A DNA stretch of 48,145 bases. Source: Thermodesulfovibrionia bacterium (GTDB lineage: Bacteria; Nitrospirota; Thermodesulfovibrionia; UBA6902). The notes beneath the pieces were generated by a model, which was not told the DNA's origin, did no database searches, and saw only the letters and a list, made by a program, of their open reading frames with translations. The first letter of the stretch is position 1, and every line of letters begins with the position of its first letter. Of the stretch, positions 1 to 48,145 are shown piece by piece. The translations under genes were made by a program, and so were the position numbers. Where the stretch lies: positions 1-48,145 of the forward strand of contig CALZGI010000056.1 in assembly GCA_945786855.1 (NCBI GenBank), in the 5' to 3' direction.

Positions 1-380
1 CCTGAGACACGGGCCCTCGTTTGGCTCAGCGCTTCAAGTTCAACATTATAGGCTGCTGCTGCCTTCTGCCAGGCGATAGCCGTTACATCCTTTTCAACAG
101 CTATGAAGCGGCCTCCATCACGTCGAAACACACGCACGACTTCAAGGTCCGACATGAGTCGCACTTCCACCGCCAGCCATTCACCGTCAGGTGAGACCAG
201 TGGTCGATACCCCTGGGCCTCGTGCAGCAACCTTAGCGGTTTGTCGTTGTCGACGCTGACCCAAAGCTCGCCGGCATCGTTGACGCTGGTGTAAATGTGA
301 AGCACGTTGATCGGCCGGGGTTCCTCACTGCAGCCGGTTATTAATACCAGTGCCAGGCATAGCCCGATAATCCGAATCAT
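1..380 (-). CDS. Lipoprotein, C-terminus cut by window edge
   Basis: An open frame of 126 codons begins with ATG at 378-380 and runs off the left edge. The first 17 residues form a short basic start, a hydrophobic core and the lipobox ITGC (Cys17), followed by SEEPRP, so the product is probably lipidated and membrane-anchored. The remainder contains stretches such as SPDGEWLAVEV, reminiscent of beta-propeller/TolB-like repeats, but too little is visible to name a family. The ATG lies four bases after the stop of the lysozyme-family gene, so the two are probably one transcript. The frame is too short to be reported as a complete ORF because it has no stop in the window. Its GC-rich codon use matches the lysozyme gene and not the rest of the window. 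Confidence 0.7.
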   Translation of the reverse strand, partial: MIRIIGLCLALVLITGCSEEPRPINVLHIYTSVNDAGELWVSVDNDKPLRLLHEAQGYRPLVSPDGEWLAVEVRLMSDLEVVRVFRRDGGRFIAVEKDVTAIAWQKAAAAYNVELEALSQTRARVS

Positions 381-384
381 CAGC

Positions 385-1161
385 TTAATCCCGCGGGTCT
401 CCATTCAGGTGAAATCCGAAAACCCTCTTCACGGCATTTGAGGTACGCTCACCCGGCCAGCCGTCCACGCGCAGAGAAATACCGTTAAAGGTATTGAGAA
501 AGCGCTGCAAATCTTCTCCGTACGCTATCACCTCATCGGCATAGTGCAACAAAGGGCCCTCGGGCATTTCTCCTACAAGCGGCCCGATTTCACCTCGCTC
601 CTCGAGGCGACGGATTATTACCGCGGCGCCGCACTGGCGAGAAACTGCTGTGTCGGACCAGGTACCATCAGCTACGTACTTACCGGAAGTGTAGTGATTG
701 GAAAAGCTCCACAGGTAAGGGCTTTTGACGTGAGCGTGATAAAGCCGGTATCCCCAGCCGTTGTACTTTTCCAGTTCGTACAGGATTCGCGGGAGTGACC
801 ATTCCTCTACCTTGTTGATCCCATGCATGTTCAGAGCATCCTGCGCACTTTCTTCCCAGCTAAAGGGCGGATCGCCTTCCACGGGCCGCCCGGACGGCAC
901 ATGTACCGTTCGGGCCGTCAAGCGGTCGCCGTTGTGCAGATGGCGATTAAAGCGTCGGCTGGCCTCCATGTTGTGAATGGCGGCGATGAAGAACCAGGGA
1001 GCGCCCACTTCAGAGGCAACGGCTTCATATCGTTCCTGGTTCTCGAGAACTCCGTCGACAATTGGATCGATGTCGTCAAAACGATCCGCTTTTACCTCAC
1101 AGGTAAGATAGAGCTCCTCGTATTCTTCCTGAAGCGATTGAGTGAAATTCACCTTTGCCAT
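385..1161 (-). CDS. Lysozyme-family (endolysin-like) peptidoglycan hydrolase
   Basis: The 258-aa product resembles the COG5526-type lysozyme-family proteins often found in proteobacteria and prophages. Residues 55-80 (FFIAAIHNMEAS..HLHNGD) carry the likely catalytic Glu66, and residues 150-185 hold the conserved core. The C-terminus (about 215-256) resembles a peptidoglycan-binding segment with the motifs VDGWPGERTS and GDPRD. No signal peptide is visible, so export would need a holin or another secretion route, or the protein acts after lysis. The start is supported by AAAGGAGGG three bases before ATG. It is followed after four bases by a lipoprotein gene. GC content is visibly higher than in the flanking genes, which suggests acquired DNA. 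The family call is from recognised motifs; the substrate is inferred. Confidence 0.75.
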   Translation of the reverse strand: MAKVNFTQSLQEEYEELYLTCEVKADRFDDIDPIVDGVLENQERYEAVASEVGAPWFFIAAIHNMEASRRFNRHLHNGDRLTARTVHVPSGRPVEGDPPFSWEESAQDALNMHGINKVEEWSLPRILYELEKYNGWGYRLYHAHVKSPYLWSFSNHYTSGKYVADGTWSDTAVSRQCGAAVIIRRLEERGEIGPLVGEMPEGPLLHYADEVIAYGEDLQRFLNTFNGISLRVDGWPGERTSNAVKRVFGFHLNGDPRD

Positions 1162-1312
1162 GTTCCCTCCTTTTCTGCATTTCCGTTATTGTCAGCCTGT
1201 TGCTGAGCCGTGTTATTGAGGCATTCTTTTGGGTTGTGTTCAGCATCATCGCCGTTAACTTTTATTGTTTCAATGTACCCTCAGATAATATTCCCATCCA
1301 GCAAAGACATAT

Positions 1313-1840
1313 TTAATTTCTGCATTGAATAATTTCTCTCAATATCTGCTCAGGCAGTACATCCCTGTTCCCGGACGTCACTTCATAAATTTCCATGTCG
1401 GGCCGGTTTTTTATTCTCCTGATAAACTCATCACCGCCGAGGGTTACCGTACCGACAACAATACTGGATGATTCAAGTACTCGAACTGCGGCATTTCTAA
1501 AAACCTGAGAAAAGCATTCCATCTTCCCGATCTCATCAAGTATTATAACAGTACCTGTTAAAGGAGTAATAGAAGGTACTGCGATGGTTTCAACATTTAC
1601 AATGCTTACGCCGTACCTTCTGATGGAAAATTCTGATTGTATACCCTGATGGGCAAGATAGCCAGACTGCCCATCCAGGGTTTTCATCATGAAACCGACC
1701 CTCTTCCCTGCCACCCTCTCCTCCTCCGTGTAAAAACCCTTTGCCGGGCAGGTCAGGGCCCTGATGACTTTTTTTATGACTGTGGTCTTCCCCGACGACG
1801 GGGCGCCGGTTAAAAAAATATTCTTCTTTATTCGCTCCAT
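1313..1840 (-). CDS. THEP1-type nucleoside-triphosphatase
   Basis: A 175-aa P-loop protein with Walker A GAPSSGKT at residues 12-19 and Walker B VIILDEIGKME at about 98-108, the latter diagnostic of the THEP1/COG1618 NTPase family. Family members hydrolyse NTPs slowly in vitro; their cellular role is not settled, with nucleic-acid processing proposed. Length is typical for the family. It is the last gene of the minus-strand cluster that starts near 5.7 kb, separated from the TIGR03790-type gene by 70 bases. No Shine-Dalgarno precedes the ATG; instead TATACAAT lies seven bases upstream, so a leaderless transcript from its own promoter is possible. Family assignment is firm, function inferred. 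Confidence 0.85.
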   Translation of the reverse strand: MERIKKNIFLTGAPSSGKTTVIKKVIRALTCPAKGFYTEEERVAGKRVGFMMKTLDGQSGYLAHQGIQSEFSIRRYGVSIVNVETIAVPSITPLTGTVIILDEIGKMECFSQVFRNAAVRVLESSSIVVGTVTLGGDEFIRRIKNRPDMEIYEVTSGNRDVLPEQILREIIQCRN

Positions 1841-1910
1841 ATGAATAATTGTATAGTATTAGGATCTTTGGCACTATGGCTCTTCTGCTCTATTGCTCTT
1901 TTGCGCTTTA

Positions 1911-3230
1911 TCAAGGCGGAGACGGCAGATTATCATGAAAATATGCAGGCCTGTTTTTAAAAGGATTATACAGGGGATCGCCGACGAGTATCATCCTCCA
2001 TGAGAGCAGGGGGTTTGTCATGGCAAAGACCTCGGCAATGGTGTATTGACCGGTCATGAGCAGCGGGAAAAAGAGGGACGGATGAGGGAAGGCATGAAGA
2101 TAGGGTTCCGAAACCGGCCCCAGTGATGCAACCACTCCCCGTTCTATCATGCTTTTCACCCAGTAGGCATGCTTCGTACTGTGGAGCGATCTGGCCTCTG
2201 CACTTGCCACATGATATCCAACGGCACCCTTGACCCATTGAAAGGCATCTTGGTATTTTCCAAGACTGTACCATCCGCAGTAAAGTGCAGCAGCAGGAGC
2301 CTCTCCGGAACCAAACAGTGCTGGACGATTGTCGAGTACAACGGGCAATAAACCTTTTTGAAGGATTTGAGCCGCCCTTCTGATTTCATTATCATAAGCT
2401 GCGTATGCCGAGTTTCCCTTAAGACCCCTGGCATCAAGATATATTTTGCCGGAAAGACCCTCTTTTTCTGTTTCAATCGACGCCCTGATCAGTTCTTCTG
2501 CAAGCTCCGGAGTCGGAGCGTCCACTCTGCTCACCATCAAAACCCGGCCAAAATGGGCTGCTTTCCCTCTGTTCGGAAGGAACTGAGGATTGGACTGCCA
2601 GCCTGCATAGGGATAGTCAGGGGACAACAGCAGCGCAAGTTCAGAGTCCACGGCGGACTTTGTATCACTTCCATTGAGAGTGCCAAGTCTCAATCGGAGG
2701 CTTTTTATTTCGCCGTCAAGTTTGCGAACAGCTTTCTTCAGATCTCCTTTTTCGGCACCAGGCTCTTTTCTTTTCTCCCGAAGAAGTGAAAGTTCCTCTC
2801 TCTTTTTCTTTATCGTATGTTCAAGATTGTTTATTTCCTTTTCCGGAATGATAAGCGGCTTCAGGGCAGCTATTCTGAGGGGAATTCCATAAGCCGTAAC
2901 AATACAGCGGATATTACTGCCCTCATCATTGAGGTTCCCTATTATATTCCGCACTGGCTCGGCAATCACCCGATTGTAATGGTCGAATGAAACATCATCC
3001 TTCAGTACGGTATTAACCTTGATAAGATGCCCGGAAGGTACTTCACGAAGATCCATGTACAACTGACCGATACGGACTGACTCAGAGGATTTGGCATTGA
3101 CAAGAACAACAACTTCCTCCGGAAGCAATGCTGCTTCCGACAATCCTGCAGTGGCAAAAGCAAAAGACATGTACAGAAAGAAAATGGCAATCAATGTCCC
3201 GAATGGCTGTATCAGCACCTGACTTTGCAC
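1911..3230 (-). CDS. TIGR03790-family exported protein of unknown function
   Basis: The protein is up to 439 aa long and has an N-terminal hydrophobic segment (about residues 10-32) that looks like a signal peptide. The following segment PEEVVVLVNAKSSES..G..Y is typical of the uncharacterised TIGR03790 family. Residues about 130-185 are highly charged (runs of K, E and R with leucines) and predict a coiled coil, an insertion in the middle of the domain. The C-terminal third contains GDPLYNPF, another family hallmark. The open frame starts with GTG at 3230, but the AAGGGGG preceding it is too close; GTG at codon 5 (3218) has better spacing, so the start is uncertain. It follows the SGNH hydrolase by 11 bases and is probably co-transcribed. 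No function is assigned for the family. Confidence 0.7.
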   Translation of the reverse strand: MQSQVLIQPFGTLIAIFFLYMSFAFATAGLSEAALLPEEVVVLVNAKSSESVRIGQLYMDLREVPSGHLIKVNTVLKDDVSFDHYNRVIAEPVRNIIGNLNDEGSNIRCIVTAYGIPLRIAALKPLIIPEKEINNLEHTIKKKREELSLLREKRKEPGAEKGDLKKAVRKLDGEIKSLRLRLGTLNGSDTKSAVDSELALLLSPDYPYAGWQSNPQFLPNRGKAAHFGRVLMVSRVDAPTPELAEELIRASIETEKEGLSGKIYLDARGLKGNSAYAAYDNEIRRAAQILQKGLLPVVLDNRPALFGSGEAPAAALYCGWYSLGKYQDAFQWVKGAVGYHVASAEARSLHSTKHAYWVKSMIERGVVASLGPVSEPYLHAFPHPSLFFPLLMTGQYTIAEVFAMTNPLLSWRMILVGDPLYNPFKNRPAYFHDNLPSPP

Positions 3231-3241
3231 CCCCTTTCAGT

Positions 3242-4177
3242 TTATTCAAAGACATCGACAGGATAAGCATTCACAATATTCATCTCAATCAGTTTATTGA
3301 AAACATTCCTGGCTATAAGCCTATAACCAAGATCCCCCGGATGCCACCTGTCACTTCCAAAAACATTAAGCCCCCGCTGCAGTGCCTGTCTGAACATGCT
3401 TTCATTATCTACAACAGGCACTTTGAGCTGACTGTATGTATTATGAATAAGCACCTCCGGCCTACCCCATCCGACAGTGTGATATTTCATAAAAACAATA
3501 TTTATGTGATTATTCTCCGAGATCCGCTTAAGCTCAGCGATATTGTTCACCAATGCATCGATAAATGCCTTTGACTTTCCGGGATCATCGTTGAAAAATT
3601 CAACGGCCCTTCTTTTCCCTTCCTTATCAAAGGCAGGCACTTCCATGTCCCGCAGAGCACTTGATACGTAGAGAAGCCTGAAAAACTGGTATACCTTCAG
3701 ATGGCTAAGCATCAATTCTGCCTGTGCATTCAGTTTCTTCATGAAATTCATATCATAGTATTTAAAAATAGTGCTTTCCTCGAAGTTCCAGGGATCATTA
3801 ATTCCGACCATCATAATAACAGTATCGGGCCTGAGTTCTGAAATATTTCCTGTATACCGGTTTAACGTCTGCGATGAATTAATCCCGGGTATGCCGAGGT
3901 TAATGACTTCATACCTTTTATCGGGGATATTATTATCAAGAATTTTCTGAAGCTGACTTGGATAACTGAACTCGTCTCTATCTGATGCCCCGATTCCATA
4001 TGTTGTGGAGTCACCAATACACACAATCCTGTAGGATTGGCTCTTTTCGTGAATGCTGTTTCCCGGGTCCCGGAGGAACAGTGCTCCGGCCCTGAAAAGG
4101 AGCTCTGCAGACAAGACGGCAATGAACATGCCAAATATGATTATGAATACATTCTGTTTAATCGATGATTGCTTCAT
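3242..4177 (-). CDS. SGNH/GDSL-type hydrolase, membrane-anchored
   Basis: A 311-aa protein with one N-terminal membrane segment (about residues 8-30) and a periplasmic SGNH esterase domain. Block I is GDSTT with nucleophile Ser57, block II NLGIPG near residues 93-98, block III GIND at 125-128, and block V SDRWHP with Asp276 and His279 (DxxH). All four catalytic blocks are intact, so an active esterase or deacetylase acting on an acylated envelope polymer is plausible; the substrate is not visible. Next to a TIGR03790-type protein and a zinc-ribbon protein, it may belong to a small envelope operon. ATG is the natural start because the anchor begins directly after it. Confidence 0.8.
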   Translation of the reverse strand: MKQSSIKQNVFIIIFGMFIAVLSAELLFRAGALFLRDPGNSIHEKSQSYRIVCIGDSTTYGIGASDRDEFSYPSQLQKILDNNIPDKRYEVINLGIPGINSSQTLNRYTGNISELRPDTVIMMVGINDPWNFEESTIFKYYDMNFMKKLNAQAELMLSHLKVYQFFRLLYVSSALRDMEVPAFDKEGKRRAVEFFNDDPGKSKAFIDALVNNIAELKRISENNHINIVFMKYHTVGWGRPEVLIHNTYSQLKVPVVDNESMFRQALQRGLNVFGSDRWHPGDLGYRLIARNVFNKLIEMNIVNAYPVDVFE

Positions 4178-4240
4178 TCGATTTTTGATGCAGTTTTTCT
4201 TTCATCAGAGGCGCCTCCCGTAACAGGATTTTCTCACCGC

Positions 4241-4420
4241 TCAGAAAGATGGGGCAGTATACCCGATATCAAACACGTTATGGCAGGAGGGACAAATAAA
4301 AAGCCACTTCATGTGCCCGCCTTCTTTCCTGAACATGGAATGAAATCCGTCCCGGTAGCCGCATGACGGGCAAATCCTGAACTCATCTCCCGGGTTTACT
4401 TTATTCACTTTATAATCCAT
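4241..4420 (-). CDS. Small double-CxxC zinc-ribbon protein
   Basis: A 59-aa protein with two CPSC knuckles (CPSCGYRDGF and CPSCHNVFD) about 26 residues apart, the spacing of a zinc ribbon. I chose the second ATG (4418-4420) because GGAG lies six bases upstream of it; the frame also permits a start four codons earlier at 4432. It sits between the uracil-DNA-glycosylase-like gene and the SGNH hydrolase on the same strand. Zinc ribbons this small may bind nucleic acid or a protein partner, but nothing here decides which. No specific family was recognised. Confidence 0.6.
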   Translation of the reverse strand: MDYKVNKVNPGDEFRICPSCGYRDGFHSMFRKEGGHMKWLFICPSCHNVFDIGYTAPSF

Positions 4421-4465
4421 GGCATTCTCCATTTTATATGCTTCAGTTTGTGAGTCCGGCTTCTC

Positions 4466-5140
4466 TCACCCTGTTTTGTTTATTTCCCTTATGATCTGGG
4501 TTCGAAATTTAGTCGCACCACCGTTGGCGGGATGTCTGACTGAGGGAACTTCCATTCCCATTCTGAGTAATTGCTTTTTTGCCTTTTCTCCGATAGCAAT
4601 AATTTTTATCCCCTTTTGTATTTTGAGTAATTGATTCAGGACAACTTCGCCATTTTCGAACTCCCGATCAGATGGAGTCCTATTTGACAGAAGGCCTTTT
4701 TTCGGGTTATAGGGATGCCAGGGGAATGCGTTCCAGAATATAAAATCCCTCATATCAAACCCTGAATGTATGAGTTTTTCCCATACTATTGTTGCCGTCG
4801 GTTCGCTGAATCCATCTTTCCTGACCCGGATTTTGCTGGTTCGCTGCGGTTCAATGTTCGAGAAGACATGCCCGGGATCAATTGATTTATGTTTCATCTT
4901 TCCAAGCAGAATACGTTCTGATGTCATTGGAATTCCGGTAAAATGTCCGCCCTGGTATCCCATGGCCTCTGCAAGCAGAAGATATTTCGCATCCTTTCTC
5001 TCTGACAGGTATTGCCTGAGATGAGTCAGCCTTTTATCTGGCGACTCTGTGTCAATATCATGCTCCACGTCATAGGAGAACCAGGGATTAAACACATTAT
5101 CCAACTTGATTCCCTGTAAACTGTTTATAAAATCATTCAT
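4466..5140 (-). CDS. Uracil-DNA glycosylase superfamily protein
   Basis: A 224-aa protein with hallmarks of the UDG superfamily. Residues 56-72 (LAEAMGYQGGHFTGIPM) correspond to the water-activating/phosphate motif in the diverged subgroup that carries GYQG..FTGIP. Residues 137-145 (NAFPWHPYN) form the second strand, and residues 202-207 (RHPANG) replace the usual HPS minor-groove loop. The expected role is removal of uracil or another damaged base from DNA. The diverged motif A means the base specificity cannot be predicted and the activity is inferred. It follows the exported protein at 5160-5699 by 19 bases and is probably in the same transcript, although the neighbours are not repair genes. 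The Shine-Dalgarno is weak. Confidence 0.75.
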   Translation of the reverse strand: MNDFINSLQGIKLDNVFNPWFSYDVEHDIDTESPDKRLTHLRQYLSERKDAKYLLLAEAMGYQGGHFTGIPMTSERILLGKMKHKSIDPGHVFSNIEPQRTSKIRVRKDGFSEPTATIVWEKLIHSGFDMRDFIFWNAFPWHPYNPKKGLLSNRTPSDREFENGEVVLNQLLKIQKGIKIIAIGEKAKKQLLRMGMEVPSVRHPANGGATKFRTQIIREINKTG

Positions 5141-5159
5141 TGCCTGACCGGGAAGAATG

Positions 5160-5699
5160 TCACTCTATTTTAAGATTTATCAAGGCATCTCTAAACTGAC
5201 CTGCACTGTCTTCAGCAAGAGTTCCCGGCAAGACCAGCAGCACATTGCCTTTCACAAATGTCCATGTATACAGTTCTCCATTTTCGTTCCGCTCATGATA
5301 ATACTTTTTTATCTTTTCAAGATTATCTTTCAATTTAAAGCTCATAATGTACCCCTCTGCATCCTCACCCGATAATGGAACAGAAAACTTTCTTACCTCA
5401 TTCACGCTTGAGGGAAGTTCGCCATGGTTCATTTCAGTTACCAGTGAAGAATCCCTGATTCCCAGTCCATTCTCATTGAATACGTTCATCACATCACCCG
5501 TAGACCACTCATAAGGAAATCCATGAGGGAACCATGATGGTACCTGAGGAGGAACAGTCGACGGCGCCGGATTATGGTGCCAGCTTCCCCCGGGACTGCG
5601 GCCGGAGCTTTTGGCATCTGCATTTGCAGCATATCCATATATTATGAAAAGCGCTGCTACAAAGGTAACGATTATCCGTATTATTTTTTGTTTTTCCAT
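5160..5699 (-). CDS. Exported protein of unknown function
   Basis: A 179-aa protein with a clear signal peptide: KQK, a hydrophobic stretch to about residue 24, then ANADA, a plausible signal-peptidase I site. A Pro/Ser/Trp-rich linker (about 30-65) follows, then a compact C-terminal domain with alternating hydrophobic strands. No family was recognised. The start has GGAG eight bases upstream. It is the first gene of the minus-strand cluster ending at 1313, so its promoter should lie in 5700-5900. Periplasmic location is inferred from the signal peptide. Confidence 0.65.
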   Translation of the reverse strand: MEKQKIIRIIVTFVAALFIIYGYAANADAKSSGRSPGGSWHHNPAPSTVPPQVPSWFPHGFPYEWSTGDVMNVFNENGLGIRDSSLVTEMNHGELPSSVNEVRKFSVPLSGEDAEGYIMSFKLKDNLEKIKKYYHERNENGELYTWTFVKGNVLLVLPGTLAEDSAGQFRDALINLKIE

Positions 5700-6044
5700 T
5701 TCATTGTCTCCATTCTTACAATTTATATCAGGTTATAAACGCTCAAAAAATACGCCAGACATGCTGCATGATAGTTCTCCTTCGAAAAAAGTCTTTGCTT
5801 GTAGAATTAATAGCATGGAAGGGTCCATTTACATTGAATCCATATGGCAGCAGGACCCTCTGATAGAATAAATCATACACTATACTACGCCGGCCAGTCC
5901 AGTTGGATATTCACATATTGAATAGACCAGACTGAGTACAACGAGCGAAAACTCCTCAAAAGAGCAGCCACCTTTCATACCCGCTCGATGCACTGTATAA
6001 TTTACCTATAGAGTAAATGACAAGCAAATGGTAACGAGGCTAGC
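5700..6044. other. Divergent intergenic region upstream of rtcB
   Basis: This 345-base gap separates a minus-strand gene from plus-strand rtcB and contains no credible coding frame. It holds an inverted repeat AGGGTCC (5820-5826) / GGACCCT (5853-5859) with a 26-base loop, and a TATAAT at 5996-6001. That TATAAT lies 43 bases before the rtcB ATG but has only a weak -35 element (TTTCAT, 17-base spacer). rtcB is preceded by GAGG at suitable spacing. I saw no sigma-54 element of the type that controls rtcB in enterobacteria. Confidence 0.4.
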
Positions 6045-7490
6045 ATGCCTATCAAAGGCCTGAGACGAATCGACAGTACAAAAGTTGAAGTCCCGAAAGG
6101 GTATAAACCCGGTATGAGGACAAACGGAATCATTTATGTTGATGAGACACTCGAAAAAAGCCTGGAAAGCCATTCCATAGAGCAGGTTGCAAATATTGCG
6201 ACCCTGCCGGGCATTGTCGGTTCATCTCTTGCAATGCCTGATATCCATACGGGATACGGATTCACTATCGGCGGCGTGGCTGCCTTTGACCTCAGGGAGG
6301 GCATTCTATCCCCCGGAGGTGTCGGCTATGACATAAACTGCGGTGTCAGGCTTTTAAGGAGCGACCTTCATAAAGAGGATATTACCCCCAAACTGAAGGA
6401 CATTGTACATGCCTTTTACCGGGACATTCCCACAGGTGTCGGATCAAAGGGGAAGCTGCGTCTGAATTCGAAGGATCACAAAAAAGTACTATTGAAAGGG
6501 GCTCGATGGGTTGTTGAACAGGGTTTCGGTGACGACAGTGACCTCGAACACACAGAATCCCAGGGATGTATGGAGGGCGCAGATCCCGGCTTGATCAGCA
6601 GCAAGGCCTACGAACGGGGGAGTACACAGCTCGGCACCCTGGGTTCCGGAAATCATTTTGCAGAAATCCAGTACGTCGATGAAATTTATGACGAAAGCGC
6701 TGCAACCGTCATGGGATTATTCGAGGGCCAGGTAACCGTGATGATTCACACCGGCTCCCGGGGGTTCGGCCATCAGGTATGCACCGACTTCCTCGAAGTG
6801 ATGCAGAGAGCGGCCCGGAAATACGGTATTGACCTCCCGGACAGGGAACTTGCCTGTGCACCTTTTGAGAGTCCTGAGGCACGAGATTATCTTTCCGCCA
6901 TGAAATCAGCTGCCAACTATGCATGGGCAAACAGGCAATTTATCATGCACTGGGTAAGAGAGTCTTTCATCCATGTCTTGAATACTGGACCGAAGACACT
7001 GGGCATGAACCTTGTGTACGATGTTGCGCATAATATTGCAAAAGTGGAAGAGCATGTTGTCAATGGAAGGAAAAGAAGACTGATTGTCCATCGGAAAGGT
7101 GCTACCAGGGCTTTCTCCCCCGCCCATTCGGAACTTCCAGAAATTTATAAACAGATCGGACAACCTGTTATAATACCGGGTGATATGGGAAGGGCATCCT
7201 TTGTTCTTCTCGGTACTGATACAGGAATGAGGGAGTCCTTTGGTTCCACATGCCATGGAGCAGGCAGGGCTATGTCAAGGCATCAAGCCCTCAAAAAAGC
7301 TAAGGGTCGTGCTATATGGAGAGAGATGGAAGATAAAGGCATTGTCGTAATGGCAACAGGAAAGAGAACTCTGTCAGAAGAAATGCCTGAAGCCTACAAG
7401 GATGTCTCCAATGTTGTTGATGTGGTCCATCGTGCGGGACTCTCAAAAAAAGTGGCCCGGCTCAGACCAATGGGCGTAATAAAAGGATAG
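6045..7490 (+). CDS. rtcB: RNA ligase RtcB
   Basis: RtcB joins RNA 3'-phosphate or 2',3'-cyclic-phosphate ends to 5'-OH ends using GTP and Mn2+, in tRNA splicing or RNA repair. The 481-aa product has full family length. The metal and guanylylation residues are all in place: Asp96 and Cys99 in GGVGYDINCG, Asn203/His204 in GSGNHFAE, His235 in MIHTGSRG, His329 in YDVAHN, and the guanylylated His404 in STCHGAGRAM. No archease, RtcA or RtcR gene lies next to it, so it is either a stand-alone repair ligase or its partners are elsewhere. The following gene is mqnA, unrelated in function and separated by a hairpin. Confidence 0.95.
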   Translation: MPIKGLRRIDSTKVEVPKGYKPGMRTNGIIYVDETLEKSLESHSIEQVANIATLPGIVGSSLAMPDIHTGYGFTIGGVAAFDLREGILSPGGVGYDINCGVRLLRSDLHKEDITPKLKDIVHAFYRDIPTGVGSKGKLRLNSKDHKKVLLKGARWVVEQGFGDDSDLEHTESQGCMEGADPGLISSKAYERGSTQLGTLGSGNHFAEIQYVDEIYDESAATVMGLFEGQVTVMIHTGSRGFGHQVCTDFLEVMQRAARKYGIDLPDRELACAPFESPEARDYLSAMKSAANYAWANRQFIMHWVRESFIHVLNTGPKTLGMNLVYDVAHNIAKVEEHVVNGRKRRLIVHRKGATRAFSPAHSELPEIYKQIGQPVIIPGDMGRASFVLLGTDTGMRESFGSTCHGAGRAMSRHQALKKAKGRAIWREMEDKGIVVMATGKRTLSEEMPEAYKDVSNVVDVVHRAGLSKKVARLRPMGVIKG

Positions 7491-7541
7491 TCATTCATGA
7501 ACCCGGGGGACAAAAATTTCAAGGCCGTATATTATAATAGG

Positions 7542-7561
7542 TACAGGGTATAATCCCTGTA
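7542..7561 (+). terminator. Hairpin between rtcB and mqnA
   Basis: A perfect 7-bp stem TACAGGG/CCCTGTA encloses the loop TATAAT. It lies 52 bases after the rtcB stop and 104 bases before mqnA. No U-tract follows directly (AGACTTCTCT), so intrinsic termination is uncertain. The loop being a consensus -10 hexamer suggests it could alternatively be an operator over an mqnA promoter. Confidence 0.35.
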
Positions 7562-7665
7562 AGACTTCTCTATTTATTCCTTTTCATGTGCCATTTTGAT
7601 TTTTCGTCTTTTACATCCGGCTTCATGGCATACACTATCGTATACGCCCGGACACATCTTACTTT

Positions 7666-8487
7666 ATGAAGAACTCAATGCTCAGGATAGGCAGAATTCC
7701 TTATGCCAATTTATTTCCCGTTTACTACTATCTCGACGATAAACGCAATTGTCCTGAATACAGGTTCATCAAGGGGGTTCCTTCAAAACTCAATAGTATG
7801 CTGCGTTCAGGAGAACTGGACATCAGTCCCTCCTCCTCAATAGAATATCTCAGAAACCAGGACAAGTACCGAATCCTTCCTGCGCTTTCAGTGAGTTCAA
7901 CCGGTCCGATACGCAGCATCCTGCTCTTTTCATCCCTTCCGATAGAGAAACTGGGAGGGGAAACAATAGCCCTCTCATCAGAGTCCGAGACTTCAGTCGC
8001 GCTGTTACAGGTCATTCTCACCAATTTTTTTTCATTAAAGTGCAGGTTCGAATATACGAACTTGAGCAGCGTAAGAAACATCCTCACACAGGTATCGGCG
8101 GTCCTTCATATTGGAGACACGGCAATGTCGGAGGCACAGAAACTGCTATCGGCCACCCCTCACTCATCACCTCTGTACACGTATGACCTTGGTGAGTTAT
8201 GGGACAGACATACAGGGCTCCCTTTTATATACGCCCTCTGGCTGGTAAGGAAAGAGTCTATTTCAGATAAAAGCAGACTCATCAGACAGCTTTCTTCTGA
8301 TTTACTTGATGCCAGGGAATATACCCGCCTGAAATACCCCTTCATAGCGGGAATGGCCCCGCAGAAAAAATGGATCAGTGAACAGGACCTCGTTCAGTAC
8401 TGGAAAATCATCTCCTACGACTTGACGAAGAAACATATGGCAGGATTGAAGCTCTTCGAGGATTATGTAAAAAAGATGGGGCACTGA
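7666..8487 (+). CDS. mqnA: Chorismate dehydratase MqnA (futalosine pathway)
   Basis: MqnA dehydrates chorismate to 3-enolpyruvylbenzoate, the first step of the futalosine menaquinone route. The 273-aa product has the family pattern: RIGRIPYANLFPVYY at the N-terminus, GVPSKLNSMLRSGELDISPSSSIEY at about 40-63, and the SVSSTGPIRSILLFS strand that lines the ligand pocket of this periplasmic-binding-protein-like fold. No signal peptide is present, so it is cytoplasmic as expected. No other mqn gene is in the window. The ATG at 7666 has no good Shine-Dalgarno; ATG at codon 5 (7678) is an alternative that still keeps the conserved start of the domain. Confidence 0.85.
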   Translation: MKNSMLRIGRIPYANLFPVYYYLDDKRNCPEYRFIKGVPSKLNSMLRSGELDISPSSSIEYLRNQDKYRILPALSVSSTGPIRSILLFSSLPIEKLGGETIALSSESETSVALLQVILTNFFSLKCRFEYTNLSSVRNILTQVSAVLHIGDTAMSEAQKLLSATPHSSPLYTYDLGELWDRHTGLPFIYALWLVRKESISDKSRLIRQLSSDLLDAREYTRLKYPFIAGMAPQKKWISEQDLVQYWKIISYDLTKKHMAGLKLFEDYVKKMGH

Positions 8488-8550
8488 AAAGAATAAACCC
8501 ACCTGTTCGCTCAAGGGACTTCTGCAAAAAAAGAGAACTTTCCGACGGAA

Positions 8551-9351
8551 TTAAAATTCATAGGTAAGGCTGATCACCCCGGCTGTCACTTCCAGCTCAC
8601 TGTCTGCCTGATCAATTACATCATCCACTTGATCTATGTCCAGGTCAAACTTTATATATGTGCCCCCTGCAGTGATGTATAAATTTTCAATAACCTCACG
8701 GGAAATACCGATCGTCAGGTCAATGCGCTCGCCATCCACATCATAATCAACATCTCTGCGTTCGCTGTTCTCGCCTGTACCCTCAAGATAATAGGCATAT
8801 TCCGCACTCCCTTCAATGGCCCATTTACCGAACTGATATCCCAGGTTCAGTCCCACGCCGCCACGCCACAGACTGAAGTCCTCAGTAACTTCATTCGAGT
8901 CCGTTGTGCCTATCAGCTCGAAATTATCCCGTTCAAAATGTATCCCGTCCCAGCCGCCCAGCGCATAGAGCTTATAGGAGAATTCCTGAGTTCTGTTCCG
9001 GTAGCCGAATCGAAGATCATAGTTCTGGCCGAATATCCTCAAATCGTTATTTTGAACTTCAATGCCGTTCTCATCCCACGTCTCATCATCTTCAGTTCCC
9101 CACACCCACTCAGCAGCGGAGCCGAAAAAGAGATCCTCTTTTTCCGTGAAATAATATTCTACGGAAAGCCTGAAGAGGACAGTACGAAGATCAGCATCTG
9201 AATCAATGTCCGAACCGGCCGTTGATGAAGTTTCCGTATAATCCAGGACACCGTAACCGATGCGTTCTCCGAACTCCAGAGTGCCTGCCTCAGCATAATG
9301 CACGCACAATATAACTGCTGCTAACAGAAGAAATACTCTCACATGTTTCAA
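8551..9351 (-). CDS. Outer-membrane beta-barrel protein
   Basis: A 266-aa protein with a cleavable signal peptide (cleavage probably after AEA, about residue 22). Alternating amphipathic strands rich in Tyr, Gly, Asp and Glu follow, and the chain ends in Phe (ISLTYEF), the classic last-strand signature for outer-membrane insertion. About eight to twelve strands can be drawn. Very acidic turns (for example DIDQVDDVIDQADSE) suggest exposed loops or cation binding. The open frame starts with TTG, backed by GGGAG six bases upstream. It converges on mqnA. No specific porin family was recognised; structural or transport roles are equally possible. Confidence 0.7.
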   Translation of the reverse strand: MKHVRVFLLLAAVILCVHYAEAGTLEFGERIGYGVLDYTETSSTAGSDIDSDADLRTVLFRLSVEYYFTEKEDLFFGSAAEWVWGTEDDETWDENGIEVQNNDLRIFGQNYDLRFGYRNRTQEFSYKLYALGGWDGIHFERDNFELIGTTDSNEVTEDFSLWRGGVGLNLGYQFGKWAIEGSAEYAYYLEGTGENSERRDVDYDVDGERIDLTIGISREVIENLYITAGGTYIKFDLDIDQVDDVIDQADSELEVTAGVISLTYEF

Positions 9352-9473
9352 TTGATTCTCCCTCCCTTTTCTTGAATGATTATTTGTCGGCCAGAAATAA
9401 ACATAACTTTACCTTTCTGCATATAGACTTCAACGTCCGAATGTCCCATACTGCCGTTTTTTGAACGTTCTCC

Positions 9474-10559
9474 TCACAAATGATTTGCCACAGACCGTGC
9501 AACGGCCTCGTGCATAATTTCGCCCTTATAAGTATTTAAAGCGCTTCGCAATTCTGTGTCATCTGATACAGCTCTTTCAACACCCATATGTGCAAGCCTT
9601 TTTATATAGGTAATCGTCCTGTTTGTAAGTGCCATCGTGGAAGTCCTGGGATAGGCTCCAGGCATGTTCGCCACTGTATAATGGATGACCCCGTCTATGG
9701 TATATACTGGATTATCGTGGGTTGTCGGTTTCGTCGTCTCTATGCACCCTCCCTGATCAACAGATACATCTACAATCACCGCCCCCCGCTTCATCCCTGA
9801 GACAAGTTTTTTTGAAACCAGTTTCGGCGCTTTTGCTCCGGGGATCAGGACAGCACCTATCACCATATCCGCCTTCTTCGTTTCCCTCTCAATATTCTCC
9901 TTTGTTGAAGCGAAGGTTTTCACCCTGCCCCTGTACATTTTTTCAAGGGCCTTCATCCGTTTTTCACCCCTGTTAATGACAGTGACATGTGCACCCATTC
10001 CGCAGGCAACCTCTATTGCACTCATGCCTACTGTGCCTGCCCCCAGGACAAGTACATGTGCAGGATCAACCCCACCGGCACCGGGCAGGAGCTTGCCCCT
10101 CCCTCCGTATTTTTTTTGCAGATAGTAGGCGCCCATCAGGGGAGCCATCTTGCCCGCAACCTCGCTCATAGGCTTCAGGAGAGGAAGGATACCATTCACT
10201 TCAAGCGTCTCGTACGCGAAGGCAGTGATATTTTTATCACGAAGCATGGTGACCAGCTCCGGATCAGAGGCCAGGTGAAGAAAAGTAAAAAGAGACTGTC
10301 CATCACGGTACATTCCATATTCCTTTGGCAGCGGCTCTTTTACCTTTATAATGAGTTCAGCCTTTTGATACAGTCTTCCCGCACCGCATACTTCTGCCCC
10401 TCCCTTGCTGTAATCCTCATCGGAGAAACCGCTTCCTTCACCTGCGGCACATTCAACGAGTATCCGGTGACCCCCTTTGACAAGATCTTTAACACCGGAA
10501 GGTGTCATACCGACCCTGTACTCATGCTCCTTTACCTCTTTCGGAACACCGATTATCAT
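9474..10559 (-). CDS. ald: Alanine dehydrogenase
   Basis: This enzyme interconverts L-alanine and pyruvate plus ammonium with NAD. I take the start at MIIGVPKEVKEHEYRVGMTP (ATG 10557-10559), since the family begins here; the frame extends 23 codons further upstream without family resemblance. With this start the protein is 361 aa, close to the usual length of about 370. Substrate residues Arg15, Lys74 (IKVKEP) and His95 (FLHLAS) are present, and the Rossmann motif VLGAGTVG is followed by the helix of the NAD domain. It is hydrophobic-anchor-free and cytoplasmic, and may supply ammonium or regenerate NAD. The upstream 110-aa gene is on the same strand but 138 bases away. Confidence 0.92.
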   Translation of the reverse strand: MIIGVPKEVKEHEYRVGMTPSGVKDLVKGGHRILVECAAGEGSGFSDEDYSKGGAEVCGAGRLYQKAELIIKVKEPLPKEYGMYRDGQSLFTFLHLASDPELVTMLRDKNITAFAYETLEVNGILPLLKPMSEVAGKMAPLMGAYYLQKKYGGRGKLLPGAGGVDPAHVLVLGAGTVGMSAIEVACGMGAHVTVINRGEKRMKALEKMYRGRVKTFASTKENIERETKKADMVIGAVLIPGAKAPKLVSKKLVSGMKRGAVIVDVSVDQGGCIETTKPTTHDNPVYTIDGVIHYTVANMPGAYPRTSTMALTNRTITYIKRLAHMGVERAVSDDTELRSALNTYKGEIMHEAVARSVANHL

Positions 10560-10697
10560 GAAGGATATATTACAGGAAATAGGACCATTATTTCTGCCGC
10601 CGGGCTTAAGCATACTTATCGTATCCATGAGAGGAACACATGTGGACAGAAATTTTATTTAAAGTAAGTGTCTAAGGGGAAATATGACGCAAGCCAG

Positions 10698-11030
10698 TTA
10701 AAAGTCGGGAAAGATCTTTAATTCGAGAGGCCGACCGTTCTCAAGGTTCTGTGTGGCTGTGAGTATGCCTCCCTCGATATACTCTATCCTGAAATTTCCA
10801 AAACCTCTCCTCGCCACTCCCATGGCATCCGATGGACAGCCGGCCTCACAACCGACGACCCCCCGTATCATGAGGGGTATTAACTCATCCAGTTTATAAG
10901 GGGAAAGATCTGTACCATTCTCCCTGCCAAAGTCCAGGATACCGCTCATTGCCTGATCTACATCAAATCTGTGGGGGTTTTCGACTTCAATTGCATGAGA
11001 TTTCCCGTTTATGCTTACGTCAATATCCAT
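10698..11030 (-). CDS. Unrecognised 110-aa protein with C-x3-C-P motif
   Basis: A compact 110-aa soluble protein with a beta-strand start (MDIDVSINGKSHAIEV), a helical middle and the motif GVVGCEAGCPSDAM near residues 58-71, then a beta-rich C-terminus. The two Cys followed by Pro could bind a metal or form a redox pair, but no ferredoxin pattern is complete. AAGGAG lies eight bases before the ATG. It is followed by alanine dehydrogenase and preceded by a 219-base gap. I do not recognise the family; codon use and a good ribosome-binding site make it a real gene. Confidence 0.6.
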   Translation of the reverse strand: MDIDVSINGKSHAIEVENPHRFDVDQAMSGILDFGRENGTDLSPYKLDELIPLMIRGVVGCEAGCPSDAMGVARRGFGNFRIEYIEGGILTATQNLENGRPLELKIFPDF

Positions 11031-11249
11031 ATTGGTTTCTCCTTATTGATAGATTGAAATTACAAATACTTAAGCTCAGAGCCCCATATCATGGCATTGA
11101 ACAGATCACAGCGCGCACAACACATATACGTTGAACTTTGGACTCTATGATTCTTTGCTTCATTGCAACCGGGGTATTGGAACTTGTAATTACTTCTTTT
11201 AATTTAACAGAGACACTGCCTGATTCTCAACAATCATAGAGAAAAATTC

Positions 11250-11861
11250 TCAGAACCCGCTAATATATCCCCTCTTTTCCAGTAAATATTTCTGCAGTTC
11301 CCTCAGTGCCTCAGCCCTGTGACTCATGGCATTTTTTTCTTTATCGTTCATTTCGGCAAAGGTCCTCTTATGACCCTTCGGATAAAAAACAGGATCATAT
11401 CCGAAACCGTTGTACCCCCTTCGTTCGGTCCCGATGGTCCCTTCAACATAGCCCATAAATGTTTTTGTTTCCTCTGCCGATGCCAGGGCAATACAGCAAA
11501 CAAACCGCCCATCTCTCTTCTCAGCAGGTACATCCTTCAATTCCTGCATAAGTTTTTCGACGTTTGCACTGTCATCGGCATTCTCGCCCGCATACCGGGC
11601 AGAGAAAACGCCGGGAGCGCCGTCCAGGGCGTCCACTTCCAGCCCCGAATCATCGGCGACGGCAGTCATGCCCGTACTATTCGATATTGCAACAGCCTTT
11701 TTCAGGGCATTTGCCTCAAAGGTATCTCCGTCTTCCACAACATCCTCAAAAACAGGGAAATCATCAAGGGTGAATATCCTGGATGCCGTTCCCATGAGGT
11801 CGAATATTTTTTTTATCTCTTCAATCTTCTTCCTGTTTTTTGTAGCGAGTACTATATCCAT
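11250..11861 (-). CDS. rdgB: XTP/dITP pyrophosphatase RdgB
   Basis: It hydrolyses non-canonical purine nucleotides (XTP, dITP, ITP) to monophosphates and so keeps them out of DNA and RNA. The 203-aa product begins with the family signature MDIVLATKNRKKIEEIKKI, and carries the Mg2+/substrate motifs ADDSGLEVDALDGAPGVFSARYAG (about 67-90), GYNGFGYDPVF and the C-terminal SHRAEAL with the nucleobase-contacting His. It lies 43 bases after pdxA and is probably the third gene of ridA-pdxA-rdgB. Confidence 0.93.
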   Translation of the reverse strand: MDIVLATKNRKKIEEIKKIFDLMGTASRIFTLDDFPVFEDVVEDGDTFEANALKKAVAISNSTGMTAVADDSGLEVDALDGAPGVFSARYAGENADDSANVEKLMQELKDVPAEKRDGRFVCCIALASAEETKTFMGYVEGTIGTERRGYNGFGYDPVFYPKGHKRTFAEMNDKEKNAMSHRAEALRELQKYLLEKRGYISGF

Positions 11862-11904
11862 AATTTCTTTCTATCCGCAGGGGGTATGGCAATACGCCCC
11901 TGCT

Positions 11905-12888
11905 TTATATCTTCATTTTAGCTGCAAGCTTTATCGCCTCAATCATGCTTGATGGGCTGGCCATGTTTTTCCATGCTATATCAAATCCGGTTCCATGGTC
12001 AGGGGATGTCCTGATGATCGGAAGTCCTACTGTAACATTTACCCCTGTGTCAAAGGCAAGCATCTTGAAAGGGATCAGGCCCTGGTCATGATACATGCAG
12101 ACAACCATATCAAATTCCCTGTTATACGCCTTGTGAAATACAACATCGGGAGGATAGGGTCCGGAAACGCGGATCCCGTCTTTCTGTGCCTTTTTCACCG
12201 CAGGGATTATTGCCTCACGCTCCTCATTCCCCATGATACCCGACTCCCCTGCATGAGGATTCAGCCCTGAAACAGCTATATGGGGGGTTTTTATTCCAAG
12301 CATTTCAGCTCCTGTTTGTGCAAGCTTTATTGTCCTGAAAACGATCCCTTCATTTATTCTCGACGGTACGTCCTTCAAGGAGATGTGAATTGTACAGAGA
12401 ATCAGCTTTAATTTTTTACTCACAAACATCATGGCAAAATTATCGGCGGCCGTAAGCTCTGCCAACATTTCAGTATGCCCCGGCCAGGCATATCCCGCCA
12501 TATTGAGCGACTCTTTTGATAAGGGCGCGGTGACAATGGCCTGTACTTCCCTCTGCAAAGCAAGTTTGACGGCCTTATCAATATATTGAAAACAGGCCTT
12601 CCCGGCGCTTTTTGTCGAAATCCCCCTCCTGGAAGCAAGACGGCATTTCATATGAAGCACCTCAAGAACTCCGTCCCCCGGCTCCGATTCACCTACATGG
12701 GAAATTACCCTCACTTTGAGTGGAGAAGCCGAAAGAATGACTGCATCCCTCATAATGCCAGCATCGCCGACAACAATCGGATGAAAGGTCCCCCTGACAT
12801 CAGTACTGGATAGTGCCTTCACAATTACTTCAGGCCCGATCCCGCCGGGATCTCCCATTGTTATTGCCAGAGTTTTCGAGATCCTCAT
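11905..12888 (-). CDS. pdxA: 4-hydroxythreonine-4-phosphate dehydrogenase PdxA
   Basis: PdxA oxidises 4-phosphohydroxy-L-threonine with NAD in DXP-dependent pyridoxal-5'-phosphate synthesis. I place the start at ATG 12886-12888, because AGGGA lies six bases upstream; an ATG two codons earlier overlaps that site. The 327-aa product has the family N-terminus LAITMGDPGGIGPEV, the HTEML metal/substrate His, SGLNPHAGESG, the second metal region MYHDQGLIPFK, and IIRTSPDHGTGFDIAW near the C-terminus. Length is normal. It follows ridA by about 20 bases and precedes rdgB, so all three probably form one transcript. No other pdx gene is nearby. Confidence 0.93.
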   Translation of the reverse strand: MRISKTLAITMGDPGGIGPEVIVKALSSTDVRGTFHPIVVGDAGIMRDAVILSASPLKVRVISHVGESEPGDGVLEVLHMKCRLASRRGISTKSAGKACFQYIDKAVKLALQREVQAIVTAPLSKESLNMAGYAWPGHTEMLAELTAADNFAMMFVSKKLKLILCTIHISLKDVPSRINEGIVFRTIKLAQTGAEMLGIKTPHIAVSGLNPHAGESGIMGNEEREAIIPAVKKAQKDGIRVSGPYPPDVVFHKAYNREFDMVVCMYHDQGLIPFKMLAFDTGVNVTVGLPIIRTSPDHGTGFDIAWKNMASPSSMIEAIKLAAKMKI

Positions 12889-12909
12889 ATGCATTCCCTT
12901 TTATTCCAT

Positions 12910-13350
12910 CTATTTATTCCGCGGTCGCCTGCTGCTCTGAGACCGGACATTTCGCGGTTTTCTAGAGGGTAGTGCCACTATCGCGTCTATTTCAATCTGG
13001 ACATCAAGAGGAAGCTTCCCGGCCTGAAAGGCGGTACGCGCCGGGGGATACTGGGGGAAATATTTTTCGTATACTTCATTAAATCTCGGGAAATCGTCCA
13101 TGTCAGCAAGGTAACAGGTAAGTTTTAATATTCCGTCCATGCTGGCCCCGGCATCCTCAGTGATAATTTTAATATTGTTCAGCACTGCTGCTGTCTCCTC
13201 TTCAACAGTGCCCCGAATTAATTCCCCCGTTACGGGGTCCACCGGGATCTGTCCTGAAACATAGAGCAGCCCGTCATGAATTACTGCCTGCGAGTAGGGG
13301 CCTTTCGGCTCCGGCGCATTGTTCGTGTAAAATACTTTTTTCCCTGCCAT
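12910..13350 (-). CDS. ridA: RidA-family 2-iminobutanoate/2-iminopropanoate deaminase
   Basis: RidA hydrolyses reactive enamines/imines released by PLP enzymes. The protein matches the family through residue about 128: APEPKGPYSQAV, YVSGQIPVDP, and RTAFQAGKLPLDVQIEIDAIVA with the catalytic Arg of the PPARTAF loop. The last 18 residues are an Arg/Ser/Pro-rich tail (RKPRNVRSQSSRRPRNK) not usual for the family, making the protein 146 aa instead of about 125-130. AAGGAG lies eight bases before ATG. Being upstream of pdxA (PLP synthesis) makes functional sense, since RidA deals with by-products of PLP enzymes. Confidence 0.88.
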   Translation of the reverse strand: MAGKKVFYTNNAPEPKGPYSQAVIHDGLLYVSGQIPVDPVTGELIRGTVEEETAAVLNNIKIITEDAGASMDGILKLTCYLADMDDFPRFNEVYEKYFPQYPPARTAFQAGKLPLDVQIEIDAIVALPSRKPRNVRSQSSRRPRNK

Positions 13351-13613
13351 ATCTTAAACTCCTTAAATTTTCTACTTATTAGGGTACTACATGGAGAAAA
13401 GACTTGACAATGTCAGAGAGAAACTATCCCCAGGAGCAGATTCACATACTGCAAGATAATGAGCACTGCGACACCGTTCCTGGCCCCGGAAGTAGACATC
13501 TGTCCATTGTTAAAATTGCAATCCCTGTACATTCATGGTAATTTAGTTTTTGTTCTGGTGCATGCATTTTTATTCACCACTGATAAAATCTTATTATTGA
13601 AAGGAGGAGTGCA

Positions 13614-13739
13614 ATGGGAGTAGAAAAAGTTGACGAACAGTACAAGTGCAATATCTGCGGAAATGAGGTAACTGTCACAAAGGTCGGAGGCGGTGAACTG
13701 GTCTGCTGCGGACAACCAATGGAAAAGATTTCGAGCTAG
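13614..13739 (+). CDS. Desulforedoxin-like iron protein (41 aa)
   Basis: A tiny gene: ATG at 13614 with AAAGGAGG a few bases upstream, stop TAG at 13737-13739. The 41-aa product contains [10 protein letters not shown] and, after a short beta hairpin, ELVCCGQPM. That is the CxxC...CC arrangement of desulforedoxin and of the N-terminal FeS4 centre of desulfoferrodoxin. It should bind one iron in a tetracysteine site and carry electrons. It is nine bases upstream of rubrerythrin and surely co-transcribed, so the likely role is electron delivery to rubrerythrin for peroxide reduction. Only the redox partner is inferred; the iron-binding motif is plain. Confidence 0.88.
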
Positions 13740-13748
13740 GAGGAACAC

Positions 13749-14327
13749 ATGTCAAAATCAATAAAAGGGACAAAGACAGAGCAGAATCTCTTAAAAGCTT
13801 TTTCCGGTGAATCACAGGCACGAAACCGGTACAGCTATTTTGCAAGTGCTGCAAAAAAGGAGGGATATGAGCAGATTTCAGCCCTCTTTCTCGAGACTGC
13901 AGAAAACGAAAAAGAACACGCCAAGGTATTCTTCAAATATCTCGAAGGAGGTGATTTGGAGATCACGGCGGCCTATCCCGCAGGCATCATCGGGAACACC
14001 AGGGAAAACCTTGACCATGCTGCTGCCGGTGAGCATCTCGAATGGACAACTCTCTACTCGGACTTTTCAAAAATCGCAATGGATGAAGGCTTTCCTGAAA
14101 TTTCAGAATCATTCAATCAGATTGCAAAGGTTGAAAAATTTCACGAGTCACGGTACAGAAAGTTATCAGCCAATATTCAGGAAGGAAAGGTGTACGCAAG
14201 GGACGCAGGTTCGAAATGGCACTGTAGAAACTGCGGATATGTCCACGAAGGTCCTGAAGCCCCTCCAAAATGCCCTGCCTGCAGCCATCAACAGGCTCAT
14301 TTTGAATTGTTAGCAGAAAATTACTGA
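13749..14327 (+). CDS. Rubrerythrin
   Basis: Rubrerythrin reduces hydrogen peroxide in anaerobes through a non-heme diiron site fed by a rubredoxin-like centre. The 192-aa product has the N-terminal four-helix diiron domain, with ligand motifs GESQARNRY, ETAENEKEHA, DEGFPEISESF and KVEKFHESRY. It ends in a rubredoxin-type knuckle pair: WHCRNCGYVHEG and PPKCPACSHQQAHFEL. AGGAGG precedes the ATG, overlapping the end of the desulforedoxin gene, and the two form an obvious oxidative-stress operon. Possible regulation by a peroxide sensor is not visible in the sequence. Confidence 0.95.
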   Translation: MSKSIKGTKTEQNLLKAFSGESQARNRYSYFASAAKKEGYEQISALFLETAENEKEHAKVFFKYLEGGDLEITAAYPAGIIGNTRENLDHAAAGEHLEWTTLYSDFSKIAMDEGFPEISESFNQIAKVEKFHESRYRKLSANIQEGKVYARDAGSKWHCRNCGYVHEGPEAPPKCPACSHQQAHFELLAENY

Positions 14328-14336
14328 TCGTTCTCA

Positions 14337-14364
14337 GCAGGGGTGAACAGCGCTTCGCCCCTGC
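14337..14364 (+). terminator. Palindrome after rubrerythrin
   Basis: An 11-bp stem (GCAGGGGTGAA / TTCGCCCCTGC, one G-T wobble) with a six-base loop lies nine bases after the rubrerythrin stop. No T-run follows it, although AGAAATATATTTCTTTT at 14416-14432 could finish termination. Its GGGG(T/C)GAA..TTCGCCCC core is of the REP-like type seen in many intergenic regions, so it could be either a terminator or a dispersed repeat. Confidence 0.45.
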
Positions 14365-14472
14365 ATGCTGAATGCGATGAAGAGAATTGTGAAATTCTGA
14401 TTGAAGGATTCAATAAGAAATATATTTCTTTTCCCCGGAAGGAGAAAAAATCAGGAAAAAGGGCATGATCTC

Positions 14473-14712
14473 TCATCCTCCTTCTTTAAAAAGCTCATTT
14501 AAAACCTCATCGATCTGCTCGGGAGTCATCGTTTCATTGTCAAGAAATATTCTCCCGATAAGCCGGTGAGGTTTGTTGGCAAAATTGTCGTCGATCTGTT
14601 CCGACAATGCCTCTTTTACCTGCTCCGGAGTTACATATCCCTTCTCTACCGCAATTTGACCAAAGCGGGGACAATATTTGCCCGAAAGCTCTTTGTCTAC
14701 TTCATTTGTCAT
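14473..14712 (-). CDS. Small protein resembling a type II secretion ATPase N-domain
   Basis: I start this at ATG 14710-14712, where GGGGAGG lies nine bases upstream; the frame opens 12 codons earlier but without signal. The 79-aa product contains RFGQIAVEKGYVTPEQVKEALSEQ and LIGRIFLDNETMTPEQIDEVLNEL. These are two copies of a helical pattern (G.hh...G.h...Qh..AL..Q) familiar from the N-terminal domain of PilB/GspE-type ATPases. Here the unit stands alone, so it may bind a nucleotide-second-messenger or a protein partner; function is unknown. It faces motAB, with the sigma-28 promoter region between. Confidence 0.6.
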   Translation of the reverse strand: MTNEVDKELSGKYCPRFGQIAVEKGYVTPEQVKEALSEQIDDNFANKPHRLIGRIFLDNETMTPEQIDEVLNELFKEGG

Positions 14713-15066
14713 TTCCAGCATCCTCCCCAAAAATGTTATAGAATTCAATTCTTCCGATCCCCCTGGACCGTATATCTGACCCTGTTTACACCTTGAGGAT
14801 CTTCATACCCTGCAACTTCTTTAACGGTAAAAAAATTCAATATCTTTAGTGGAGGCCGCAGCCGTCAATCGAATGTTAAAGTTTCCTCCATTCGAAGACG
14901 ATAACATAGATAAATCTCTCTTATCAATCATTTAAGCACGTATGCAGGCATCATTATAATCAGCACTTTGTTTATTACTGTTAAGACACTCCGAGGGAAG
15001 GACGGATTTGCTGTCTATGAATAACCACTTCAATTTCACAACCCACTATGCAGGAGTCAATTCGCA
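14713..15066 (+). other. Intergenic region and long leader upstream of motA
   Basis: This 354-base region separates the minus-strand 79-aa gene from motA. It carries the sigma-28-type promoter at 14877-14904 and then about 150 bases of leader. A 19-codon frame (15017-15076) overlaps the motA start and could couple translation, but its own ribosome-binding site is poor. No other coding frame or RNA gene was recognised. Confidence 0.4.
14877..14904 (+). promoter_or_regulatory. Sigma-28 (FliA)-type promoter for motAB
   Basis: TAAAGTTT at 14877-14884 is a perfect sigma-28 -35 element. GACGATAA at 14897-14904 matches the -10 consensus GCCGATAA at seven of eight positions. The spacer is 12 bases, one longer than the usual 11. 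It lies about 160 bases upstream of motA. Confidence 0.65.
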
Positions 15067-15819
15067 ATGGATATAGCTACACTGCTGGGGATATTCGGGG
15101 GTCTTGCCCTTATTGTAGGTTCTATTGCAATCGGGAGTCCCCTCAGTTCCTTTATCAATCTCCCCGGAATCTTTATTGTATTCGGCGGAACAATCGCTGC
15201 TACCCTAATCATGCAGAAACTGCCGATTGTGCTTGGCTCCCTGAAAATAGCAGCGAACGCCTTTTTTGACAGGTCTGAACACCCAAAACAGCTTATAGTG
15301 CAAATTATTGATCTTTCTGGCAAGGCCCGGAAGGGCGGTCTTCTCGCCCTGGAGAACGTGAAAATAAAAAACGCTTTTCTTGCCCGCGGAGTTATGATGG
15401 TCGTTGACGGGATAGATCCTGCTGAAATTACCAACACCCTTAAGATTGAGATCGATTCACTTCTGCAAAGGCACGAGACAGGCCATAGGGTATTCAAGTT
15501 CATGGGGGCAACATCACCTGCCATGGGAATGATCGGGACGCTCATTGGACTTGTCCAGATGCTGAGATCACTCAATGATCCCGCATCAATCGGCCCGGCC
15601 ATGGCCGTCGCACTGCTCACAACATTTTATGGGGCTGTCCTGGCATTCCTGATATTTAATCCCATAGCAGAAAAACTCGAAGACAGGACGCGGGACGAGG
15701 AAATCCTGCTTCATATTATCGTCAGCGGCATCGATGGGATCACACGGGGCACGAACCAGTCCATACTGGAAGACAAGCTGATATCATTCCTTTCACCAAA
15801 ATCGAGAAACAAGAAATAA
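15067..15819 (+). CDS. motA: Flagellar motor stator protein MotA (PomA-like)
   Basis: MotA with MotB forms the ion-conducting stator that turns the flagellar motor. The 250-aa product shows four membrane segments: about 5-22, 30-50, 150-172 and 183-200. It has the cytoplasmic loop with charged residues (RHETGHRVFKFMGATSPAMG) and the conserved Pro after TM2/TM3. Length and the short loop place it in the PomA/MotA group used by both proton and sodium motors. AGGAG is ten bases before ATG. motB follows after one base, so the two are translationally coupled. No other flagellar gene is adjacent. Confidence 0.92.
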   Translation: MDIATLLGIFGGLALIVGSIAIGSPLSSFINLPGIFIVFGGTIAATLIMQKLPIVLGSLKIAANAFFDRSEHPKQLIVQIIDLSGKARKGGLLALENVKIKNAFLARGVMMVVDGIDPAEITNTLKIEIDSLLQRHETGHRVFKFMGATSPAMGMIGTLIGLVQMLRSLNDPASIGPAMAVALLTTFYGAVLAFLIFNPIAEKLEDRTRDEEILLHIIVSGIDGITRGTNQSILEDKLISFLSPKSRNKK

Positions 15820-15820
15820 G

Positions 15821-16519
15821 ATGGCCAGAAAGACCAAGACGGGAAACACAGGAGCACCGGCCTGGATGGCAACCTTTGCTGACATGACGAGCCTGTTACT
15901 GACTTTTTTTGTGCTTCTCCTTTCCTTCGCGACAATGGATATTATGAAGTTCAAGGATGCCATGGGATCCATCAATGAAGCCCTCGGTTCCTCACAAACC
16001 AGGACGGTGGTCTTTGGAGAGGGTTCAGGGTCGTCCCTTATTGAAATACCAATGTCAGAATCTGAATCAAAAAAGATACATTATGCAATAAAAGAGGATT
16101 TGGAAAAACTGATCGAGAAAAAGGGGCTGCAGGAGGATATAAATGTAGTACATACGAAGCGGGGACTAATTCTGAGAGTCCGCGGAAAAATGTTTTTCAA
16201 TTCCGGCGGGGCAGACCTGAAATATGCATCTATCCCTGTCCTCGAAAAAATAGCAGAGATCTTAAAAAATTTTCCGAACAGGGTTTCCATTGAAGGGCAT
16301 ACCGATACTATCCCGATCAGGGGTGGTACATTCACCTCGAACTGGGAGCTCTCTACTGCCCGCGCATATTCGGCCCTCAAATATTTTCAGGGAATCAAGG
16401 GGATTGACGTGACAAACATTTATATCGGGGGGTTCGGCGATACCCATCCAATCTCACCAAACGATACCCCCGAAGGGAGGGCTCAAAACAGGAGGGTAGA
16501 GTTTGTCTTTCACGAGTAA
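15821..16519 (+). CDS. motB: Flagellar motor stator protein MotB
   Basis: The 232-aa partner of MotA. A short basic N-terminus leads into one membrane helix (WMATFADMTSLLLTFFVLLL) that contains the ion-carrying Asp21. A plug/linker region follows, then an OmpA-like peptidoglycan-binding domain (about 120-230) with the motifs VSIEGHTDTIPI and NWELSTARAYSALKYF and the terminal RAQNRRVEFVF. All expected elements are present, so the stator should be functional. The Phe/Thr/Ser-rich helix resembles sodium-type PomB as much as proton-type MotB; the ion cannot be fixed from sequence. Its stop is only four bases from the convergent DUF362 gene. Confidence 0.93.
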   Translation: MARKTKTGNTGAPAWMATFADMTSLLLTFFVLLLSFATMDIMKFKDAMGSINEALGSSQTRTVVFGEGSGSSLIEIPMSESESKKIHYAIKEDLEKLIEKKGLQEDINVVHTKRGLILRVRGKMFFNSGGADLKYASIPVLEKIAEILKNFPNRVSIEGHTDTIPIRGGTFTSNWELSTARAYSALKYFQGIKGIDVTNIYIGGFGDTHPISPNDTPEGRAQNRRVEFVFHE

Positions 16520-16523
16520 TACA

Positions 16524-17582
16524 TCAGTCAAGGCCGACTAAATTATACTCAGTGCTTCCGAGCCCTATTTTCCGGGCATAGTTAAATTCATGTACATGGG
16601 ACTCTATCCTTCCCCCCCGGGAAAAAATATCCTCCGCCGGTGTCAGTAGATTATAACAGGCCTTATCCACAGCAAGAATATCCTTCGATGCAAGCACACC
16701 CGCATCATCGACTATCCGTCTGTCATCGCCTGCAATGCAGTCACATTCCTCGGTTACATCAAAAACAAAGTTAATAAACATTTTTCGCTTAATCAGGGAA
16801 AGGATACCGCAGGCATATTCGGCCATTCTCTCGGCAAAAATAAGTGCATCCTCCTGCCAGTTAATTCGGACAGCATCGAACTTGCATGCGGCAATACATT
16901 CACAGCAGCCTATACACAGGTTCGAATCAATACATGCCTTCCCGCTGACTTCCGAGATGACCGAAACGGGACATGTTTCCATACAGGTTCCGCAGAGAGT
17001 ACAGACATCAGTATTGATAACCGGCTTCAGTGAAGAATGCTGTATCTGTTTGCCCGCCCGGGACGCCATACCCATGGCAACATTCTTGACGGATCCGGCA
17101 AAGCCTGACATGATATGACCTGTTATATGGGAGAGAACGATCAGATCTTCGAGAACATTGACGAGTGATGGGACTTTAATTTCTTTTACATTATGAAAGT
17201 CCATTTTAATTGTCCGTGAATCGGTACCGAACACACTGTCGGCGATTATGTAGGGACAGCCCAGATTGTCCGGGGTAAACCCCTTCCCGTAAGCGAGGTT
17301 CAGGTGGTCGACCGAATTCTGTCTCCGCCCTTTATATATGACATTCGTGTCGAAGACAAATGGTTTCGCTCCCTGCTCCTTCAGCATCTCAACCAGCACC
17401 CTCACCACATCAGGTTTTATATATCCTGTGCTTCCCTCGTCCCCTACTGTCATTTTGATACCTACAAATGTACCCCTGCCGAATGCTGAGAGAAGGGGGG
17501 TGACGTGCTGTAGTAATGCTTTAAAACAGTCTGCGTGGCCCTGCCCTTCTCTTAACGTACTGCAATACACATCAGGCTTCAT
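16524..17582 (-). CDS. DUF362 protein with two 4Fe-4S ferredoxin clusters
   Basis: The 352-aa product begins with a DUF362 domain (FVGIKMTVGDEGSTGYIKPDVVRVLVEMLKEQGAKPFVFDT; later LVNVLEDLIVLSHITGHIMSGFAGSVKNVAMG). A ferredoxin insert at about 190-245 carries CTLCGTCMETCP and CIGCCECIAAC, enough for two 4Fe-4S clusters. Such proteins are cytoplasmic iron-sulfur proteins of unknown reaction, common in anaerobes. GAGG precedes ATG at suitable spacing, inside the end of the DUF2156 gene, from which it is separated by four bases. Convergence with motB leaves no room for a separate terminator. Confidence 0.85.
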   Translation of the reverse strand: MKPDVYCSTLREGQGHADCFKALLQHVTPLLSAFGRGTFVGIKMTVGDEGSTGYIKPDVVRVLVEMLKEQGAKPFVFDTNVIYKGRRQNSVDHLNLAYGKGFTPDNLGCPYIIADSVFGTDSRTIKMDFHNVKEIKVPSLVNVLEDLIVLSHITGHIMSGFAGSVKNVAMGMASRAGKQIQHSSLKPVINTDVCTLCGTCMETCPVSVISEVSGKACIDSNLCIGCCECIAACKFDAVRINWQEDALIFAERMAEYACGILSLIKRKMFINFVFDVTEECDCIAGDDRRIVDDAGVLASKDILAVDKACYNLLTPAEDIFSRGGRIESHVHEFNYARKIGLGSTEYNLVGLD

Positions 17583-17586
17583 TCAA

Positions 17587-18492
17587 TCACTCCTCTCTTA
17601 GTGCAGTCACTCTGTATTTTTTCACAAATCGAACAGGGTTATAGGACAGCTTTGAATCCCTCAGACCGGGGATCCCGAGGTCCTGCTCACGATTGACAAA
17701 CGTACAGTCAGGGGCCTCGTGAATCAGGAACTCCTGATTTATCACCTGGTAAAGCCCTGTCATGTGGGCATGTGCCTTTTCGATATGGATTACGAGGGTG
17801 TCGTCAAGCATTTTCTCCCCCAGGGTCAGCGCCGCAATTTTACCGTCCACCCTTATGATCCCTCCCCTTAACCCCAGAGAATCATAATTATTCAGCATCT
17901 CCAGGATAGCACACCGTTCCTTGTTCAGGCCGTAGTACTTCTCACACTCCCTTACTTCGCACCAGTAATCTTCGAACTCAAGGCACTCTCCGATCATCTT
18001 CGATGTCAGGGTTTCATATTTATACGCATAGGTATTCCTGAACTTGTTTGCCTTGTTTTTCTTTTTGTGGAACTTCCTGCCGCTGAGTTCTGAAAGTTCC
18101 CTGACATTGTAGAGGTAATCAAAGTGATCCCGTTCTTCTTCCACCTCAAATTTCTCCCTGTTCCGCAGACAGGAGTTTACAAAACTCTCGGGGACTCTCT
18201 CGATATAAGCGCTGGCCTTCTGATGATGAAGATAGTGAAGGGCATCGTCGAGAGCTGTTCCTATTTCAGTGTTCCCCAGCGGAGCAAAAAGGGAGACAGG
18301 CTCGGTGTCTTTGAGGATTATTACGTTGCCTTTCAGAACAGACAGTTGAAAAGCGTAGGTGTCTCTGTATGCAAAGAGGTTGGTGAATGTATACTCCGAA
18401 GCTTCAAGGGGGTAGTTCGTGAAAAAAGTGTTCATCTCGTCCCTGTGAACCAGATCAATTCCAGCAAACTGAGGGAAGTCAGGAATTTTCAT
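17587..18492 (-). CDS. DUF2156 (LPG-synthase C-terminal-like) protein
   Basis: A 301-aa soluble protein of the DUF2156 type, a double-GNAT fold related to the C-terminal domain of phosphatidylglycerol lysyltransferases. Visible family stretches are EYTFTNLFAYRDTYAFQLS, KKNKANKFRNTYAYKYETL, GGIIRVDGKIAALTLGEKM, and the end FVNREQDLGIPGLRDSKLSYNP. It has no membrane part, so it is not a full lysyltransferase; the acyl or aminoacyl acceptor is unknown. No Shine-Dalgarno is present, but a TATAAT sits eight bases before the ATG, compatible with a leaderless start. It is coupled to the DUF362/ferredoxin gene. Confidence 0.8.
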   Translation of the reverse strand: MKIPDFPQFAGIDLVHRDEMNTFFTNYPLEASEYTFTNLFAYRDTYAFQLSVLKGNVIILKDTEPVSLFAPLGNTEIGTALDDALHYLHHQKASAYIERVPESFVNSCLRNREKFEVEEERDHFDYLYNVRELSELSGRKFHKKKNKANKFRNTYAYKYETLTSKMIGECLEFEDYWCEVRECEKYYGLNKERCAILEMLNNYDSLGLRGGIIRVDGKIAALTLGEKMLDDTLVIHIEKAHAHMTGLYQVINQEFLIHEAPDCTFVNREQDLGIPGLRDSKLSYNPVRFVKKYRVTALREE

Positions 18493-18615
18493 GCTTCTAA
18501 ATTATATCTCAAACAGTTCTCCCCCGTGTTATTTTTATGGCGCGATCGACCTCAATGCATCGGAGGGACAGGGTATCAATGTGAAATGTAAAAAAACAGG
18601 AATATCAGGACTGTA

Positions 18616-18750
18616 TTAAGGAAAAAAGAAAGTGTCATACCGGTTTTCATTTCGACTTGTCATCTGATCGATGTACAGATTTCCGTTGAAATCAATAAAT
18701 GCTGCACCGGCACATACCGGATTCCCGGTCCACCAGGAAGGGCAAACCCC
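18616..18750 (-). pseudogene. Possible short gene remnant
   Basis: A 44-codon frame open between two stops has coding-like composition (VCAGAAFIDFNGNLYIDQM) but no start codon and no ribosome-binding site. It lies downstream of the lipoprotein gene on the same strand. The FIDFNGNLYI stretch looks like a beta-propeller strand. It may be the decayed end of a lost gene, or chance. Confidence 0.2.
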
Positions 18751-18776
18751 TTATAATATTTATGGGGAATTCTCAA

Positions 18777-19217
18777 TCAGTGTTTCATTTTTCGGGGCAT
18801 GTTCTTAAGAGTGCAGCTGAATGACACCTTCACAGGCTCATCATTCACATTGTCCCACATCAGGCAGTAGAACTCCTGATCTTCCGTAAAGAAGTCGTGC
18901 CCTGCAGGGTCTATCATGCCCTTGCCCATCATCACTCCTTTTTTCTGAACCGGATATTTGACTTCATCCTCAGCATGGTAGTGGATGTTAAAATTGACAA
19001 AGTCGGAGGAATCAAAATCATAATCAAAGACCATCCCGGGCTTCAACTCGATACACTCTTCATATGATCTGCCGGGTTTTATGATAAATCTGTCATGAAC
19101 AACTTCCCCACCGGCTTCTTTTTTCAGCACATTTGATGTTTTGTCCGCAGAAGTGGAACAACCGCTGATAGCGACAATGACTAACAAATAAAGAAACATA
19201 ATTTTCAAAGGTTTCAT
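18777..19217 (-). CDS. Lipoprotein of unknown function
   Basis: A 146-aa lipoprotein: a hydrophobic signal with lipobox AISGC (Cys20), then a Ser/Thr/Lys linker and a compact beta-rich domain. The segment GRSYEECIELKPGMVFDYDFDSSDFVNFNIHYH..VKYPVQKKGV contains clustered Asp, His and Glu that could bind a metal, and a Phe/Tyr-rich CLMWDNVNDEPVKVSFSCTL near the end resembles emp24/GOLD-like or carbohydrate-binding sandwiches. I do not recognise a named family. GGAGGG lies a few bases before ATG. It is monocistronic as far as seen; the next gene downstream on the strand is the DUF2156 gene 284 bases away. Confidence 0.65.
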   Translation of the reverse strand: MKPLKIMFLYLLVIVAISGCSTSADKTSNVLKKEAGGEVVHDRFIIKPGRSYEECIELKPGMVFDYDFDSSDFVNFNIHYHAEDEVKYPVQKKGVMMGKGMIDPAGHDFFTEDQEFYCLMWDNVNDEPVKVSFSCTLKNMPRKMKH

Positions 19218-19442
19218 GTGCCCTCCTTCAAATAATTTTTCTTATATAATAACAATTATAAGCCAATTCATGTCATTAATGCCAAATGAAAATAAACAGT
19301 TCCTATCTTGGGACAAAAAGTCCTGGGGTGGTATTAAAGTAAGTACTCTTTTTTATGGTTGCAGCAATTAATTCAGATAATTTCAGTTGTGATCGTACAT
19401 ATACTACCCTGCAAGGATATAACTCTTTGCACGCCTGTGATT

Positions 19443-19796
19443 TTATGCAGTTGTACCCCTCCCCTTTTCCAGCTCTGCAATAAAATCTTTTGCATCCTTG
19501 AACCCTACGGAACGATGAATTTCATCACCCTGGGCGTTCAGAATAATATGTGTCGGCGTAGCAGTTATACCGAAACGGTGAAACTGTTCCGCGTCCCTTC
19601 CTGACTCGTACTGAAGGGGAACATAGTTCTGATTAATATAGCTTTGAACATCAGCATTAAGAAACGTACCTGTTTCCATTCTTTTGCAGGGGCCTCACAA
19701 TGGGCTGAAAAAGTCAATTATCAGGAACTTCTCCTGCTCTTTTGCGGCAGCAAGAGCCTTGCTGAGTTGATTCATCCATTGAATATTTTCTGTCAA
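19443..19796 (-). CDS. Thioredoxin-like selenoprotein (UGPC motif, TGA = Sec34)
   Basis: Read from TTG at 19794-19796 with AAGGAGG six bases upstream, the frame gives 117 codons with a single internal TGA (19695-19697, codon 34). Around it the protein is LIIDFFSPL-U-GPCKRMETGTF, matching the thioredoxin active site DFWAPWCGPCK. So TGA replaces the first catalytic Cys while Cys37 remains. After it come YVPLQYESGRDAEQFHRFGITATPTHIILNAQG, with the cis-Pro loop TPT, so the fold is complete with no other disruption. An 18-base hairpin with loop AGGUAC follows the TGA at the expected SECIS distance. The protein has no signal peptide and should be a cytoplasmic thiol/selenol oxidoreductase. It needs SelA, SelB, SelC and SelD, none of which are in this window. 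If Sec were not inserted, the downstream ATG would leave a useless 78-aa piece. A sense mutation or sequencing error (TGT/TGC to TGA) is the alternative. Confidence 0.8.
19660..19677 (-). promoter_or_regulatory. Candidate bacterial SECIS hairpin
   Basis: On the transcript, bases 18-35 after the UGA form GGAAAC-AGGUAC-GUUUCU: a 6-bp stem including one terminal G-U wobble, and a six-base loop. The second loop base is G, and GGU sits in the loop as in the E. coli fdhF SECIS (AGGU). Position and size fall in the usual range for bacterial SECIS elements. Confidence 0.6.
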
Positions 19797-19836
19797 AGGG
19801 TGTCCTCCTTTCCGGCGCGGCATTCTTCCGTCCTAC

Positions 19837-19868
19837 ATCAATTTTAACCTAATTGATCAGTAAGTCAA
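19837..19868 (-). promoter_or_regulatory. Promoter with overlapping palindrome for the selenoprotein gene
   Basis: On the minus strand TTGACT (19863-19868) and TAAAAT (19841-19846) are separated by 16 bases, about 40 bases before the TTG start. A perfect inverted repeat ATCAATT (19837-19843) / AATTGAT (19851-19857) covers the -10 box and so could be a repressor operator. ATCAA..TTGAT half-sites resemble those of ArsR-type regulators; that is only a resemblance. Confidence 0.5.
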
Positions 19869-20043
19869 GCAGAGGAGATTCTTACAGTGCATTTATTCAT
19901 ATTGACATATGATAGAAAAGATGATAAATTTTTGTAGAAATTCGGCCTCATCAGTGATTCAATACCAACAGCGCAGACAGGGCTGCACATTTCAGAATAA
20001 CGATACTATCTAGACACATACAAGCGGTTATAGAAAAATTCTT

Positions 20044-20514
20044 ATGCCAGATCTTTTAGTTAAATTATACGATCTTCCCGACATTGTCCCCCACATTCAG
20101 AAACTTCAAGAAGAAGGTGTTCATGTTCGGACGTCAATGGCATATGAAAAGCATCAGGTTGTTCAATGGGTACTGGCAAACTTCGGACAGGGATGGGCGA
20201 GTGAATGCGATGTTTCATTCAGTAACAGTCCTATCACATGTTTCATCGCTACCGAAAACGCACGCATAGTTGGCTTTGCCTGCTATGACTCCACAGCAAA
20301 AAACTTCTTCGGCCCCATTGGTGTTGCAGAGAACTGCCGCAACAGAAATATCGGGGAAACCCTTCTCCTTTCCTGCCTGAAGGCATCGGCTTCAGCCGGT
20401 TACAGGTACTCAATCATCGGGGGCGTTGAGTCTGTTGAATTCTACAAAAAGACTGCGGGAGCTATTGAAATTCCCGGGTCTTCACCCGGAATATATGGAG
20501 AAAGGCTTGAATAA
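20044..20514 (+). CDS. GNAT-family N-acetyltransferase
   Basis: A 156-aa protein with the GNAT fold: CFIATENARIVGFACYD (strands 2-4), then IGVAENCRNRNIGETLLLSCLKASASAGYRYSIIGGVESVEFYKKTAG. The R/N-x-x-N-I-G stretch takes the place of the acetyl-CoA pyrophosphate loop (Q/R-x-x-G-x-G/A), which is a little unusual but within family range. The acceptor is unknown. It has no recognisable Shine-Dalgarno. It lies alone between the selenoprotein gene (divergent) and the PP2C gene (same strand, 185 bases on). Confidence 0.7.
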   Translation: MPDLLVKLYDLPDIVPHIQKLQEEGVHVRTSMAYEKHQVVQWVLANFGQGWASECDVSFSNSPITCFIATENARIVGFACYDSTAKNFFGPIGVAENCRNRNIGETLLLSCLKASASAGYRYSIIGGVESVEFYKKTAGAIEIPGSSPGIYGERLE

Positions 20515-20630
20515 ATCAGGAAGCCTGTGCAAAAGACATTTCCAAATTTGGGCACGTCAGAATATTAAAAAGACCTGAGCACCTATCAGGAGACATCGAG
20601 AGCTGAAATATTGAGTCATCGTGACATTCC

Positions 20631-20664
20631 TGATTTTCCTCCTTTATGGGGGGCAGGAAAATCA
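20631..20664 (+). promoter_or_regulatory. Hairpin in the PP2C leader
   Basis: A perfect 10-bp inverted repeat TGATTTTCCT (20631-20640) / AGGAAAATCA (20655-20664) with a C/G-rich 14-base loop that can extend the stem by two or more pairs. It ends 35 bases before the PP2C start. No T-tract follows, so an operator or RNA structure is more likely than a terminator. Confidence 0.35.
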
Positions 20665-20699
20665 ATTCCTAATCTTTCGTTATTTATGTATATTAGACT

Positions 20700-21434
20700 A
20701 TGCCGGTGATAACTTATTTTGGTACGTCCGATAGAGGTCTAAAAAGGTCAAACAATGAAGACTCCTTTGTTGTGAAACCGGACCTTGGATTCGCAGTAGT
20801 AGCCGACGGAATGGGAGGGCCTGCTTTCGGTGAAGTCGCCAGTGATATCTTCACCAGAACAGCAGCGGATATTTTTTCCGGCACAGACGGGATGGATGAG
20901 GGGAATATCTCTGAAATTGTACAGAACATATTTCAACTGTCCAATGAAATAATATTCAGGACTGCCGAAAAGAACCCACGACAGCATGGAATGGGGTGCA
21001 CTGCAGAACTGCTGGCCTTTTATAATCAGAGCTACATAGTTGGCCATGTGGGGGACAGCCGCACCTATCTTTTCAGGGATGGGAAACTGAAACAGATTAC
21101 ACAGGACCATTCAGTTGTGCAGGATCAGCTGGACAAGGGGATGATTACTCAGGTGGAAGCCAGGAATCATGCCCTCAAACATGTCATACTGCGGGCTGTG
21201 GGCGTAAAGGAATCCCTGGTGGTTGATCTTATACAAGGGAAAACAATCGCAGGAGATCTTTTTCTCCTCTGCTCTGACGGCCTGACAGATATGGTGGATA
21301 ACACGGCTATCCGGGACGTACTGCTTCTCTCCCTTGGTATTTCGGAAAAGGGAGAAAAGTTGATTGAGCTTGCCAAATCAGCAGGGGGCAACGACAACGT
21401 TACCGTAGCTCTGTGCGAAGTCATGACAGCCTGA
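20700..21434 (+). CDS. PP2C-type Ser/Thr protein phosphatase
   Basis: A 244-aa single-domain PPM phosphatase that removes phosphate from Ser/Thr, depending on two Mn2+/Mg2+ ions. All metal-binding motifs are present: KRSNNEDSF (Asp21), VADGMGG (Asp36), GHVGDSRTYLF (Asp119), CSDGLTDM (Asp193) and GGNDNVTV (Asp232). Length and lack of membrane or sensor parts match bacterial PrpC/Stp-like enzymes. The usual partner, a Hanks-type kinase, is not in the window, so the substrate is open. No Shine-Dalgarno is visible before the ATG, and the leader contains a strong hairpin. The next gene, an AsmA-like protein, has its own promoter. Confidence 0.9.
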   Translation: MPVITYFGTSDRGLKRSNNEDSFVVKPDLGFAVVADGMGGPAFGEVASDIFTRTAADIFSGTDGMDEGNISEIVQNIFQLSNEIIFRTAEKNPRQHGMGCTAELLAFYNQSYIVGHVGDSRTYLFRDGKLKQITQDHSVVQDQLDKGMITQVEARNHALKHVILRAVGVKESLVVDLIQGKTIAGDLFLLCSDGLTDMVDNTAIRDVLLLSLGISEKGEKLIELAKSAGGNDNVTVALCEVMTA

Positions 21435-21525
21435 TGTCCTTCAAGCTCAATTGTGTGTGGATCGTTGAAAGAGGCCGTCCAGAAGAGCCTCGGGCATGTC
21501 GGAGAAGATCTGTCACTTAAAATAT

Positions 21526-21554
21526 TTGCAGATATAGTGATTTCATGATATATT
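21526..21554 (+). promoter_or_regulatory. Sigma-70-type promoter for the AsmA-like gene
   Basis: TTGCAG (21526-21531), a 17-base spacer and TATATT (21549-21554) lie 16 bases upstream of the ATG at 21571. Match and spacing are good for a housekeeping promoter; the leader would be very short. Confidence 0.45.
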
Positions 21555-21570
21555 TTATCAAAGAGAGAAT

Positions 21571-23715
21571 ATGAAAAAATTTCTTATCATAGCAGCCGGT
21601 GCTGTCGTTGTCGTCCTTATCGCTTTCACTCTGTTCATCAAATTCTACATTACTCCTGAAAGAGTCAAGTCATTTGTTGTTCCCACTGCTGAAAAGTCCC
21701 TCAACAGAAAAGTAGATATGGGAGACATAAGCATAGGCCTCCTGAAAGGCATCAGCCTGAGCGACTTTGCCATCAAGGAATCTGACGGGGAGAGTGATTT
21801 TGTCAAATTCAAGGAGTTTGTTCTCAAGATTAAACTGCTGCCTCTCCTGTCGAAACAGGTCATCATTGATGAGTTAAAGCTGGTATCACCTGAGATTAAA
21901 ATACATCGGGGGAAGAACGGGAAATTCAATTTTGAAGACATCGGGCAAAAGAAAGAAGATGCTGTCGAGAAAGCAAAGGAAGATGATGCGCCCGAAGAGG
22001 CCGGAGGTCTTCCAATATCTCTCCTTGTGAACAAGGTATCGGTAAAAGATGCAAAATTTTCGCTTTCCGATTTATTAAATGAGCTGCCTGATCTGAAGAG
22101 TTCAGCCGACATCGACATCAGCATCAAAAGCCTCGATGGCTCAAACCTGTCCACCGAAGGGAGCATTGATATCAAAGTGGACAGCCTTCTTATGAAAAAC
22201 CCTTCAGCAAAGTCCATAAAGGACCTTTCTGCAGGGATTAAATACGGACTGAACATAAATCTCGAATCTCTCGATATCCTTATCGACCGGGCAGACCTCG
22301 ATGTGCAGGGGATAAAGGCATCAATTAAGGGGGATATACGGAATACCAAAACATCACCCGATATCAATCTTGCCGTCACAGTACCAAAGGTAAAAAATGA
22401 TGAACTCCTCAAACTTGCTTCTCTTTTCACAGACCTCAGGGGACTGGCACTCTCCGGTGACCTTGCAGCTGATGTGAAGCTAACAGGTGCGGTTAAAAAA
22501 CTGGAGACCATGAAGGCCAGGGGGAGTATCTTGCTTGAAAAAGTGGGCATCAAATATGAGGAGATTGATGCAATGCTGGACGGGAACATCACCTTCGATG
22601 AAAAACTGCTGAATATTGACATGAAAAGCACCATCGATAAAAACACCGCGGAAATAAAAGGTTCCGTCAGGAATTACATGAAGAACCAGGATATTGAACT
22701 CAACATTTACGCGAAAGAACTGGCCCTCGATCAACTGATCCCTGCAGGAAAGTCTGAAAAAAAAACTACCGCCGGCAAGAAACCAGGGAAAGCAGGGGGA
22801 AAACCTTCCAAAGAAGCTGAACCCCTTGATCTGAAGCTTGCAGCAAAAGGAGAAATCAGAGTCGATTCCGCCCTGTACAAAAACATGGCCATGAATGATT
22901 TCCTCATGCAGTTTCAGTTTAAAAATAACAGGCTGAACATTTCGAAGATGTCGGCCAAGACAGGGAAAGGCACGCTGAACCTAAACAGCATCGTTGATCT
23001 CTCGAAGAGGGGCTACACGTACAAGCTCAAAAGCACCATCGACTCAGTTCATGCAGAAGAATTTATCAATGCCCTCGTGCCGAAAGCAAAAGACACAATT
23101 TTCGGGACATTCTCCCTGGACCTTGATGCAAATGGAGCAGGCACACTCATGGACAACATCAAAAAAAATCTGATTGCAAACGGAAATTTCAATATCAAGG
23201 ACGGCAAGATCGAGAACGCAGAGATTACCAGAAAGCTTTCAAAATTTCTCAGCGTCAAAGAACTGGAGACTATTAACCTGAAAAAAGCAGAAGGCACAGT
23301 GAAGGTAAATAATGGTGTAGCGCGTCTTGACAGCATATTCGAATCTGATGATTTGTCAATGGACCCCAGCGGGAACATAGGCCTCGATGAAACACTTGAC
23401 CTTGCCTTTGACCTGAGACTCTCTCCCCGACTTACGGGCAAGGCAATGAGTTCAAGCATTTCCAAATACATAAAAAGTGATGAGGGATGGGGGATGATAC
23501 CATTAATGGTCACCGGGACTTTCGGGGACCCGGGTTATATGGTAGATATCGAAAAAGCGGGCAAGCGGATTATAAAAAAAGAAGCGGGTAAACTTCTGGA
23601 CAAACTTCTGAAAAAAGACGAGGGGGAGAAAGCGACAACAAAGACGAAGAAAGAAGGGGAAGAGAAGAAAGAGATAAAACAGGTTGAGGACCTGTTGAAG
23701 GGGATATTCAAGTAA
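21571..23715 (+). CDS. AsmA-family protein
   Basis: A 714-aa protein with an N-terminal membrane segment (residues about 4-25), an AsmA N-terminal domain (YITPERVKSFVVPTAEKSLNRKVDMGDISIGLLKGISLSDFAIKES) and a long beta-rich region of repeating strands. The C-terminal AsmA_2-type part includes INGNFNIKDGKIEN-like and MVTGTFGDPGY stretches. AsmA-like proteins are periplasmic bridges implicated in outer-membrane assembly and, for relatives such as TamB and YhdP, lipid transport. Two low-complexity Lys/Glu stretches (about 128-150 and 395-415) and a highly charged tail (KKEGEEKKEIKQ) are additions typical of linkers. Transcription probably starts at the promoter just upstream. Confidence 0.85.
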   Translation: MKKFLIIAAGAVVVVLIAFTLFIKFYITPERVKSFVVPTAEKSLNRKVDMGDISIGLLKGISLSDFAIKESDGESDFVKFKEFVLKIKLLPLLSKQVIIDELKLVSPEIKIHRGKNGKFNFEDIGQKKEDAVEKAKEDDAPEEAGGLPISLLVNKVSVKDAKFSLSDLLNELPDLKSSADIDISIKSLDGSNLSTEGSIDIKVDSLLMKNPSAKSIKDLSAGIKYGLNINLESLDILIDRADLDVQGIKASIKGDIRNTKTSPDINLAVTVPKVKNDELLKLASLFTDLRGLALSGDLAADVKLTGAVKKLETMKARGSILLEKVGIKYEEIDAMLDGNITFDEKLLNIDMKSTIDKNTAEIKGSVRNYMKNQDIELNIYAKELALDQLIPAGKSEKKTTAGKKPGKAGGKPSKEAEPLDLKLAAKGEIRVDSALYKNMAMNDFLMQFQFKNNRLNISKMSAKTGKGTLNLNSIVDLSKRGYTYKLKSTIDSVHAEEFINALVPKAKDTIFGTFSLDLDANGAGTLMDNIKKNLIANGNFNIKDGKIENAEITRKLSKFLSVKELETINLKKAEGTVKVNNGVARLDSIFESDDLSMDPSGNIGLDETLDLAFDLRLSPRLTGKAMSSSISKYIKSDEGWGMIPLMVTGTFGDPGYMVDIEKAGKRIIKKEAGKLLDKLLKKDEGEKATTKTKKEGEEKKEIKQVEDLLKGIFK

Positions 23716-23780
23716 TCTGCTTGCTCCTGTTCAATGAATCCAGTGAACTATTAAAATCATTGAAAATACTTTATTGCTTA

Positions 23781-24581
23781 CTACAGCTTAAGTCCATCGA
23801 TAAAAGCGTCTATTTTCGAAATATATGTGTCCCGTGAAACAATAAAAGAATCATTATGCCCTCCCTGTAAATTAACAAACTCTTTCGGTTCCGGAGCATT
23901 GTCATACAGTTTCCTGCCTAACCGCAGGGGAACAATCTCATCGCTCAGACTGTGGAAATGCAGTTTCGGAATAGTTATTTGTTTTATTTTTTTCGATGAA
24001 TCAAAGGACGTTTTGTATACAAAGGACGGGATAAAGGGGAAATAGTTTTTCGCCATATCCCGGACAGAACTGAAACTCCCTTCGATAATGAGCCCTCCCA
24101 ATTCCCTCCTGCCGGCGAGGTCAACAATGACAGCACCGCCGAGAGACTCCCCGTAGCCGACAACCTCTCCGGGAGATGCTTTTCTTTCTTCCATCAGATA
24201 CGCATAAAAAGCCTCTGCATCGAGGGAGAGTCCTTTTTCTGAAGGACTCCCTTTACTCATTCCGTATCCCCGGTAATCAAAGATAAGAATATTCACATTA
24301 AGGGCGTGTAACATCCTTATCTTTTCCAGACGGTGACTGATGTTCCCGCCGTTTCCATGGCTTATAAGAAGAGTGGCGCGAGACTTGTCAGAAGGAATGT
24401 ACCAGCCCGATATCTGCACCCCGTCTTTTGTTGTAATGAAAATTTCGTCATAGGCCAGCCCCAGATCTTCCGGGGTCATTGCTATTTCCCGCATGGGAAA
24501 ATAAAGGCTTTTCCGTTCGATAAATCTGATAAAGAAAAAAAAGAGGACAAGAAGAGCAACAATTGCAATAACAGCTTTCAT
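23781..24581 (-). CDS. Alpha/beta hydrolase, membrane-anchored
   Basis: A 266-aa serine hydrolase. The N-terminal 20 residues are a membrane anchor (VIAIVALLVLFFFFI). The domain has the oxyanion motif ISHGNGGN, the strand FDYRGYGMSKG, the nucleophile elbow GYGESLGG (Ser146), SDEIVP (Asp214) and GGHNDS (His242), so the catalytic triad is complete. It resembles the BEM46/YfhR-type group; natural substrate unknown. I start it at ATG 24579-24581; the frame runs 12 codons further to TTG 24617, but those codons lie inside a dispersed inverted repeat and add no anchor. Divergence from family length is small. The Shine-Dalgarno is weak. Confidence 0.8.
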   Translation of the reverse strand: MKAVIAIVALLVLFFFFIRFIERKSLYFPMREIAMTPEDLGLAYDEIFITTKDGVQISGWYIPSDKSRATLLISHGNGGNISHRLEKIRMLHALNVNILIFDYRGYGMSKGSPSEKGLSLDAEAFYAYLMEERKASPGEVVGYGESLGGAVIVDLAGRRELGGLIIEGSFSSVRDMAKNYFPFIPSFVYKTSFDSSKKIKQITIPKLHFHSLSDEIVPLRLGRKLYDNAPEPKEFVNLQGGHNDSFIVSRDTYISKIDAFIDGLKL

Positions 24582-24590
24582 CAGTTCATC

Positions 24591-24681
24591 ATACAGGGTC
24601 AAACCTTTATTAATCAATTATCAAGATTAATGCTATTCAGACACACTGTTATAAATAAAAAATAAAGGTTTGACCCTGTAT
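24591..24681. repeat. Inverted repeat, MITE/REP-like
   Basis: A perfect 21-bp inverted repeat (arms 24591-24611 and 24661-24681) with a 49-base AT-rich spacer. The arms contain ACAGGGTCAAACCTTTATT and its complement. The inner core GGGTCAAACC resembles palindromes found near RAYT/REP-type elements. One arm overlaps the start of the hydrolase frame, the other reaches the end of the repeat/SH3 gene. As RNA it would form a strong stem after the SH3 gene. Confidence 0.6.
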
Positions 24682-24686
24682 ATATA

Positions 24687-25811
24687 CTATCCGCTTCCAG
24701 GTTCCAATGGTAACGTATAGACATTCATCACCCAGCCATATTCGCCGTTCGGTAGTTGTACATACAGCCATTCAGTGTCGCTACCATGTATTTCCAGTAT
24801 GTAGCCTTCATGGACCTGATATATTACGGGGTAGTTTAAATCCGGTCCGGTCCGGACATTCAGAACAGATGAAGTGACAGATACTTTCCCGCTGGAAATC
24901 CCGGACGGCTGAACGACAGCAGGGGGCTCTTTTTCAACGACAATTTCTGGAGGGGACTCCACAACAGCATACCCGGATGGAGCTCTCCTGTATAAAACCC
25001 CACCATAGGCATAATAGGCTTCATTCCCTAACCATACCCTCTGGTAGCCGATAGGAAGACTGACAACAACAGTCCCTATGGGCGGGCCTATAACAGTAAA
25101 GCCGGACCGGTAGGGTCTGTAGAAAGTCCCGCGGTAATAGTAATATGGTTTACTTCTGTGCCAGACTCGTCGATATCCGAACGGGAGTCTGGGCACTACA
25201 TGACCATAACGGACAAAACGCGGGGAAATAACACGTCTTTTAATAGGGTCACGGGAAAGATGTGATTTGCCGCTTCCCGTACCTCGCTGCCAGGTAACGC
25301 GAGGGGTTTTACCGCTCCCCTTGCCCCGTTGCCAGGTATGACGAGGTGCGGTATCTCTCCCTTTGCCCTGTTGACGGGTAACATGAGAGGCCTTTCCGTT
25401 CCCTTTGCTCCGTTTACTGCTGACACGGGAAGCTTTTCCGTTTCCCTTGCCCCGTTTACTGCTGACACGAGAGGCCTTTCCGTTTCCCTTGCCCCGTTTA
25501 CTGCTGACACGAGAGGCCTTTCCGTTTCCCTTGCCCCGTTTACTGCTGACACGAGAGGCCTTTCCGTTTCCTTTGCTCCGTTTACTGCTGACACGAGAGG
25601 CCTTATCGCTTCCCTTGCCCCGTTTACTGTTAACACGAGAGGCCTTATTGCTTTCCTTTTCCTGTTGACGGCTAATACGAGGTTCATCTCCATCTCTTCT
25701 TCCCTGCTGCTTTGTATAGGCATAATCTGCCATAACAGTAAATGTCACTGCAAATATACCGAGAAAGATCATGGTTATAAAGCGCCGTGATGCTCTTGCC
25801 TGTATAAACAT
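24687..25811 (-). CDS. Exported basic repeat protein with DUF6515-like and SH3 domains
   Basis: A 374-aa protein. Residues 10-30 form a signal/anchor segment. Residues about 55-185 are nine to ten copies of a 14-residue basic repeat (consensus KASRVSSKRGKGNG), with almost no acidic residues. Residues about 205-285 contain two related Tyr/Arg-rich units (GYRRVWHRSKPYYYYRGTFY and GYQRVWLGNEAYYAYGGVLY) like DUF6515 proteins. Residues about 309-366 form a bacterial SH3 domain (VLNVRTGPDLNYPVI..WLYVQLPNGEYGWV), common in cell-wall-binding proteins. Overall it looks like an envelope protein whose basic repeats bind an anionic polymer; that role is inferred. The repeat creates long open frames in other frames because its period is a multiple of three. 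Confidence 0.75.
   Translation of the reverse strand: MFIQARASRRFITMIFLGIFAVTFTVMADYAYTKQQGRRDGDEPRISRQQEKESNKASRVNSKRGKGSDKASRVSSKRSKGNGKASRVSSKRGKGNGKASRVSSKRGKGNGKASRVSSKRGKGNGKASRVSSKRSKGNGKASHVTRQQGKGRDTAPRHTWQRGKGSGKTPRVTWQRGTGSGKSHLSRDPIKRRVISPRFVRYGHVVPRLPFGYRRVWHRSKPYYYYRGTFYRPYRSGFTVIGPPIGTVVVSLPIGYQRVWLGNEAYYAYGGVLYRRAPSGYAVVESPPEIVVEKEPPAVVQPSGISSGKVSVTSSVLNVRTGPDLNYPVIYQVHEGYILEIHGSDTEWLYVQLPNGEYGWVMNVYTLPLEPGSG
25392..25660. repeat. 42-bp coding tandem repeat
   Basis: About six near-identical 42-bp units (each GAGGCCTTTCCGTTTCCCTT.. on the plus strand) with diverged copies on both sides, inside the basic repeat/SH3 gene. Differences are mostly third-position or G-to-S changes, implying recent expansion. 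Copy number may vary between strains. Confidence 0.8.
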
Positions 25812-26048
25812 AGCGTCTTCTCCTTTAAATAATGAAATTATATCAACCTTTATTAAACTCCACTTATAATCTATGCGAAGTGTATGAAGAGAATATGAAT
25901 AAGGAATGATAATCTTAAGGTAACTTTTGTTTATTATTAGGGGACTTGTATTTTTTTGGGAGCAATTATCATGAGAGAGAATAAGGGGGCTTTCTCTCAG
26001 ATTATCTCACGGGGGAATCAGAAGGGCAATGGACTTACGTGATATCAG

Positions 26049-26942
26049 TCAGTCACGTCGTTTCTTTGCGCCGAAAATAGTGACGATATTCTTCCGGTCT
26101 GTTGCCGTGAGGACTGAAGAATCAAAACCAGGATCTGGTTTGTACCAGCTTCGATTCGAAAACCACATCTTCAGATCAGCGCTACTGAATTTGCGACCAT
26201 GCCTGGCATACACAGTATTCCTGAGCATACCGATCCGGGAGGCGGCGAGTAACGCCACTTGTGGCCGCGTTACGGGCTGACCTTCTAGAACAAGCTTTTC
26301 GAGACGATCATAGATATATGTCTGGGCAGTGAGGCATGAAATAGAACCACCGAAATCTTCGTGCTTCGGGTGTTCGCGACCCGCTACGAGTTCATCAAGT
26401 GATGGCTGATGACCGAAGGACACGTAGTCAGCAATGCTGATTTGACTATCACACCATTGGTAAAATGCTTTTGCTATCGATTGGTTGCTGCCTGAGGCAG
26501 CAGCAGACAGAATCGTCCATAATTGTTCATCCTCAGTATCAGTAAATAATGGCGAGAATGTTTTTCTGCCGTCTTCCGAAAGATAAGCAAGGCTCGACAT
26601 GAGCCCGCGTATGGCTATCCTGCGAGTTTCAGGGTATTCTTTGTATATACGGGGGAGATTATTGAGGAGGGCATGCCACGTTTGTACATCGTGCTGATCC
26701 GGTTTCTCTAAAACACATGGACATTTAAATCTCTGAAAAATATCAATGAGAGCATCTTCATAGAGTATGCCAAGCGGTTTCTCACCGGTCCATCCAATTC
26801 CCTTAAAATAGCAGCTGTCAACCGGGTTTTGGGTTCCCGCAATAACGGCACTCGGATCCTCGCAATACCATTCCCCTGATGCAGCGTCAGCGGTGACATA
26901 GAATAAAGAGACCAGAAATACTGCGAACATTATACGTATCAC
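26049..26942 (-). CDS. Secreted YARHG-domain protein
   Basis: A 297-aa protein. GTG start with GGGGAGG seven bases upstream. The signal peptide is MFAVFLVSLFYVTADAA. The middle (about 60-200) is an alpha-rich domain with helical repeat character and several Trp/Tyr. The C-terminus (about 230-290) is a YARHG domain: RNTVYARHGRKFSSADLKMWFSNRSWYKPDP, often found at the end of secreted proteins and thought to act extracellularly; its function is unknown. Cys residues are spread through the protein (CEDPS, CPCVLE, SCLTAQ), so disulfides are possible in the periplasm. No family was recognised for the middle part. Confidence 0.75.
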   Translation of the reverse strand: MIRIMFAVFLVSLFYVTADAASGEWYCEDPSAVIAGTQNPVDSCYFKGIGWTGEKPLGILYEDALIDIFQRFKCPCVLEKPDQHDVQTWHALLNNLPRIYKEYPETRRIAIRGLMSSLAYLSEDGRKTFSPLFTDTEDEQLWTILSAAASGSNQSIAKAFYQWCDSQISIADYVSFGHQPSLDELVAGREHPKHEDFGGSISCLTAQTYIYDRLEKLVLEGQPVTRPQVALLAASRIGMLRNTVYARHGRKFSSADLKMWFSNRSWYKPDPGFDSSVLTATDRKNIVTIFGAKKRRD

Positions 26943-27260
26943 AAAAAGTCCTCCCCTTTTGTTTCAATAATAATTATGAAGCTGAGTTTCTCCGACAAAT
27001 GTGTTTATTCTTTCATCCAGCATTATTTTAGTTATTATAATCAATCTTCGCAACATAATCCTCCTTAATATGAAATCTCCATATATTTCGTGTATTTCAT
27101 TTTCTTATTGTCAAATATTTCCTTGTTTGTTAATATCCTTCAGATTGTCTGTCCCGAAAGACTGTGTCACGCAGCGCTTATTACATTAATAATTGAAATT
27201 TATCGTAAACAGCCGCCAAGATGGGCAATCGAAATCCTATAACAAACAAGGAGGATTCTT
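26943..27260. other. AT-rich intergenic region
   Basis: This 318-base divergent gap, between the YARHG gene and the outer-membrane transporter, is AT-rich. It contains a possible 30-aa frame on the minus strand and a short palindrome ATATG-AAATCTC-CATAT near 27069-27085. No convincing promoter pair or RNA gene was recognised. Confidence 0.4.
26964..27056 (-). CDS. Possible 30-aa small protein or leader peptide
   Basis: ATG at 27054-27056 is preceded by AAGGAGG with a three-base gap. The frame encodes 30 residues, beginning MLRRLIIITKIMLDERIN and ending in Tyr-Tyr, and stops 21 bases before the YARHG gene, so it could be a leader peptide. The ribosome-binding site is strong but slightly too close, and nothing else supports translation. 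Confidence 0.3.
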   Translation of the reverse strand: MLRRLIIITKIMLDERINTFVGETQLHNYY

Positions 27261-28214
27261 ATGAACTGTTTCAGAATGTTGCTTTCTGCTGTTCTCTTGT
27301 CAGGGAGTCTGTTCATAGCGGAATTATTGTACGCCTACGACCAACCATCAGTTAATTTAGGATTTACAAGCTATCTCGATGGTGGACCTCCGGCAGGCCC
27401 CGGATTTTATTTCACCCAGTACCTGCAGTACTACACGGCCTCACAGTTCAACGATGAAGAGGGACATGAAATACCCTTCCCCGGACCGAGCGTGGATGTA
27501 CTGGTGGGCCTGTCCCAGTTCATTTACCAGTCAGACCAGCCCGTACTCCTCGGCGGCAAATGGGGGCTGGACGTGATCATCCCTGTGGTTAATATCGATG
27601 CAGACTACGGAGCACCCGGGCCATTTCCTGCTGACAATGGAGGTGGAATCGGCGATGTACTTGTGGGGCCCTTCATCCAGTGGGACCCTGTTATGGGGGC
27701 AAAGGGCCCGCTCTTCATGCACCGCATTGAGCTGCAGATGATCCTGCCTTCAGGAAAATATGACAGCGACCGTGAACTGAATCCCGGCAGCAACTTTTTT
27801 TCCTTTAATCCCTACTGGTCAGGGACTTTATTTATTACTCCCCGCCTGACCACATCAGTGCGTCTCCACTACCTCTGGAATGCCGAAAACAGCGACCCCA
27901 ACCGGGCCTTTATCGGAGCAGACGATACACAGGCAGGGCAGGCAGTCCATGGGAACTTTGCCCTTGGATATGAAATGGTTCCCAACAGGTTTCGAGTGGG
28001 ACTGAACGGGTACTATCTGAAGCAGATATCTGACACCAAAGTTGACGGCGATGATGTGGAAGACCGGAAGGAACAGGTTCTGGGCCTTGGGCCCGGGGCT
28101 GTCTACCATCACTCAAAGAACCAGCATGTCTTCATGAACATATTTGCAGAAACCCTGTCCGAAAACCGCACTGAAGGTACACGAATCACGCTTCGGTATG
28201 TGCATCACTTCTGA
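27261..28214 (+). CDS. Outer-membrane transporter of the SphA/MetA-degradation type
   Basis: A 317-aa outer-membrane beta-barrel with a signal peptide ending near YAYD (residue 26) and the family start YLDGGPPAGPGFYFTQYLQYY. Other family stretches are GGIGDVLVGPFIQW, QMILPSGKYD, and the last strands FMNIFAETLSENRTEGTRITLRYVHHF with a terminal Phe. This matches proteins annotated as SphA-like or Phenol_MetA_deg transporters, thought to move hydrophobic compounds across the outer membrane. AGGAGG lies six bases before ATG. It ends at a strong terminator, so it is probably monocistronic. Substrate is unknown. Confidence 0.85.
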   Translation: MNCFRMLLSAVLLSGSLFIAELLYAYDQPSVNLGFTSYLDGGPPAGPGFYFTQYLQYYTASQFNDEEGHEIPFPGPSVDVLVGLSQFIYQSDQPVLLGGKWGLDVIIPVVNIDADYGAPGPFPADNGGGIGDVLVGPFIQWDPVMGAKGPLFMHRIELQMILPSGKYDSDRELNPGSNFFSFNPYWSGTLFITPRLTTSVRLHYLWNAENSDPNRAFIGADDTQAGQAVHGNFALGYEMVPNRFRVGLNGYYLKQISDTKVDGDDVEDRKEQVLGLGPGAVYHHSKNQHVFMNIFAETLSENRTEGTRITLRYVHHF

Positions 28215-28245
28215 TTTTATCGTGTAACAATTCAATGATATCTGA

Positions 28246-28285
28246 AGAGTGCGAAACACGGCATATGTTTCGCACTCTTTTTTTA
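28246..28285 (+). terminator. Rho-independent terminator after the transporter gene
   Basis: A 13-bp perfect stem AGAGTGCGAAACA / TGTTTCGCACTCT with loop CGGCATA is followed by a run of seven T. It starts 31 bases after the stop codon. Textbook intrinsic terminator. Confidence 0.92.
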
Positions 28286-28336
28286 TTATTCGCCTCGAAA
28301 TCAAAAAAAAACACCCATCTACGACCTGTCCGGCCC

Positions 28337-28363
28337 TAAAGGTTCAGTCTCGAAAGCCGATAA
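28337..28363 (+). promoter_or_regulatory. Sigma-28 (FliA)-type promoter for the CheV-like gene
   Basis: TAAAGGTT (28337-28344), an 11-base spacer and GCCGATAA (28356-28363) match the sigma-28 consensus TAAAGTTT-N11-GCCGATAA at 15 of 16 positions with exact spacing. It lies 73 bases before the ATG. Confidence 0.8.
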
Positions 28364-28436
28364 AGAATCAGGCGTATCTATTAGGACATTGCTTATATCT
28401 TATATATCCCCTTAAACTTTTAAGGGAAGAAAGACT

Positions 28437-29384
28437 ATGAAAAAAGAGCGGGCCGGCAAGACAAATATCCTTCTTGAATCAGGAACCAATGAGCTCGAAA
28501 TTGTTGAGTTTTCTGTTGGAAGCAACAGTTACGGAATAAATGTCGCAAAAGTAAAAGAGATTATAAGGTATCCCGAATCTGTAGCTGCTGTTCCGGACAG
28601 ACATCCCTCGCTGGAAGGGATATCAAATATTCGCGGGAAGGTAATCCCAATCATCAATCTACCGAAACATCTTGGTGTTCCCGATGAGATTGACAGGGCT
28701 TCATCCTATGTCATAATCAGCGAATTTAACCGGTCTACAGTCGGATTCCGTGTGAATTCCGTTGCCCGCATACACAGGTTGTCATGGAAGCAGATGGAAG
28801 CCCCGAGCGGCATGATATCATCCGATTCTGGATGTGTGACAGCCATTGTTAAATTTGAAAAGAGCATGCTCCTGCTTCTTGACTTTGAAAAAATAACAGC
28901 AGATATTAATCCTGCCACAGGACTAAATCCTGATACTGAAATCACAGTAGATGCGCCGGATCTGGCGGTTGACAGAGCTTCAAAGCATATCCTGCTCGTT
29001 GAGGATTCTGTTCCTATACAGAAGATTATTGCCAATAATCTAAAAAAGGCAGGATACCGGGTGAGCACCGCTTCTGATGGACAGAAAGCCTGGGATAAAC
29101 TGAACTCAATAATCAACGATGAGACGTTCAGAGCAATCGAAGATCACTACAGCCTGATCATCTCCGACATTGAGATGCCCCAAATGGACGGACTTCATCT
29201 TATTAAAAATATAAAAGGCACTGAGCAGCTGAAGAGCATTCCATGCATCGTGTTTTCATCTCTCATTGGGAGCGAAATGGCAGAAAAATGCAGAGCAGTC
29301 GGAGCAGACTCTCAAATTACTAAACCTGAAATGGCCCGACTTGTTGAAATCGTAGACAATTTCACCCTGCAAAATACAGGCTGA
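28437..29384 (+). CDS. cheV: CheV-like chemotaxis protein (CheW-REC)
   Basis: A 315-aa fusion of a CheW-type coupling domain (about residues 20-158, with GISNIRGKVIPIINL) and a response-regulator receiver domain (about 184-310). The receiver has the acidic pocket (Glu189/Asp190), phospho-acceptor Asp244 in ISDIEMPQMDG, and Lys296 (TKPE). This is the CheV architecture: an adaptor that links receptors to CheA and adapts when phosphorylated. AAGGGAAG precedes ATG. The sigma-28 promoter upstream fits late-class motility expression, together with motAB. It stands alone; its receptors and CheA are elsewhere. Confidence 0.9.
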   Translation: MKKERAGKTNILLESGTNELEIVEFSVGSNSYGINVAKVKEIIRYPESVAAVPDRHPSLEGISNIRGKVIPIINLPKHLGVPDEIDRASSYVIISEFNRSTVGFRVNSVARIHRLSWKQMEAPSGMISSDSGCVTAIVKFEKSMLLLLDFEKITADINPATGLNPDTEITVDAPDLAVDRASKHILLVEDSVPIQKIIANNLKKAGYRVSTASDGQKAWDKLNSIINDETFRAIEDHYSLIISDIEMPQMDGLHLIKNIKGTEQLKSIPCIVFSSLIGSEMAEKCRAVGADSQITKPEMARLVEIVDNFTLQNTG

Positions 29385-29521
29385 ATAAGTCGTCCAGATT
29401 CACCCTTTCTGAAGTTTCATCTGTTCACTAACCCCTGTCATCGCGCAGGACTTTTCCGTTCGATAAAGCTGATAAAGCAAGAATGAGGACAGGAATTATT
29501 TAAACCAACGAAATACATCTT

Positions 29522-29558
29522 ATGGGTATGAAAACCGCTGGGGAAATTTCGTACCCAT
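29522..29558. repeat. 12-bp-stem hairpin between convergent genes
   Basis: ATGGGTATGAAA (29522-29533) pairs with TTTCGTACCCAT (29547-29558) over 12 bp with one T-G wobble and a 13-base loop. It lies between the convergent CheV-like gene and hisG. It has no T-run on either strand, so it may be a bidirectional transcription barrier or a REP-like palindrome. Confidence 0.45.
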
Positions 29559-29582
29559 TCCAAATCGGCTAATCAGTTTTCA

Positions 29583-30458
29583 TCAAGGGATTACCTTATT
29601 CAGCGGATATTCAATAATGCCCTCAGCCCCAACTGATTTAAGCTTCGGGATTATATCCCTCACTGTCTTTTCATCGATGACAACTTCGAGGGCAAACCAT
29701 CCTGTATCAGACAGCTGCGAAATCGTTGGAGAATGGAGGGAAGAAAGCAGACTCATTACTCTTCTGAGCGTTTTTTCGGGCACATTCATTTTCAGGCCGA
29801 CCTTTTCTTCTGCCGCAAGAGCACCCCGCAGAAGGAGAACTATGTTCTCCATCTTTTGCCGCTTCCACTTATCTCTCCAGGATTTCCTGTTTGAAATAAA
29901 CCTGGTGCTCGATTCCAGTATTGTCTCAATCTCTCTCAGATTATTTGCCTTTAAAGATGAACCGGTTTCCGTCAGTTCAACAATAGCATCAGCCAGATAA
30001 GGAGGTTTCACTTCTGTTGCTCCCCATGAAAAGTCCACTTCAGCTTTTATCCCCTGAGATCTGAGATATTTTTTGGTGTATCCCACCAGCTCCGTCGCGA
30101 TTCTTTTGCCCTGGAGGTCCTTTACTTTTTTTATCTTCGATTCATTTGGAACGGCAATAACCCAGCGGACGGGCCGTAACCCGCCTTTCGCATAATTGAG
30201 CTCTGCAACTTCCTTCACATCTGCCCCCTGCTCCAGAATCCAGTCCTTACCGGTCAGTCCGGCATCAAGGACGCCGTCATCGACATATTTCGCCATTTCC
30301 TGTGCCCGTATCAACATTGCCTGAATCTCAACGTCATCAAAGTCCGGATAGTATGACCGTGAACCAACAGTAATGTTGTATCCGGCTTTTTTGAACAGAT
30401 TCAGTGTAGATTCCTGCAGGCTTCCTTTTGGAATGCCGAGCCTTAATAGTTTCTTCAT
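29583..30458 (-). CDS. hisG: ATP phosphoribosyltransferase HisG, long form
   Basis: HisG condenses ATP with PRPP, the first and regulated step of histidine synthesis. At 291 aa it is the long form, with the periplasmic-binding-protein-like catalytic domain and the C-terminal ACT-like domain that binds histidine, so no HisZ is needed. Motifs: [13 protein letters not shown] at the N-terminus, DAGLTGKDW, and [18 protein letters not shown] carrying the PRPP-loop signature. The C-terminal [34 protein letters not shown] closes the regulatory domain. It is the last gene of a minus-strand row and follows hisD by 150 bases that hold two hairpins. Confidence 0.93.
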
Positions 30459-30544
30459 TCTCTGACTTCTGCTCCTTTATATCTCAGTTGATTTCTGTCC
30501 TATAATACTAATGCGGAAGGAATTATTCAAATGTCCCTCTGCTT

Positions 30545-30588
30545 CTGCATCTTTACATATGCAGCACAAGGGCGGGGGAACCTCGCCC
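30545..30588. repeat. Two small palindromes between hisD and hisG
   Basis: CTGCAT (30545-30550) / ATGCAG (30559-30564) is followed by GGGCGGGG (30570-30577) / CCTCGCCC (30581-30588) with a three-base loop. The second has the GGGGCGAGG-type sequence often seen as dispersed intergenic repeats. It could attenuate hisG expression; no T-run follows. Confidence 0.4.
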
Positions 30589-30608
30589 CTACGTTTCTCT
30601 TCCGATAT

Positions 30609-31892
30609 TCAGCTCTTTTCTTTTCTGACTCTGACCGTGTTACCATGCGCCTCCAGCCCTTCCAGATCCGCAATCGTTTCAACGGTTCCTGAAAGTTTCA
30701 GGAAGCCTGCTTTGGTACAATTGATAAGACTTGTACGCTTTATAAAATCGTAGACGCCAAGAGGAGAAGAGAATCTGGCCGTACCTCCCGTCGGCAGTGT
30801 GTGGTTGGGGCCTGCCGAATAATCACCGAGAGGCTCGGGAGTCCACTTCCCGAGAAAAACTGCACCCGCATTTCTTATTTTTGGCAGCATTTGTGCCGGC
30901 GCCTTTGTCATTATTTCAAGATGTTCAGGTGCTATCCGGTTTGCAATATCTGCCGCCCTGTCAAGATTTTTTGTCAGGATAATCGCTCCGTATTTTTTCA
31001 AAGATTTCCCTGCAATTTCTTTTCTCATGAGAACCTTCGTCTGCTTCATGAGTTCAGCCCTGACTTCCTCTGCAACCGTCTCAGAGTCGGTGACAAGAAC
31101 GGATGATGCCATCTCGTCATGTTCAGCCTGGCTGAGCAGGTCTGCTGCAATAAATGATGCATCAGCGCTCCTGTCGGCTATTATCAATATCTCACTGGGA
31201 CCTGCTACCATATCGATACCGACTTCACCGAAGACCATTTTTTTCGCCACTGCCACATAAATATTGCCGGGGCCGACAATTTTATCAACGGGGTTTATTG
31301 TTTCCGTTCCATAAGCAAGCGCAGCCACTGCCTGGGCGCCTCCAATCCTGTAGACTTCATGCACTCCAAGCAATCTCACCGCCGCGGCGACATGGGGGTT
31401 TATATACCCATCAGGAGTTGGAACGCAGAGGGCTATTTCATCGACACCTGCAACCTGAGCAGGGATAACGTTCATTAAGGCAGTAGACGGGTAAGCCGCC
31501 TTGCCGCCGGGGACATAAACACCCACTCGTGCGAGGGGTCTGATTATCTGACCGAGCGTGATGCCATCATTTGTGAAGTTCCATGATTTTTCTTTCTGCC
31601 GTTGATGGAACAGTCTGATTCTTTTGGCCGACAGTTTCAGCGCTCTCAAAAAGTCCTGATCAACTTTTCGTGATGCCGACTCTATTTCATTTTTGTTCAC
31701 AGCAAGCCTGTCAAGCTTTATGGAATCAAATTTTTCCGTGTATCTCCTGACTGCACGGTCACCCTGGTCCTGAACATCAATAATAATTTTTCGTACTGCC
31801 CTCTGAATATCATCTTCACGGACAGAGGTGGATGTCCTTTTTTTCAGGATCTCGATGAATGCTGCAGCCTGGTTTTCATGTATGATTCTCAT
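30609..31892 (-). CDS. hisD: Histidinol dehydrogenase HisD
   Basis: HisD oxidises L-histidinol to L-histidine in two NAD-dependent steps with a Zn2+ ion. The 427-aa product is of normal length. It has YVPGGKAAYPSTALMNVIPA, GGAQAVAALAYG, VAGPSEILIIAD, the Zn ligands in SQAEHDE (Gln and His), and the catalytic Glu-His pair in APEHLEIM. GGAG precedes ATG at good spacing. It follows murA by 42 bases and precedes hisG. The pairing with murA rather than other his genes shows the his genes are scattered in this genome. Confidence 0.94.
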   Translation of the reverse strand: MRIIHENQAAAFIEILKKRTSTSVREDDIQRAVRKIIIDVQDQGDRAVRRYTEKFDSIKLDRLAVNKNEIESASRKVDQDFLRALKLSAKRIRLFHQRQKEKSWNFTNDGITLGQIIRPLARVGVYVPGGKAAYPSTALMNVIPAQVAGVDEIALCVPTPDGYINPHVAAAVRLLGVHEVYRIGGAQAVAALAYGTETINPVDKIVGPGNIYVAVAKKMVFGEVGIDMVAGPSEILIIADRSADASFIAADLLSQAEHDEMASSVLVTDSETVAEEVRAELMKQTKVLMRKEIAGKSLKKYGAIILTKNLDRAADIANRIAPEHLEIMTKAPAQMLPKIRNAGAVFLGKWTPEPLGDYSAGPNHTLPTGGTARFSSPLGVYDFIKRTSLINCTKAGFLKLSGTVETIADLEGLEAHGNTVRVRKEKS

Positions 31893-31934
31893 TTCCTTCT
31901 CCTGAGAAGTTTCGGCGCTCGCCTGTCAGATATT

Positions 31935-33185
31935 CTACGTGACTCTCCTGATTTTCGCACCAAGAGGTTTGAGTTTTTCCTCTATGTTCTGATATCCCCT
32001 GTCAATATGGTATACCCTGTCAATAGTTGTGGTGCCGCTCGCAGCGAGTCCCGCAATGACAAGAGATGCACTTGCCCGTAAATCAGTAGCCATGACAGGC
32101 GCACCCTTCAGTGATTTTACTCCTTTCACCGTGGCCGTCGATCCTTCCACCCTGATATCGGCCCCCATCCTTCTCAACTCGGCAACATGCATGAATCTGT
32201 TTTCAAATATATTCTCTGTTATCAGACTGGTTCCTTCAGCAACGGTCATTAAGGCCATAAACTGGGCCTGCATGTCTGTGGGGAATCCCGGATAGGGCAT
32301 GGTTTTTATATCTTCCGCTTTCAGCTGCTCCGGCCCCTTCACCGAGATTTTGTCCGGGCCATGAGTAATCACCGTCCCTGTTTCGCCAAGCTTATTAATA
32401 AACGCCTCTGCCAGAGAAGGATCACAGTTAGTGATTTCAACATTTCCACCGGTAATGGCTGCAGCCGTCAGGAACGTCCCGGTCTCTATCCTGTCCGGGA
32501 TAATTCTGTAATTGAGCGGCCTGAGATTATTTACGCCTTTGATTTTTACAATTCCTGTCCCTGCACCCTGTATTTCAGCCCCCATGGATATTAATGCATT
32601 TGCAAGATCTATGATTTCCGGTTCGCATGCTGCATTTTCAAGCACCGTGACACCTTCCGCAATTGATGCCGCCATCATCAAATTCTCCGTTCCTGTCACC
32701 GTCGGGATATCAAAGTAGATTGTCGCGCCTTTCAGCTTCCCTGCCTTCGCATGAATATATCCATCACAGAGGGTAATCTCCGCCCCCATCTTCTTCAATC
32801 CCATGATGTGAAGGTTGATAGGTCGCGCCCCTATTGCACATCCGCCGGGCAAAGACACCTTTGCCTCTCCCATTCTGGCAAGGAGGGGGCCGAGCACCAG
32901 GACCGATGCACGCATGGTCTTCACAAAATCATAGGGGGCTTCGATTGATGATATATGTTCCGATTGAAGAATGGCTTCGCCATTTTCCTGATGATAACCC
33001 ATCCCGAGGTGGGCGAGAAGTTTCCCCATTGTCGATATATCCCTGAGTCGGGGGATATTTGAAATGATGTTTTCCCCTGGACCGAGGATTGATGCTGCCA
33101 TAACCGGGAGAGCTGCATTTTTTGCTCCGCTTATGGAAATTTCGCCGCACAAACTGACGCCGCCCACAATCTCTATCTTGTCCAT
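31935..33185 (-). CDS. murA: UDP-N-acetylglucosamine 1-carboxyvinyltransferase MurA
   Basis: MurA transfers enolpyruvate from PEP to UDP-GlcNAc, the first committed step of peptidoglycan synthesis. The 416-aa product has the IEIVGG..L.G.ISISGAKNAALP start, PEP/UDP residues including Lys22-Asn23, and the reactive Cys116 in LPGGCAIGARPINLH. It therefore carries the fosfomycin-targeted Cys, not the Asp variant. Its start overlaps the end of prmC by 13 bases, so translation is coupled. Upstream on the same block are glmU and glmS, which make its substrate. Confidence 0.96.
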   Translation of the reverse strand: MDKIEIVGGVSLCGEISISGAKNAALPVMAASILGPGENIISNIPRLRDISTMGKLLAHLGMGYHQENGEAILQSEHISSIEAPYDFVKTMRASVLVLGPLLARMGEAKVSLPGGCAIGARPINLHIMGLKKMGAEITLCDGYIHAKAGKLKGATIYFDIPTVTGTENLMMAASIAEGVTVLENAACEPEIIDLANALISMGAEIQGAGTGIVKIKGVNNLRPLNYRIIPDRIETGTFLTAAAITGGNVEITNCDPSLAEAFINKLGETGTVITHGPDKISVKGPEQLKAEDIKTMPYPGFPTDMQAQFMALMTVAEGTSLITENIFENRFMHVAELRRMGADIRVEGSTATVKGVKSLKGAPVMATDLRASASLVIAGLAASGTTTIDRVYHIDRGYQNIEEKLKPLGAKIRRVT

Positions 33186-34060
33186 TTTGCCTGAATAATC
33201 CTCTTAATCCCTGCGTAATCTTTTCTGATATTCATATCAGCATATCCGGAACCTTCCAGCATGCGGGCAATTGTATCGGCACAGCCACAGCCCACTTCAA
33301 ACATGAGCACGCCATTCCTCTTCAAATACTTTCGCGCTGCAGGAACAATTCTTCTGTAGAAGTCCATACCATCAGGCCCTCCATCGAGAGCGTTCAGGGG
33401 TTCCCAGTCCCTGATTTCAGGTTGAAGGGTCTGTATTTCTCCAGTCCTGATATAGGGAGGGTTTGAGATAATCAAATCAAAGAGTTCATTCTGAACGAGA
33501 GGTTCGAACAGGTCCCCATGAATAAAGGAAACATTGTCAATTCCATTGATTCGCGCATTCATTCTCGCATAACTCATTGCTGTTTCTGAAATGTCTATTC
33601 CAAAAACACGTGAAGAGGGGAGCTCTTTTGCAAGTGCAAGGGCCAGACAGCCACTGCCGGTGCAGAGGTCAAGAACCGTCATTTTAGATTCGTAGTCTGT
33701 ATTCTGTTTTTCGTGGCTGCCCCATGATCGCTGACCCCTGGCCGCTTTGACTGCATCCTCTGCCATGAGCTCCGTTTCGGGCCTCGGAATTAAAACCCCG
33801 TATCCAATATGCAGCCTCAGCCCGAGGAAATCATTATATCCGGTGATGTATTGCAGAGGCTCACGCCTGCTCCTCCTGGCGACCATTTCATCTATGACCA
33901 TCACCTGTCTTTCATCAAGTTCAGGATTGTTTGTATAGAGTTCTGCGAGGCTGACGTTCAGTCCCCGCGTAATTAAAAATTCCGCTTCCTTTTCAACAGC
34001 CTCAATCCCGCTGGGCAGGAGTTCTTCAGATATTTCCCGTAATTTTTCGAATGCGTTCAT
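33173..34060 (-). CDS. prmC: Release-factor glutamine methyltransferase PrmC
   Basis: PrmC methylates the Gln of the GGQ motif of peptide release factors. The 295-aa product has the N-terminal helical domain (with the PLQYITGYNDF patch), the SAM site DLCTGSGCLALALA (131-144) and the catalytic NPPY (200-203). An insertion of about 20 residues rich in Gln/Ser/Lys (RGQRSWGSHEKQNTDYESK, about 108-126) between the two domains is unusual. It lies 97 bases after prfA, its substrate gene, the classic prfA-prmC pairing, and overlaps murA. Confidence 0.94.
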   Translation of the reverse strand: MNAFEKLREISEELLPSGIEAVEKEAEFLITRGLNVSLAELYTNNPELDERQVMVIDEMVARRSRREPLQYITGYNDFLGLRLHIGYGVLIPRPETELMAEDAVKAARGQRSWGSHEKQNTDYESKMTVLDLCTGSGCLALALAKELPSSRVFGIDISETAMSYARMNARINGIDNVSFIHGDLFEPLVQNELFDLIISNPPYIRTGEIQTLQPEIRDWEPLNALDGGPDGMDFYRRIVPAARKYLKRNGVLMFEVGCGCADTIARMLEGSGYADMNIRKDYAGIKRIIQAKWTR

Positions 34061-34157
34061 ATTAAAAATAGGGGCCTGGGATTATTGTATCGAGGGGCCT
34101 GGAGAAGAAAAAATCAAAATCAAATCGATGGATATTCTGCCCTCAAGAGCCATTCTG

Positions 34158-35225
34158 TTAAACTTCCTTTAACCTTTCTGCCTGATAATAGGTAACAAGG
34201 CTGTCAATCAATTCGTCGAGTTCACCTTCAAGAATCAATTGCAGCTTATGAAGAGTCAAGTTTATCCTGTGGTCAGTGACTCTGTTTTGAGGGAAATTGT
34301 AGGTCCTGATTCTTTCACTCCTGTCGCCCGAGCCAACCTGCGATTTCCTCTCTTCTGCCCGTTCTTTCTCCTGGCTTGCAAGTTCCAGATCATAGAGACG
34401 CGACCGCAGCACTTTAAGGGCTTTTTCCTTGTTTTTTATCTGAGACCTGCTGTCCTGGCACTGCACAATCAGCCCCGTAGGCTCGTGTACAATTCTGACT
34501 GCCGAATATGTTGTATTGACACCCTGCCCTCCCGGACCGGAGGAACAATAGGTATCTACCCTCAAATCTTTTTCCTCAATTTTCAGATCAACTTCTTCGG
34601 CTTCAGGCAAAACCGCAACTGTTGCGGCAGACGTATGAATTCTCCCTGAAGTCTCAGTGGCAGGAACCCTCTGGACACGGTGGGTACCGCTTTCATATTT
34701 CAGACGACTATAGGCGCCTTTTCCCTGTATGGAAGCAATTACTTCCTTCAGACCTCCAACTCCTGTAGTGTTCATGTCCATAATTTCCACTTTCCATCGA
34801 TTTGTTTCCGCATACTTGCCGTACATCCGGAAAAGGTCGGAAGCAAACAGCCCCGCTTCATCCCCGCCGGTCCCCGCCCTGATTTCAAGGAGAATATTCT
34901 TGGAATCACGGGGGTCCTTCGGCACAAGCATCAGCTTCAGCTGGTCTTCTACACCGGGCTTTTTTTCCTTGAGTTCATCAATCTCAAGTTCTGCCAGCTC
35001 TTTCAATCCATTGTCGCTCTCAGAATGCAGCATCTCCTCAGCTTCCCGTATACCCGATAATATTTTCTTGTACTCCCTTATTTTTTGTACTATATCTTCG
35101 AGATCAGCCTGCTCTTTTGCATATTTCTGGCTTTTCGTGTAATCAGAAAATATTTCAGGGTCTGACAGAGTCTTCGTCAGCTCATTATATTTATTTTCAA
35201 TTTCTTCCAGTTTATCCAATAACAT
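34158..35225 (-). CDS. prfA: Peptide chain release factor 1
   Basis: RF1 recognises UAG and UAA stop codons and triggers peptide release. The 355-aa product has the coiled N-terminal domain, the stop-recognition tripeptide PAT (residues 188-190, in RVPATETSG) that distinguishes RF1 from RF2's SPF, and the catalytic GGQ (232-234, in [12 protein letters not shown]). The start overlaps the DUF1385 gene by 14 bases, with GGAGTG at a proper distance inside it. RF1 does not read UGA, so it would not compete with selenocysteine insertion at the UGA of the 19.4-kb gene. Confidence 0.97.
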
Positions 35226-36117
35226 TCTTTTGACACTCCATTGTGGACTTTCTTTGCAGATTCATATCCAGGACTTCCTCTAAAGCCTTAATTGCAACTT
35301 CTATCTGGTCAAGAGAGGGGATACCCGTTGTGAGCTTCTGCAGCCAGAGCCCCGGCATGGCCACAATTTTCACAATTGGATTCTTCAGTCTCTTTGACGA
35401 GAACTTGATAAATTCATATGACAGGCCCGCAATGAAGGGCATAAGGAAAAATCTCGATAAAAATTTATCTAAAAATGGCCACTCCTTCGGGATTATAGAA
35501 AAAACCAGGATGCTTAAAAACATCACCATTATAAGAAAACTTGTGCCGCACCTTGGGTGGACTGTACTATATTTGTCCGCGTTATCCGGAGTAAGTTCAA
35601 CTCCCGCCTCAAAGGCATGGACTACTTTATGTTCAGCCCCGTGATACTGAAAAACCCTTTTTATATCTTTGCTGCTGCTGATGGCCAGAATATAAACAAG
35701 GAATACAAGCACACGCAGAAGTCCGTCTACCAGATTAAAGAGAAGCGAGCTGTCATGAATGGATGGAGACAGAATACCTAAGAGCTTCGTTCCATATAAC
35801 GGCAGCAGCAGGAAAAGACCTATCCCGATAACAAAGGCCAGGACAACGGTGAAGAACAATGAAGCCGATGAGGGTTTCTCATCCTCATGCCCCGATGCTT
35901 CAGCTGAATACAGGAGGGCCTTTATCCCGATGGAAAGGGCCTGAAAAAGTGCGACAACTCCGCGAATCAAAGGCCACTTCAAAGGCTTCGGCAGGTCACG
36001 GATAATCTCTTTTTTCAGAACGATGTCCGTTTCAGGCGATCTCACAGCAACGGTGTAAGAATTGCCCGACCTCATCATCACCCCTTCAATGACCGCCTGT
36101 CCGCCAATGTCACTCAT
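35212..36117 (-). CDS. DUF1385 membrane protein
   Basis: I start at ATG 36115-36117 because the family begins with [14 protein letters not shown]; the frame extends 15 codons upstream without similarity. The 301-aa product has this signature, several membrane helices (at least four: about 65-85, 95-130, 140-160, 200-235) and conserved [15 protein letters not shown] with the histidines suggestive of metal binding, then [16 protein letters not shown]1385 proteins are of unknown function and are often found beside prfA and rpmE, exactly as here. The reading frame overlaps prfA by 14 bases. Confidence 0.88.
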
Positions 36118-36225
36118 AGTGCATAACTTCCCATGTGCAAAGGAGATTCGTGGCATAAGCACAGAATCGGTTATTCCCGTGTGCCCTGTCAGCCCGTACC
36201 TCTTCGACTGTCTTCACAGCACAAC

Positions 36226-36277
36226 AAAAAAAAGGAAATCCGCCACTCTATGAGTTTGTTTAAAAGCGCGAATTTCC
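36226..36277 (-). terminator. Rho-independent terminator after rpmE
   Basis: On the minus strand, GGAAATTCGC (36277-36268) pairs with GCGGATTTCC (36243-36234) over 10 bp with one T-G wobble, and a 24-base loop. The stem is followed by eight T (36233-36226). It begins 14 bases after the rpmE stop. Confidence 0.8.
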
Positions 36278-36290
36278 CTTTTACGTTCAG

Positions 36291-36497
36291 CTATTTTTTG
36301 TGTTTAGCGTATTTCTTTTTAAACTTCTCAACCCTTCCTTCTGCATCAACAAGTTTCTGCTTGCCCGTGAAAAAAGGATGGCATTGAGAGCACATATCAA
36401 CGTGAATGGACTCCTGCGTAGATATGGTCGGAAAAGATGCCCCGCAGGCGCATACAGCTTTGATTTCTTTTGATTGAGGATGAATTTTTTCTTTCAC
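36291..36497 (-). CDS. rpmE: Ribosomal protein bL31, zinc-binding form
   Basis: A 68-aa large-subunit ribosomal protein. [24 protein letters not shown] followed by [19 protein letters not shown] gives the CxC...CxxC zinc site of the C+ form, and it ends in the usual basic tail KKKYAKHKK. The start is GTG (36495-36497) with GGAGG five bases upstream. A terminator follows it, so the DUF1385-prfA group downstream needs its own promoter. Confidence 0.95.
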
Positions 36498-36872
36498 AAT
36501 GACCTCCAGCTATTAAATATAGCAGAGCGGGAGATGATTTTGCAATAGCCCTTATGAACGAGCCCGTGGAGAGCTGAGAGGAATCAAAAAAACAAATACG
36601 TAATCGGCATGAAAATACCTTTCATGATGTCATTAACGAATAAGCCCCAAATAACAAACTCCAAAATACAAATAAATCAAAAATATGAAGATCCAAACAA
36701 CAAAAAGCGCTGATGAGTTCCATAAGCTCGGGGCTTCGATTATTGCAAATTGGAATTTATTTGATATTTGGTATTTGGTTTTTGGAATTTTGTCTCAGGA
36801 TTGACTCAAGCCATAAGAAGGTGATAAAAGCATTTACAGATCTTTTATACGCATTTATTATTCAGTACAGGG
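36498..36872. other. Intergenic region with imperfect inverted repeat
   Basis: This 375-base region has no credible gene. It is AT-rich and contains a long imperfect inverted repeat (36641-36793) described separately. The remaining bases around 36800-36872 hold no recognisable promoter pair or structure. Confidence 0.4.
36641..36793. repeat. Imperfect inverted repeat of AAATACCAAA-type units
   Basis: The left arm (from AAGCCCC at 36641) contains repeated CAAATA/CCAAA units; the right arm (from GGGGCTT at 36730) contains the complementary TTGG/ATTTG units and ends in TTTTTGGAATTTTG. The pattern resembles the AT-rich palindromic elements dispersed through many bacterial genomes. No coding frame runs through it. 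Confidence 0.5.
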
Positions 36873-37082
36873 TTACCATATGAGAGATAGAAATGCGTCA
36901 AGGTCAGTCTGAAGACGGTTGAACTTACACCAGATGACCATGCACTGCTCCGACCGGTAACAGTAACCGCCCTTGATGACTACGTGAATATTTATTCCCG
37001 TTCTGTCTTTATGGGGGCAGGCTACGTGAAGTTTCCCCGTTTCAACTGCATAGGTCTTCTGCATTAAAGGGTCTCTCTTCAT
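36873..37082 (-). CDS. Hypothetical 69-aa protein
   Basis: A 69-residue frame between dnaG and rpmE. It contains Cys and His residues (HVACPHKDR, GGYCYRSEQC, IWCKF) that could bind a metal. The ATG at 37082 has only a weak purine-rich upstream (AAAGAG). Amino-acid composition is protein-like, and the neighbours leave a hole of just this size, but no family was recognised. It could also be a spurious frame. Confidence 0.45.
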   Translation of the reverse strand: MKRDPLMQKTYAVETGKLHVACPHKDRTGINIHVVIKGGYCYRSEQCMVIWCKFNRLQTDLDAFLSLIW

Positions 37083-37139
37083 CTCTTTATTTTAGACCTA
37101 TTTGAAAGTCTTTGCAAAACACTACCCCCAACTTCCGAC

Positions 37140-38825
37140 TCACAGAATAAGCTTCTGCCGCTCCTGTAACAGCTTATTCCGCAGGGCACTGTCTTTCTTT
37201 GATTCTGCCTCCTTTATTTTTTTATCAAGATCCCGAACAAGCAGGTCGTGCCTGTTTACCAGAACCCTCTTCAAACAGTCACTGAGAACCTTATCAGGAT
37301 CTTCAAAATCATCCATTAATGAAACTTTCGTAAGAATGGTCCTTTCCTCTTCATTACAACGGGAAAGCAGTTCACTGAGATCATTCCATCCCGCCTGTAA
37401 GTTACTGAATATCGACTTCATCACCGGATTCTTAAAATCGTCCGATGCCAGTTCTCCAATAATTTCTTTTGATTTTCCAGGCAATTGAAGGATCAATTTA
37501 AAAATAAAAATTTCCAGGTCCGGCGGTTTTGAATATTGTTTCCCCGCCGGAGCAGGTCTCCTGTATCCGCTCTGAACCTGCTTTTTTATCTTTTGAAATT
37601 CCTCACGGACATAGGATTCCCCTACGTCCAGTTTTTCAGACAATGCCCTGATGTACGTTCCCTGAAGTATTTTATCGGTTATTCTGGATATAGTTTCAAG
37701 CGCTTCACGGGCCAATAAACGTTTGTCCCCCTTTTGACGCATAAAAAAATCGACAATCGAAAGAGGATTTTCAGTCAGGTTCTGAAAGGCTTCTCTGCCA
37801 TTTTTTCTCAGGTAACTGTCGGGATCTTCATTGTCAGGAACAGCAAGGATCTTTACGTTCAGACCGCTTTCCAGCAGTATCCCGGAAGCGTTCTTTGCAG
37901 CTTTTTTACCCGCCCCGTCACTGTCGAAAACAATAATCACATCTTCCGTAAACCGCTTGATCAGTTTCCCCTGCTCCTGGGTCAAAGCTGTCCCGAGAGG
38001 GGCCACCGCATTCGAAAAACCATAAATATGGGCCGTTATCACATCCATATAGCCTTCCATCAACAGCACAGATCCGGTCTCTTTTATGGCATCCCGGGCA
38101 AGATTCAATCCATAGAGCACTTTTCTTTTATTGAATATAAGGGTTTCAGGTGAATTTAAATACTTAGGCTCTGACCCGTCTATCGATCTACCGCCAAACG
38201 CGGAAACATCTCCCTTCAGGTCATAAATCGGAAACATTATTCTGTCCCGGAAGGCATCATAGAAGCCCTTCGAACCCTGAGCAGCAAGGCCGGCTTTTTT
38301 GATAATCTCGGGCTTATACCCTTGCCGGGTCAGATAGGATAACAGGGCATTCCATGATTTTGGAGCATATCCAACTGAAAATGTCTGTCTGTATTTTTCG
38401 CTGATTCCGCGGCTGCCGAGATACTCTGACGCTTTTACATTTCTGGTAAGCTGCTGACTGAAGAAAGAAAGGGTATCTCTGTGCATGTTGAACAGCACTT
38501 CTTTTTCACCTGATTTCGCGGGAGAACCCTGAGATGTCCTGAGTGTAACACCCGCTTTTTTGGCAAGCACATTCAGCACTTCCGGAAACGTCATATTCTC
38601 ATACTTAACCAGGAAGGTAAAAATGTCGCCGCCGCTTCCGCATCCAAAACAGTGATATATCTGCTTGGCCGGGCTTACAGTAAATGACGGGGTTTTTTCG
38701 GTATGAAAGGGGCAAAGCCCTTTCCAGTTTTGTCCCGCTTTTTTCAGGTTCACATATTCGGAGATTAAATCAACAATGTCTATCCTGTCTTTTATCTCTT
38801 CCAGGGAGCTATCGTAGGCGGGCAT
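37140..38825 (-). CDS. dnaG: DNA primase DnaG
   Basis: DnaG makes RNA primers for DNA replication. The 561-aa product has the N-terminal CHC2 zinc finger (Cys38, His41, Cys59, Cys62 in CPFHTEKTPSF and HCFGCGSGGD). The RNA-polymerase core contains a Toprim domain (about 250-340) with LMEGYMDVI and VFDSDGAGKKAA, where Glu and the DSD acids bind Mg2+. A C-terminal helicase-binding domain of about 150 residues completes it. It belongs to the rpsU-yqeY-nif3-dnaG row, a variant of the macromolecular-synthesis operon; rpoD is not next to it here. The ATG has no good Shine-Dalgarno. Confidence 0.95.
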   Translation of the reverse strand: MPAYDSSLEEIKDRIDIVDLISEYVNLKKAGQNWKGLCPFHTEKTPSFTVSPAKQIYHCFGCGSGGDIFTFLVKYENMTFPEVLNVLAKKAGVTLRTSQGSPAKSGEKEVLFNMHRDTLSFFSQQLTRNVKASEYLGSRGISEKYRQTFSVGYAPKSWNALLSYLTRQGYKPEIIKKAGLAAQGSKGFYDAFRDRIMFPIYDLKGDVSAFGGRSIDGSEPKYLNSPETLIFNKRKVLYGLNLARDAIKETGSVLLMEGYMDVITAHIYGFSNAVAPLGTALTQEQGKLIKRFTEDVIIVFDSDGAGKKAAKNASGILLESGLNVKILAVPDNEDPDSYLRKNGREAFQNLTENPLSIVDFFMRQKGDKRLLAREALETISRITDKILQGTYIRALSEKLDVGESYVREEFQKIKKQVQSGYRRPAPAGKQYSKPPDLEIFIFKLILQLPGKSKEIIGELASDDFKNPVMKSIFSNLQAGWNDLSELLSRCNEEERTILTKVSLMDDFEDPDKVLSDCLKRVLVNRHDLLVRDLDKKIKEAESKKDSALRNKLLQERQKLIL

Positions 38826-38836
38826 GATTTATAAAG

Positions 38837-38897
38837 AAAGGCACAGAGGCACAAAGGCACAAAGCAAAAATATTGTTCCTTAACCCTCCGTGCCTTT
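38837..38897. repeat. Inverted repeat between nif3 and dnaG
   Basis: AAAGGCACAGAG (38837-38848) pairs with CTCCGTGCCTTT (38886-38897) over 12 bp with one mismatch. The left arm continues as a triplicated GGCAC(A)AAG. This type of GGCACAAAGGCAC palindrome is common between bacterial genes and may mark a processing or termination site. Confidence 0.5.
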
Positions 38898-38906
38898 TTG
38901 TCTTTG

Positions 38907-39869
38907 TCACTTCTTTAACCTGCTAAACCTTCTGAATCCTGAACAGGCGACTATTTCCAGTCTGCCTTTCTTCTGCACTTCATCGAGCATTAAATTTATC
39001 CCAAGATTGTCACTCGAAATGTGGCCGGCAATTACTACATTCATATGATGCTTTTCAGCTTCCTTCCTGTGTTCATCGCTAAGATGCATCCCTACAATTG
39101 TATTTACTCCCGAATGAACGAGGCTCTTGAATATATCCCGGGCGCCTTCAGTCCCGCCCGTCATGTCAACAAAAACTTTCCCGGCGCTGCGCTCCTTTGA
39201 TCCAAGGAGTATTTTAGGGCCGGCGTTATTCTTTGCGCCTTCACGGTATTCAGGGATATCCATCAGTATTTTCAGTATATCACCAATCGAATCAGGGGCT
39301 TTCTTGTTGAGAATATCCTGGAGAAAAGTTACAACCATGTTATCGGTGGGAGTATGCATACACATAAACGGGATATCGAGCAATTTTGCCACATCCGCCG
39401 CCCGTGTATGGTTCGCGGGGGAAAGCCTTCGCTCAACCTCTTTTATCCTGCCCTCAAGAAGACCCTCTGCGATGTTTATCGGAACGCCCAGAGTATTTAG
39501 TATATCTGCCTGCATATGCATCACTTCATAAAAATTCGCAAATGCCTTGCCTTCAGGATGGTGAGCTATGACAAGATCAATCTTCCTGCCTCTGGAAGAA
39601 AGCCTGTCGGCAAGGAGAATTTCGCCGACTCCCATGTCAATTCCCAGAAGTGCCGTCCTGATTTCTTCATCACCCTTTCCGTGGAGTATCCTTGTGTCGG
39701 CATAAGGATTTGTCAGGGATTCTGTGTCGAAGAACTCTTTTTCGTCTTTCTTTATATCTTTAGACTTCTTCTTTGCCCTCGCAATAGTCTTTAATACCTT
39801 TTTCTTTCCACGGGGGTCCGCCTCAATTCCTTTGGCTACGACAGTTTCGTATATCTTTCTGAGTTTCAC
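38907..39869 (-). CDS. Nif3-like dinuclear-metal protein
   Basis: A 320-aa member of the NIF3/YbgI/COG0327 family, cytoplasmic proteins with a dinuclear metal centre and unknown reaction. Visible are the metal-binding motif VIAHHPEGKAF with two His, EVERRLSPANHTRAADVAKLLD, MHTPTDN, and the later GHISSDNLGIN, which resembles the second metal motif. It is longer than most members because of an N-terminal extension of about 70 residues and an insertion. The GTG start (39867-39869) directly follows the yqeY stop, with GGAGG in front. Confidence 0.8.
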   Translation of the reverse strand: MKLRKIYETVVAKGIEADPRGKKKVLKTIARAKKKSKDIKKDEKEFFDTESLTNPYADTRILHGKGDEEIRTALLGIDMGVGEILLADRLSSRGRKIDLVIAHHPEGKAFANFYEVMHMQADILNTLGVPINIAEGLLEGRIKEVERRLSPANHTRAADVAKLLDIPFMCMHTPTDNMVVTFLQDILNKKAPDSIGDILKILMDIPEYREGAKNNAGPKILLGSKERSAGKVFVDMTGGTEGARDIFKSLVHSGVNTIVGMHLSDEHRKEAEKHHMNVVIAGHISSDNLGINLMLDEVQKKGRLEIVACSGFRRFSRLKK

Positions 39870-40316
39870 TTATGCCTCCAGCATCTCTTTAACAAGTTTA
39901 TTTACAACCTTCCCGTCGCCCTGCCCTTTTAACTTCGCCATGACCGTTTTCATCACCTTTCCGAGATCCCTCGGGCCTGACGCACCTGTCTCGGCAATTA
40001 CCCCCTTGACGATCTCCCTCGTCTCCTCTTCGCTCAGCTGCCTTGGGAGATAGTGCTGGATAACCATCAATTCATCTTTCTCTTTCTGGGCAAGTTCTGA
40101 TCTGCCGGCATGAGAAAATTGCTCTATCGATTCCTTCGAACGTTTTACGAAGGACAACAGGATTGACTGCATGTCTTCGTCTGTCAAAGAAGTCTTTTTT
40201 TCAATTTCTCTGTTCTTCATCGACGCTTTTATCATTCTGAGCACAGAGACTTTGTTTTTATCCCCTGATTTGAGGGCCTTTGTACAATCGTCTGCAATTT
40301 TATCAGCAATGAGCAT
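39870..40316 (-). CDS. yqeY: GatB/YqeY-domain protein
   Basis: A 148-aa YqeY-type protein, a small helical domain related to the C-terminus of GatB. Motifs: VLRMIKASMKNREIEKK, FVKRSKESIEQF, and LGKVMKTVMAKLKGQGDGKVVNKLVKEML. It may bind tRNA or assist translation, but the role is unproven. It lies two bases after rpsU and abuts the nif3-like gene, the usual rpsU-yqeY linkage. Confidence 0.9.
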   Translation of the reverse strand: MLIADKIADDCTKALKSGDKNKVSVLRMIKASMKNREIEKKTSLTDEDMQSILLSFVKRSKESIEQFSHAGRSELAQKEKDELMVIQHYLPRQLSEEETREIVKGVIAETGASGPRDLGKVMKTVMAKLKGQGDGKVVNKLVKEMLEA

Positions 40317-40318
40317 TC

Positions 40319-40522
40319 TTACCTCGGCGACATTTTAAATTTTTTGCTCTTTGCCGCTTTTTTTTGGGCGGCAATTGACTTTTTCTTTCTCTTTACACTC
40401 GGTTTGTCATAATGTTCTCTTTTCCTCACTTCCGACAAAACACCTTCACGTTCACACTGCTTTTTGAATTTGCGGATAGCGTTTTCAAAAGACTCATTCT
40501 CCCTGACCTTTACTAAGGGCAT
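40319..40522 (-). CDS. rpsU: Ribosomal protein bS21
   Basis: A 67-aa small-subunit ribosomal protein. [39 protein letters not shown] is a near-perfect bS21 signature, and the tail is very basic. Good ribosome-binding site (GGGGAGGTGAGAAGGA before ATG). It heads rpsU-yqeY-nif3-dnaG. A TTGCGT-N18-TATATT promoter-like pair lies about 50 bases upstream. Confidence 0.96.
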
Positions 40523-40735
40523 TCCTTCTCACCTCCCCTGCGATAAAGTATGATAATATACCTTTTAATAATTTGTTTACGCAAGCGGCCCGATTGACGC
40601 AAAATGCTCAAACTAATTGATTAATTGAAATTTTAAGACCTCTTACTCACTACCGGACTGTTCTGATGCTATCAAAACCCACAACTGGATAATCTATATA
40701 TTTCAGATTCTTCCCATGATAAAGTGAAGGGGAAT

Positions 40736-41086
40736 TTACTTTATTATCCTGTTTGTTCCATCAAGGCGGATGATTTTAGGAGAATACCTGTCCATCTCTT
40801 CTTCTGCGTAATACCTGTATGAAAAAATGATAATTATATCTCCAATTGTCCCTTTTCTCGCCGTTGCTCCATTGAGACAGATAGTCCCCGAATCCCGCTC
40901 ACCGGGAATAACATAGGTTTCAAATCTTTCACCATTATTAAGGTTCCCGACCCTGACCTGCTCAAAGGGCTTAATGCCGGTAACTTCCAGCAAAGCCTCA
41001 TCGATTGTCATGCTTCCTTCATAGGAAATGTTGGAGTCCGTAACAGTAGCCTGATGAATTTTGGCACTCAGCATACACCTGAGCAT
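40736..41086 (-). CDS. panD: Aspartate 1-decarboxylase PanD
   Basis: PanD makes beta-alanine from L-aspartate for pantothenate and CoA. The 116-aa proenzyme is cut before Ser25 in YEGSMTIDE to form the pyruvoyl group, a site fully conserved here. GERDSGTICLNGAT and GDIIIIFSYRYYAEEE close the barrel-like fold. Length is typical. It follows gatC on the same strand, after a 154-base gap. Other pantothenate genes are not in the window. Confidence 0.95.
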   Translation of the reverse strand: MLRCMLSAKIHQATVTDSNISYEGSMTIDEALLEVTGIKPFEQVRVGNLNNGERFETYVIPGERDSGTICLNGATARKGTIGDIIIIFSYRYYAEEEMDRYSPKIIRLDGTNRIIK

Positions 41087-41240
41087 AGTCTGCTCCTTGT
41101 GATTAAAAGTCTAATTAATCTTATAATGCAGCAGGATTGAGTGTCAATAGCCGGCCAATAAAATTACAGACGTCACAATTCCCTATCAGAACAGTGAGCG
41201 GGATTCAGCCCGGAATCGGGCATTAGTGCATCCCGATTAT

Positions 41241-41513
41241 TTATTCTATTATTTTCGGGACGCTGAAGAAATGATCACTTTTCTCCGGCGCATTTTGGAG
41301 GACTTTTTCTTGTGGCAGCGAAGGTTTGAGCCTGTCTTCTCGAAAGACATTTTTCACTGGAAGTACGTGAGCAGTGGGCTCTACATCTGTTGTGTCCAGC
41401 TCATTTAATTTGTCTATATATTGAATGATACTGCCTACCTGATCGGAAAAGAGTTTCTTTTCTTCCTCTGACAGATGAAGCCTTGCAAGCAGCGCTATAT
41501 GCTCAATATGCAT
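41241..41513 (-). CDS. gatC: Aspartyl/glutamyl-tRNA amidotransferase subunit C
   Basis: GatC is the small chaperone-like subunit of the GatCAB complex that amidates Glu-tRNA(Gln) and Asp-tRNA(Asn). The 90-aa product has IEHIALLARLHLSEEEKKLFSDQVGSIIQYIDKLNELDTTDVEPTAH, the family pattern. Its ATG overlaps the pcrA stop by one base (TAATG), so translation is coupled to the helicase. gatA and gatB are not adjacent, which is unusual since gatCA are often together. Confidence 0.93.
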   Translation of the reverse strand: MHIEHIALLARLHLSEEEKKLFSDQVGSIIQYIDKLNELDTTDVEPTAHVLPVKNVFREDRLKPSLPQEKVLQNAPEKSDHFFSVPKIIE

Positions 41514-43618
41514 TAAATCTTCTCCAGGTTGGCAAATTTCAGGGAAAGCCGCTTCATTCCCACTGTCGGAAAGTTCACCATTACTTTTACATCGTCAGTC
41601 TCGCCATAGCTGTCCCTCACTACCCCGACACCCCACTTTGGATGTTTCACCCGCGCCCCTGCAGCAAATGGCGACGAACTCAACACATTTAAGGGGACAC
41701 TGGCAGAAGACGTAATTGCATCGGCCCTTGGCCTCTTTTCGATACAGTGGTAACAATTGGTCGGTATATCGGCCAGAAACCTTGAAGGCTGCTGTTCCTG
41801 CACTGACGTGTAAAGCCTTCTTTTCTTCGCTCCCGATATGACAAGCATATCCTGCGCCCTGGTGACTCCCACATAGAAAAGTCTGCGCTCTTCTTCAAGC
41901 TCTTCGGGGTCTTTTATTGCGTGGAAATGGGGCACCAGTCCATCTTCAATCCCGGCAATAAACACCACCGGGAATTCAAGGCCTTTCGCACTGTGAAGCG
42001 TCATTAAAGAAACAGAATCTTCATTGCGCTTTTCATCGAGCCCGCTGAAAAGAGATGCAGTGTCAAGAAAACTCTTCAGGTCCTTGCCGTTTGCAGATTC
42101 CCTGAGTTCTTTTAGTGTATCGGCTTTTTCTTCTCCGACCCATTCAGCGTAGTTGGTCTTTTCATAAATCAGATCTATGAGTCCGGGAACGCTCTCATCT
42201 TTATGGGCAATTAATCCATCAATAATATTAATAAAAGCGCATACTTTTTCCCTCAGTGAATTGGTATAGCCGGTACTCTTTGCTATGAACTTCATAGTCT
42301 TGTAGAGACTTTCCTCTCTCTTCCTGGCTTCGTTCTCCACCCGCGTAATCGTGGCAGCGCCAATCTGCCTTGTAGGACAGTTCACAATTCTCTTCAGACT
42401 AACAGAATCATCAGGATTCGCAATCAGTTTCAGATAGGAGATAATGTCCTTTACCTCTTTCCTCTGGTAAAAGCTGATACCCCCATGAATTTTATAGGGC
42501 TGCCCATTCTCTCTCATTGCCTCTTCCAGACTCCTGGACTGCTGGTTCACCCTGTAGAGGACAGCTATATCCTTGTATGAATATTTCCCTTTCAAAAAAA
42601 GGTCCTTTATAGATTGCGCTATATAGCGGGCCTCTTCCATTTCATTCGTTGCAACACAATAGAATATTTTTTCTCCCCGGCCCCTGTCTGTCCACAACTT
42701 CTTTGATATCCTGTCCTGGCTGGGAGCAATAATACTGTCCGCAATGTCAAGGATCCTCTGTGTAGACCGGTAATTTTGCTCAAGTCTTATAACTTTCGTC
42801 CTGGAATAGTCTTTCCTGAAGGAGTGGATATTCTTTACTTCTGCTCCCCGGAATTTGTAAATACTCTGGTCGTCATCACCAACAGCACAAACATTCCTGT
42901 TCTTTGAAGTCAGAAGCCTGGTAAGTCTGTACTGGGAAGTATTCGTGTCCTGGAATTCGTCTATCATAACGTGGGAAAACTCTTTCTGATATTTTTTCAA
43001 TACACCGGGATGCTTTTCAAAAAGTTTCACTGTACACATTATAAGATCATCAAAATCAAGTGCGTTATTCTTCCTGAGTTCATCCTGATATCTCACATAT
43101 ACTCGTGCAAATTTCTCATCAAACCCATAACTGTCTTCATTCGACATAAGATCTTCGGGGCCAACCAGAGAGGCTTTCAGTGAAGACACTTTGGACAATA
43201 TCCCCTTATAAAGTGCTTCATGAATCTTGAACTCTTTCAGGATTGAACGCACAAGATGACCTGAGTCAGCATCATCATAAATACAAAAATCCTGCATGTA
43301 TCCCAGATTCTCTATTTCCTTCCGCAATATACGTGCAGCCAGGGAATGAAACGTCCCGATCCAGAGCCCCTTTGAACTCTTTTTTGTAAGGACTTCGATT
43401 CTCTCTTTCATCTCACTGGCCGCCTTGTTCGTAAAGGTCATGGCCAATATTGAAGCCGGAGGCACCTTCTGAGCGCTGGTAAGATAGGCGAACCGATGGG
43501 TTATTACTTTGGTCTTTCCGCTTCCCGCCCCTGCCAGGACAAGCAACGGGCCTTTCATGTGAAGAACTGCATCTTTCTGTTGCGGATTCAGACCGCTCAA
43601 CGATGATTTTTTACTCAT
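41513..43618 (-). CDS. pcrA: UvrD/PcrA-type 3'-5' DNA helicase
   Basis: A 701-aa superfamily 1A helicase that unwinds DNA in repair and clears RecA or transcription complexes. It has the Q-motif LNPQQKDAV, Walker A GAGSGKT (30-36), MIDEFQDTN (motif II), DDDQSIYKFRGA (III), RLEQNYRST (IV), VSLMTLHSAKGLEFPVVFIAG (V) and EERRLFYVGVTRA (VI). The C-terminal tail with VKHPKWGVGVVRD is the Tudor-like RNAP-binding module of PcrA/UvrD. AGGGGAGAG precedes ATG. Naming as PcrA or UvrD is arbitrary; the fold is clear. Confidence 0.95.
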   Translation of the reverse strand: MSKKSSLSGLNPQQKDAVLHMKGPLLVLAGAGSGKTKVITHRFAYLTSAQKVPPASILAMTFTNKAASEMKERIEVLTKKSSKGLWIGTFHSLAARILRKEIENLGYMQDFCIYDDADSGHLVRSILKEFKIHEALYKGILSKVSSLKASLVGPEDLMSNEDSYGFDEKFARVYVRYQDELRKNNALDFDDLIMCTVKLFEKHPGVLKKYQKEFSHVMIDEFQDTNTSQYRLTRLLTSKNRNVCAVGDDDQSIYKFRGAEVKNIHSFRKDYSRTKVIRLEQNYRSTQRILDIADSIIAPSQDRISKKLWTDRGRGEKIFYCVATNEMEEARYIAQSIKDLFLKGKYSYKDIAVLYRVNQQSRSLEEAMRENGQPYKIHGGISFYQRKEVKDIISYLKLIANPDDSVSLKRIVNCPTRQIGAATITRVENEARKREESLYKTMKFIAKSTGYTNSLREKVCAFINIIDGLIAHKDESVPGLIDLIYEKTNYAEWVGEEKADTLKELRESANGKDLKSFLDTASLFSGLDEKRNEDSVSLMTLHSAKGLEFPVVFIAGIEDGLVPHFHAIKDPEELEEERRLFYVGVTRAQDMLVISGAKKRRLYTSVQEQQPSRFLADIPTNCYHCIEKRPRADAITSSASVPLNVLSSSPFAAGARVKHPKWGVGVVRDSYGETDDVKVMVNFPTVGMKRLSLKFANLEKI

Positions 43619-43762
43619 TCTCTCCCCTTAGGTAAATAATGTCAGCTTGAATAGATGTGTAAACTGCAGGATCCTGAACAACGTGACTGCTCTAAGTATA
43701 TCAGATTCCCGACAAGAACCGCCACTGTCTTATTGAGGAATAGCCAATTCTTATACTATTTT

Positions 43763-45595
43763 CTACTCGACGGTAACGCTTTTTGCAAGATTCCGGGGCT
43801 GGTCAACATTACATTTCCTCAAAACTGCAATGTAATACGCCAATAAATGGAGGGGGATGGAAAAGATAATAGGGGTAAGATAGTAATTTGTTTCAGGCAT
43901 AGACAAAACATTTGATACACGCGACCTGACCTTGGAGCTGCCTTCATGTGCAACGGCAATGAGCTTGCCGCCTCTACTCTTCACTTCTTCCATATTTGAA
44001 AGTATCTTCTCAAGCACATTGTCATCAGGAGCTAATGCGAGCACCGGCAAGTTATGATCGATGAGCGCGATAGGACCGTGCTTCATTTCTCCTGCAGGAT
44101 ATCCTTCTGCATGGATATATGAAATTTCTTTCAGCTTCAGCGCTCCTTCGAGAGCTATAGGATAGTTTATCCCCCTTCCGAGATAAAGGAAATCCTGTGC
44201 ACGATGATATTTCCTTGCGATTTTCTTCACAGCGTCATCACACTGGAGCGCCTTTTCCACCTTTTCCGGAAGGAGCAGCAGTTCATGAAACAGGGCCTTT
44301 ATTTCTTTTGCCCCGAGCTTTTCCTTTGCCTTTGCGAGCGCTATGGAAAAGAGATACAGTGCAGTAAGTTGAGTTGTAAAGGCCTTCGTGGAAGCAACGC
44401 CGATCTCAGGGCCGGAGTGAGTATAAAAAACACCGTCAGCCTCCCGTGCAGAAGTACTGCCGACCACATTACAGATGCTGAGAACTTTCGCTCCAAGCCG
44501 TTTGGCTTCGCGCTGGGCTGCAAGGGTATCTGCCGTCTCTCCCGACTGCGTAATCACAATCATCAGACTGCCCCTGGGTACAATCGGCTGCCGGTACCTG
44601 AATTCCGATGCAATATCAACTTCACAGGGTACTCTCACCATATCTTCAATTATGTACTTGCCGACCATGGCAGCATGCCATGATGTGCCGCAGGCAACAA
44701 GAAATATCTTGTTCAATTTCTTCAGCATGCTCTCCCTGAGTGAAAATTCCTTCAGATTCACCGTTCCCTTTTCAAGGGAAAATCTCCCTCTGATCGTGTC
44801 TGCTATTGCGCGGGGCTGTTCAAATATTTCCTTCAGCATGAAGTGCTTGTATCCCCCCTTTTCCGCCATTGTGGGGGTCCATGATATTTTTTCAACTTTC
44901 TGCTTTACCGTTTTGCTCTTCTTCAAATTAAAAATTGATATCCCCTCAGTCGTAAGTGTGGCCATATCCCCGTTTTCAAGAATAATTACGTCCCTGGTGT
45001 ATTTGAGGAATGCAGGGATATCGGATGCAATAAAGTGCTCTCCCTTTCCAAGACCGAGAACAAGAGGGCTGTCGTTCTTGACAGCAAGAATTTTGTCAGG
45101 TTCAAACTCGTTCATCACACCGATGGCATAGGCGCCTTCAACATGTTTCAGGGCCTCTTTTGTTGCTTTTTCCAGGTCATATCCTTTTTGGGTATAGGTC
45201 AGGATAAGGTGGCAGATCACCTCAGTGTCAGTATCGGAAGTAAACACTTGTCCCTTTTTCTTCATTCCCTCTTTCAGTTCGAAATAGTTTTCAATAATTC
45301 CGTTATGGACAACAACAATTCCGCCCGCCCGGTGAGGGTGTGCATTTGATTCCGTTGGCTTTCCATGGGTTGCCCATCGCGTATGCCCGATACCAACATG
45401 ACTGACAATTTTCTCTTTTTTAATATATAGTTCCAGATCTTTAATCTTACCGGCGCAACGTCTCACGCCTATCTTGTTATTCTTTAAAAATGATATCCCC
45501 GCAGAATCATAGCCGCGATACTCAAGCCGTTTCAGCCCGTTAATAAGTATGGGGACAGCGTTTCTTGAACCTATATATCCTATTATTCCGCACAT
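43763..45595 (-). CDS. glmS: Glutamine-fructose-6-phosphate aminotransferase GlmS
   Basis: GlmS makes glucosamine-6-phosphate from fructose-6-phosphate and glutamine, the first step towards UDP-GlcNAc. The 610-aa product has the glutaminase domain (nucleophile Cys2 after Met removal; MCGIIGYIGSR, HTRWATHGKPTESNAHPH, SDTDTEVI) and two SIS isomerase domains (VACGTSWHAAMVGK, TQSGETADTLAA; catalytic CNVVGSTSARE). The tail ends NLAKSVTVE as usual. The 66-base leader holds no ribozyme of the glmS type I can recognise. glmU lies directly upstream, so the two steps of UDP-GlcNAc synthesis are paired. Confidence 0.97.
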   Translation of the reverse strand: MCGIIGYIGSRNAVPILINGLKRLEYRGYDSAGISFLKNNKIGVRRCAGKIKDLELYIKKEKIVSHVGIGHTRWATHGKPTESNAHPHRAGGIVVVHNGIIENYFELKEGMKKKGQVFTSDTDTEVICHLILTYTQKGYDLEKATKEALKHVEGAYAIGVMNEFEPDKILAVKNDSPLVLGLGKGEHFIASDIPAFLKYTRDVIILENGDMATLTTEGISIFNLKKSKTVKQKVEKISWTPTMAEKGGYKHFMLKEIFEQPRAIADTIRGRFSLEKGTVNLKEFSLRESMLKKLNKIFLVACGTSWHAAMVGKYIIEDMVRVPCEVDIASEFRYRQPIVPRGSLMIVITQSGETADTLAAQREAKRLGAKVLSICNVVGSTSAREADGVFYTHSGPEIGVASTKAFTTQLTALYLFSIALAKAKEKLGAKEIKALFHELLLLPEKVEKALQCDDAVKKIARKYHRAQDFLYLGRGINYPIALEGALKLKEISYIHAEGYPAGEMKHGPIALIDHNLPVLALAPDDNVLEKILSNMEEVKSRGGKLIAVAHEGSSKVRSRVSNVLSMPETNYYLTPIIFSIPLHLLAYYIAVLRKCNVDQPRNLAKSVTVE

Positions 45596-45661
45596 AGTTT
45601 TCGTCCTTGTTTATTCTTGTTCAGTTTTTCGTCAATGATCCTGCATGCTCTATTGATGACC

Positions 45662-47035
45662 TTAGCCCTTTTTCAGCAGCTTCCTTTTCTTCACCCAATC
45701 CTTGAGATTTTTCTGCCCCGACCTGCTTATTGCCAGAGCATTTGCAGGAACATTCCGGGTTACCGTCGACCCTGCCGCCACATATGCACCTTTCCCGACC
45801 GTTACCGGGGCAACCAGTTGTGAATCACTGCCAATAAATACGCCCGGTTGAATGTTCGTTTGAAACTTGTGAGTACCGTCATAATTGCACGTGATGGTGC
45901 CTGCACCGATATTTACGTCAGCCCCGATACGCGCATCTCCAAGATAAGACAGGTGAGACGCTTTCGTGCCGTCACCGATCGTGGACTTCTTTATTTCAAC
46001 AAAGTTGCCTATCCTTGCATCACGACCAATCACGCTATGGGGCCTCAGGTGAGCCATGGGCCCGATGATAGCCCGATCACGCACCTTTGAATCCTCTATT
46101 AATGAATTATCTTTTATGACCACCCCGTCACCAATGCTGCTGTTGTTAATCCTTGAACCGGGATAGATTGTACAATTCCCCCCTATTGAAGTGGCCCCTT
46201 CAAGGTGGGTATTCGGATAAATGACGGTGTCCCTGCCAATAGATACAGATGTATGCACGATAGTTGTGTTCGGATCAATGAAGGTAACTCCCTTGTTCAT
46301 CCAGTTCGATAGAATCCTCTTCCTCATAATTGTCGCAACATGAAACAGGTCCTGCCTGCTGTTTACCCCTAATATGTCTTCAGGAGGGCATTCATAGGCA
46401 TTCAGCTTTCCCGTTGATTGAGAGAGGATCCCCACGATATCGGTAAGATAATATTCTCCAGATTTACTGTTCTTTTCTATGGCGTCCATGTTCTGAAGAG
46501 CATCCGATTCAATAAGGTACACCCCTCCATTCAGTTCCTGAAATTTCGCCCTTTCAGCATCCTTCACATGTTTGTCCTCAACAATCCTGGAAACCTTCCC
46601 TCTCTCATCGCGAAAAACCCTGCCGTATCCCGACAGCCCATCATCTTTAAACGAGAGGAAGGACATTGTGTTTTTATCACGCCGGTGTTTCGTTAAAAGA
46701 CCTTTTAACGTTTTTGTTGTTATAAGCGGACCGTCGCCGTTCAGAATAAGAACCGATCCATTTTTCAGATGTTTCCGGGCTGTGACAACGGCATCCCCCG
46801 TTCCAAGCAGCTTCTTTTGCAGGACGAAAGAGACCGGTTCCGCACGAAACCGATTTTCAACCTCATCTGCCCCGTTTCCCACCACCACTATTATTTTTGC
46901 CGGATTTAAAGACTTGACTGCATCAATAACATGATGAAGCATGGGTTTGCCCAATGCTTCATGAAGCACCTTGGGTGTCCGCGACTTCATCCTCTTGCCA
47001 AGCCCGGCAGCTAAAATTACAACTGATACATTCAT
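45662..47035 (-). CDS. glmU: Bifunctional GlmU uridyltransferase/acetyltransferase
   Basis: GlmU acetylates glucosamine-1-phosphate and then couples it to UTP to give UDP-GlcNAc. I take ATG 47033-47035 (MNVSVVILAAGLGKRM), since the family starts here; the frame extends 12 codons upstream to a TTG. With it the protein is 457 aa. The N-terminal pyrophosphorylase has LAAGLGKRMKSRTPK and NGDGPLI. The C-terminal half is a left-handed beta-helix of hexapeptide repeats ending at SQLVAPVTVGKGAYVAAGSTVTRNVPANALAISRS. glmS follows after 66 bases. Confidence 0.96.
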   Translation of the reverse strand: MNVSVVILAAGLGKRMKSRTPKVLHEALGKPMLHHVIDAVKSLNPAKIIVVVGNGADEVENRFRAEPVSFVLQKKLLGTGDAVVTARKHLKNGSVLILNGDGPLITTKTLKGLLTKHRRDKNTMSFLSFKDDGLSGYGRVFRDERGKVSRIVEDKHVKDAERAKFQELNGGVYLIESDALQNMDAIEKNSKSGEYYLTDIVGILSQSTGKLNAYECPPEDILGVNSRQDLFHVATIMRKRILSNWMNKGVTFIDPNTTIVHTSVSIGRDTVIYPNTHLEGATSIGGNCTIYPGSRINNSSIGDGVVIKDNSLIEDSKVRDRAIIGPMAHLRPHSVIGRDARIGNFVEIKKSTIGDGTKASHLSYLGDARIGADVNIGAGTITCNYDGTHKFQTNIQPGVFIGSDSQLVAPVTVGKGAYVAAGSTVTRNVPANALAISRSGQKNLKDWVKKRKLLKKG

Positions 47036-47142
47036 CCGCCTATGATAATCTTTCCAAAACTCTGAATGCAATAAATTTAAAATCAGGGATGTACATTATT
47101 CCTCCGGAATTACTATTTATAACGGCATTACGGCTCCGGACT

Positions 47143-48145
47143 TTAATTCCCGGCCAGTTGAAAATATTCGCCAAGCAATCGCGGGTACATCCGCATATCA
47201 AACAGAATATTTGTCATCAGATAGCATTCATGAGAACAAAAACAGCCTGTATCCTGAATGGACGCAACTATTTTTCCTGCCCTCTCCGATCTCAGAATAT
47301 TCTTAATATCGTAGTCATGCTCTCTTACATTCCCCATCTTCGCTGTAAAAGATTCGCAGGGGAACAGATCTCCCCCCTCGGTCAAAACAAGGTTCAGTCT
47401 TCCCGCATAACAGTCAGTCAGCTTTTCTTTCCGGGTCTCTGTTTCATAGATAAGACGCCGCTGAAGAATATCCTGGGCAGCCTTCAGTCGCGCTCCCGGA
47501 AACCGGTAGATATTCGAAGCCTTTGTTTTCAGGTTATGGGCCAGCATATCGATGGTTGCACGGTACTTTTCAATATCAATCTCTTTAAGCCCTTCACCCC
47601 GCACAAGTGAGACCGTATGGGTTTTAATTTTGTCCAGCCTGTTTACAAATCCGATCACCTCATCCATCGCATCCTGATTCTCGGAGCAGAATACAGTATT
47701 TATGCCAAGATCAAAGTTCCGGTATTTGTCAATCAAATCCCCCAGAGCACGGTAGGTCCTCATTGTCTTCTGATAACTGCCCTCTCTGCCCCGGATCCTG
47801 TCGTGCAGAATCTCCGGACCGTCCAGTGAGAGCTTTACGACGATCGTACTCTTCCTGCAGGAGCGCAGAATTGCTTCAACCCTGTCTTTTATAACATCCG
47901 TCAGCAGACCATTGGTGGGAAAGAGAATAATGGCCGGTTTATTCCGCTCATAAAACACTTTCGTGATTTCAACGATATCGTCTCTGAGAAATATCTCCCC
48001 CCCCGAAAAGGCCAGCCACAGAAGACTCCCCAGTGATGCCGATATTTTTTCAATTTCACCGAGGGACAATTCAGACGTGTCTGCTTCATCTGCCTTTCCA
48101 TCGAGCCGGTAGAAACAGAAGGAGCATTTCGCATTACACCTTTTC
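47143..48145 (-). CDS. Radical SAM protein with SPASM-like C-terminus, N-terminus cut by edge
   Basis: The frame runs off the right edge. The first visible residues are KRCNAKCSFCFYRLDG, a C-x3-C-x2-C motif that holds the radical SAM 4Fe-4S cluster (Cys codons at 48136-48138, 48124-48126 and 48115-48117). LWLAFSGGEIFLRDDIVEI follows, with the GGE motif for SAM. A TIM-barrel core follows, then a Cys-rich C-terminal part (CYAGRLNLVLTEGGDLFPCESF..CFCSHECYL) that looks like a SPASM/twitch auxiliary-cluster domain. The visible part is about 333 codons, and the missing start is probably short. Substrate unknown; SPASM enzymes modify peptides, sugars or other small molecules. It lies 107 bases upstream of glmU. 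Confidence 0.85.
   Translation of the reverse strand, partial: KRCNAKCSFCFYRLDGKADEADTSELSLGEIEKISASLGSLLWLAFSGGEIFLRDDIVEITKVFYERNKPAIILFPTNGLLTDVIKDRVEAILRSCRKSTIVVKLSLDGPEILHDRIRGREGSYQKTMRTYRALGDLIDKYRNFDLGINTVFCSENQDAMDEVIGFVNRLDKIKTHTVSLVRGEGLKEIDIEKYRATIDMLAHNLKTKASNIYRFPGARLKAAQDILQRRLIYETETRKEKLTDCYAGRLNLVLTEGGDLFPCESFTAKMGNVREHDYDIKNILRSERAGKIVASIQDTGCFCSHECYLMTNILFDMRMYPRLLGEYFQLAGN

Follow-up and report, generated by a model that had tools for sequence, protein, structure and literature searches.

Selenoproteins that carry selenocysteine (Sec) in the first position of a UxxC redox motif have been catalogued in the Pfam families PF13098 and PF00085, the PF13098 entry (WP_011366075.1) under the name 'thiol:disulfide interchange protein' (PMC13188914). 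The protein described here belongs to this class, UxxC thioredoxin-like selenoproteins, which the first-pass annotation of the locus had rightly regarded as known; the new part is a Nitrospirota subfamily that lacks an NCBIfam selenoprotein model. The gene lies in a 48,145-nt stretch of DNA, hereafter the window, a contig (C56) of a Nitrospirota metagenome-assembled genome (G000) with an assembly of 3.52 Mb in 346 contigs. Its predicted product shares with the PF13098 selenoproteins the Pfam family (45.3 bits against a cut-off of 27), the UxxC motif with Sec in the first position and the occurrence of Sec/Cys pairs, but is set apart from them by description as a short, stand-alone and cytosolic-looking protein of Nitrospirota. 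The gamma domain of DsbD provides the best fold matches and the best domain-level match among the NCBIfam models. The window protein nevertheless has neither a transmembrane nor an N-terminal domain, scores 49.9 bits against the DsbD cut-off of 330 and has the first Cys replaced by Sec; of the full-length DsbD architecture (periplasmic alpha, membrane beta and gamma) it displays the gamma-like part only. The DsbD-like C-terminal region of TsoB, a rhodanese/DsbD fusion-like selenoprotein (NF045694), is likewise matched at 46.1 bits, far below the cut-off of 805, and the window protein has no rhodanese domain and one Sec, not two. With the classical Sec-thioredoxins (PF00085, UxxC) it has in common the fold, the UGPC motif and the cis-Pro loop, yet it scores higher with Thioredoxin_7 and Thioredoxin_2 (45 bits) than with PF00085 (34.5 bits), and its 40 bits with the canonical thioredoxin model TIGR01068 stay below the equivalog cut-off of 96.8. 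None of the NCBIfam selenoprotein models matches the window protein over its cut-off, and our literature search found no useful account of a Nitrospirota selenoproteome.

The sole interruption of the 117-codon thioredoxin-fold open reading frame on the minus strand is an in-frame TGA (Table 1). Sequence comparison makes it very probable that the frame encodes a selenocysteine-containing thioredoxin-like protein and that the TGA is read as Sec. The first-pass annotation had placed this codon correctly, at the first Cys of the thioredoxin motif, and had described an otherwise uninterrupted frame of 117 codons with a TTG start and a ribosome-binding site; both descriptions hold, and the strand, which it left unsaid, is added here. 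Homologues begin with M-x-x-x-I-x-W, aligned with the TTG of the window, and this start is therefore preferred over an in-frame ATG at 19823. Under the standard code the only open reading frame is a 78-aa one from the ATG at 19679, exactly the piece that ordinary annotation had been expected to report. Wholesale reassignment of TGA in this genome was considered and rejected: TGA is the commonest ordinary stop, terminating 14 of the 30 long open reading frames of the window, and the Sec codon aligns with Cys.

Table 1. Features of the selenoprotein locus, in positions of the window.
Feature	Positions	Strand	Details
CDS, 117-aa thioredoxin-like selenoprotein (predicted)	19443..19796	(-)	TTG start 19796-19794, Sec = residue 34, TAA 19445-19443
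TGA, predicted selenocysteine codon, first position of UGPC redox motif	19695..19697	(-)	TGA in 16 related genomes, Cys in sister clade
Shine-Dalgarno-like AAGGAGG, 7 nt before TTG	19804..19810	(-)	read from sequence
Sigma-70-like promoter match TTGACT-16-TAAAAT	19841..19868	(-)	consensus match 10/12; weak evidence
Putative bacterial SECIS hairpin	19659..19678	(-)	5 Watson-Crick pairs and one G-U, 6-nt apical loop AGGUAC
Downstream gene, 146-aa protein, lipoprotein-like N-terminus, no Pfam family	18777..19217	(-)	homologues beside the thioredoxin-like gene in several relatives

The read-through protein matches the Pfam families Thioredoxin_7 (45.4 bits, E 9e-12), Thioredoxin_2 (PF13098, 45.3 bits) and Thioredoxin (34.5 bits), and all three matches span the TGA and exceed the curated cut-offs. 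Together with the redox motif U34-G-P-C37 and the cis-Pro loop TPT of the predicted product, they give it the profile match and motifs of a thioredoxin-fold oxidoreductase. An AlphaFold model (pLDDT 89.6) finds its best matches among solved structures in DsbD-gamma, with TM of about 0.72-0.79; when solved structures were searched by profile, a putative disulphide isomerase of Bacteroides (2kuc) and DsbD-gamma came up. Inspection of the 117-aa protein by eye reveals neither a signal peptide nor a membrane segment, and the most likely role is therefore that of a cytosolic thiol:disulfide (selenenylsulfide) oxidoreductase. In the proposed sequence of events, the ribosome would start at the TTG (19796), SelB on the hairpin (19678-19659) would deliver Sec-tRNA-Sec at the UGA (19697), and translation would then run on to the TAA (19443). 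Sec34 of the product would probably attack a substrate disulfide, with Cys37 resolving the mixed intermediate. The catalytic direction, the electron donor, the physiological substrate and the actual incorporation of Sec are what we infer.

Clear homologues, 42-53% identical, were found in 16 of the 60 relatives searched, each with exactly one internal stop, which is always TGA and always directly precedes the xxC of the redox motif. Such a pattern excludes chance as the origin of the TGA. In one more genome (G023) the residue in the TGA column is Cys, and a scan of named genomes—Nitrospirae, Nitrospiria and Thermodesulfovibrionia bacteria—added more Cys homologues (L099, L101-L105). An initial contig scan with a single protein had returned no matches, and the search succeeded once the query was an alignment restricted to the region downstream of U. 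Every row of the resulting alignment has either Sec or Cys in the TGA column, and all rows share the second Cys of the motif. When the motif columns are left out of tree building, a single branch with support of 99/97 divides the Sec forms from the Cys forms; six Cys rows are on this tree, and a seventh Cys sequence, known from the search of 60 relatives, lies off it. The Cys homologues that the first-pass annotation had named as supporting evidence thus exist, and they form a separate clade. Among 198 genomes sampled phylum-wide, no more than 16 contain a homologue at E 1e-10, so that the Sec subfamily of short proteins is clustered close to the bacterial family to which the window belongs.

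The alignment bears directly on two other accounts of the frame. A nonsense mutation or a sequencing error in a Cys-type thioredoxin gene would make the locus a pseudogene or an artefact, and a fresh pseudogene would indeed show a single in-frame stop. We reject this account as extremely improbable, since homologues in 16 other genomes, each assembled separately, also have TGA at this codon, and the SECIS-like hairpin is conserved. In close homologue pairs dN lies well below dS on either side of the TGA, which indicates that translation of the two halves yields a single protein; random decay elsewhere in the gene, named at the outset as a sign against a selenoprotein, is contradicted by purifying selection on both halves in the relatives. 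The functional product might instead be the 78-aa piece, with the upstream part not translated with it, as a standard gene finder would list it. That product would be missing the catalytic U34 as well as the fold's first strand, and its ATG sits at the base of the SECIS stem. The 25 codons upstream show family-wide conservation and, in close relatives, purifying selection, so that there is hardly any likelihood left for this account.

The putative SECIS hairpin overlaps the METGTF codons, with the T of the ATG as its first nucleotide, and its loop starts 23 nt after the UGA. The published bSECIS model calls for a spacing of 16-37 nt, a loop of 3-9 nt with G in one of the first two positions and a stem of 4-16 bp (PMC13188914). 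The window hairpin conforms to the model in loop and spacing, with 23 nt, a 6-nt loop, G in the second position and a 6-bp stem counting the G-U pair. Most family members have the consensus hairpin UGGAAAC-AGGUAC-GUUUCCA, the 3' side of which reads GUUUCUU in the window. The copy in the window is thus at the weak end of the family, with one G-U and a broken basal pair. Against a bSECIS criterion of -7.5 kcal/mol or lower for minimum free energy, the hairpin alone reaches -4.6 kcal/mol (z -1.9), a 45-nt stretch folds at -6.6 kcal/mol with another structure winning, and a 60-nt fold contains the stem at -9.7. An Rfam search of the window gave no matches. The check for a SECIS element proposed by the first-pass annotation therefore turns up a SECIS-like hairpin at the right distance that is conserved in the family and weak in this copy.

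The codons under the hairpin display restricted synonymous variation in the Sec forms. At positions +8 to +11 after the TGA they are frozen as ACA (14 of 15), GGT (13 of 14), ACG (14 of 14) and TTT (all 16), against ordinary synonymous variation in most other columns. The Cys forms read M(K/N)(K/Q)CT in this stretch, and the hairpin is gone. Covariation within the 117-aa family alone is uninformative, as the pairs hardly vary. A paralogous selenoprotein family of about 195 aa, recovered in the homologue search of the 60 relatives, has the hairpin UGGAUGC-AGUUAC-GUAUCC(A/N) at the same spacing. With the two families pooled, 95% of the cells pair, and in 8 of the 24 sequences one pair has both bases exchanged, from A-U to U-A, a two-sided cell count and a covariation score that none of 500 shuffles reached; the eight cells represent one inherited difference between the two families and count as one event. 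On balance, these observations favour the view that METGTF is held largely by the RNA (SECIS), not by the enzyme, in a Nitrospirota-centred subfamily that has no dedicated model, and that the sister family keeps the hairpin with a compensatory change.

The paralogous family comprises proteins of about 190-205 aa with the motif FYNPGUIGCQQMDAVTYP and occurs in several Nitrospirota families (L034-L041, matches at about 1501-1840). Its members have a TPR-like (repeat-like) tail with weak matches to the YbgF and BamD models, and none of the NCBIfam models matches the family over its cut-off.

The genome's own capacity for Sec decoding was only partly recovered. Of the four genes selA, selB, selC and selD, a search for which had been proposed, selA (616 bits) and selB (360 bits) are adjacent to each other on contig C194, both over the cut-offs and without stops. 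SelB shares 56-78% identity with the SelB of most family members over the parts compared, and the G+C content of C194 is close to that of the window (44.6% and 45.6%); both argue against contamination as the source of selAB, in an assembly with 6.8% contamination in which the position of these genes on another contig leaves their origin from the same organism without proof. In this assembly selC was not found by the Rfam model, by blastn or by a lineage-specific covariance model, which returned only tRNAs for Ser, Leu and Trp. An HMM search for selD likewise gave only a weak 66-bit match, as in all compared genomes. Both selC and selD are present in most of the relatives tested.

A strain that has lost Sec decoding, and with it selC and selD, would leave the gene as an orphaned member of a real selenoprotein family, and the two negative searches are what one would then expect. 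This outcome is very unlikely, though less so than a pseudogene. Not only are selA and selB intact, but three FdhA proteins with VUHAP (863-879 bits) and four proteins of the AhpC/TSA family, encoded in the same genome, each keep one TGA, at a canonical Sec position, in an otherwise open frame; the AhpC/TSA group is made up of three peroxiredoxin-like proteins, which have TxxU motifs, and a thiol-disulfide protein, which has WUPWC. Moreover, contig C194 breaks off among dispersed repeats 438 nt downstream of selB; in one relative (L124) selC is on the strand of selB and begins 82 nt downstream of it. With selB and seven other clear selenoprotein genes present, and with C194 ending near the site of selC in some relatives, the absence of selC is best read as an assembly gap; selD has no such positional argument. 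A genome without selB and selC had been put forward as grounds for refuting a selenoprotein, and the outcome is divided: selB is there, alongside the seven other selenoprotein genes, and selC was not seen.

The seven additional genes (L128-L130, L136, L137, L139, L141) are likely selenoprotein genes of this metagenome-assembled genome and indicate a sizeable selenoproteome. The repeats that flank selB are AT-rich and dispersed (AAATTTCAAATTCCAAATGCC-like, in both orientations; L001:1-440 and 2295-2459 of G000:C194), and are the likely cause of the contig break near selAB.

The neighbourhood of the thioredoxin-like gene includes the lipoprotein-like gene of Table 1, an LPG_synthase_C gene, a DUF362 ferredoxin, a flagellar stator pair and a rubrerythrin, and is syntenic in relatives. 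The gene order in L090 matches that of the window: the thioredoxin-like gene is followed by a lipoprotein-like gene, an LPG_synthase_C-like and a DUF362-like gene, two reading frames of the size of the stator pair, a rubrerythrin-like gene and a gene for a conserved protein of 146-163 aa. The locus is therefore most simply regarded as vertically inherited. The lipoprotein-like family is found near the thioredoxin-like gene in L090, L091 and L094. The neighbours in the window and in the relatives give no clear functional link that would define an operon, nor is any redox partner gene consistently adjacent to the thioredoxin-like gene in them. The novelty that the first-pass annotation had sought in the operon is accordingly not borne out: the gene has syntenic neighbours but no informative operon.

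Standard pipelines would truncate this gene, and the reading set out here puts its annotation right, for a Nitrospirota lineage with a sizeable and little-described selenoproteome. Within the family, Sec forms that have a SECIS can be set against Cys forms that lack one, a natural contrast which could be used in training bSECIS models and bears on how an RNA signal within a coding sequence constrains the protein sequence.

Two unusual tRNA loci were observed among the relatives. One (L071:73-167, minus strand, G040:C32) is a 95-nt tRNA that ARAGORN reads as tRNA-Cys (GCA) and that exceeds the tRNA-Sec gathering score (56.7 bits). It lies about 1.3 kb from a second copy of selD with an in-frame TGA, in a genome that has a normal tRNA-Sec elsewhere, and is possibly a Sec-like tRNA for Cys. 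The other (L081:1501-1543, minus strand, G001:C48) consists of the first 43 nt of a tRNA-Sec, as far as the anticodon stem, beyond which the contig runs on with unrelated sequence, and looks like a broken or interrupted selC.
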